Part shown: positions 1 through 35,057 of the stretch, piece after piece
Layout of the letters: each line of letters starts with the position of its first letter
How positions within the stretch are numbered: position 1 is the stretch's first letter
From: Candidatus Gastranaerophilales bacterium
GTDB lineage: Bacteria > Cyanobacteriota > Vampirovibrionia > Gastranaerophilales > Gastranaerophilaceae
NCBI GenBank assembly: GCA_944326015.1
Contig: CALVCJ010000017.1
Location: forward strand, 1 to 35,057
Direction: 5' to 3'
Length of the DNA: 35,057 nucleotides
The notes under the pieces: generated by a model
The model's database searches: none
What the model saw: the letters and a program-made list of their open reading frames with translations, nothing else
Told to the model about the DNA's origin: nothing
Position numbers and translations under genes: made by a program

Positions 1-362
1 ACGCTGAATTGTTTGACAAACTCAGGCATTATTTTCGCCGTTTTATGGAACAGGTTGAATTTTGTGGAATTCAAATCAGCCGTGAATGGATAAGAAATGT
101 AATTGACCCGAATAATGTACAGGAAACAATGGACAGCAAAAAGTGGTTCTATGATTACGAAATGCTTGAAAGTATTCTGAAAAACGCAAAGGAACTTAAA
201 GAAGATACTCCTATTGAGTCGTTAACCCACATTATAATCAGCGAACTTTACGGAATGATGCTTTGCTGGTGCATGTCAGACGGAAAATTTGAACCGTTAG
301 ACTGGACAGACAGATTTTGCGATGTTCAACTCACGGCTATATTTAAGCCTTACTTGAAATAA
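1..362 (+). CDS. Probable TetR/AcrR-type regulator, C-terminal part (cut by window start)
   Basis: The reading frame is open from the first bases of the window (Ala-Glu-Leu-Phe-Asp precede the TTG at position 9), so this is most likely the 3' part of a longer gene, not a 117-residue protein. What is visible is all-helical, with a typical ligand-domain ending: a helix containing Met-Leu-Cys-Trp-Cys, an acidic Gly-Lys-Phe-Glu-Pro loop, and a final helix near Phe-Lys-Pro-Tyr-Leu. That pattern fits the C-terminal ligand-binding domain of TetR-family repressors. The helix-turn-helix domain would lie upstream and cannot be seen. It ends 13 bases before an aldo/keto reductase gene with its own ribosome binding site, so it probably belongs to the same transcription unit and could control it. 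The family call is inference. Confidence 0.45.
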   Translation, partial: AELFDKLRHYFRRFMEQVEFCGIQISREWIRNVIDPNNVQETMDSKKWFYDYEMLESILKNAKELKEDTPIESLTHIIISELYGMMLCWCMSDGKFEPLDWTDRFCDVQLTAIFKPYLK

Positions 363-375
363 AGGAGAATTAATT

Positions 376-1395
376 ATGAAATACAGAAAATTAAGAGATA
401 TTGAAGTATCAGCAGTCGGCATCGGCTGTATGGGATTTTCTCACGGTTACGGGGCGATACCTACCGAGGAAGAATCCATAAGACTTATGCATAAAGCCTA
501 TGATTTAGGCTGTACATTGTTTGATACGGCAGAAGCTTACGGCCCTTATACAAACGAAACTCTTGTAGGCAAAGCCGTTAAGCCTTTCAGAGATAAAATT
601 ATACTTACAACAAAATTTGTTCCTGTATTCCAGCCGGGGCAGGAAATTCCGGAAGGGAAACTCAGCAAGAAAGGTGTTACAAATGCGTTGAATGACTCTT
701 TAAAAAGACTTCAAACAGATTATATTGATATTTATTATGAACACAGAGTTCCATTAGATTCCAATGTTGAAGAAGTTGCAGGCTGGATGGGCGAATTTAT
801 TAAAGAAGGCAAAATCCGTGCGTGGGGTCAATCTCAATCCACTCCCGAGCAAATTAAAAAAGCCCATGCAGTTACCCCTTTAACTGCCATTCAAAGCGAA
901 TATTCAATGATGGAAAGAATGTTTGAGCGTGACGTTATTCCCCTCTGTCAGGAACTGAATATCGGTTTTGTTGCATTTTCTCCTATGGCAAGCGGATTTT
1001 TGAGCGGGAAATATAATAAAAATACTCAATACAAAGGCGATGATGTAAGACGTGTAATCACAAGATTTGCACCCGAAAATGTTGAGAAGAACCAGCCACT
1101 ATTGGATTTGTTAAATGAAGTCGCAAATAAAAAAGGGATTACTCCGGCTCAAATTTCTTTAGCGTGGATGTTGCACAAATACCCGCATGTAGTGCCGATT
1201 CCGGGTATGAGAAAAGATGAAAGAGTTATTGAAAACCTTGGCGCAGCTGATATTATTCTCACAGATGAAGAGTTTAACAACATTGAAAAAGAATTAAATA
1301 AAATTACGATTTACGGCAACCGAACAGATGAAGATATTCATAAACTCGGTACTGTAAAATCAATAGAATATAAAGGCGAAATTCCAAAAAATTAA
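376..1395 (+). CDS. Aldo/keto reductase (339 aa)
   Basis: NAD(P)H-dependent oxidoreductase of the aldo/keto reductase superfamily, expected to be a cytosolic TIM barrel reducing aldehydes or ketones. The catalytic tetrad is recognisable: Asp50 and Tyr55 in DTAEAYG, Lys80 in TTKF and His123 in YYEH. The N-terminal GIGCMGFSHGYG segment and the C-terminal IPGMRKDERVIENL nucleotide-binding segment are typical of the larger, AKR13-like members. Length is normal for the family. An AAAGGAG ribosome binding site lies just before the ATG. It sits 12 bases ahead of an SDR dehydrogenase and is the first complete gene of a plus-strand redox cluster. The substrate cannot be deduced. Confidence 0.93.
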   Translation: MKYRKLRDIEVSAVGIGCMGFSHGYGAIPTEEESIRLMHKAYDLGCTLFDTAEAYGPYTNETLVGKAVKPFRDKIILTTKFVPVFQPGQEIPEGKLSKKGVTNALNDSLKRLQTDYIDIYYEHRVPLDSNVEEVAGWMGEFIKEGKIRAWGQSQSTPEQIKKAHAVTPLTAIQSEYSMMERMFERDVIPLCQELNIGFVAFSPMASGFLSGKYNKNTQYKGDDVRRVITRFAPENVEKNQPLLDLLNEVANKKGITPAQISLAWMLHKYPHVVPIPGMRKDERVIENLGAADIILTDEEFNNIEKELNKITIYGNRTDEDIHKLGTVKSIEYKGEIPKN

Positions 1396-1407
1396 GGAGA
1401 TAAAATT

Positions 1408-2166
1408 ATGAAAGAATGTTTTAAAGACAAAGTTGTTTTATGTACAGGTGCCGCACAGGGTATCGGATTAGTAACAGCACAGGAATTTGCGAAAGCTGGG
1501 GCTAAAGTTATTTTATCTGATGTGCTTGATATGACAGAGCAGGTTAAAGAACTTACAGAAGCAGGCTACAGTGCTGTTCAGTATAAATGTGATGTTTCAA
1601 GTCCGGAACAAGTTGAAAATATGATTAACTGGATTGTCGAAAAATTCGGTCGTCTTGATTGCGGTTTTAATAATGCCGGTGTTCAAACACCTCAAAGACC
1701 AATGGCGGAAATTACTTATGAAGAATTTGATAAAACAGTTGCCGTAGACCTTAAAGGTGTGTGGAACTGTATGAAATATGAAATTATACAAATGCTAAAA
1801 CAAGAAGAAAAAGGCTGTATTGTAAATACATCTTCTCAAGGCGGTATAACAGGTTTTCCGGGGCAGGCAGCTTATATTGCCTGTAAACATGCTATTATCG
1901 GTTTAACAAGAACCGCATCAATTGATTATGCAGCACAAGGTATAAGAATTAACGCTGTTCTTCCTGGGGTAATACTGACGCCTATGGCAAAAGATATCAT
2001 CAAAAGAAATCCGGCAATGGAAGAAACTATGATTAGAGATATACCAAAAGGCAGACTCGGCGAGCCTTACGAAATTGCACATGCTGTTATGTGGCTGTGC
2101 TCTCCGTATGCAACATTTGTCGACGGTGCGGCAATCTCTGTTGACGGCGGTTTTACAATTCACTAA
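1408..2166 (+). CDS. Short-chain dehydrogenase/reductase (252 aa)
   Basis: Classical SDR oxidoreductase of standard length. Visible motifs are the cofactor-binding TGAAQGIG (13-20), an acidic Asp38 at the end of strand 2 that favours NAD(H) over NADP(H), the CDV turn near residue 61, NNAG (88-91), catalytic Ser142/143, and the active-site pair Tyr156 and Lys160 in YIACK. The C-terminal AISVDGGFTIH is the usual SDR ending. An AAGGAG site precedes the ATG. It follows the aldo/keto reductase closely and is followed by an alpha/beta hydrolase, so it likely oxidises or reduces an alcohol/ketone in the same pathway. The substrate is unknown. Confidence 0.95.
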   Translation: MKECFKDKVVLCTGAAQGIGLVTAQEFAKAGAKVILSDVLDMTEQVKELTEAGYSAVQYKCDVSSPEQVENMINWIVEKFGRLDCGFNNAGVQTPQRPMAEITYEEFDKTVAVDLKGVWNCMKYEIIQMLKQEEKGCIVNTSSQGGITGFPGQAAYIACKHAIIGLTRTASIDYAAQGIRINAVLPGVILTPMAKDIIKRNPAMEETMIRDIPKGRLGEPYEIAHAVMWLCSPYATFVDGAAISVDGGFTIH

Positions 2167-2218
2167 TGGTTACAATAAGCGGTGTAAATACTACGCTTAC
2201 AAATAATGAGGATAATTT

Positions 2219-3160
2219 ATGCTATACGATACACATTATAAAGAAGGTAAAAAAGTTACTTTTAAAAACGGAATTTTAAAGATGGCAGGTTTATTATTTT
2301 TGCCTGATAATTTTGATGAGAACAAAAAGTATCCTGCAATAGTTGTTACCCACCCCGGCGGCGGTGTAAAAGAGCAATGCTCTTCTCTATACGCTTGGAA
2401 TATGGCTAGGAAGGGATATGTTTCCCTAGCATTTGATGCAAGTCATCAGGGAGAGAGCGAAGGAGAGCCAAGGTATCTTGATGATCCGGCACGCAGGGTT
2501 GAAGATATCAGATGTGCGCTAGACTATCTGGTAACACTTCCTTATATAGATGAAGAAAAAATCGGAGCAATGGGAATTTGTGCAGGCGCAGGTTATACAA
2601 TGAGTGCAATTCAAACAGAAGCAAGAATAAAAGCCGCAGCAGGTATAAGTACATGGAATGCCGGACACAGCTCAAGACACGGTTTCCCTGGAGTCCATAT
2701 TATGGACTTTATGCAGAAAAATCTTGAAGAAACAGCAAAAATCAGAACAAGAGAAGCCAGAGGCGAAGGACCTTTTTACTGGAACTATGTACCTGAAACA
2801 GAAGCTGATATAAAAGAAGATACAGCAGTTATTCTTAAAGAAGCACACGAATATTACAGAACTGACCGCTGTTTCTATCCGACCTCCGTTAATAAAATTC
2901 TTATGTCAAGCAGCGATAAACTCGCGGCATGGGATGCTTTCCAATACATTGATACGGTGTCACCAAGACCGCTTTTATTTATCGTAGGAAGCGAAGCCGA
3001 TACTCTGTATTTTACCGGCGATGCTTTTGCAAGAGCAAAAGAACCAAAGGAAATCTTTACAATCAAAGGAGCGACGCATATTGATCTTTATGATAAACCT
3101 CAATATGTAAATCAGGCAGTTGCAAAATTGGTTGAGTTCTTTGATAAATCAATAAAGTAA
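2219..3160 (+). CDS. Alpha/beta hydrolase with cysteine nucleophile (dienelactone hydrolase/YcjY-like, 313 aa)
   Basis: Alpha/beta-hydrolase fold protein. The oxyanion region THPGGGVKEQ (44-53) is followed by a nucleophile elbow GICAGAG in which Cys121 stands where most relatives have Ser. The general base is probably His287 in GATHIDLYDKPQYV, and an acidic residue near Asp261 follows the VGSEAD strand. A Cys in the elbow and this C-terminal signature are shared with dienelactone hydrolases and YcjY-type proteins of unknown substrate. There is no signal peptide, so it is cytosolic. A GAGGATAA sequence just upstream of the ATG serves as ribosome binding site. Its position among redox enzymes suggests it hydrolyses an ester or lactone made or used by them; that is inference. 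Confidence 0.88.
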   Translation: MLYDTHYKEGKKVTFKNGILKMAGLLFLPDNFDENKKYPAIVVTHPGGGVKEQCSSLYAWNMARKGYVSLAFDASHQGESEGEPRYLDDPARRVEDIRCALDYLVTLPYIDEEKIGAMGICAGAGYTMSAIQTEARIKAAAGISTWNAGHSSRHGFPGVHIMDFMQKNLEETAKIRTREARGEGPFYWNYVPETEADIKEDTAVILKEAHEYYRTDRCFYPTSVNKILMSSSDKLAAWDAFQYIDTVSPRPLLFIVGSEADTLYFTGDAFARAKEPKEIFTIKGATHIDLYDKPQYVNQAVAKLVEFFDKSIK

Positions 3161-3195
3161 GTATTTGCAGGATATTTAAAGGTAAATAATATGAT

Positions 3196-3509
3196 ATGAT
3201 AAGACACATTTTTATAGCTCCCGTCAAAGAAGGAGTTAGTGAAGAAAAATTGAATAAAGAAATATCGTTAATGCGGGCAATGAAAGATAATATTCCCGAA
3301 ATTATACATCTTACAATCGGAAAAAATACAGGCTGGGTCGGTGGTGAAAATGCAGTTACCCGGTCGTTGATTTGAAAGACAAAGCCGCTTTTGATACTTA
3401 TATGAAACACCCCTACCATGCTTTTATTAACAGTATTAACGGCACAGAAGACGATTGTTTTGTGACTGAAGGATTTTATTCATGTCAGATAGAATATGAG
3501 GAAGAATGA
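3196..3509 (+). pseudogene. Frameshifted Dabb (stress-responsive A/B barrel) domain gene
   Basis: Two overlapping frames together encode one small Dabb-like protein of about 100 residues. The first starts with ATG at 3196 (Met-Ile-Arg-His-Ile-Phe-Ile) and hits TGA at 3373. The second frame, entered near 3340-3360 by a -1 shift, continues PVVDLKDKAAFDTYMKHPYH, which carries the conserved Dabb feature of an acidic strand, an aromatic Y and a HPxH ending, and stops at 3507-3509. One base appears to be missing around the GTGGTGAAAATGCAGTTACCC stretch. Either the gene is broken or the base is a sequencing error. Dabb proteins are small dimeric barrels often found beside redox enzymes. Its stop overlaps the region where the following flavin reductase begins. 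Confidence 0.75.
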
Positions 3510-3511
3510 TT

Positions 3512-4054
3512 ATGAAAATAGTGATACTAGAAGGAAGCCCGCACAAAACAGGGGCTTCAAATACTCTCGCTGATAATTTTATAAAAGGTGCAAAAGAAGC
3601 CGGACATGAGGTAAAGATACTTGATTTACCAAGAATGAATTTAAATCCTTGTCTTGGGTGTATCAGACAGAGCTTTGAAGAACCTTGCATGCAAAAAGAT
3701 GACGGACATATTTTAAGAGAAGAATTGCTCTCAGCAGATATGCTTGTATTTGTAACACCTGTTTATTTCTATGATATGTCAGCACAACTAAAGATTGCAA
3801 TAGACAGAATGCATTGTATTTATCATTTATTTAAAGATAAACATTTAAAATCTGCACTTATTGCGACAGCCTGCAGAGAAGATGCAGAAGTTATGAAATA
3901 TTTAATGGATATTTACAATGGACTTGCAGAATATTTAAACTTTGAAATTTGCGGCGAGATTCTTGCTACAGGTGTTGAATATGCAAGCATAAACGAGAAT
4001 TCAAAATATCTAATACAAGCTTATGAATTAGGCAAAAATTTAAAAGGAGAATAA
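3512..4054 (+). CDS. NAD(P)H-dependent FMN reductase / flavodoxin-like oxidoreductase
   Basis: Flavodoxin-fold oxidoreductase. The N-terminal strand MKIVILEGSP followed by HKTGASNTLA is the FMN-phosphate loop, and TPVYFYDMSAQLKIAIDR is the conserved flavin-contact region. Three cysteines (47, 50 and 59, CLGC...C) occupy the segment where iron-sulfur flavoproteins bind a cluster, but a complete CX2CX2C motif is missing, so cluster binding is doubtful. I place the start at the ATG at 3512 because GAGGAAG ends about seven bases upstream. An alternative ATG at 3506 overlaps the previous stop and would add two residues. The gene lies 3 bases before the second aldo/keto reductase. It probably supplies a reduced flavin or reduces a quinone or nitro compound. 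Confidence 0.88.
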   Translation: MKIVILEGSPHKTGASNTLADNFIKGAKEAGHEVKILDLPRMNLNPCLGCIRQSFEEPCMQKDDGHILREELLSADMLVFVTPVYFYDMSAQLKIAIDRMHCIYHLFKDKHLKSALIATACREDAEVMKYLMDIYNGLAEYLNFEICGEILATGVEYASINENSKYLIQAYELGKNLKGE

Positions 4055-4057
4055 ATT

Positions 4058-4894
4058 ATGCAAACAGTAAAATTAAATAACGGTGTTGAAATGCCGATTT
4101 TAGGCTACGGGGTTTTTCTTGTTGACCCCAAAGAATGCGAAAGAAGTGTGACTGACGCTATTGACGTTGGTTACAGAATGATTGATACAGCACAGGCTTA
4201 TTATAATGAAGAAGGTGTCGGAGCTGCCATCAAAAAATCAGGGATAAAAAGAGAAGAATTTTTCATTGTGACAAAAGTCTGGATAACAAATTCCGGAGAA
4301 GAAAAAGCCGCAAAATCCATTGATGAATCTTTGCAAAAATTACAAACAGATTATGTGGATTTGCTTTTAATCCACCAGCCGTTCGGCGATTATTACGGAA
4401 CCTATAGAACTATGGAAAAAGCCTATAAAGACGGCAAGACAAGAGCAATTGGTGTAAGTAACTTTTTCCCTGACAGATTTGTTGATTTGTGTAATTTTGT
4501 TGAAATTAAGCCGATGGTTAACCAGATGGAAACCCATGTATTCCAGCAGGAAAAAACTTTGCGTAAATATATGGATAAATTTAATACACAGCTTATGTCA
4601 TGGAGTCCTATGGCAAGAGGCGAAAACAATTTCTTTAATAACGAAATTATTAGGTCAATTGGGGATAGGTACAATAAAACCGTTGCCCAGGTTGCATTGA
4701 GATTTTTAACACAGGAAAATGTCATTGTTATTCCAAAATCTATACACAAAGAAAGAATGAAAGAAAACTTTGAAATATTTGACTTTGAACTTTCAAAAGA
4801 TGATATGGAAACTTTGAGAAGTCTGGACAAAGGAGAAAGTATCTTTGTAAATCACTATGATCCGGAGTTTGTGCAGAGTATTATAAACTACTAA
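4058..4894 (+). CDS. Aldo/keto reductase, 2,5-diketogluconate reductase type (278 aa)
   Basis: A second, shorter aldo/keto reductase, of the AKR5-like group. The start LNNGVEMPILGYGVF and tetrad Asp43, Tyr48 (DTAQAYYN), Lys73 (VTKVW) and His106 (LLIHQP) are all present. VIPKSIHKERMKENFEIFDFEL near the C-terminus is the characteristic NADP-binding segment. Length is standard. AAAGGAG precedes the ATG. It is only distantly similar to the aldo/keto reductase at 376, so the two are separate subfamilies and not a recent duplication. It is the last gene of the redox cluster; no clear terminator follows directly. Confidence 0.95.
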   Translation: MQTVKLNNGVEMPILGYGVFLVDPKECERSVTDAIDVGYRMIDTAQAYYNEEGVGAAIKKSGIKREEFFIVTKVWITNSGEEKAAKSIDESLQKLQTDYVDLLLIHQPFGDYYGTYRTMEKAYKDGKTRAIGVSNFFPDRFVDLCNFVEIKPMVNQMETHVFQQEKTLRKYMDKFNTQLMSWSPMARGENNFFNNEIIRSIGDRYNKTVAQVALRFLTQENVIVIPKSIHKERMKENFEIFDFELSKDDMETLRSLDKGESIFVNHYDPEFVQSIINY

Positions 4895-4986
4895 ATATTC
4901 AAAAGGGAAAAATCAAAGCAGGATTATGACATCTTGCTTAGTTTTTATATTTCCTCAAGCGCAACCTCCTGCTGTAACAGTAATCC

Positions 4987-5302
4987 TAAAATTTCAGTCA
5001 TTCTTGAAATTTTTAAGAATAATAAATGTAGGGTAATCAATTTCTAAAAAATCAGATATGCCATTTAAATTATGTCCTTGATTGAGCAGGAACATAATTT
5101 ATTTTTCATTTTCGGTTAAATCTTCAAGCAATTTGTAAATCCTTTAGTCTTTCAATATCAATTGTGCATAATTATTCTTTTTATAGTGTTCGGCAAATCG
5201 TCTGAAGGTCTGAATGCTTGGAATATGTTCAACTCCTTGTTTTTTTTAAATATGTCGTGTAAGTTTTATCGCTTTTCCGACACTGAATTTATTCGGGTGC
5301 AT
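4987..5302 (-). pseudogene. Decayed remnant of a small HTH-type gene
   Basis: This otherwise gene-free stretch still looks coding on the minus strand, but the frame is broken several times. From the ATG at 5302 it reads MHPNKFSVGKAIKLTRHI and stops. After an eight-A slip (plus-strand T run 5240-5247) it continues with QGVEHIPSIQTFRRFAEHYK, stops again, shifts, and then gives LLNQGHNLNGISDFLEIDY. The last piece resembles the helix-turn-helix of a sigma-region-4-like or phage/transposon regulator. At least two frameshifts and two stops make it non-functional. The remaining bases between 4895 and 4986 show nothing recognisable. Confidence 0.5.
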
Positions 5303-5321
5303 AAGCCTATTATGAAATAAC

Positions 5322-5352
5322 TAAAAGTCTCACTTTAAAAGTGAGACTTTTA
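5322..5352 (-). terminator. Bidirectional hairpin terminator downstream of tRNA-Gln
   Basis: A perfect 12-bp stem, TAAAAGTCTCAC pairing with GTGAGACTTTTA around a 7-base loop, with runs of T or A on either side. It lies five bases beyond the 3' end of the tRNA on the minus strand and can also stop plus-strand transcription leaving the redox cluster. Confidence 0.8.
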
Positions 5353-5357
5353 TACAT

Positions 5358-5429
5358 CTGGGGCGGAAGGATTCGAACCTCCGAATGCCTGGACCAAAAC
5401 CAGGTGCCTTACCACTTGGCGACGCCCCA
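5358..5429 (-). tRNA. trnQ: tRNA-Gln (anticodon UUG)
   Basis: A 72-base tRNA on the minus strand. The acceptor stem TGGGGCG pairs with CGCCCCA, followed by discriminator G at 5358. The anticodon stem CCTGG/CCAGG carries loop TTTTGGT, giving anticodon TTG, which reads CAA/CAG as glutamine. The T arm is GGAGG-TTCGAAT-CCTTC. The 3' CCA is not encoded (the next bases on this strand are ATG), so it must be added by nucleotidyltransferase. A strong hairpin follows. Confidence 0.97.
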
Positions 5430-5469
5430 ATACGGTACGTTTTCTATTCTATATGCTGAAACTTTATTG

Positions 5470-6159
5470 TCAAGATTTTATTTGTCTGAAAGGGCTGTTC
5501 TCTACTGCCTTAACAGCTTCTATATCAGACGATATAAGAGATTGAAATACATCCAAAACATTTATTTCGCTTTCAAAATGACCAATGTCAAACAGAATAA
5601 TCGGGCTTTCCAGTGCGGTATGAAATTTCAAATCTCCTGTAACAAATGCGTCGCACCCGTATTCAAATGCTTCGTTTATAAATTCGGAACCGCTGCCTGC
5701 ACAAAATGCTATTTTTTTTATCTTACTTATATTTTTATTATTTACAAAACGTAAATTCGGCGATAGTACAGAAAGCCTGTTTAAGAAATTTTCAATCGTC
5801 GTTTCATATTCAACAATTCTTAAAAAGTCGCCGCAGTGATGTCCTTTTGGCAAACCAAGAACTTCTATCAATTTATCTGTTGTACCGCCTTGAGCTTTAT
5901 CCATATTTGTATGCGCACAGTAGATATTTTTACATTTATATGTAAGCGGGACAAAAAACAACGGATGGTGCGAAATTATCATATCACAGTTTTGCTCATT
6001 TGCCTGCCTTATAATATCATCCGTTACAGTCAAAGCAAGCATGATTTTTTTTACATCAATTTTATCCGTTTCAACAAGCCAGCCCGAACAATCCCAGCTT
6101 TCCGCAAGTTCAAGCGGTGCAAAAGTTTCTATAGTTTTTGCAATCTCATATTTATCCAT
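5470..6159 (-). CDS. Nif3-like dinuclear metal centre protein (229 aa)
   Basis: Member of the Nif3/YbgI family, often labelled GTP cyclohydrolase I type 2, which forms toroidal hexamers with a two-metal site. Its true reaction is unsettled in the family. Metal ligands can be seen: the His64-His65 pair in IISHHPLFF, Asp87 in AHTNMDKAQGG, and His194/Glu196 in FDIGHFESE. The N-terminal SWDCSGWLVE replaces the usual WDNSGLQVG. At 229 residues it is the short form without the central PII-like insert. An AAGG lies upstream of the ATG, and the start overlaps the end of coaBC by 8 bases, so translation is probably coupled to coaBC and gmk. Confidence 0.93.
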   Translation of the reverse strand: MDKYEIAKTIETFAPLELAESWDCSGWLVETDKIDVKKIMLALTVTDDIIRQANEQNCDMIISHHPLFFVPLTYKCKNIYCAHTNMDKAQGGTTDKLIEVLGLPKGHHCGDFLRIVEYETTIENFLNRLSVLSPNLRFVNNKNISKIKKIAFCAGSGSEFINEAFEYGCDAFVTGDLKFHTALESPIILFDIGHFESEINVLDVFQSLISSDIEAVKAVENSPFRQIKS

Positions 6160-7327
6160 AGATTACCTTAAAAATTTCTCTGGCAATTGTTCTTTTGTAG
6201 GCACGTTCCAGTTTTTTCACTTCGCCGTTTTTATCAAGAATTGTAACTTCATTGTAATCGCTTGAAAAACCTATATCTTTCCGCGAAATATCATTAGCAA
6301 TCAAAAAGTCACAACCTTTTTTAGAGATTTTTTCTTTTGCATTTTCAAGCAAATTTTCACTTTCCGCGCAAAAACCTACAATCAGAGGTGCCGAAGAACT
6401 GGTCTTTTTTCTGTCGCACAGTTCTTTTAAAATATCAGGATTTTTTACCAGAGTAATAGTAATTTCATCGTCAGAAGTTTTTTTCATCTTTTGCGGATAA
6501 ACTTCTTTAACTCTATAATCCGCAACAGCAGCAGCCATTATTATACAGTCAGAATTTTCAAATTCTTTTTCAACGGCGGATTTCATATCAAGTGCTGATT
6601 TAACTTTTACAACATTGTATTTATGTGAAACATCTTTTGTCGTTATCAGAGTAACATCAGCTCCGAGATTTTTTGCTGTATCAGCCAGCGCAAGCCCCAT
6701 CTTGCCAGACGAATAATTTGAAATATATCTGACAGGGTCAATATCCTCAATTGTTCCGCCTGATGTTATAACAATTTTTTTACCGTTCAAAGGTTTGTAT
6801 GTCAAAAGTTCAACTGTTTTATCGAAAATCTTGTCAAGAGAACAAAGCCTGCCCTTGCCTTCATAACCGCAAGCAAGATATCCGCTCTCAGGTTCCAGAA
6901 TTTCATAATGAAGTTTGTGTAAATTTTCCTGAAAAATCGGATTTTCCCACATGTTGCAATTCATTGCAGGAGCAATAATAACAGGCTTTGTAAAAGCACA
7001 TGCAATTGAAGTTAAAAGATTGTCACAGATTCCTTGAGATATTTTTGAAATCGTGTTAGCGGTAGCCGGTGCAATAACCATAATATCTGCCCTGTCTGCA
7101 TAAGATATATGTTCCGGATTAAAATCTTTTATATCAAATTCCTCAACAGCGACAGGATTTTTACTCAGATTTTGAAGCGTCAATTTAGTCACAAAATTCA
7201 AAGCATTCGGTGTACAGACAACAAGAACTTCTGCATTTGCCCGCTTATACATTCTGATAAGTTCGCAAATCTTATATGCTGCAATCCCGCCAGTTATTCC
7301 CAAAAGAATTGTTTTACCGCTAAGCAT
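6152..7327 (-). CDS. coaBC: Bifunctional phosphopantothenoylcysteine decarboxylase / phosphopantothenate-cysteine ligase
   Basis: Two-domain coenzyme A biosynthesis enzyme of normal length (391 aa). The N-terminal flavoprotein (CoaC) domain shows GITGGIAAYK, the PAMNCNMW substrate-binding motif and the GYLACGYEGKGRL lid with its conserved Cys. The C-terminal CoaB domain begins with KKIVITSGGTIEDIDPVRYI, includes the NYSSGKMG nucleotide loop, and has KKGCDFLIANDIS with the conserved lysine. It joins cysteine to 4'-phosphopantothenate and decarboxylates the product. The start overlaps the gmk stop by 8 bases and has GGAG upstream. The stop overlaps the Nif3-like gene, giving a tightly packed gmk-coaBC-nif3 operon. 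Confidence 0.97.
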   Translation of the reverse strand: MLSGKTILLGITGGIAAYKICELIRMYKRANAEVLVVCTPNALNFVTKLTLQNLSKNPVAVEEFDIKDFNPEHISYADRADIMVIAPATANTISKISQGICDNLLTSIACAFTKPVIIAPAMNCNMWENPIFQENLHKLHYEILEPESGYLACGYEGKGRLCSLDKIFDKTVELLTYKPLNGKKIVITSGGTIEDIDPVRYISNYSSGKMGLALADTAKNLGADVTLITTKDVSHKYNVVKVKSALDMKSAVEKEFENSDCIIMAAAVADYRVKEVYPQKMKKTSDDEITITLVKNPDILKELCDRKKTSSSAPLIVGFCAESENLLENAKEKISKKGCDFLIANDISRKDIGFSSDYNEVTILDKNGEVKKLERAYKRTIAREIFKVIYG

Positions 7328-7883
7328 TTTTCCGCTCTCCGGATATAATTTTTTCTAATTCTGATACAGTATTTTCAAGGTTGTCATTAACTATTTTGTA
7401 ATCAAAATTTTCAGCACGCTTCAATTCTTCTTTTACTTCTTTCAGCCGCTTTTGAATTGTTTCTTCATCTTCAGTATGGCGACCTCGCAGACGATTTTCC
7501 AGTGTTTCAAGAGAGGGCGGACAAATAAATATTAAAACAGCCTCAGGCATCTGCTTTTTAACCATTAAAGCTCCCTGAGTATCAATTTCAAGAATTATAT
7601 TTTTGCCTTCATTTAAACACTGATTAATAAATTTCTTTTTTGTTCCGTAAAAATTTCCGGCAAATTCTGCCCATTCCAGGAATTTATCATTATCTATACA
7701 ATTTTTAAACTCATCTTTAGAAAGAAAAAAGTAATTAACACCCTCAACCTCTCCCTCTCGCGGCACGCGTGTCGTACACGATACAGACAGCATAAAGTCA
7801 GGATTCTTTTCCAGAAACCTTTTTAAAACAGTGCCTTTCCCGACACCTGATGATCCGGATATTACATATAATTTTTTATTCAT
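7320..7883 (-). CDS. gmk: Guanylate kinase
   Basis: Converts GMP and ATP to GDP and ADP. It has 187 residues, the usual length. The P-loop SGSSGVGKGT (9-18), the GMP-binding SCTTRVPREGEVEGVNYFF segment, the EWAEFAGNFYGT element and the lid with RLRGRHTEDEETIQKRL are all present. It is the first gene of the gmk-coaBC-nif3 operon. There is no ribosome binding site before the ATG; instead TATAAT (minus strand, 7895-7890) stands exactly six bases upstream of the start, which suggests a leaderless transcript. Confidence 0.98.
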   Translation of the reverse strand: MNKKLYVISGSSGVGKGTVLKRFLEKNPDFMLSVSCTTRVPREGEVEGVNYFFLSKDEFKNCIDNDKFLEWAEFAGNFYGTKKKFINQCLNEGKNIILEIDTQGALMVKKQMPEAVLIFICPPSLETLENRLRGRHTEDEETIQKRLKEVKEELKRAENFDYKIVNDNLENTVSELEKIISGERKNA

Positions 7884-7889
7884 ATAACA

Positions 7890-7895
7890 ATTATA
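7890..7895 (-). promoter_or_regulatory. -10 box of gmk, six bases from the ATG
   Basis: The minus strand reads TATAAT, then TGTTAT, then the gmk ATG. No purine-rich ribosome binding site fits in between. The spacing would place the transcript start at or next to the start codon. No convincing -35 hexamer is seen at 17 bases (only TTTAAA-like). Confidence 0.5.
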
Positions 7896-7944
7896 CTATG
7901 AACAAAAAACAATTTAAAAATTTTAAGGAAATTAACCGGATATG

Positions 7945-9336
7945 CTATGCTTTCTGCCTTCTCTTCTTTTCATCCAGCATAAGAACAGAACAAATAGCAA
8001 TACAAATTACTGCCGAAAATACCCAGAAGGTAATAGCACCGTTCCAGCCAAACTTATCAACCATAAAACCTGTTCCCGTAGCGGATAAAACAGCTCCGAT
8101 ATACCCGAAAGTTCCTGTAAACCCGGTTGCGGCTGACGCAACTTTTTTAGAACTTGATTCAACAGCACAAAGCCCGCCTATCATCATCTGTGGTCCGTAT
8201 GTAAATGCTCCGAGCAGACCGATAAGAACAAAATCTACTGCACTTATTGTATTGAATTTTAAAAGTACAAGACAGATAACAACACCGGTTAAGTAAATTA
8301 AGTTAACAATAGCTCTCTGACCCTTAAAAATTTTATCGGAAATTAATCCGGCGCATATTGTTCCGACAATGCCGACAAGCGGAAGCGAACTCAATTTCAT
8401 TGCGGCAATTTCAAGCGAATTATGTTTTGCTTCGCTCAAATATTTTATCATCCAATCTTCAGCACCAAATCTTATTATATAAACAAATATATAAGCAATG
8501 GCAAGAAGCCATATTGTTTTGTTGTATAAAATATTTTGTTTGAAAATTTCAATATATGATCTGTTGTCAACTTCACAATCTTCAGCTTTTTTAGCTGCCG
8601 GTTCATTATTGTAAGTTTCAATATCAGGCAAGCCCAGAGACTGCGGTCTGTCACGCAGTCTGTCATACAACCAGACAGCCGTAATGATAGCAAGCGTACC
8701 GGGAACAAAAAATGCCATTTTCCATCCCCAGTGGGCGACAAGAAAACCTGATACAAGTACACTCAAGAAAGTACCTGTTTGATGCGAACATGACCACAAA
8801 GACCATTTTGTCCCTCTTTCGGAATTTGAATACCAGTATGTCAAACTTTTAGCAACTGCAGGGAAACCTGCTGACTGAAACCATCCGGAAGCCCCCCAGA
8901 AGAAAACAAACAGCCATAACAAAATTGTATTTGTAGGAAGTCCGAAAAACGAAACATGCCCCGGAGTTATAAATACAGCTGACAGAGCAAAACATATATT
9001 TGCAATTGCAGTCATTATCAATGCCGTAGGTAAAAATTTACGCACGTCAGAACCGTCTGCCAGAACTCCGTTTACAAATTTTCCGATGCCGTAAGTTAAG
9101 TATAACGAACTACCCAAAAGTCCAAGTTCCGTGTTTGAATAACCGTATTCACTGCTCAATCCCGGCAGTGCTACCGCTATATTCTTCTTACACAGATAAA
9201 ATACCGTGTATCCGATAAAACATGCATAAAAAATTCTCAATCTCCAGTGAGCATACATGCTTTTAGCTTTTTGCGGATCCTGTATTGTCTCTTTTACCGG
9301 CGGTTCTATAAAAAATTGTGCTAATTTAGCTAACAT
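7945..9336 (-). CDS. MFS transporter, organophosphate:phosphate antiporter (GlpT/UhpT) family, 463 aa
   Basis: Twelve-helix inner-membrane transporter. The N-terminal WRLRIFYACFIGYTVFYLCKKN followed by the LGLLGSSLYLTYGIGKFVNGVLAD loop matches the OPA family (GlpT, UhpT, UhpC), including the Lys/Arg-rich first helix that contacts phosphate in relatives. A long hydrophilic loop (about residues 230-265) separates the two six-helix halves. Members import glycerol-3-phosphate or hexose phosphates in exchange for phosphate; some are sensors. Which substrate applies here is unknown. AGGAAAG precedes the ATG and lies inside the last codons of the upstream exonuclease gene, 3 bases away, so the two are co-transcribed. 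Confidence 0.9.
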   Translation of the reverse strand: MLAKLAQFFIEPPVKETIQDPQKAKSMYAHWRLRIFYACFIGYTVFYLCKKNIAVALPGLSSEYGYSNTELGLLGSSLYLTYGIGKFVNGVLADGSDVRKFLPTALIMTAIANICFALSAVFITPGHVSFFGLPTNTILLWLFVFFWGASGWFQSAGFPAVAKSLTYWYSNSERGTKWSLWSCSHQTGTFLSVLVSGFLVAHWGWKMAFFVPGTLAIITAVWLYDRLRDRPQSLGLPDIETYNNEPAAKKAEDCEVDNRSYIEIFKQNILYNKTIWLLAIAYIFVYIIRFGAEDWMIKYLSEAKHNSLEIAAMKLSSLPLVGIVGTICAGLISDKIFKGQRAIVNLIYLTGVVICLVLLKFNTISAVDFVLIGLLGAFTYGPQMMIGGLCAVESSSKKVASAATGFTGTFGYIGAVLSATGTGFMVDKFGWNGAITFWVFSAVICIAICSVLMLDEKKRRQKA

Positions 9337-9339
9337 AAT

Positions 9340-10257
9340 CTACTTTCCTGCTTTAATAATCTGTATGTTTCTAGTTTCAGTTATCTCATAGCGGGCATCT
9401 TTAATAATTTCTTTCTTTTCATCATCCAGCCTGCCACCGCATACCAATCTATCTATAAATCCTGTATTTAATTTTACTGCTTTTTCAAAAGCGCCTACTT
9501 CTTCCAGTACATCTTTTATTTGATGCAAGTCATACCCGAATGACTGTTTTGAATTATAAACAAGAGTTTCGCCTGATTGTGAGATAATAGGCTCCCCACC
9601 CTGCTCAAAATAAAGTTTAAACACGGATTTTAAATCCTGTAATTCAGATTGCAAAGTAGTAACGGTCTGCTGAATTCTCAAAAATCTTTCAAACAAATAT
9701 TCAACATTATCAAGCTGTTTTACTTCCCAGTCGTATTTTTGAAGGTAAAGTTTCTTCAATTTCGGATAAGCAAGAGCAAGTCCCATAGTATCAGCCATTG
9801 CTCTATGATGATTTTTTAATTCAACTTTAAACTTATTTGTTAAAGCCTCCAGCCCGTGAGAAGGTAAATCCGGATAAATTTCCTTGAACATCTGCTGGGA
9901 ATCAATTCTAGGGTTATTTAATTCTTTGCCGGTAGTTCTCAAACTTGCTTCATTCAAAAATGTATAATCAAAAATACAGTTATGCGCAACAAGAGGATAA
10001 TCACCTATAAATTCAAGAATTTTGGGCATAGCTTCGGATTCTGTAGGAGCATCTGCTACCATATCCTGCGTAATTCCGTGTATGGCAATACTTGACTTTC
10101 TAATATGCTGCTCGGGGTTGATAAGAGTTTGAAACTCATCTTTTATCTTGCCGTTTTCCAGCCTTAGGGCAGCAAACTCGACCATCTTTTCTTTTGTATA
10201 ATCCAAACCTGTTGTTTCTGTATCAAGAACAATTTCTATTACTTTTTTCCTAGCCAT
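9340..10257 (-). CDS. DnaQ-like 3'-5' exonuclease (DEDDh)
   Basis: Exonuclease of the DnaQ/PolC epsilon family. The N-terminal domain has ExoI DTETTG (Asp12, Glu14 from the chosen start), ExoII in AHNCIFDYTFL and ExoIII with His-Arg-Ala-Met-Ala-Asp, so the DEDDh set is complete. Residues after about 190 form an extra helical region that has no clear relative and includes a predicted coiled coil. I choose the ATG at 10257 because AGGA lies six to seven bases upstream. The longer frame begins at a TTG (10296) that overlaps a -10-like TATTAT (10290-10285). The protein may be a proofreading subunit or a stand-alone nuclease; the C-terminal extension argues for a specialised role. Confidence 0.88.
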   Translation of the reverse strand: MARKKVIEIVLDTETTGLDYTKEKMVEFAALRLENGKIKDEFQTLINPEQHIRKSSIAIHGITQDMVADAPTESEAMPKILEFIGDYPLVAHNCIFDYTFLNEASLRTTGKELNNPRIDSQQMFKEIYPDLPSHGLEALTNKFKVELKNHHRAMADTMGLALAYPKLKKLYLQKYDWEVKQLDNVEYLFERFLRIQQTVTTLQSELQDLKSVFKLYFEQGGEPIISQSGETLVYNSKQSFGYDLHQIKDVLEEVGAFEKAVKLNTGFIDRLVCGGRLDDEKKEIIKDARYEITETRNIQIIKAGK

Positions 10258-10419
10258 TTTCTTATCCTGTAGAATTCTATTAAGATAATAGCACAAAAAA
10301 ATTTTCTATGATAAAATAGAAACAAAAGAAGAACAAAAGTCGGGATGTCAAGCTGATTGCAGAATTTAAAGCTATCATGTATTCTTGGCTTTTAAAGATT
10401 AAAATAAAGGAGATATTAA

Positions 10420-10743
10420 ATGTCAAACGCTATGGATATTAATGACAGTAATTTTGAGCAGGAAGTTTTGAATTGTGAACAGCCTGTTGTAGTAGATTTT
10501 TGGGCACCCTGGTGCGGACCGTGCAGAAAACTCGGGCCTGTTTTGGATGAAATAGCAGGAGAATTTTCAGGTAAAGTTAAATTTGTTAAGGTAAATACTG
10601 ATGAAAATCTTAAAACAGCACAGGATTATTCTATCAGCGGGCTTCCAAGCCTTCTCGTTTTCAAAAATGGCAAAGCTCTAGAAAGACTTGTTGGTGTTAT
10701 GCCTAAATCAACGATTATATCTAATATTGAAAAACATTTATAA
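10420..10743 (+). CDS. trxA: Thioredoxin
   Basis: 107-residue cytosolic disulfide reductase. The active site WCGPC (31-35) is followed by the usual KLGP, Asp26 is buried as in classical thioredoxins, and the cis-proline is in SGLPSLLVF. It reduces protein disulfides with electrons from thioredoxin reductase. AAAGGAG lies upstream of the ATG and a good hairpin terminator follows, so it is a single-gene unit, divergent from the exonuclease gene. Confidence 0.97.
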   Translation: MSNAMDINDSNFEQEVLNCEQPVVVDFWAPWCGPCRKLGPVLDEIAGEFSGKVKFVKVNTDENLKTAQDYSISGLPSLLVFKNGKALERLVGVMPKSTIISNIEKHL

Positions 10744-10765
10744 GTTTATATTGTAACATAATATT

Positions 10766-10798
10766 AAGCCGTGTATAATGCGACTTTACACGGCTTTT
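10766..10798 (+). terminator. Rho-independent terminator of trxA
   Basis: A 10-bp stem, AAGCCGTGTA with TACACGGCTT, separated by 11 bases and followed by TTCA. It starts 22 bases after the trxA stop codon. Confidence 0.8.
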
Positions 10799-10839
10799 CA
10801 CATTTATTTTTGCTAAAAGCTGTTATGAATTAAAGATTT

Positions 10840-10881
10840 AAGCCTTTTATTCCGATAAAACAAGTAAAAGGAAAAAGGCTT
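10840..10881 (+). promoter_or_regulatory. Leader inverted repeat covering the ribosome binding site of the 1501-aa gene
   Basis: AAGCCTTTT (10840-10848) is perfectly complementary to AAAAGGCTT (10873-10881), with 24 bases between. The second arm contains the AAAGG closest to the ATG at 10885, and another AAAAGGA lies in the loop. If transcribed, the hairpin would partly hide the start site, so it may tune translation. No ligand or regulator is known to me. Confidence 0.4.
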
Positions 10882-10884
10882 ATC

Positions 10885-13800
10885 ATGAAAGTTGACAGCG
10901 TACCAAACAAATATGAAATATTCCAGGATTATTATCTGGATGTAAACGGAGAGGAAATCAGCTACTCCGAAGCTTTAGCGCTGTATAAAAACTTGAATGA
11001 AGAAGAACGCAACGATTTTGAACAGTATTATAAAGATGAAACCGGTTATGAAATAATTGATGCAAACGGCTATTCATTCGGTGAAAACGCCTCTGAAAAA
11101 AATAACATAAACAAAGCTAATATAATAACAAAATACAATATAGAAGCTTATGCAAAGAAAAATGGGCTCGTTCTTGATCCTATATGGTCGCAATATTCTG
11201 CTGAAGAAATTTTACAAATGGCAGATAATGGTGTTAATATTCCACAAGAAATTCTTGATATAGCTCACACAATTCAACAGCAAACCGCATCAAACTACGA
11301 AACAACAGGAAAAGATGAAGAAACAAACACTGAAGAAACAACCGAGAAAGAACCATTCTTAGAGCTGATACCTAAAGCTGAAAAGAAAATAGAAAAATGC
11401 GAAGAAAATAATGAAAAAATCAGTGATGAAATAGAAAGTATACTCCCCGAAACTCAAAAACAAGAAAAAAGTCTAGCTGACAGGTTAAAAAAACAGAGAA
11501 ATACATTAGATGAGTATGAGGGAAATATACGAGAATGGTCTAAATTACAAGATAAAGTTAATAATGGTGAAGCTCTGTCAAGCACAGAAGCACGACGTTA
11601 TGCAGAGATTACCGGCATGCTTGAAGATAAAAACTCAAATTCAGATGATTTTCAAATTGATAAAACAGAAATTTCTAGATCGTTAAATAAGATTAATATT
11701 CTGGCTGTGCTAGGTGAAGAACTTGCCAATGAAACAATAGAAATAGGTGATACTCTTATCGATTATACTTCACAAGAAAATTATAAAACAACAAGAAAAA
11801 CAACATCTCAGCAAATAGGCTTTTTGAGAAGTATAGTTGCAATGGCTCAGGGTAAAACATTAGCTGAAGAAGCAAGCAAAACTGGCAATAATACAAAAGA
11901 ATACACCGAAGAAACAACTAATTCTGTAAACGATATTGCATCGCTTCTGGGAATAGAAAGCAGCATTGCAAACAATGAGTCCAATGCTGAACCTTCTGCA
12001 GAACAAAAAACTCCTGAAGAAAATTCTGTTGAGGAATCGGCTAAACAAACTGCAAAAACAGGACAGGCTCAGGGAAATATCCCTGTTGATAATGAGAAAA
12101 CAGAGCAGTCTCTGGCATTACAACAATCTAATGATACACAGGAAGAAGATTTTATAATAACTGATGAGAATGTAAATACTTTGATAGAAGAATCAGGTAT
12201 AATTAATTCAGATCTCATAGAACAAATAAAATATGCATTCACTTCAACTAAAACCGCTAAAAGTGACAGATTGTTTGCAAAATTTGTTGACAAAAAAATA
12301 TCCGCATTGGTTAAAAAATTTCAGGAAGAAGAAACAAGACGACAAGATGTGATTAAAAATAAAGAGCAGGAAAATAATAAAGCTAAAAGTGATATTGAAG
12401 ATTTAACCGGAAAATCATCCGACGAAATTGAAGAAGAATTAAACAGCCAAAATTCACAAGATAATTCTAATGAATATATGGACGATTCTTCAAAAAATAA
12501 AGTAAGACAACGTAAACAAACAATTTCTGATAACAATAAAGAAATTATTGCTCTTAATACTGAATCTGGACAGGCAATTGAAGAATTTAAAAATAACACA
12601 AAATCTGAACAAAACAGATTAAATAAATCAATACCTGAAGAAACTGAAAATTTAAGCTCAAATAACAAATATCTTAATGAAACAATACCGTACTATAAGG
12701 AAAGACTCAGTTTTGCTCAAAACAGCGGCATAACATTAAGTAAAATGGGGCGCTATCGTGTAACTGTCGGTTTTGAACAGCTCGCAAGCTTTCAGATTAA
12801 AAAAGGTCTAAATAACATCAAAAAAGGAAGAACAAGCGTTACTATAGGTAATGAAGCAGAAGATATTGCAAGAAAACCGTTTATAAAGATAGCGGAAAAA
12901 AGTACAAAAAATGCTATTTCAACAAATGATGAAGCATTAACGGCTTTAAGCGCTCTGAATACAAAAATAGTTTCCGTTACAGGAGAAGATACCGCGGCTC
13001 CTGCTTCCACTACTGAAACTGGAACTTCTGAAGTAACTGATAACGACACCGAACAAAACGAAGCTCAATCTGGTAACGTACAAAAGCCTGCTGCTGGTGA
13101 ATATGAAACAGAACTTTCACCTACTTCATCTCAATCGGATACACCTGTAACAGCCATGCCAGTACAGGCTGAAACAAGATCTGCTACAACAAATACCAAC
13201 CCTGCTGAAAGCTCAGATGAAGAATCTGTCCAATCACCTGCAGAAAAAGTTGAAGAAACTGTTGAAAAGCCACAAGCAGATGCAATTGAAGAAGAAAAAA
13301 CAGATAATTCAAAAACCGATAACACTCAAAAAATTGACGAAGAAAAAGATACCGAAAAAACTCTAAATACCGCTCAATCTGAAAGCAGTTCCGGAACTTC
13401 TTCCGAAGAGGAAGAAATAACAACCGATGAGGCACAAGATAGCGTTGATGACGCAAAAAGCAACGCTAAAGATGACGGAAAAGAATCTGAAGACACAAAA
13501 AAAGATACTGAAAAAACAACCAAAGAGCTTGAAAAAGAAACTAAACAGCTTGTAAAGCTCATGAAAAAAGACGAAAAAGAAATCCTTAAAAGTACTAAAG
13601 AGTCTGCAGAAGCTGCAAAAAAACAGGAAGAAATTTTAAATGAATTTGAAACTCTTGTTAATGAAAATGAACAATTAATATCTGAAGATGAAAACAAACA
13701 GAATAGCCAGCCTGTTCAGTCTGCAGCTCCACAGAGTCAAGATAATAGCAGCGGAATGCAGCAAACTACAGCTATGGGCGTTGCTGCAATGGCTATTGGA

Positions 13801-15390
13801 GGCGGTCAGCAAAATTCAAATGCAGATAAAATTGCAAGTAATGACCAGAGAATAAATGAACTTGGTATATCATTCCAAACTTATGGAAGAAAAATAGAAA
13901 AACACAGAACAAAACTTGTTGCTATACAAAAAACTACAAAAACACGTCAGAAAAAATACAATAAAAAAACAGACCTTATTGAACAAAAAAATAAAGAAGT
14001 AGAAGAAAAAGAAAATGCAAAACAAAAAAGACTTCAAACACAATTAGGTGCTGTCGGCATAGCAGAAAATGTATTTCAAATCACATTGTCCACCGGTCAG
14101 ATAATGTGTATGGTAGTATTACCACCCTGGATTCCGGCTGCTGGAGCAATAATGGTTACGGTCGGTCAGTACGGCGTTTTGGCCTGCGGCGTGACAAAAG
14201 GCGTAATAAATATAGCAAATGGTAATTTAACAGCAGGTTTAATTGCCATAGGCCAATCAGCAATATCTCTTGCAACAGGAGGATCAAATATTACTCAGGG
14301 TGCAGGTGGAGTATTAACTGCTGTAAGCGCAGGCTTAAATATTGTATCTTCATCTGCTGACCTTGTTAATAATACAAGAGCCGTTCAGGGTAAAGAAGCC
14401 AGCGGAGTTTTCAGTAAAATTTCAACAATATCCGGTGTTGCTTCTTCTTTGACTAATTCTGCCGCAACGATTAGCAATTTAGGTCAAAACGGTACATCAA
14501 CATTCGGAAAAGCAATGAAAATTGCAAGTGTTGCAGGTACGGCAATGTCTTCGGCAAGCCAGTTGATGAGTGAATTCGGTGCAGAAGGCGGAGCAGCAAA
14601 TATTCTCGGAATTATCGGCGGAGCAGTCAGCACAATGTCGGCAATCGGTATGATCGCTGATAAAAAATTCAGTAATGCTTCTGAAAAAAATAAAGAAAAT
14701 CAGGAAAAAACAGAAGCTTCTGAAAAGAATAAAGAAAATTCAGATAAAACAGAAGTTAAAGAGGATAATAAAACAGGTCAAGACAAAAATGATGTTGACA
14801 AAAATAATAAAGAAAGTTTGGATAAAACTGATAGCCCAGAAAATAATGAAGAAAACCAAATCAAAACTGTTGCTGAAAATAACGTAGAAAATGCAGAAAG
14901 CACAGATAAAAAAGTAGAAAATACAAACAATGATAAGTTACAAAGAAATGATTTAGACAATAATACAGACAACGCACCTACCACCTCTGAATCTAATGAG
15001 TCAAAACCAACACGGGATCCAAATGCTCCTATTGAAGACAAACCTGTAAGCCCGTCTGAAATCGCAAAAGGATCTAATGTGGATGCCTTAACTGCTGATG
15101 CACAACAAAAGATGGCTGTTCAATCAGCTCAAATTAAAAAGGAACAAAATCAGCAAATTGAAACTCAAATCAGAAAAGAAAACAGAAAAGAATCCTGGTC
15201 AAATTTCACAGAGGCAATAAGCGGTATTGCATCAACAGGCGCTTCGTTCTTAGGATCCGGCTCAAATGAACAGCAACAGAAAAAGAAAACTGCTCCACGC
15301 GGACGTTTAACAAAACGCGCAAAAGAAATCATAGAAAAAAATAATCGAAGAATCGCAGCACTTTCAAGAATGGGTTATAATTTGGCATAA
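10885..15390 (+). CDS. Very large coiled-coil / hydrophobic-segment protein of unknown function (1501 aa)
   Basis: I do not recognise a family. There is no signal peptide. The order is: a mixed N-terminal region (1-120); helical coiled-coil segments (about 160-230, 470-650); Ser/Thr/Glu-rich low-complexity linkers (about 340-430 and 700-870); another Lys/Glu coiled coil (about 870-940 and 1000-1050); a Gly/Ala/Ser-rich hydrophobic block (about 1053-1260) long enough for several membrane-spanning helices; six tandem 13-residue repeats (1266-1343); and a basic C-terminus with RGRLTKRAKEII. Coiled coils flanking a hydrophobic block recall type III secretion translocators and tape-measure proteins, but no secretion or phage genes are nearby. 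Base composition fits its neighbours. It has its own leader and terminators on both sides, so it is monocistronic. A structural or exported surface role is inference. Confidence 0.85.
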   Translation: MKVDSVPNKYEIFQDYYLDVNGEEISYSEALALYKNLNEEERNDFEQYYKDETGYEIIDANGYSFGENASEKNNINKANIITKYNIEAYAKKNGLVLDPIWSQYSAEEILQMADNGVNIPQEILDIAHTIQQQTASNYETTGKDEETNTEETTEKEPFLELIPKAEKKIEKCEENNEKISDEIESILPETQKQEKSLADRLKKQRNTLDEYEGNIREWSKLQDKVNNGEALSSTEARRYAEITGMLEDKNSNSDDFQIDKTEISRSLNKINILAVLGEELANETIEIGDTLIDYTSQENYKTTRKTTSQQIGFLRSIVAMAQGKTLAEEASKTGNNTKEYTEETTNSVNDIASLLGIESSIANNESNAEPSAEQKTPEENSVEESAKQTAKTGQAQGNIPVDNEKTEQSLALQQSNDTQEEDFIITDENVNTLIEESGIINSDLIEQIKYAFTSTKTAKSDRLFAKFVDKKISALVKKFQEEETRRQDVIKNKEQENNKAKSDIEDLTGKSSDEIEEELNSQNSQDNSNEYMDDSSKNKVRQRKQTISDNNKEIIALNTESGQAIEEFKNNTKSEQNRLNKSIPEETENLSSNNKYLNETIPYYKERLSFAQNSGITLSKMGRYRVTVGFEQLASFQIKKGLNNIKKGRTSVTIGNEAEDIARKPFIKIAEKSTKNAISTNDEALTALSALNTKIVSVTGEDTAAPASTTETGTSEVTDNDTEQNEAQSGNVQKPAAGEYETELSPTSSQSDTPVTAMPVQAETRSATTNTNPAESSDEESVQSPAEKVEETVEKPQADAIEEEKTDNSKTDNTQKIDEEKDTEKTLNTAQSESSSGTSSEEEEITTDEAQDSVDDAKSNAKDDGKESEDTKKDTEKTTKELEKETKQLVKLMKKDEKEILKSTKESAEAAKKQEEILNEFETLVNENEQLISEDENKQNSQPVQSAAPQSQDNSSGMQQTTAMGVAAMAIGGGQQNSNADKIASNDQRINELGISFQTYGRKIEKHRTKLVAIQKTTKTRQKKYNKKTDLIEQKNKEVEEKENAKQKRLQTQLGAVGIAENVFQITLSTGQIMCMVVLPPWIPAAGAIMVTVGQYGVLACGVTKGVINIANGNLTAGLIAIGQSAISLATGGSNITQGAGGVLTAVSAGLNIVSSSADLVNNTRAVQGKEASGVFSKISTISGVASSLTNSAATISNLGQNGTSTFGKAMKIASVAGTAMSSASQLMSEFGAEGGAANILGIIGGAVSTMSAIGMIADKKFSNASEKNKENQEKTEASEKNKENSDKTEVKEDNKTGQDKNDVDKNNKESLDKTDSPENNEENQIKTVAENNVENAESTDKKVENTNNDKLQRNDLDNNTDNAPTTSESNESKPTRDPNAPIEDKPVSPSEIAKGSNVDALTADAQQKMAVQSAQIKKEQNQQIETQIRKENRKESWSNFTEAISGIASTGASFLGSGSNEQQQKKKTAPRGRLTKRAKEIIEKNNRRIAALSRMGYNLA
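14680..14913 (+). repeat. Six tandem 39-bp units encoding 13-residue repeats
   Basis: Inside the 1501-aa gene, six in-frame units of exactly 39 bases start at 14680, 14719, 14758, 14797, 14836 and 14875. The first two encode SEKNKENQEKTEA and SEKNKENSDKTEV; the following four are increasingly diverged (KEDNKTGQDKNDV, DKNNKESLDKTDS and so on). The period is constant with no insertions, indicating expansion by tandem duplication followed by divergence. Confidence 0.85.
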
Positions 15391-15424
15391 AAAAGACGGT
15401 TATAAATTTACATAACCGTCTTTT
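15391..15424. terminator. Bidirectional terminator between the 1501-aa gene and the GH13 gene
   Basis: AAAAGACGGTTAT and ATAACCGTCTTTT form a perfect 13-bp stem with an 8-base loop, with A-rich and T-rich flanks. It begins at the stop codon of the plus-strand gene and lies 6 bases beyond the stop of the minus-strand gene, serving both. Confidence 0.88.
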
Positions 15425-15430
15425 CTTTAT

Positions 15431-16978
15431 TTACTTTATTTCCAGATCATTTACAAAAAGTACAATTGTTTCACCTGCTTTTAATGTTGTTTTAATTGTA
15501 TTGTGTTCTGACACCGGAATACTGTCAATTTTCACGGGTATAATTATATTTTCTTTTTCAAGTTTTGGGACATAAACTGTTGTATCCGTATTTTTTCTAA
15601 AGTTTAAATTTCCCATAACAATAACAGTTTTACCGCCATAGCTCAAAGCATATGCAAATACCGAAGGTGATGTTGATTTTAGCGGAATAAATTGTCCGTT
15701 GTTTATTATAGGTGAGATTTCTCGTTTAAATCCGTTTGCAAATATAAATGTTTCAAGCAGTCTGTCATTTTTTCCGCCGGGCTGTCTTGAAAAGTTAAAT
15801 ATATCAATTTTGCCACGGTGTACAAAGTAATAATCATCATCAGTGTATGTTTTGAAAGCTTCCTTGTTTGCCCACATATAAATATAGTTATCTCCCGTAT
15901 CAAATCCGTCAACAAAATAAGAATTTAAAGGCAGAGTCGCATTAAGCCATATAATCATCTCACTAAACTTGTTGCCGTTTATTAAAACAGGGCTCATTTC
16001 ATCATGAGTTGTGAAACTTCCGATTACACTCTTGGGATCAGCAAATTTTGAAATATTTGAATTTGTCTGTAAAATTTGATTTATAAGCTCTTTACCTGTT
16101 TTATAATTTTTCAGATTAAAAAAGCTTCCGTAATATCCGTCAAATCCTGCTTCCAAAAGTTTATTATAAGGTGTGAATACTGCATATTCAGATACAGGTT
16201 CATTCCAGCTTTCTGAAGCTTCTGCGAGCCACAAAAACTGCGGATCTTTGCTTCTTGAATAACTTATTAAATCTTTCCAAAATTTAGCAGGTTTATTTGT
16301 AGCCACATCGGCTCTAATACCGTCAGCTCCTAATTCCATTACCATATCAACGAATTCTTTATAAAGGTTATAAACATCTCTATTTACTGATGTTTCAGAA
16401 CCTGCATTGAAAAGTCTTACATCTGTCCAATCAGCAGGGACAACAGGCTGACCAGATTTATCTTTCGTAAAGAACTCAGGACGTTTCATATATAAATCAT
16501 ATGATCCGCAGGAAGGTAAATCAACAATAATACGAATGTTTCTTTTATGCGCCTCATTTATAAATTTTTTAGCCTGAGCTTCACCTGAAAGTGCACTTTG
16601 TGAACTGACAATCTGCGGATTTAGGGTATTGAAACTTGATGCAGCGTATAACGAACCTGCTGTACCAAGAGCTTTTGTTTTACCAACCGGTGTTATCGGC
16701 ATTATGTGTAGCGTATTAATTCCTTTTTGTCTAATTTCGTCAAGTTTTGTAATGGCATTTAGAAAAGTTCCGCTTTCCTCACCTTCATCAAATTCTATAA
16801 TTCCATTTTTGTTAATATCCTGTGCAGCAAATGTTCTCAGGTTTATTTCATAGATAATGGCTGAATGTTTTAAAAACATTTTCCTTAAATCATTAACCCA
16901 AACGTCCGCACTGTATGCGTATTGAATAGTAAATATTAATATTGCTAAAGATAAAACTAATCTTTTTAAAACCAGCAT
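15431..16978 (-). CDS. Secreted GH13 (alpha-amylase family) glycoside hydrolase with EF-hand-like loop (515 aa)
   Basis: A signal peptide (Lys-Arg, hydrophobic stretch, cleavage near AYS-AD) sends it to the periplasm or outside. The catalytic GH13 regions are present: GIRAD with nucleophile Asp224, LWLAEA with acid/base Glu253, and FTTHD with His325-Asp326. Region I is unusual: DLPSCG replaces the common DxVxNH. Residues 54-65 (D-x-N-x-N-G-I-I-E-F-D-E) match a full EF-hand calcium loop. The last ~100 residues look like the beta-rich domain C. An AAGGGGG site lies just before the ATG. It is divergent from a ROK sugar kinase, suggesting extracellular alpha-glucan breakdown followed by phosphorylation of released glucose. 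Exact specificity cannot be told. Confidence 0.9.
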   Translation of the reverse strand: MLVLKRLVLSLAILIFTIQYAYSADVWVNDLRKMFLKHSAIIYEINLRTFAAQDINKNGIIEFDEGEESGTFLNAITKLDEIRQKGINTLHIMPITPVGKTKALGTAGSLYAASSFNTLNPQIVSSQSALSGEAQAKKFINEAHKRNIRIIVDLPSCGSYDLYMKRPEFFTKDKSGQPVVPADWTDVRLFNAGSETSVNRDVYNLYKEFVDMVMELGADGIRADVATNKPAKFWKDLISYSRSKDPQFLWLAEASESWNEPVSEYAVFTPYNKLLEAGFDGYYGSFFNLKNYKTGKELINQILQTNSNISKFADPKSVIGSFTTHDEMSPVLINGNKFSEMIIWLNATLPLNSYFVDGFDTGDNYIYMWANKEAFKTYTDDDYYFVHRGKIDIFNFSRQPGGKNDRLLETFIFANGFKREISPIINNGQFIPLKSTSPSVFAYALSYGGKTVIVMGNLNFRKNTDTTVYVPKLEKENIIIPVKIDSIPVSEHNTIKTTLKAGETIVLFVNDLEIK

Positions 16979-17024
16979 AATACCCCCTTTTCTATATTAA
17001 TATGCTAGCAAATAATCTCAAATT

Positions 17025-17053
17025 TTGCAAATTGAAAATTTTTACTATATAAT
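17025..17053 (+). promoter_or_regulatory. Promoter of the ROK kinase gene
   Basis: TTGCAA (17025-17030), 17-base spacer, TATAAT (17048-17053). The ATG at 17062 is only eight bases after the -10 box and there is no ribosome binding site, so the transcript is probably leaderless or nearly so. Confidence 0.65.
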
Positions 17054-17061
17054 TTTATCAT

Positions 17062-18021
17062 ATGAAAAAGTATTCGATCGGTATTGATCTTGGCGGAACA
17101 AAAATCCTTTCGGCACTTATCGATAGGGAAACTGGAAAAGTTCTGGAACATGTCAAGAAGAAGACCAAAAAAGACAAAGGACCCGGTAATATTGTAAAAA
17201 AGATGGTAGAATCTACACAGGAGCTTCTGGGCGACAATAAGGCTTTACTGTCTGAAATAAGTTCAATCGGTGTTGGTACGGCAGGACAAACAGATAGAGA
17301 GAGCGGTATTTTAGTTGCTGCCCCAAATTTGGATTGTTATAATTTAAACATTAGACAAATTTTGAATGAATATTTTAATATTCCTGTATTTATAGGTAAT
17401 GATGTGGAAGTAGCTGCGCTTGGAGAACAAAAATTCGGAGCCGGCAAAGGTTGTGACGATTTCGTGTGTGTATTTGTGGGAACCGGGGTCGGTTCTGCAA
17501 TAGTAAAAGACGGAAAACTTATATACGGTGCAACAGGTACTGCAGGAGAAATCGGACATATTATAGTGGACTTAAACGGGCGTCAATGCGCCTGCGGAGC
17601 TCATGGATGCCTGGAAGCTTATGCATCGCGCTCTGCAATAGAAAAAAGAATAGAAGGAGCATTGAAAAAGGGGAGAAAATCGTGTATTCTTGATTATCTT
17701 GAGCCAGGAAAAGCTATAACCTCAAGTATGATAGAAAAATCTGTTGAGCGTGAAGATGAATTGGTTATCCAGTGTGTTACGGAAGCTTCTGAATATTTAT
17801 CAGGTGGACTTGCAAGTATTATAAACTTTATAAATCCTAAACTTATTATTCTGGGTGGTGGCTTGATTGAAGCAGTAGATTACTTTTATCAAAAAACAAT
17901 AAAAAAAGCCAGAGCAAAATCTTTACCTGTTCCGGCAGCAAAAATTCAATTCAAAAAAGCTATACTTGGGGATTTTTCCGGGGTAATCGGGGCAGCATTT
18001 CTGGAGGAGCGAGGATTCTAA
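17062..18021 (+). CDS. ROK-family sugar kinase, probable glucokinase (319 aa)
   Basis: Phosphorylates a hexose, most likely glucose, with ATP. The phosphate-binding loop DLGGTK (9-14), catalytic Asp114 in GNDVEVAALGE, and the ROK zinc site (His166 in GEIGHI plus Cys176, Cys178 and Cys183 in CACGAHGC) are all present. No DNA-binding domain precedes it, so it is a kinase and not a ROK repressor. It starts an operon with a GT9 glycosyltransferase (one base away) and is divergent from the GH13 enzyme. A second ROK kinase with the same catalytic layout is at the end of the window. Confidence 0.93.
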   Translation: MKKYSIGIDLGGTKILSALIDRETGKVLEHVKKKTKKDKGPGNIVKKMVESTQELLGDNKALLSEISSIGVGTAGQTDRESGILVAAPNLDCYNLNIRQILNEYFNIPVFIGNDVEVAALGEQKFGAGKGCDDFVCVFVGTGVGSAIVKDGKLIYGATGTAGEIGHIIVDLNGRQCACGAHGCLEAYASRSAIEKRIEGALKKGRKSCILDYLEPGKAITSSMIEKSVEREDELVIQCVTEASEYLSGGLASIINFINPKLIILGGGLIEAVDYFYQKTIKKARAKSLPVPAAKIQFKKAILGDFSGVIGAAFLEERGF

Positions 18022-18022
18022 A

Positions 18023-19084
18023 ATGACTAAAAAGATTATGCTTGTAAGACTATCTTCACTAGGAGATGTAATATTTAATATACCTCTTGCAAATGTTCTT
18101 CAGAAAAACGGGTTTGAAGTTACCTGGCTTGTTTCGGAAAAAGGTATAGATATCGTAAAAAATAACCCTGCCGTAAAAAATGCTATTTTAATTCCTCTAC
18201 AACGATGGAAACGGGAAGGTTTTTCTATAAAAAATGCGATTGAGTTTTTTACACTACTAAAAAAAATAAGAAATGAACATTTTGATATAGCAATAGATAC
18301 CCAGATGATGTTTAAGAGTATGATCTGGATGCGATTTTGCGGTGCTAAAAGAAGAATTTGTTATAAATACGGAAGAGAATTTTCAAGTTTAGGCGGAAAT
18401 GAGATTATAGATGCTGCGCCTAATCCTAATTACAGAACACATGCTATTTTTCAACACATGCGCTATGCAAAATATCTCGGTCTTAAAGGAACAGATAACG
18501 TTAAATTTACGTTGCCGCCGTCAACTCAAGATACAAAGGCAAAGGTTGATATTTTGCTGAAAAACCTTGACAAATCAAAACCTATGGTTGTTATAGCTCC
18601 TGCGACAACCTGGCGTCTTAAACACTGGAACAAAGACAACTGGAAGGCTGTTGTTGATGCAATAAAAGACAAATGTTCGCTTGTTTTTACAGGTACTGAA
18701 GCGGACAAAGATTTAATTTCATATATAGGCGGAAATGATTATATCAACCTTGCGGGACTAAGCAACATTAAAGACTTGATAGAAATTTTTTCGCGTGCGG
18801 CACTTGTAATGGCTCCGGATTCAGGCAGTGCCCACCTTGCAAGAGCAACAGAAATTCCTGCTGTTATTTCAATATTTTGCTGCACTCCGACAACATCTTA
18901 CGGCCCTTTCGGAGATGACAAAAAATACTTTGCAATAAACGGCAGACTCAAGTGTCAGCCCTGCCACACAAGAAAATGTCCGCTTCAGGGAGAAGATGCA
19001 GAACAGTGCGTAAATTTTCCAAAACCTGAAGAAATTATAAATATTGTAAACAACATATTACAAAACTCAAAACATAGTGTATAA
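18023..19084 (+). CDS. Glycosyltransferase family 9 (LPS heptosyltransferase-like, 353 aa)
   Basis: ADP-heptose:LPS heptosyltransferase-type enzyme with two Rossmann-like domains. The start MLVRLSSLGDVIFNIPLAN is the signature of WaaC/WaaF relatives. The donor-binding half has APATTWRLKHWNKDNWKAV, FTGTEADKDLI and the PDSGSAHLARA motif followed by YGPFGD. A Cys-rich CQPCHTRKCPL segment lies near the C-terminus, as in many family members. It would add heptose or a related sugar to the lipopolysaccharide inner core at the inner membrane face, which supports an outer membrane in this organism. It is one base downstream of the ROK kinase, with GGAGG inside the end of that gene as ribosome binding site. 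Confidence 0.92.
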   Translation: MTKKIMLVRLSSLGDVIFNIPLANVLQKNGFEVTWLVSEKGIDIVKNNPAVKNAILIPLQRWKREGFSIKNAIEFFTLLKKIRNEHFDIAIDTQMMFKSMIWMRFCGAKRRICYKYGREFSSLGGNEIIDAAPNPNYRTHAIFQHMRYAKYLGLKGTDNVKFTLPPSTQDTKAKVDILLKNLDKSKPMVVIAPATTWRLKHWNKDNWKAVVDAIKDKCSLVFTGTEADKDLISYIGGNDYINLAGLSNIKDLIEIFSRAALVMAPDSGSAHLARATEIPAVISIFCCTPTTSYGPFGDDKKYFAINGRLKCQPCHTRKCPLQGEDAEQCVNFPKPEEIINIVNNILQNSKHSV

Positions 19085-19085
19085 T
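19080..19085 (+). promoter_or_regulatory. Internal -10 box ahead of the GGDEF/HD-GYP gene
   Basis: TATAAT overlaps the stop codon of the GT9 gene and is followed by six bases and the ATG at 19092. There is no ribosome binding site. It may give a separate leaderless transcript for the signalling gene. Confidence 0.4.
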
Positions 19086-19091
19086 AAGTAT

Positions 19092-20987
19092 ATGAGTTTT
19101 TTCGATAATATAAAAGATATATACAGAAAAGTCTCAGAGGTAGAAAATGCCGTTTACAACGGTAAAAAGGACTACCTTGAAATATACGAACGCAATCTTC
19201 AGCTTGAAAAAGAAATTGAAGAACGTACAAAAGAATTAAATATTGCAAATAAAAGAATGCTTACCCTCCAGCATATCTGGGATATGATGAACGCCTCAAG
19301 GCCTTTGCAAAGCGTTCTTGAGACAATAGTTAACAATATTCAGGGTGAACTCGGGTATCTACACTGCAATATTATAAAAAAATGCGAAGATGAAAAGAAT
19401 ATTTATTTGACAGTTCTTGCACAGTCAAATGACTTTTCAATAAAAAGAGTTGAAAAACTTATAAAAATACCGTTTCAGGCAAGAAAACTGGTTTATGATG
19501 ATGAAAGTGTCTATGCAAAAGCCTCGCGTGATAAAAAAATAATGCTTACCCCTGACATAGGCGGAACCCTCAAATCTGTTGCTCCGGATGTTGCAGATGA
19601 AATAATTGATGAGATAGTTGACGGAAGTCCCAGCAAAGCAATAATTACCGTTCCTTTATACACTAGAAATCAGCATTACGGATGGTTTAATGTTTTTTCT
19701 TCCAGAAAAGAGCTGACTTCAGGAGAAACAGAATTTTTGACTATTTTTGCCCAGCAGATTGAAATGGCAATAACAATTGCAGGTCTTTTTGAAGAAGTAA
19801 AAGCACAGGCCGTAACAGACGGGCTTACAGGACTTTATAACAGAAGATATTTTGAAGAATATTTGAAAAAAGAAGTAACTCGTGCACTCCGTCAGCAGCA
19901 GCCTTTCAGTATAATAGGCCTGGATCTTGACCATTTAAAACAAATTAACGACAAATTCGGCCACGCATACGGTGATTTAGCCATCAAAACCGTTGCGGAT
20001 GTTTTAAAGAAGAATGCCCGTTCAATAGATACGGCAGCGAGAATGGGCGGCGAAGAATTTAATGTTATTTTGCCGGGTGTAGACTCAACAGGCGCAATGA
20101 TAGCCGCAGAAAGAATCAGAAAAGCTCTAGAAGATCAAGAACTTGATACAATCGGACATATTACCGCAAGCATCGGTGTTGCTACATTTTTAGAACATTC
20201 TGATAATATTGAAGATATTCTTGAATTAACCGATCAGGCAATGTACCAGTCAAAGAGAAACGGAAGAAATCAGGTTACTCTTGCAAAACCAATTGAGGAA
20301 ACAAGCTGGCAGGAAATTGCAGTTAATACATTTATGGATATCCTCTCCAAACACAATATCCCGCTTAACAAAAATTTGACAGAAGAACTCAAAACAAAAC
20401 TTCAAAATCAAAAAAATGAAATCCCTCAAGAATCTCTATATACAGTTGCAGATATGCTGACCCAATCTTATAATCCGCTTCATCATGCAGGTGTTATGAA
20501 ATCGAAAGTTCTGCTGGCCGTAAGCCTTGCAAAACGTTTTGATCTTTCCAAAGATGATATTGACAAATTAAGAATTGCAATGCTTTTATATGATATCGGA
20601 AATATTATGCTCCCGCCGGAACTTCTACAAAAAACAACACCTCTTACAGAAGAAGAAAGAAATCACATAAAAGAACATCCGCTCATTGCTTCAAGAGAAA
20701 TTTTACAGCCCATAAGCTATATTCAGGATATTATTCCAATAATAGAACACCACCACGAAAACTGGGACGGAACAGGATACCCTTCAAAAATCTCAAAAGA
20801 AGAAATACCTATGACATCTCAAATTATCTTGATTGTAGATGCATATTTTGCCCTGACAGAACCCAGAACATATAGAGCCGAATTGACCCCGAAACAGGCA
20901 ATAGAAATTATAAAGCAGGATTCAGGCAAAAAATGGAATTCAGCACTTGTACAGGAATTTATTTCACTTATTGACCACGATATATAA
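19092..20987 (+). CDS. GAF-GGDEF-HD-GYP cyclic-di-GMP signalling protein (631 aa)
   Basis: Cytosolic, no membrane segment. Order: short N-terminal coiled coil (about 25-60), GAF-like sensor (about 70-215), GGDEF domain (about 235-395) and HD-GYP-like domain (about 440-625). The diguanylate cyclase motif is intact as GGEEF (319-323), with an inhibitory RxxD site (RSID, 310-313) five residues upstream. In the HD-GYP part, HHENWDGTGYP and HIKEHP are conserved, but the namesake HD is changed to Tyr500-Asp501 (YDIGN), so one metal ligand is lost. It likely makes cyclic-di-GMP, and the second domain may be a weakened phosphodiesterase or a sensor. I choose the ATG at 19092, not the in-frame GTG at 19077, which overlaps the upstream gene; neither has a ribosome binding site. 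thiL follows 2 bases later. Confidence 0.9.
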   Translation: MSFFDNIKDIYRKVSEVENAVYNGKKDYLEIYERNLQLEKEIEERTKELNIANKRMLTLQHIWDMMNASRPLQSVLETIVNNIQGELGYLHCNIIKKCEDEKNIYLTVLAQSNDFSIKRVEKLIKIPFQARKLVYDDESVYAKASRDKKIMLTPDIGGTLKSVAPDVADEIIDEIVDGSPSKAIITVPLYTRNQHYGWFNVFSSRKELTSGETEFLTIFAQQIEMAITIAGLFEEVKAQAVTDGLTGLYNRRYFEEYLKKEVTRALRQQQPFSIIGLDLDHLKQINDKFGHAYGDLAIKTVADVLKKNARSIDTAARMGGEEFNVILPGVDSTGAMIAAERIRKALEDQELDTIGHITASIGVATFLEHSDNIEDILELTDQAMYQSKRNGRNQVTLAKPIEETSWQEIAVNTFMDILSKHNIPLNKNLTEELKTKLQNQKNEIPQESLYTVADMLTQSYNPLHHAGVMKSKVLLAVSLAKRFDLSKDDIDKLRIAMLLYDIGNIMLPPELLQKTTPLTEEERNHIKEHPLIASREILQPISYIQDIIPIIEHHHENWDGTGYPSKISKEEIPMTSQIILIVDAYFALTEPRTYRAELTPKQAIEIIKQDSGKKWNSALVQEFISLIDHDI

Positions 20988-20989
20988 TA

Positions 20990-21892
20990 ATGAACGAAAA
21001 ATCTCTTATAAAATTAATTAAATCAACTCTAAATTCTGGCTATATCGGGGATGACTGTGCATATCTTGAGGATTTAGGCATTGTCGTAACACAGGACAGT
21101 CTTGTGGAAGATGTGCATTTCAAAAGAGATTTAATAACCCCGTTTCAGCTCGGATACAAAACCGTTATGGTAAATATAAGCGATATATGCGCATCGGGTG
21201 CAGAGCCAAAATATATGACGATTTCGCTTTCTTTACCCGACACAGTTGATGAAAACTTTGTGAAAGATTTTTACGAAGGAGCAAAAAAAGCCTCTAAAGA
21301 TGTCAAAATAGCCGGCGGAGATTTAACAGGAAGCGATAAAATTTACATCTCGGCTGCTGCAATAGGTTCTGATGACGGCAGAAAAATCTCATCACGCGCA
21401 AACGCAAAAGCCGGTTATAAACTGATAGTCTCGGGCGAACACGGAAACAGCGCCTACGGTTTGTGTCTGCTGCTGGAAAATAATGTTACACCGACAGAAA
21501 GAATTAATAACAAATTTATAAGCGCTCATCTAATGCCCGCAGCCCAAAGAGAATTCTCAAAGGCAATAGCAGAAAATATAAAAGATGATTACGCTATGAT
21601 GGATACATCTGACGGGCTTGCAGATGCATTAATACAAATTGCGCAGGCAAGCGGGGTTAGACTTGAGATTGATACCTCAAAAATTCCGCATGACCCGGTA
21701 GTTGATATTGATACTGTTTTATACGGCGGAGAAGATTATCAGCTTGTGGCGGCAGTTCCTGAATATATGTTGAAAAATCTGAATGCTTATACGATAATAG
21801 GAGATGTAAATACAGGAAATACAGGCCTTGTTATTGACGGGGAATTTTACACTGATATAGACAGCAAATTATATAAACATTTTAAGGAGTAA
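20990..21892 (+). CDS. thiL: Thiamine-monophosphate kinase
   Basis: Converts thiamine monophosphate to thiamine diphosphate with ATP, the last step of cofactor synthesis. It has the ThiL start GYIGDDCAYL (Asp21-Asp22 metal ligands), TQDSLVEDVHF, the VNISDICASGAEP motif, GGDLTGSD, and the C-terminal MDTSDGLADAL and YGGEDYQL segments. At 300 residues it is slightly short but complete. It starts two bases after the signalling gene without its own ribosome binding site, implying translational coupling, and is followed 4 bases later by ispD. Confidence 0.95.
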   Translation: MNEKSLIKLIKSTLNSGYIGDDCAYLEDLGIVVTQDSLVEDVHFKRDLITPFQLGYKTVMVNISDICASGAEPKYMTISLSLPDTVDENFVKDFYEGAKKASKDVKIAGGDLTGSDKIYISAAAIGSDDGRKISSRANAKAGYKLIVSGEHGNSAYGLCLLLENNVTPTERINNKFISAHLMPAAQREFSKAIAENIKDDYAMMDTSDGLADALIQIAQASGVRLEIDTSKIPHDPVVDIDTVLYGGEDYQLVAAVPEYMLKNLNAYTIIGDVNTGNTGLVIDGEFYTDIDSKLYKHFKE

Positions 21893-21896
21893 AAAA

Positions 21897-22565
21897 ATGA
21901 ATTTCAAAGTAAACGCAATAATTCCCGCCGGTGGAACATCATCGCGTTTCGGAAACAAAAATAAACTCTTAGAAAACATACACGGTAAAGAAGTTATAAA
22001 ATACACGGTTGAAGCATTCGAAAAATCTCAAGCTGATGAAATTATAATCTGCGCCAATTCAGCTATTATGGAAGAATTAAAAGAAATCTTCAAAAACAGC
22101 CCCAGAGTTAAAATTATCGAAGGAGGAGCAACACGCCAGCAGTCAGTATTTAACGGACTTCAAGCCTGTGAATGCGAATATGTTTTAATCCATGACGGCG
22201 CACGCCCGATGATTACAACAGATTTGATAAACCTTGCAATAGAAGAAGTAATAACGAAAAAAGCACTCACAGTTGCAACAAAAACAATTGATACGATAAA
22301 AGAAGTCATTGACGGTAAAATTATAAAAACAATTGACCGTGCAAAACTTTACAATACACAGACACCTCAGGCATTTGAATACAATTTGATAAAAGATGCA
22401 CATCAAAAATTGTACGGGCAGAATTTTACGGATGATGCCGGCATGATTGAATATCTTGGCAAAACTGTTTACATCATAAACGGAAGCTACAAAAATATAA
22501 AAATTACAACACGAAATGATCTTCATATTGCAAAAATATATCTAGGACTACAAAAAGAAAACTGA
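21897..22565 (+). CDS. ispD: 2-C-methyl-D-erythritol 4-phosphate cytidylyltransferase
   Basis: MEP-pathway enzyme that joins CTP and methylerythritol phosphate in isoprenoid synthesis. Visible are the nucleotide-binding IIPAGGTSSRFGNKNK (8-23, with the conserved Arg and Lys), GGATRQQSVFNGL, HDGARPM and the TQTPQAF and TDDAGMIE motifs. Length (222 aa) is normal. AAGGAG precedes the ATG. It ends the plus-strand operon, 10 bases from the convergent nusB gene, with no obvious terminator between. Confidence 0.97.
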   Translation: MNFKVNAIIPAGGTSSRFGNKNKLLENIHGKEVIKYTVEAFEKSQADEIIICANSAIMEELKEIFKNSPRVKIIEGGATRQQSVFNGLQACECEYVLIHDGARPMITTDLINLAIEEVITKKALTVATKTIDTIKEVIDGKIIKTIDRAKLYNTQTPQAFEYNLIKDAHQKLYGQNFTDDAGMIEYLGKTVYIINGSYKNIKITTRNDLHIAKIYLGLQKEN

Positions 22566-22575
22566 TATTTGATAA

Positions 22576-23235
22576 TCAACTTATGCCATTATCTACTATT
22601 ACTTTTGCAAGTATTCCGTTAATAAATGATGCACTGTCATCTGTTGAATATTTTTTCGCAAGTTCAAGTGCCTCATCGACTACAACTTTCATCGGTGCAT
22701 CTTTTATGTATAAAAGTTCTACAATTGCAATTCTTAAAATATCTTTATCCATTTTTACAAGACGTCCGAGATCCCAATTTCTTGCATATTTTTGAATAAT
22801 ATCATCAATCTCTTTATGATTTTTCTGGAAAAATTCAGCAATCTGAATTGCATAATTTTTAACATCATTTTGAGAATCAAGTGTAGTAAATTCGGCAATT
22901 TCGAGTGCAAGCATTGCTTTGTCAGCAATATCAATCATTTCGTTAATTCTTGCTGTCATATCCGATGTCATCGGGATTGGAATCGGAATATTTGCTGCTC
23001 CAATCGGCCGGTTAAGGTTTTCCTCGGCATCTGCTTCATAATTTTCAATCTGATCTCTCATGACAATAAGTGAACCTAGTGCTTTTTTAAGCTCATCGCC
23101 CGCACTGCCGGTCAAAATTCTAACAGATTTCAAAATAATATCCTGTAAGTCTTCTCTTGAATAGTTAGTTATTTTCTTATCAAACTGGGAAAATAGAATA
23201 AATGCCAATTCTCTGGCTGCTCTACGGGCTTGCAT
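22576..23235 (-). CDS. nusB: Transcription antitermination factor NusB (long form, 219 aa)
   Basis: RNA-binding helical protein that works with NusE in rRNA antitermination. The N-terminal RRAARELAFILFSQFD and the C-terminal block WDLGRLVKMDKDILRIAIVELLY...VVVDEALELAKKYS...FINGILAKV are the conserved NusB parts. Between them lies an insert of about 70 residues that makes the protein much longer than the ~140-residue proteobacterial form; long NusB proteins are usual in Cyanobacteria, which supports the proposed lineage. AGAGG stands six bases before the ATG. Confidence 0.95.
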   Translation of the reverse strand: MQARRAARELAFILFSQFDKKITNYSREDLQDIILKSVRILTGSAGDELKKALGSLIVMRDQIENYEADAEENLNRPIGAANIPIPIPMTSDMTARINEMIDIADKAMLALEIAEFTTLDSQNDVKNYAIQIAEFFQKNHKEIDDIIQKYARNWDLGRLVKMDKDILRIAIVELLYIKDAPMKVVVDEALELAKKYSTDDSASFINGILAKVIVDNGIS

Positions 23236-23295
23236 GGGTTACCTCTTTTTCATTACTATAATATATTACAAATTCAATAGTAACATGAAAAACTT

Positions 23296-23532
23296 TTATC
23301 TACAAGCGTTGTCAGTCCCAAGAATATAACTTTCAAATCTATTTAATTTTTCTTTTGTAAAACGGATTTCCTCAAGCAAAACAGAGCACAGGTTATGACT
23401 GTCTTTCTTTTCAAAGTCATAATTTTCTGTTAAAGTCTGCTTTAAAACTTTCGTTAAAGTTTCAAGTCTATCAAAGCTGCATAAAATTGCGGCAAATTCT
23501 TCTTCCAAAGCTTCCTGACAATCTTTTTTCAT
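23296..23532 (-). CDS. Small helical protein of unknown function (78 aa)
   Basis: I recognise no family. The sequence is almost wholly helical and charged, with Glu-Glu-Glu and Leu-rich heptad-like spacing and three cysteines. It has a strong ribosome binding site, CGGAGG, seven to eight bases before the ATG, and a TATAAT with an upstream TG (minus strand 23560-23555), so it looks like a real expressed gene. It lies between nusB and a TPR gene on the same strand. Confidence 0.7.
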   Translation of the reverse strand: MKKDCQEALEEEFAAILCSFDRLETLTKVLKQTLTENYDFEKKDSHNLCSVLLEEIRFTKEKLNRFESYILGTDNACR

Positions 23533-23554
23533 TTAAAACCTCCGTATGGCTGCT

Positions 23555-23560
23555 ATTATA
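23555..23560 (-). promoter_or_regulatory. Extended -10 promoter of the 78-aa gene
   Basis: The minus strand reads TGTTATAATA, an extended -10 element (TG-N-TATAAT) about 22 bases before the ATG and upstream of the GGAGG site. No good -35 is visible. Confidence 0.5.
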
Positions 23561-23614
23561 ACATCGTAAAAATTTTTAAACACCTAGCCGGACGGGTAGT
23601 TAGTAAATTATTGT

Positions 23615-24346
23615 TTATCTGCAAAGAGTCAGATGTCTTGTAAAATGTTTATTTTCTTTAAGCTTATCAAGTCTATTTTTTATAAATTCTGCCTGATTAG
23701 AAAAAGGTTTTTCTGATAAAAATTTCCTGTAATATCTTTGTGCATCCGACTGTTTTCCTAGTTTATCAAGACAAATTCCTATTCCTGCATAGGCCTTGTA
23801 GTAATCTGGATTTAACTTTAAAATACTATGCAAAACTTTTGATGCTTCTTCATATTTGTTAAGTTTCATTAATAATGTGGATTTATGTTCGTAAGCTTTT
23901 ATAAATCCCGAAGAATTTTCAATTAGTTTCTGGTAAATCATCAAAGCAAGATCATATTCTTCACATAACTCATGGGCAATTGCAAGCTGTAAAATAGCTT
24001 CCGGATTATCAGGGTTAATCTGAATTGCACGTATAAGATTTTTTATAGCGCCACAGGGGCTTCCAGCAAGAAGATGACATATTCCTAGTTCAAAAAATAT
24101 TTCATAACTGTCATCTTTTAATTCAAGTGCCATGTATAGAAATTTTATTGCCTTTGAATATTGTTTAAGATGCTTGTAGCAAACAGCAAGCCCAAGATAA
24201 TTTTCAGCATTTTCTCTGTCAATAAGAATGGCATTCAGATAATTTGAGACTGCTTCTTTATATTTGCCGGCTACACGCAATATGTCTGCTTTTTCATAAA
24301 AATTATTTACAGCTGTCTCATTATGTTTTTTTGTTTTTGAACTCAC
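23615..24346 (-). CDS. Tetratricopeptide-repeat protein (243 aa)
   Basis: About six consecutive TPR units fill the protein from residue 12 to about 230. Repeats of the form A-x-x-x-Y-L-x-A-I-x-x-x-P/R-x-N-A-E-x-Y-x-x-L-G are easy to follow (for example AENYLGLAVCYKHLKQYSKA and PEAILQLAIAHELCEEYDLA). There is no signal peptide or membrane helix, so it is a cytosolic scaffold for protein-protein contacts. The start is a GTG with AAGG six bases upstream. Partners are unknown; its neighbours are the small helical gene and, divergently, the exported pair at 24464. Confidence 0.88.
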   Translation of the reverse strand: MSSKTKKHNETAVNNFYEKADILRVAGKYKEAVSNYLNAILIDRENAENYLGLAVCYKHLKQYSKAIKFLYMALELKDDSYEIFFELGICHLLAGSPCGAIKNLIRAIQINPDNPEAILQLAIAHELCEEYDLALMIYQKLIENSSGFIKAYEHKSTLLMKLNKYEEASKVLHSILKLNPDYYKAYAGIGICLDKLGKQSDAQRYYRKFLSEKPFSNQAEFIKNRLDKLKENKHFTRHLTLCR

Positions 24347-24451
24347 TTTTTACCTTCTTTCATAAACTAATAATAATTTTTTTTTTTTACTTACAGAACA
24401 ACCTTTTGGTTGATACTTAATCAATCATTGGATTTATTATTCGGATTGTGC

Positions 24452-24457
24452 TATAAA
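24452..24457 (+). promoter_or_regulatory. -10 box six bases before the exported-protein gene
   Basis: TATAAA, six bases, then the ATG at 24464, with no ribosome binding site. A weak TTGGAT at 24428-24433 could be the -35 at 18 bases. This is the same arrangement as at gmk, ftsY and the GGDEF gene. Confidence 0.4.
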
Positions 24458-24463
24458 ATTGTT

Positions 24464-25276
24464 ATGAAAAAGTTTGTGATATTTTTGATGATATTAACAG
24501 CTCTTCCTGCTTTTTCCGATGAGGTAACTTTAGGGAATGTGGATAAACAGAAAATAGAGCTGCCAAAAGCAGATCTTAAGACAAAACAGTCGCTTGTCGT
24601 CAATGACGAACAGGTACTGCAAGAACTTATTAAACGGCAGAAGGATAAAGATGTTGAGGATATTGAAAACTTATGGAAGGGAACTGTTGAAAACAATCAG
24701 GTTATAGGATTTGCACTGAAAAAACTCGCAACACCTGAGAGTCAAAGAAGGATTCATTCATCGCTGATGGCAAAGACACTGTCAGCTGTTGTCGCCGGAG
24801 CTTCTCTTGCTCCATCCTTAATCGGTGCCGACTATATGGTTCAATCTTCCGCATTTGCAGCAGGACGTCTTGCACAAAATCTTATTAACAGAAAAAATAT
24901 GCCGACAGAAATTCCGCTTACCGATACGGAGTTGATAGAACTAGCCGGTCTTGTTGAAAATTTGCAGGATAAAATAATAACAGCTTATTACAATTATAAA
25001 AGCTCACTTTTACAGTTGAAAGAAACACGCCAGAGACTTCTTTTGTATAATAAAAATTATGCAAAAGCACTTGATGATGAAGATTTGATGGAAATATCGA
25101 TTTCTTCCGCACTTTATGATAATATGCGCGTTGAAGAATTTTACCATATGGAAAATGCAAAAAAATATCATCTTGAACTTCAGCGTCTTGCAGGTAAGAA
25201 AGTTGTGGACAAACTAAATTTATATCAGTTTAACTACAATTCCACACTGGTTGGAGAAAAGGCGGTCAATAAATGA
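24464..25276 (+). CDS. Exported helical protein, first of a tandem paralogous pair (270 aa)
   Basis: The N-terminus MKKFVIFLMILTALPAFSDE is a clear Sec signal peptide with cleavage near AFS-D. I therefore take the ATG at 24464, not the in-frame ATG at 24410, which would bury it. The mature part has a motif IENLWKGTVENNQVIGFALK, a small Ala/Gly-rich segment (about 105-125), and a long helical region around LVENLQDKIITAYYNYKSSL with heptad spacing, ending in LQRLAGKKV. The last part resembles one helical hairpin of TolC-type outer-membrane efflux proteins, but the protein is half the usual length. It shares this whole plan with the next gene, which overlaps it by ATGA. A periplasmic or outer-membrane location is inferred. 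Confidence 0.75.
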   Translation: MKKFVIFLMILTALPAFSDEVTLGNVDKQKIELPKADLKTKQSLVVNDEQVLQELIKRQKDKDVEDIENLWKGTVENNQVIGFALKKLATPESQRRIHSSLMAKTLSAVVAGASLAPSLIGADYMVQSSAFAAGRLAQNLINRKNMPTEIPLTDTELIELAGLVENLQDKIITAYYNYKSSLLQLKETRQRLLLYNKNYAKALDDEDLMEISISSALYDNMRVEEFYHMENAKKYHLELQRLAGKKVVDKLNLYQFNYNSTLVGEKAVNK

Positions 25277-26163
25277 AAAAACTGATTTTACTACTTTTTG
25301 TACTGAATTTAGCTTTACCTGTTTTTGCTGTGACTTATGCAGATTTAAAAATACCTAAACCTCCGGCTTATCGTACAGGGCTTTCCGAAGCTCCGGAAAT
25401 GGAATACACAGAGGCTAAGGCTAAAGAAGATAAAATTCATCAGGAATATGTAAAAAAAGATGCGGAACAATTTGATGTAAATGATTTAACCTATGCTGAT
25501 TTGAGTATAAAGCAAATATCAAGAGAAGTTGCGGCTGATTTGGAACTTGATCATGAAGATATGGTAGGTGATTTGTCAATTTTGTGGCAGGGCGCAGCTT
25601 CACAGAGTGATACGATAAATTTTGCGTTGTATAAACTTGCAAATCCTGATGAAGATAAGCCTGATGAAAAATCCGTAAAAAAAGTTTTAACAACAATTGC
25701 AAGTATGTCAACTCTTGTGGGTGCAGGAATGGGAAATCCTCTTCTGGCAACAGGTTCAATAATTGGCGGCAATATTCTCGGGATTATGTCGCAGGATACA
25801 AAGGCGCTTAATTATAAATACACAAAAGTTACTGATGCCGATATGATTATTCTTGTAAGAAAGATTGAGGATCTTCAGCAGCGTACGGTAGATCTTTATT
25901 ATAACTATATGACTGCACGTAAAAAATTAAAAATGATTGAAGAAATTACCGCCGACAGAAAAAGAAATTACGAGCTTTCAGAGAATATGCCAAAAGAAAT
26001 TGTCTTAATTACTGATGCCTACTACAGAACCTCTCTTGATAATCAAATGAAAGCAAGATCGGATTTTTATGCGAAACGCGCTGCACTTGAACAATTTGTA
26101 GGGAATGATGTCTTTGCCGGCTTTGAAAATGATTTACAAAAAAGAGAAAATAAAAAAGAATGA
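25273..26163 (+). CDS. Exported helical protein, second of the tandem paralogous pair (296 aa)
   Basis: Signal peptide MKKLILLLFVLNLALPVFAV with cleavage near VFA-V. It has a short Pro-rich start (KIPKPPAY). The mature protein repeats the plan of its neighbour: LSILWQGAASQSDTINFALY matches IENLWKGTVENNQVIGFALK, there is a central Gly/Ala-rich segment, and LVRKIEDLQQRTVDLYYNY aligns with LAGLVENLQDKIITAYYNY, ending in a shared hairpin with ALEQFVGNDV. The two probably arose by duplication and may form a heteromeric complex. The start overlaps the upstream stop (ATGA) and its own stop overlaps the lipoyl-transfer gene in the same way, so the three are translated as a unit. No exact function is known. 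Confidence 0.75.
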   Translation: MKKLILLLFVLNLALPVFAVTYADLKIPKPPAYRTGLSEAPEMEYTEAKAKEDKIHQEYVKKDAEQFDVNDLTYADLSIKQISREVAADLELDHEDMVGDLSILWQGAASQSDTINFALYKLANPDEDKPDEKSVKKVLTTIASMSTLVGAGMGNPLLATGSIIGGNILGIMSQDTKALNYKYTKVTDADMIILVRKIEDLQQRTVDLYYNYMTARKKLKMIEEITADRKRNYELSENMPKEIVLITDAYYRTSLDNQMKARSDFYAKRAALEQFVGNDVFAGFENDLQKRENKKE

Positions 26164-26828
26164 AATTTATACCATATGAAATAAGATCCGGCAAAGAAAA
26201 TATGCAAATTGATTTTGATTTGCTTGAGCAGTCGATAAAATATAATCTGAAAGAACCTTTTTTCAGGCTTTATGGCTGGTCACCGGCATGTGTATCTCTA
26301 GGCAGAAATCAGAAAGATGATTTTCTAGATTTGGATTTTCTGAATTCAATGAATATTAATGTTGTACGCCGGCTGACAGGCGGACGGGCGCTTTTGCATA
26401 ATGACGAAATAACATACTGTTTTGTATGTCCAGTTTCTTTGCTAAAAAATGGTGAAAATATTGTTCAGTCATACAAAGAAATTTCGAAAATTCTGATTAA
26501 TGTATTAAAGCAAACCGGTATTGAGCTTGATTTTGGAGGGAATAAAAAAGTAAACGTTCATCAGGATTACTGCATGCTTTTATCAACAGGTGCAGACCTT
26601 TGTTATAACGGTAAAAAACTTATCGGCTCAGCTCAATTCAGAAAACAAGATTACATTTTGCAGCATGGCTCAATATTGTTCGACTATAATATTGAACTTC
26701 TTGAAAAAATTTTTAAACAAAAAGTTGACACTTCTTCAATAACATCAATTAAAGAAATTAATCCTGCACTTTCAAAAAATGATATTATAGAATTATTAAG
26801 TAATGTAAAATTCCCATTAAACACCTGA
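26160..26828 (+). CDS. lipM: LipM-like octanoyltransferase / lipoate-protein ligase family (222 aa)
   Basis: Cytosolic enzyme of the biotin/lipoate transferase fold. Conserved parts are the RRLTGGRALLH loop (70-80), the GKKLIGSAQFRKQ segment with the acyl-binding lysines (152-153), LQHGSI, and Cys138 in VHQDYCML at the place of the catalytic cysteine of LipM octanoyltransferases. It would move octanoate from acyl-carrier protein to a lipoyl domain such as GcvH or an E2. At 222 residues it is shorter than the ~280-residue Bacillus LipM, lacking the C-terminal end. It overlaps the second exported paralogue by ATGA, an unexpected partner for this enzyme. A lipoate-salvage role is possible, but the Cys favours the LipM call. 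Confidence 0.8.
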   Translation: MKFIPYEIRSGKENMQIDFDLLEQSIKYNLKEPFFRLYGWSPACVSLGRNQKDDFLDLDFLNSMNINVVRRLTGGRALLHNDEITYCFVCPVSLLKNGENIVQSYKEISKILINVLKQTGIELDFGGNKKVNVHQDYCMLLSTGADLCYNGKKLIGSAQFRKQDYILQHGSILFDYNIELLEKIFKQKVDTSSITSIKEINPALSKNDIIELLSNVKFPLNT

Positions 26829-26950
26829 TATAAGTGAAATTAAGCCAAAAATTTGTTTTAAAAGCCTGTTATATCATGCAATTTCCGCTAATAATTTTTT
26901 TTTATATAGTTAAGGGGAATTTAAAAAATTTCACAGGGGATAAAGGAAAG

Positions 26951-28345
26951 ATGTTTTACACTATGCCAATGTTAAACAACTATATGATGCCAAATCTTCC
27001 GGCGTATTGGTCTCTAGGAAATCGTCACTTTGTAACCAATTTTGCAGGATCATACCAGCACGGTTTATATCCGGATAGTCACTCTCCGTTTGTTTATTCA
27101 TTGGCACAAGGTTTTCAAAACCCTAATCATATAAGTATGTGGAATCCTTTACTAATTGGATTTAATACTGGTGAAGGAATGACAACTAATCCCGCATTGA
27201 CGGCAGCAGGAAATCAGTCTGCATATAATGCAGGTCTGGCTTATGCAGCTAAATCGCGTATAAGCTCTCTTATATCCACACTTACCAGTTACGAATCACA
27301 GATAAAAAATATAATAAAGTCAGGTAAACTAGATGAAGCTCAGGAACAGAGATTACAGACAATTCTTGATGAAATTGCAGCATTAAAAGAGCATATATCT
27401 AACATGTCAGGAGAACAAATCAGTATAGAAACTATAGAAGCTGCTCAGGGTGTAGTTATTGAATTAATCAAGAAAGCATCCGAAACTGCACAGGGAATTA
27501 TACAAGAATTACAAGAAGCTGCACAGGAAGAGGCGGACAACGTCTCTGGAGCAGGAAGCAGCGATGGTACAGATGATATTAGCGGTATCAGTGACGTTGA
27601 TGAGTCCGGAGCAACAACCAATCCGGAAATAAAAGATGAAGCTGCAGGTATAGTCGGGCTAATTTACGATTCCGTTGCAGGCCCGGGAACAAAAAATTCA
27701 CAGTTAAAACAAACTATAGCACAAATTAACTGTGATAATATTACTGCAGTTTTTGATGCTTGGAATGAAAATTATAAAGATAATGAAGGAAGCCTTGTCA
27801 AAAGAATATATGATGATGAATACTGGATAAACGGCGGTAATGACTATGTAAAACATATGGTTGATGCTTTTGAAGAAAAAGCCCGCGAACTCGGTATTTA
27901 TCCAAGATTAATCAAGGAATTTACAACTGTAAATTCCGAATTAACAGCATTCTGGAATACTAGTGAAAGAAAAGTATCTGACGCAATGGATAAAATTCAT
28001 CAGACTATAAAACAAACTCAAGCTGACAAATTCAGTGAAGCAAAGGCTGAAAGAGACAGACAAAAAGCTGAAGCAGAAGCAAGAAAAGCTGAAGCTCAAA
28101 GAAAAGAAGCAGAACGGATTGCAATGAAAAAATCCCAATTTGTAGCTGATATGCGAGAAATATTGGGCGATGACAAAGCTCAAGTATCAGAAGACGTTAG
28201 ATATGAAAATAATACATTTGTTATAAGAATTAAAGGGAAAAATTATTATGGTAAAAATTACTTAGAACTTGCAAAAGCCATTGAAAAATCAGGATACGAT
28301 CCGGCTAAATACTTAAAAAAGCAGACTGCAACAGCTATTGCATAA
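26951..28345 (+). CDS. Protein of unknown function with coiled coil and one annexin-like motif (465 aa)
   Basis: No family recognised with certainty. I place the start at ATG 26951 behind AAAGGA; a longer frame from 26834 would add a Phe/Ile-rich stretch that looks non-coding. The N-terminal ~90 residues are rich in Asn, Pro, Tyr and Met. Then come a helical region (about 95-190), an acidic Gly/Ser linker (about 195-225), and a segment starting GPGTKNSQLKQTIAQINCDN (244-263) that recalls an annexin repeat (G-x-G-T, helix, acidic residue about 40 later). After that follow a Lys/Glu/Ala coiled coil (about 365-400) and a compact C-terminus with VIRIKGKNYYGKNY. No signal peptide. A terminator follows. 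Function unknown; exported by a non-Sec route is possible but unproved. Confidence 0.75.
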   Translation: MFYTMPMLNNYMMPNLPAYWSLGNRHFVTNFAGSYQHGLYPDSHSPFVYSLAQGFQNPNHISMWNPLLIGFNTGEGMTTNPALTAAGNQSAYNAGLAYAAKSRISSLISTLTSYESQIKNIIKSGKLDEAQEQRLQTILDEIAALKEHISNMSGEQISIETIEAAQGVVIELIKKASETAQGIIQELQEAAQEEADNVSGAGSSDGTDDISGISDVDESGATTNPEIKDEAAGIVGLIYDSVAGPGTKNSQLKQTIAQINCDNITAVFDAWNENYKDNEGSLVKRIYDDEYWINGGNDYVKHMVDAFEEKARELGIYPRLIKEFTTVNSELTAFWNTSERKVSDAMDKIHQTIKQTQADKFSEAKAERDRQKAEAEARKAEAQRKEAERIAMKKSQFVADMREILGDDKAQVSEDVRYENNTFVIRIKGKNYYGKNYLELAKAIEKSGYDPAKYLKKQTATAIA

Positions 28346-28421
28346 TTAAAATTAAAAATTATTGATTCCTCATATTTGGTAGAAAAATGTAGATGAAAGT
28401 TAGTATGTAAAGTGTGAATTC

Positions 28422-28446
28422 GTCCCCTAGAAGGGGACTTTTTTTA
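28422..28446 (+). terminator. Rho-independent terminator after the 465-aa gene
   Basis: GTCCCCT, loop AGA, AGGGGAC, then a run of eight T residues. A short, strong GC-rich hairpin in AT-rich surroundings, about 75 bases after the stop codon. Confidence 0.92.
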
Positions 28447-28477
28447 TAGTAGGGATGTAAATTATATAATTTCATGT

Positions 28478-28483
28478 TATTAT
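28478..28483 (+). promoter_or_regulatory. Extended -10 box of ftsY, six bases from the ATG
   Basis: TGT-TATTAT followed by exactly six bases and the ftsY ATG at 28490. No ribosome binding site is present. A second TATAAT lies at 28465-28470. Confidence 0.45.
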
Positions 28484-28489
28484 TTCTGT

Positions 28490-29404
28490 ATGTTCGGATT
28501 TTTTAAAGATAAATTTAACAGCCTTAAAGAAACAGTTTCAAACACTGCACAGGCGCTTGTTGGAAATGTTGTTAAATCTGTTGAAAATGAAGAAGAATTT
28601 TCTGAATTTGTTCTTGACGATATGGAAGATATGCTTATTAGCGCTGATTTAGGAGTTGATTATGCAGCAGAACTTGTTGACAAACTTAGAAACCAAACTA
28701 AAATTAAACCCTCAGAGGTAAAAAAATATTTAAAAGACGAATTTTTAAAAGTTCTACAAGATGCAGGAGCCAACAATTTAAACTACAAAGAAAACGAATT
28801 AAATATATATTTTATAACAGGCGTAAACGGTGCAGGCAAAACAACACTTATCGGCAAACTTGCATATAAATTTAAAAATGCAGACAAAAAAGTTTTAATA
28901 GCCGCCGGCGATACCTTCCGCGCTGCAGCAGAAGAACAGCTTGATATCTGGTCAAAACGTGCAGGGGCTTCTATTGTAAGACGCGACAAGGCTGATCCTG
29001 CCTCAGTTGTTTATGAAGCAATCGAAAAAGCAAAAGCTGAAACTTATGATGTGCTCCTTGTTGACACAGCAGGCAGACTTCAAAATAAATTCAACCTCAT
29101 GGAAGAATTAAAAAAGATTAAATCAGTTATTGATAAAAAAGCTCCTGATTCACTTCGGGAATGTATCATTGTACTTGATGCCAACACAGGCCAAAACGGA
29201 CTCCAGCAGGCAAAAGTTTTCACTGAAGCTGTTAATATTACATCCGTTGCTTTAACAAAGCTCGACGGTTCAGCTAAAGGGGCAATAATACTTGCAGTCG
29301 CTAAAGAATTAAAACTTCCGGTCAAACTTGTCGGAATAGGCGAAAAAATGGAAGATTTGAAAGAGTTTAATCATGACGAATTTATTGAAGCATTGTTTGA
29401 GTGA
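28490..29404 (+). CDS. ftsY: Signal recognition particle receptor FtsY
   Basis: SRP GTPase that docks ribosome-SRP complexes at the membrane. It is the short form (304 aa), with only an N domain (about 1-95) and the G domain; the acidic A domain of Escherichia coli is absent. GTPase motifs: G1 GVNGAGKTT (111-119), DTFRAAAEEQL, DTAGRLQNKFNLMEEL, TKLDGSAKG and the final GIGEKMEDLKEF. The usual KGG after TKLDG is KGA here, a mild change. No ribosome binding site precedes the ATG; a -10-like box lies six bases upstream. An M14 peptidase gene follows 10 bases later. Confidence 0.97.
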   Translation: MFGFFKDKFNSLKETVSNTAQALVGNVVKSVENEEEFSEFVLDDMEDMLISADLGVDYAAELVDKLRNQTKIKPSEVKKYLKDEFLKVLQDAGANNLNYKENELNIYFITGVNGAGKTTLIGKLAYKFKNADKKVLIAAGDTFRAAAEEQLDIWSKRAGASIVRRDKADPASVVYEAIEKAKAETYDVLLVDTAGRLQNKFNLMEELKKIKSVIDKKAPDSLRECIIVLDANTGQNGLQQAKVFTEAVNITSVALTKLDGSAKGAIILAVAKELKLPVKLVGIGEKMEDLKEFNHDEFIEALFE

Positions 29405-29414
29405 TGGGTAAAAA

Positions 29415-30158
29415 GTGACAGGTGAAGAAAAATATAAAGTTTTAAAATCAGTAGTAACAAAATTTGGAAATCCAATTGAATTAATCGGCACTTTACCTGT
29501 CATGCTGCATCCGTCACTTATTATCGGGGTATTCCATGGCGATGAACCGCAGGGGAAATACTTAATTGAAGAATATTTAAAAAAAACTATTTTCTTCTAT
29601 CCCAAATCTTGCAAACTCACAGAGTGTAAGCAGAGCTATAACCTTTTAAATGCGGGCGGAACGATTTCGAGAAGGGGGATGCTATTCATTCCCTGCCTGA
29701 ACCCCGACGGACTGCAGCTCGGTCAAAGAACTAACGCAAACGGAGTTGATTTAAACCGGAATTTTCCGACCAAAAACTGGGGACAAAATCTCGGAGATAA
29801 TGCAACTTGTGATGTTGAAAATTCAGGGTATTACGGCGGGAATAGCGCAGGAAGCGAAATAGAAACACAGTTTCTAATTGATACTATTAAGGAATTTAAG
29901 CCTGAAATAATACTTACACTTCATGCACCTTACAAAGTAGTAAACTATGACGGTCCCGGAAAACAAATCGCAGAAAAAATTTCACAGATTATAAATTATC
30001 CGGTTGAACAAAGTATAGGATATCCAACCCCCGGCAGTTTCGGTACTTATGCCGGTGTTGAAAGACAAATCCCGACAATTACACTGGAATTAGACGAAAT
30101 CTGCCCTGTTGAAGATTTAACAGAACCAGTTCATAAAATTTTTGATTTATTTTTGTAA
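29415..30158 (+). CDS. M14-family metallopeptidase, murein peptide amidase MpaA-like (247 aa)
   Basis: Zinc carboxypeptidase fold. Zinc ligands are His41 and Glu44 in FHGDE and His170 in LTLHAP; Arg115 in DLNRNFPT binds substrate carboxylate, and Glu225 in ITLELDE is the catalytic base. Length and the NPDG and LNRNFP motifs match MpaA, which trims the gamma-D-glutamyl-diaminopimelate bond of recycled cell-wall peptides in the cytosol. There is no signal peptide, in agreement. The start is a GTG with a GGG six bases upstream. It is transcribed with ftsY. Another M14 activity cannot be excluded. Confidence 0.85.
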   Translation: MTGEEKYKVLKSVVTKFGNPIELIGTLPVMLHPSLIIGVFHGDEPQGKYLIEEYLKKTIFFYPKSCKLTECKQSYNLLNAGGTISRRGMLFIPCLNPDGLQLGQRTNANGVDLNRNFPTKNWGQNLGDNATCDVENSGYYGGNSAGSEIETQFLIDTIKEFKPEIILTLHAPYKVVNYDGPGKQIAEKISQIINYPVEQSIGYPTPGSFGTYAGVERQIPTITLELDEICPVEDLTEPVHKIFDLFL

Positions 30159-30195
30159 CAAATTATTAACATATAAGCAATTTATTATATACGAA

Positions 30196-30210
30196 ATACT
30201 TAATAAGTAT
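30196..30210. promoter_or_regulatory. Palindrome upstream of the 164-aa gene
   Basis: ATACTTA-A-TAAGTAT is a perfect 7-1-7 dyad, flanked on both sides by TATACGA/TATACGAAG copies (30187-30194 and 30209-30216). It lies about 35 bases before the start codon of the 164-aa gene and could be an operator. It does not look like a terminator because no T run follows. Confidence 0.35.
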
Positions 30211-30244
30211 ATACGAAGTGTACAAATAAACGGAGATACTTATT

Positions 30245-30739
30245 ATGGTAAAAATCAACGCAGCTCAGGGAATAGAATTTAGTGCACCCGCAACAAGTGT
30301 TAATGCCAGCGAAAACAATGGTGTTAATATAAGTTTCAACTATGGCGGAAACAGTGAAGATGTGGTTAATCAGGCTACAACTAAAAAAAATGTGGAATAT
30401 ACTCTAAAAGCAAACAAAGAAAACATTGAATTACACCAACCCTGGATAGGTTCAAATTACATTACCTTTAAAGGTAATGGTAAGATGACGTATGGCGAAT
30501 TACGACATATCCTTGGAATTCCACCAAAAGTTTTGAGTGAAACAAATGGGAAAAAATTAACAGATAATCAAATTGTAAAAGAAACAAAAATTTATCTAGA
30601 TGATATAGGCTGGTACGAAACAATCCCGCAAAGTTCCGAAGAAGCCAGTGATATAAGAGCACAAAGACGATATGGAAATCACTATGCTGGATATTCAAGA
30701 GCATTATCGAATGAAGAAATTCTTAAACAATTAAAATAG
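30245..30739 (+). CDS. Small protein of unknown function (164 aa)
   Basis: No family recognised. The N-terminal ~55 residues are rich in Asn, Ser and Val (MVKINAAQGIEFSAPATSVN) and probably flexible. The rest is a mixed alpha/beta stretch with YGELRHILGIPPKVL, IYLDDIGWYE and an Arg/Tyr-rich end. No signal peptide or membrane helix. GGAG stands nine bases before the ATG. The opening Met-Val-x-Ile-Asn is shared with the gene at 33425 (MVDINIST), which may mean a common N-terminal signal, although two cases are not proof. A strong terminator follows, so it is a single-gene unit. Confidence 0.72.
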   Translation: MVKINAAQGIEFSAPATSVNASENNGVNISFNYGGNSEDVVNQATTKKNVEYTLKANKENIELHQPWIGSNYITFKGNGKMTYGELRHILGIPPKVLSETNGKKLTDNQIVKETKIYLDDIGWYETIPQSSEEASDIRAQRRYGNHYAGYSRALSNEEILKQLK

Positions 30740-30744
30740 CATAT

Positions 30745-30773
30745 AAAAAACTCCTTTTGAAAAGGAGTTTTTT
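30745..30773 (+). terminator. Rho-independent terminator after the 164-aa gene
   Basis: AAAAAACTCCTTTT and AAAAGGAGTTTTTT form a perfect 14-bp stem with a one-base apex (in practice a few bases open up), ending in a T run. It lies six bases after the stop codon and upstream of cysS. Confidence 0.9.
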
Positions 30774-30827
30774 ATGCAAAAAATTAATATTTGTAATAGA
30801 ATATGTATAAAAAAGAGGGATATTTCT

Positions 30828-32201
30828 ATGAAATTACATAATTCTTATACAAACAAGGTTGAAGAATTTGTTCCGATTGACGGAAACAAGGTTAAGATGT
30901 ATGTGTGCGGTCCGACTGTTTATGATTTCGCGCATCTGGGGCATGCAAGATGCTATATAACTTGGGATGTTTTATACAGATATTTGAAGTTTAAGGGTTA
31001 TGATGTTACATATTGCCGCAACGTCACCGATGTTGACGACAAAATTCTCAAAAAAGCGGAAAAAGAAGGGAAAACACCGGAAGAAGTTTCTCAGTACTGG
31101 TATAAACAGTTTGAAAATTCTATGAAGGCTCTTAATACCTTAAAGCCTGACATTGAACCGTTCGCAACAAAAACTTTAGGTGAAATGATAGGCATGGTAA
31201 AGGATTTAATCAATAAAGGCTTTGCCTATGAAGCAGACGGAGATGTTTATTTCAGGGTTAAAAAGTTTCCTCAGTACGGTGCGCTTTCCAAACAGCCTAT
31301 CGATCAGCTTGAAAGCGGTGCAAGAATTGAAGTTGGAGAACACAAAGAAGACCCTCTTGATTTTGCACTGTGGAAAAAAGATGAAAAATTCGGCTACAAA
31401 TCCCCATGGGGTGTTGGACGTCCCGGCTGGCATATTGAATGTTCCGCAATGAGCAGAAAATATTTAGGCAAAACAATCGATATCCACGCAGGCGGAGCTG
31501 ATTTAATCTTCCCTCACCACGAAAATGAAATTGCGCAATCAGAATGCGCAAACGGCTGTAAATTCGTAAATTACTGGCTCCATAACGGTTTTGTAACCAT
31601 TAATAAGGAAAAAATGTCAAAATCCCTCGGGAATTTCTTAACAATAGACGAGCTTTTGAAAAAATATGATTCCAATACAATAAGATTTTTCATTCTGACA
31701 AACCATTACAGAATGCCTGTAGAATTCTCTGACGAAGCGCTTTCATCCGCTCAGGCAGGAGTTAAGAGAATGCTTAACGCTAAGCGTACAAAAATCAATG
31801 AGGACTTGGATATTACCAAAACAGATGAATATAAAGCATTTGTTGATGCGATGGACGATGATTTGAATACATCAAAAGCCTTAGCGGTATTGTTTGAACT
31901 TACAAACAAAGCTAACAAAGATGATAAAAATGCCTTCACAATTCTTCATAAACTTGCATCAGTTCTCGGTTTTACATTTGAAAAAGCAACCATTTCGGAA
32001 GATGAATTGAAAAATGCGGTTAAACATGTTTCAGAAAAGCTTAGCAAAGACTTTAATTCAATGGAAGAATTAATAGCTTACAGAAAAGAAGCAAGAGAGG
32101 CAAAAAACTGGGATATTGCAGATAAAATCAGAATTGCACTTGATGAAGTTAATATTGTACTTAAAGATTCCAAAGAAGGTACAAGCTGGGAAGTTAAGTA
32201 G
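30828..32201 (+). CDS. cysS: Cysteinyl-tRNA synthetase
   Basis: Class I aminoacyl-tRNA synthetase of normal length (457 aa), charging tRNA-Cys. Zinc-site Cys27 in YVCGPTVY and the Cys in WHIECSAMS, with His/Glu from HHENEIAQSE, are present. The HIGH motif is HLGH (36-39) and KMSKS is at 262-266. The C-terminal end is helical with the conserved DIADKIR. The ATG at 30828 is preferred over one at 30774, because AGAGGGA lies upstream of it and the earlier ATG overlaps the terminator of the previous gene. Confidence 0.97.
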   Translation: MKLHNSYTNKVEEFVPIDGNKVKMYVCGPTVYDFAHLGHARCYITWDVLYRYLKFKGYDVTYCRNVTDVDDKILKKAEKEGKTPEEVSQYWYKQFENSMKALNTLKPDIEPFATKTLGEMIGMVKDLINKGFAYEADGDVYFRVKKFPQYGALSKQPIDQLESGARIEVGEHKEDPLDFALWKKDEKFGYKSPWGVGRPGWHIECSAMSRKYLGKTIDIHAGGADLIFPHHENEIAQSECANGCKFVNYWLHNGFVTINKEKMSKSLGNFLTIDELLKKYDSNTIRFFILTNHYRMPVEFSDEALSSAQAGVKRMLNAKRTKINEDLDITKTDEYKAFVDAMDDDLNTSKALAVLFELTNKANKDDKNAFTILHKLASVLGFTFEKATISEDELKNAVKHVSEKLSKDFNSMEELIAYRKEAREAKNWDIADKIRIALDEVNIVLKDSKEGTSWEVK

Positions 32202-32203
32202 CA

Positions 32204-32903
32204 TTACCATGGATAGTCTCTTTTTATTTTATATCCATCTTGGATTATAACATTTATACAGCTAAAACCTGCATATACAGCTTTTTTATTACAATTGTAC
32301 CATCTGCCCTGTGATAAATAATATTCTCTGGATTGATTAAAAGCATTCTTATAAGTTACAATACCGTCTTTTCCTATTTTAAATTCGAAAAATATCCCTT
32401 CCAACCCTATTTGGTCCGCTAAGACCATTTGTGTCCATTACGACAGCAATTACATTCCCTCCATTAGCATCAGGGCTTGAGGTCTGCGCATTTAAATATA
32501 TACAGGTTCCATTGCCAAGTACAAGGTATTGTATAACATTCTTTGTTGAAGACTCAACTTCTTTTCCGTTTAAATAATATATTTTTGCTGAAAAACATCC
32601 GCCACTTCTGTCAAATCCGCAATTTTTCATAATCTTTGTATTGGGAATTAAAAACTCTTTTACAAAATTTTCCGCAATAACTCCTCTATCAACAGATGCA
32701 TCCCAGTCATAAAAAGTTTCATTGTCTATTAATCCTATTTTATTTATTTGTTCAAATAATGAAAAATTCTGCTGGATTTTTTTTACAGTAGTTTCTTTTA
32801 TATAATTTTGCACTATAACAGGCAAGGTTAAAGCTGCAACAACACCGATTATTCCAAGTGTTATTAAAACTTCTGCTAATGTAAAAGCTTTTTTCATTTT
32901 CAT
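32204..32903 (-). pseudogene. Type IV pilin / pseudopilin-like gene with a single-base frameshift
   Basis: The 5' part (32903 down to 32379) has a class III prepilin signal: Met-Lys-Met-Lys-Lys-Ala cut before FTLAEVLITLG, with Glu at +5, then a hydrophobic helix up to about residue 30. The frame ends prematurely after GRDIFRI. The 3' part, in the next frame (from about 32392 to 32204), carries on as EFKIGKDGIVTYKN and ends with RDYPW. Removing one A from the A5 run at 32388-32392 would fuse them into one ~230-residue pilin with GRDIFEFKIGKDG at the joint. Cys pairs in the tail suggest disulfides. It may be a broken gene, a phase-variable gene or a sequencing error. The protein would be processed and assembled in a pilus or secretion pseudopilus. 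Confidence 0.82.
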
Positions 32904-32950
32904 TTCTCTACCCTTTACAATAACTTTTTCAACAAAATTTAATGCAATAC

Positions 32951-32968
32951 ATAGATAATTATATCTAT
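32951..32968. promoter_or_regulatory. Dyad over the pilin -10 box
   Basis: ATAGAT-AATTAT-ATCTAT is a perfect 6-6-6 inverted repeat that contains the -10 hexamer of the pilin promoter. Its position is that of a repressor operator. Confidence 0.45.
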
Positions 32969-32985
32969 TAAGCCTAATTTGTCAA
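32958..32985 (-). promoter_or_regulatory. Consensus promoter of the pilin gene
   Basis: The minus strand has TTGACA (32985-32980), a 16-base spacer and TATAAT (32963-32958), both hexamers perfect. The expected transcript would have a leader of about 45 bases before the pilin ATG, including an AAAGGG ribosome binding site. Confidence 0.82.
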
Positions 32986-32998
32986 GTATATTATATAC
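32986..32998. promoter_or_regulatory. Dyad next to the pilin -35 box
   Basis: GTATAT-T-ATATAC, a perfect 6-1-6 palindrome, directly abuts the TTGACA hexamer and lies about 45 bases upstream of the XRE gene start. It is a plausible binding site for the XRE protein encoded next door. That is inference. Confidence 0.45.
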
Positions 32999-33044
32999 AA
33001 TGCATTATTAATTACTTTTAAAATTTATTATTGAATGGTGATAT

Positions 33045-33359
33045 ATGGAAAATATTAAAAGCCTACTTGGAAAAAGAATTAAAGAATTACGCAGAGAACG
33101 CAATTTGTCTCAGGAAAAACTTGCAGAAAATATCGGAATTGATCCCAACAATTTAAGCAGAATAGAAAACGGAAAAAATTATCCTTCTGCAGAAACAATT
33201 GTAAAAATTGCCGATGCATTTAATATAGAGGTTTATAAATTATATTTATTTAATCACCAAAAATCTTATGACAAAATTAAAGCTGATATTATAAATTCGC
33301 TTAATGATGAAAAATTCGGCAGACAGCTTTACAAACTTTATATGTTAATAAAAGAATAG
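33045..33359 (+). CDS. XRE-family helix-turn-helix regulator (104 aa)
   Basis: Small DNA-binding protein. The lambda-Cro/CI-type domain covers residues 8-62: GKRIKELRRERNLSQEKLAE, then NIGIDPNNLSRIENGKNYPS with the turn and recognition helix, and ETIVKIADAFNI. The C-terminal ~40 residues are helical and may dimerise. It is divergent from the frameshifted pilin gene, with palindromes between them, so it may repress itself and the pilin. The ribosome binding site is weak (GGTGAT before the ATG). No toxin partner is seen. Confidence 0.9.
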   Translation: MENIKSLLGKRIKELRRERNLSQEKLAENIGIDPNNLSRIENGKNYPSAETIVKIADAFNIEVYKLYLFNHQKSYDKIKADIINSLNDEKFGRQLYKLYMLIKE

Positions 33360-33424
33360 TATTTAAAAAGTAAATTTTTCTTAACAAACAGGCAAAAAAT
33401 ATTTTTACAGGACTTATACAGAGT

Positions 33425-33949
33425 ATGGTAGATATAAATATTTCAACAAATACAACAATACCGTTTATGCCTGCTGCAACAGGTAAAACTGCTGACGGCA
33501 GGATTATATATGAAACAAAAGACGCAAAAACAGGTAAAGTAACTAAATTTTCAATCCCCGAAGAAAATCAGGACAAATTTGAAAAAATTGTTCAGGAAGT
33601 TCAGAAAAAATACGGAAAATATAACACAAACCCCGAAAAGAAAGTCGCACAGGCTGCACATCTGGCAACACTTGGCGGGGCAATAGCCGGCGGAGCATTA
33701 ACAGCATCACTTATAAAAACAAAATCAAAAATGGGTAAATTTACTAAAACTCTCGCAGGTGCATTAGGCGGTGTGGTCGCTGCAAGCTTGGCTTTGACAG
33801 GAGCAATATTGTACCCGATAATAAAATACACTAAAGAATTGAAAAATTTAGGATATAAACCTTTGGATGAGTCTGTTGCTGAAATTAAACCGGGGAAAAA
33901 AGAAGTTCAAAAAGAAAATAAAGAGCATACTGAAAATAAAGTTGTTTAA
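33425..33949 (+). CDS. Protein of unknown function with Gly/Ala-rich membrane hairpin (174 aa)
   Basis: No family recognised. A polar N-terminal region (MVDINISTNTTIPF, then a basic stretch with YETKDAKTGKVTKF) is followed by a hydrophobic Gly/Ala-rich segment (about 78-98), a short basic turn (KTKSKMGKFTKT), a second hydrophobic helix (about 108-138), and a Lys/Glu-rich tail. Two membrane helices in a hairpin are likely; the glycine-rich pattern is like the hydrophobic block of the 1501-aa protein but not clearly homologous. There is no signal peptide. The ribosome binding site is unclear. Confidence 0.68.
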   Translation: MVDINISTNTTIPFMPAATGKTADGRIIYETKDAKTGKVTKFSIPEENQDKFEKIVQEVQKKYGKYNTNPEKKVAQAAHLATLGGAIAGGALTASLIKTKSKMGKFTKTLAGALGGVVAASLALTGAILYPIIKYTKELKNLGYKPLDESVAEIKPGKKEVQKENKEHTENKVV

Positions 33950-33965
33950 TTAGCACTCAAAATAT

Positions 33966-33998
33966 GGAGCTTCAATCATAAGACGCTCTAACTTTTTA
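33966..33998 (+). terminator. Possible weak terminator after the 174-aa gene
   Basis: GGAGC and GCTCT with an inner TC/GA pair form an imperfect stem, followed by TAACTTTTT. It lies 17 bases after the stop codon. Confidence 0.4.
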
Positions 33999-34094
33999 TT
34001 CACTTTTACATACTAAAATTCCATATCATATTAGTACACTAATGAGTTTTACCTTACAATAATATTTTTTTATATAAATATATCTTTTTTGTAC

Positions 34095-34100
34095 TATAAT
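34095..34100 (+). promoter_or_regulatory. -10 box of the second ROK kinase gene
   Basis: TATAAT in GTACTATAATAATTAC, 31 bases before the ATG at 34132, with AAAAGGGAG as ribosome binding site in between. The -35 region is only AT-rich and not clear. Confidence 0.5.
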
Positions 34101-34131
34101 AATTACTAACAGATAAAAGGGAGAAATAAAT

Positions 34132-35057
34132 ATGGGAAAGAACAGAATTGGTATAGATGTTGGCGGAACAAATGTTAAAATTGCGCTTGTTAATGATAAG
34201 GGTGAAATTAAATATTCAAACTCTGTTCCGACACGTGCGGAAATGGGCTATGAGTATACTGTTAACAATATTAAACAGGCTATCCATGATTTAATTGAAG
34301 AAACTAAACTTTCAACAAAGGATATTGAAGGAATAGGTTTCGGTTTTCCCGGGCAGGTTGATTATAAAGCGGGAATTGTAAGAAATGCTCCGAATATTCC
34401 GGGATGGGTGGAAGTTCCTATTGCAAAACTTATTGAAGACGAATTCCATATTCCGACACGTGTCGATAACGATGTAAGATGTGCTGCACTTGGAGAACTT
34501 AATTACGGTGCTGGAAAAGGTTGTGAAAATCTTATTTGTATAACTGTCGGAACAGGTATCGGGTCAGGTTTGATTGTAAACGGAAAACTTGTCAGAGGCG
34601 CTTCAAATGCGGCCGGTGAAATTGGTCATATAAAATTACAGATGAATGGCGGACCTTTATGCGGATGCGGTGATACAGGCTGTTTGGAAGCTTTTGCGTC
34701 AGGTCCTTCAATAGTCGCTATGGCAAATGATTATATCAGAGGCGGCAAATCCGCTAAATTCCGCGAAATGGCAGAAGGCGGAGCAATTACACCTTATATT
34801 GTCTGCGAAGCTGCAAAAGCAGGTGACCCTGTTGCACAAAGAATTTTTACAATAATGGGCGAATATATCGGAATAGGTATGGCAAGCGTTGTAAACCTTT
34901 TAAATCCCGAAAAAATTATTGTCGGCGGCGGAGTTGCAGAAGCAGGTGATTTTCTTCTTGCACCGTTGAAAGAAACTCTTTTGAAACGTGCAATGAAAGT
35001 TGCAGGTTCTGTTGTGGAAGTAGTTCCTGCAGAACTCGGAAACACAGCAGGTGTCAT
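34132..35057 (+). CDS. ROK-family sugar kinase, probable glucokinase (3' end cut by window)
   Basis: 308 residues are visible and the frame is open to the window edge; family members are about 315-325 long, so only the end is missing. Key parts: phosphate loop DVGGTN (9-14), catalytic Asp114 in VDNDVRCAALGE, zinc site with His166 in GEIGHI and Cys177, Cys179, Cys184 in CGCGDTGC, and GGGVAEAG near the C-terminus. Layout and spacing of active-site residues are the same as in the ROK kinase at 17062, but the proteins differ clearly in between, so they are old paralogues. This one has a proper ribosome binding site while the other seems leaderless. Substrate may be glucose or another hexose such as N-acetylmannosamine or fructose. 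Confidence 0.92.
   Translation, partial: MGKNRIGIDVGGTNVKIALVNDKGEIKYSNSVPTRAEMGYEYTVNNIKQAIHDLIEETKLSTKDIEGIGFGFPGQVDYKAGIVRNAPNIPGWVEVPIAKLIEDEFHIPTRVDNDVRCAALGELNYGAGKGCENLICITVGTGIGSGLIVNGKLVRGASNAAGEIGHIKLQMNGGPLCGCGDTGCLEAFASGPSIVAMANDYIRGGKSAKFREMAEGGAITPYIVCEAAKAGDPVAQRIFTIMGEYIGIGMASVVNLLNPEKIIVGGGVAEAGDFLLAPLKETLLKRAMKVAGSVVEVVPAELGNTAGV

What the first reader, a model, noticed from the sequence alone, without database searches (positions are those of the whole stretch)
10885..15390. Giant coiled-coil protein with a 200-residue hydrophobic block and no signal peptide
The protein has coiled coils, low-complexity linkers, a Gly/Ala-rich hydrophobic block (about 1053-1260), six 13-residue repeats and a basic tail. 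Coiled coil plus an internal hydrophobic block resembles type III translocators (IpaB/YopB) and tape-measure proteins, but nothing else of those systems is seen. It may be a lineage-specific exported or membrane-inserting structural protein.
Basis: partly seen in the sequence, partly recalled or inferred. Interest (0 to 1): 0.62.

Follow-up and report, generated by a model that had tools for sequence, protein, structure and literature searches.

The report
Giant σ28-controlled coiled-coil protein
A huge, unnamed helical protein of non-photosynthetic gut cyanobacteria is switched on by a promoter of the type that normally drives flagellum genes, in bacteria that have no flagellum filament but do carry a second, overlooked flagellum-like secretion machine, so it is probably cargo or an outer part of that machine.

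Summary
The ORF (10885-15390 +, 1501 aa, no signal peptide) is real, intact and present once in every genome of its genus (24/24; Candidatus Gastranaerophilales). Homologues of 444-2045 aa occur in 13 genera of one family, mostly between the same neighbours, and match no known family. The "hydrophobic block" is a Gly/Ala-rich, seven-residue-periodic helical hairpin of moderate hydrophobicity, not conserved transmembrane segments. The protein carries two copies of a stalk-plus-hairpin module.

At 10829-10859 is a σ28 (FliA) flagellar-type promoter, TAAAG-N16-CCGATAA. It has identical spacing in 24 of 25 orthologues (the 25th has one mismatch) and precedes 11 of 17 homologues in other genera. 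These bacteria encode FliA but no flagellin. They retain a second flagellar-type secretion system that is order-wide and distinct from the flagellum; flagellated relatives carry both.

Best explanation: a late substrate or external part of that second type III system. Shown: gene, family, promoter, sigma factor, secretion apparatus. Inferred: export, and function outside the cell. Interest 0.62.

The parts
10829..10859 (+). σ28 (FliA/SigD-type) promoter, ATTAAAGATTTAAGCCTTTTATTCCGATAAA; TAAAG-N16-CCGATAA, ends 25 nt before the ATG
   Evidence: TAAAG-N16-CCGA[TC] with identical spacing in 24/25 orthologues, one mismatch in the 25th; score 28.3 against 18.0 for the next best site in 124 kb of the same genome
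10885..15390 (+). the protein, 1501 aa, no signal peptide
10885..11964 (+). conserved N-terminal domain, residues 1-360 (helical; 54% mean column identity over 25 species)
   Evidence: found in 13 genera of one family
12154..12987 (+). module 1, residues 424-701: confident helical bundle ending in a Gly-heptad hairpin (G615, G622 / G648, G655 invariant)
   Evidence: AlphaFold pLDDT mostly 80-96; profile match to the 588-aa paralogue E 1.5e-5
13426..14085 (+). module 2 stalk, residues 848-1067: two long helices
   Evidence: profile match of residues 845-1270 to the paralogue E 1.9e-31
14041..14664 (+). module 2 low-charge Gly/Ala/Ser/Thr-rich block, residues 1053-1260; heptad-periodic helical hairpin, moderate hydrophobicity
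14674..14907 (+). 13-residue repeats, residues 1264-1341, in an unconserved linker
15292..15387 (+). basic C-terminal tail, residues 1470-1501; a similar tail ends the 588-aa paralogue of the same genome
   Evidence: likeness by eye only
15391..15424 (+). terminator-like hairpin between this gene and the convergent amylase-like gene
10420..10743 (+). thioredoxin gene, conserved upstream neighbour (context, not a functional claim)
15431..16978 (-). amylase-like gene, conserved downstream neighbour in most genera (context only)

Best explanation
The protein is a late (class 3-like) product of a flagellar-type regulon. Its gene is transcribed by RNA polymerase carrying the σ28 factor FliA. Having no Sec signal, it would be exported through a second, non-motile, flagellar-type type III secretion system that the whole order keeps, taking the place that flagellin has as the late substrate in flagellated relatives. 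Outside the cell its stalk-and-hairpin modules would assemble into a helical structure, either at the tip of the rod or touching a partner's membrane. Shown here: the gene, its family, the promoter, the sigma gene, the secretion apparatus and the absence of flagellin. Inferred: FliA use of the promoter, export by this apparatus, and assembly or membrane contact outside the cell.
For: σ28 promoter with identical spacing upstream of 24/25 orthologues, one mismatch in the 25th, and of 11 of 17 homologues in other genera. Only 9 sites scored at least 14 in 1.07 Mb of other loci, 5 of them 16-55 nt before homologues. The same motif type precedes flagellin in 3 of the 12 flagellin loci scanned in flagellated relatives. 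FliA/WhiG sigma gene in the own genome, over the curated cut-off (239 against 190 bits), 3.6 kb from the rod operon. Second type III apparatus in the own genome: FHIPEP, FliH, FliF, FliE; FliR, FliQ, FliP, FliO, a single SctQ/FliN-type C-ring protein and FlgB/C/F/G-type rods; FliI ATPase. Distinct from the flagellum: FHIPEP types share 36-37% identity and split into two clades, each spanning families. Flagellin in none of the genus's genomes, 96 of 241 in the order. In a genus without this family the same promoter precedes a 959-aa signal-less coiled-coil gene next to the contiguous apparatus cluster. Very low Cys and His (0.20%, 0.13% against 1.29%, 1.64% in neighbouring enzymes).
Against: No secretion was tested. 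The gene is not linked to the apparatus genes in the window's genome. The second apparatus also exists in genera without this family, so it does not need this protein. σ28 can control non-exported proteins (chemoreceptors, c-di-GMP enzymes). 6 of 17 distant homologues lack a recognisable site, and no site was seen before the 588-aa paralogue. The exclusion between this family and flagellin may reflect a single event in one clade.
Confidence: 0.55

Rival explanations
1. A σ28-controlled protein that stays inside the cell: a cytoplasmic or inner-membrane-associated coiled-coil scaffold (for example organising the secretion apparatus or the pole) that is made with the apparatus but not exported.
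For: Size and long coiled coils are typical of scaffolds; no conserved transmembrane segments; no demonstrated export; σ28 regulons also hold non-exported genes (E. coli map, PMC4183435).
Against: Cys and His content far below that of neighbouring enzymes; in flagellated relatives the same promoter type precedes exported flagellin; hypervariable low-complexity linkers and large length changes (444-2045 aa) are more usual for exposed proteins.
Confidence: 0.27
2. A ClyA-like alpha-pore-forming protein: the helical module at 424-701 and its hairpin insert into a target membrane, with or without help of the type III apparatus.
For: Foldseek's best natural matches to the 424-701 bundle are MakA, AhlB, SmhB and ClyA (E 0.02-0.1); VIA Z about 10.5; module with low-charge helical hairpin, also found in another order.
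Against: Designed helical bundles score as high (Z 11.1), and Z under 13 for helical bundles may mean only a common arrangement; no sequence match; rmsd 5-8 A.
Confidence: 0.1
3. A phage tape-measure or prophage structural protein.
For: Coiled coil plus hydrophobic block; the 588-aa paralogue has a sub-threshold PHROG tape-measure hit, E 0.075.
Against: No relative in viral contigs; conserved housekeeping neighbours across genera; no tape-measure PHROG hit for this protein; σ28 promoter.
Confidence: 0.02
4. A decaying or chance ORF.
For: Low-complexity linkers; one homologue outside the genus is split by a stop (G073).
Against: 24/24 genomes of the genus carry it, without internal stops in the matches; invariant residues; conserved promoter.
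Confidence: 0.01

Closest known systems
σ28-dependent non-flagellar substrates of the flagellar type III system (Campylobacter FlaC, FspA, Cia proteins; PMC2764114)
   Same: No Sec signal; flagellar-type export apparatus in the cell; flagellar regulon promoter (here the motif is shown; for the Campylobacter genes this rests on my own knowledge).
   Different: Those use the motility flagellum and are small; this is 1501 aa, in a lineage without flagellin, with a separate second apparatus. Export is untested here.
Type III secretion major translocators (IpaB/SipB/YopB; Pfam SseC family)
   Same: Coiled-coil region followed by a low-charge helical region; no signal peptide; moderate hydrophobicity as reported for type III transmembrane substrates (PMC9993115).
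   Different: No sequence match; 1501 aa against roughly 400-600 aa; no conserved pair of transmembrane segments; no adjacent chaperone gene; not encoded with the apparatus.
ClyA-family alpha-pore-forming toxins (ClyA, AhlB, SmhB, MakA, XaxA)
   Same: Predicted long-helix bundle of comparable shape for residues 424-701.
   Different: Structural scores no better than designed helical bundles; no sequence relation; two modules inside one giant protein.
Flagellin (late σ28 substrate in flagellated Gastranaerophilales)
   Same: Same promoter type; occurs in genomes where this family is missing, and the reverse.
   Different: Unrelated sequence; this protein is far larger and lacks the flagellin domain.

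Membership tests
σ28 (FliA) class 3 gene | TAAAG...CCGATAA promoter at the E. coli/Bacillus-like spacing | tested here: met
   24/25 orthologues at N16, one mismatch in the 25th; E. coli sites have N15 between the same bases (PMC4183435); one relative's flagellin site has N15
σ28 (FliA) class 3 gene | FliA-type sigma factor encoded in the genome | tested here: met
   L160:2216-3043, TIGR02479 239.4 bits, cut-off 189.6
σ28 (FliA) class 3 gene | expression lost without FliA | not testable with these tools
   needs a reporter or mutant
substrate of a flagellar-type type III system | export apparatus in the genome | tested here: met
   FliE, FliF, FliH, FHIPEP, FliO/P/Q/R, rods, C-ring, FliI; FlhB was not searched for
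substrate of a flagellar-type type III system | no Sec signal peptide | tested here: met
   no hydrophobic N-terminus in the orthologues
substrate of a flagellar-type type III system | secretion through the apparatus | not testable with these tools
   experiment needed
type III major translocator (SseC/IpaB) | sequence match to the family | tested here: not met
   no such Pfam hit up to E 1 for the whole protein, nor for 23 members of its block or 12 paralogues up to E 0.1; no NCBIfam hit
type III major translocator (SseC/IpaB) | two conserved transmembrane segments | tested here: not met
   10 of the 23 orthologues that include the block have no 19-residue window above 1.6 there
type III major translocator (SseC/IpaB) | class II TPR chaperone gene next to it | tested here: not met
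   neighbours are thioredoxin and amylase-like genes
ClyA-family alpha-pore-forming toxin | ClyA-like fold | tested here: inconclusive
   Foldseek E 0.02-0.1, VIA Z about 10.5, tied with designed bundles
phage tape-measure protein | PHROG tape-measure match or phage context | tested here: not met
second apparatus as a type III system distinct from the flagellum | own export-gate clade and own C-ring, co-existing with a flagellum in some genomes | tested here: met
second apparatus as a type III system distinct from the flagellum | no flagellin in genomes that have only this apparatus | tested here: met
   no flagellin in the genus, FHIPEP type 2 in all its genomes searched
second apparatus as an injectisome | needle, secretin and translocon genes | not tested

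The most novel reading that the evidence does not exclude
The gut lineage of non-photosynthetic cyanobacteria carries, order-wide, a second flagellar-type but non-motile type III secretion system that earlier work may have read as a degenerating flagellum. Its σ28 regulon has been re-used to make giant modular helical proteins as its late substrates or external fibre, giving these presumed harmless gut commensals a contact-dependent export device.
Probability: 0.4. Interest if true: 0.85.

Novelty: new variant of a known kind. Interest (0 to 1): 0.62.

Why it matters
Gastranaerophilales are common gut bacteria with few or no tools for study, and how they touch their host or neighbours is open. 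A conserved flagellar-type export apparatus without flagellin, plus a promoter-tagged giant candidate substrate, turns that question into simple tests. It would also change the reading of "partial flagella" in gut cyanobacteria, from decay to a separate machine kept across the order.

Tried and rejected
Sequence families: Pfam, NCBIfam, PHROGs and PDB sequence searches gave nothing above noise. Viral contigs: no relatives.

Linkage of the 588-aa paralogue to the type III cluster (about 18-20 kb in many genomes) looked like support at first. It is mostly general synteny, and in G040, G085 and G173 the paralogue sits in other surroundings, so it is not used as evidence. The paralogue does not track the apparatus either: it is absent from most flagellated genera and all other families of the order.

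Exclusion between this family and flagellin (one weak overlap, G204, in 241 genomes) is striking, but may be one loss and one gain in a single clade, so it is weighted low. A hairpin in the 5' leader of the window gene is not conserved. Conserved-glycine spacing of 7 in this protein alone is not significant (3 pairs, p 0.12); the heptad signal comes from hydrophobic residues and from the wider family. The AlphaFold model of residues 840-1501 is too poor (mean pLDDT 47) to search folds with.

Full report
What is there. The ORF at 10885-15390 encodes 1501 residues without a signal peptide. The window is contig C17 of a 1.99-Mb genome; its relatives in GTDB are Candidatus Gastranaerophilales MAGs. 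Every genome of the genus carries one orthologue, a few of them cut by contig ends (24 of 24). The gene sits between a thioredoxin and an amylase-like gene in most genera examined. Homologues of the N-terminal domain occur in 112 of 241 order genomes, in 13 genera of one family plus one weak hit, with lengths from 444 to 2045 aa in those read.

Anatomy. Conservation is highest in residues 1-360, then in 424-700 and 845-1260; the linkers at 361-420, 700-840 and 1265-1440 are low-complexity and unconserved. The model of residues 1-720 is all-helical, with a confident bundle at 424-701. Residues 848-1067 are two long helices followed by the low-charge block. The block is heptad-periodic (hydrophobic residues at lag 7, z 7.3; glycine at lag 7 in the paralogues, z 8.2) and of moderate hydrophobicity. 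10 of the 23 orthologues that include it have no window there that would count as transmembrane. Profile comparison shows that residues 845-1270 match a 588-aa paralogue of the same genome (E 1.9e-31), and that residues 420-700 match the same paralogue in the same order (E 1.5e-5), so the protein carries two related stalk-plus-hairpin modules. In other genera two module-2 copies stand in one protein (G133). The hairpin core (GxxMxxxGxAMxSNPFTAAAGAAL) recurs in ORFs of about 420-570 aa of another family of the class, outside the order.

What it is not. No Pfam, NCBIfam, PHROG or PDB sequence family matches. The best natural structural neighbours of the 424-701 bundle are ClyA-type pore formers, but designed bundles score as well, so this remains a lead.

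The second type III system. FHIPEP is in all 241 order genomes, in two types. One scores about 870 bits and is the flagellar FlhA type; the other scores about 730, is 76-99% identical across the species compared, and is the only full-length one in this genus. The two types share 36-37% identity and form two clades with 100% support, each spanning several families. Flagellated genomes carry both. In the own genome the second system comprises FliE, FliF, an orphan in the SctK/FliG position, FliH and FHIPEP; FliR, FliQ, FliP, FliO and a single SctQ/FliN-type C-ring protein, with FlgB/C/F/G-type rods elsewhere; and a FliI ATPase. Flagellated genomes have FliM and FliN in addition to the third C-ring protein. 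In G121 the ATPase, gate, ring and rods are one contiguous cluster. Flagellin occurs in 96 of 241 genomes and in none of this genus. Di Rienzi et al. [quoted passage not shown] I found no paper describing a separate system.

The promoter. Comparing upstream DNA showed TAAAG-N16-CCGA[TC] with the same spacing in 24 of 25 orthologues, while the spacer itself is not conserved; the 25th has one mismatch. This is the σ28 consensus with one more spacer base than in E. coli (PMC4183435). In the window it is at 10829-10859, 25 nt before the ATG. In 124 kb of the same genome the next best site scores 18.0 against 28.3. In 1.07 Mb of other loci only nine sites reach 14; five are 16-55 nt before homologues of this gene in other genera, and further homologues bring the count to 11 of 17. 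Flagellin genes in flagellated relatives have the same motif type in 3 of 12 loci tried. A FliA/WhiG sigma factor lies 3.6 kb from the rod operon. In G121, a genus without this family, the motif stands 29 nt before a 959-aa signal-less coiled-coil gene beside the apparatus cluster.

How it most likely works. Step 1, transcription by FliA after the apparatus is built: motif shown, use inferred. Step 2, export without a Sec signal through the second apparatus: inferred; support comes from the regulon, the apparatus and a composition very poor in Cys and His. The eLife paper reports that the gut types lack a type I system, which narrows the routes (PMC3787301). Step 3, assembly or membrane contact outside: inferred from stalk and hairpin modules; type III transmembrane substrates are known to be only moderately hydrophobic (PMC9993115), which fits but does not prove it. 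Confidence: promoter type 0.9; late substrate of the second apparatus 0.55; membrane-inserting translocator 0.2.

Known or new. It works like a σ28-dependent flagellar-type substrate such as the exported non-flagellar proteins of Campylobacter (PMC2764114), but no homology to them was found. It fails the sequence and transmembrane tests for IpaB/YopB translocators. I call it a new variant of a known kind, with the regulon and the second apparatus as the parts most likely to interest specialists.

Noticed in passing
L089:4272-10432, L159:5739-9494, L160:6667-9156, G000:C22:15674-16966: Second flagellar-type type III apparatus in the window's genome, order-wide and separate from the flagellum.
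   Followed up: partly
L195:14374-17253: 959-aa signal-less coiled-coil protein with a σ28 site 29 nt upstream, next to the contiguous apparatus cluster in a genus without the window's family.
   Followed up: partly
L206, - strand, site about 5.1 kb in from the far end: 498-aa protein with a σ28-like site 31 nt upstream, a DGT-repeat stretch and an annexin domain (Pfam E 1.5e-7).
   Followed up: partly
L075:6447-8213: 588-aa paralogue with the same stalk-plus-hairpin module; no σ28 site found before it.
   Followed up: yes
L175:8198-9814, L177:8088-9341: Soluble-looking proteins from outside the order carrying the same SNPFTAAAGAAL hairpin core with Gly every seven residues.
   Followed up: partly
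L089:15064-17955: Conserved set of signal-less proteins (108, 90, 272, 416 aa) near the apparatus in several genera; the 108- and 416-aa ones end alike (MIDKNIQSSF / VIDKNIESTF).
   Followed up: no
L075:8254-12663: Very large surface protein with haemagglutinin-like start and long D/S/T repeats, next to the paralogue.
   Followed up: no
window 33425-33949 and 30245-30739; L159:10786-11310; L081:379-762: Several signal-less proteins with similar short N-termini (often with an F-G or F-x-A element); 33425-33949 also has a Gly/Ala-rich hydrophobic stretch. Possible shared sorting signal.
   Followed up: no
window 26834-28345: 503-aa coiled-coil protein whose homologues lie inverted and closer to the giant gene in L032-L034.
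   Followed up: no
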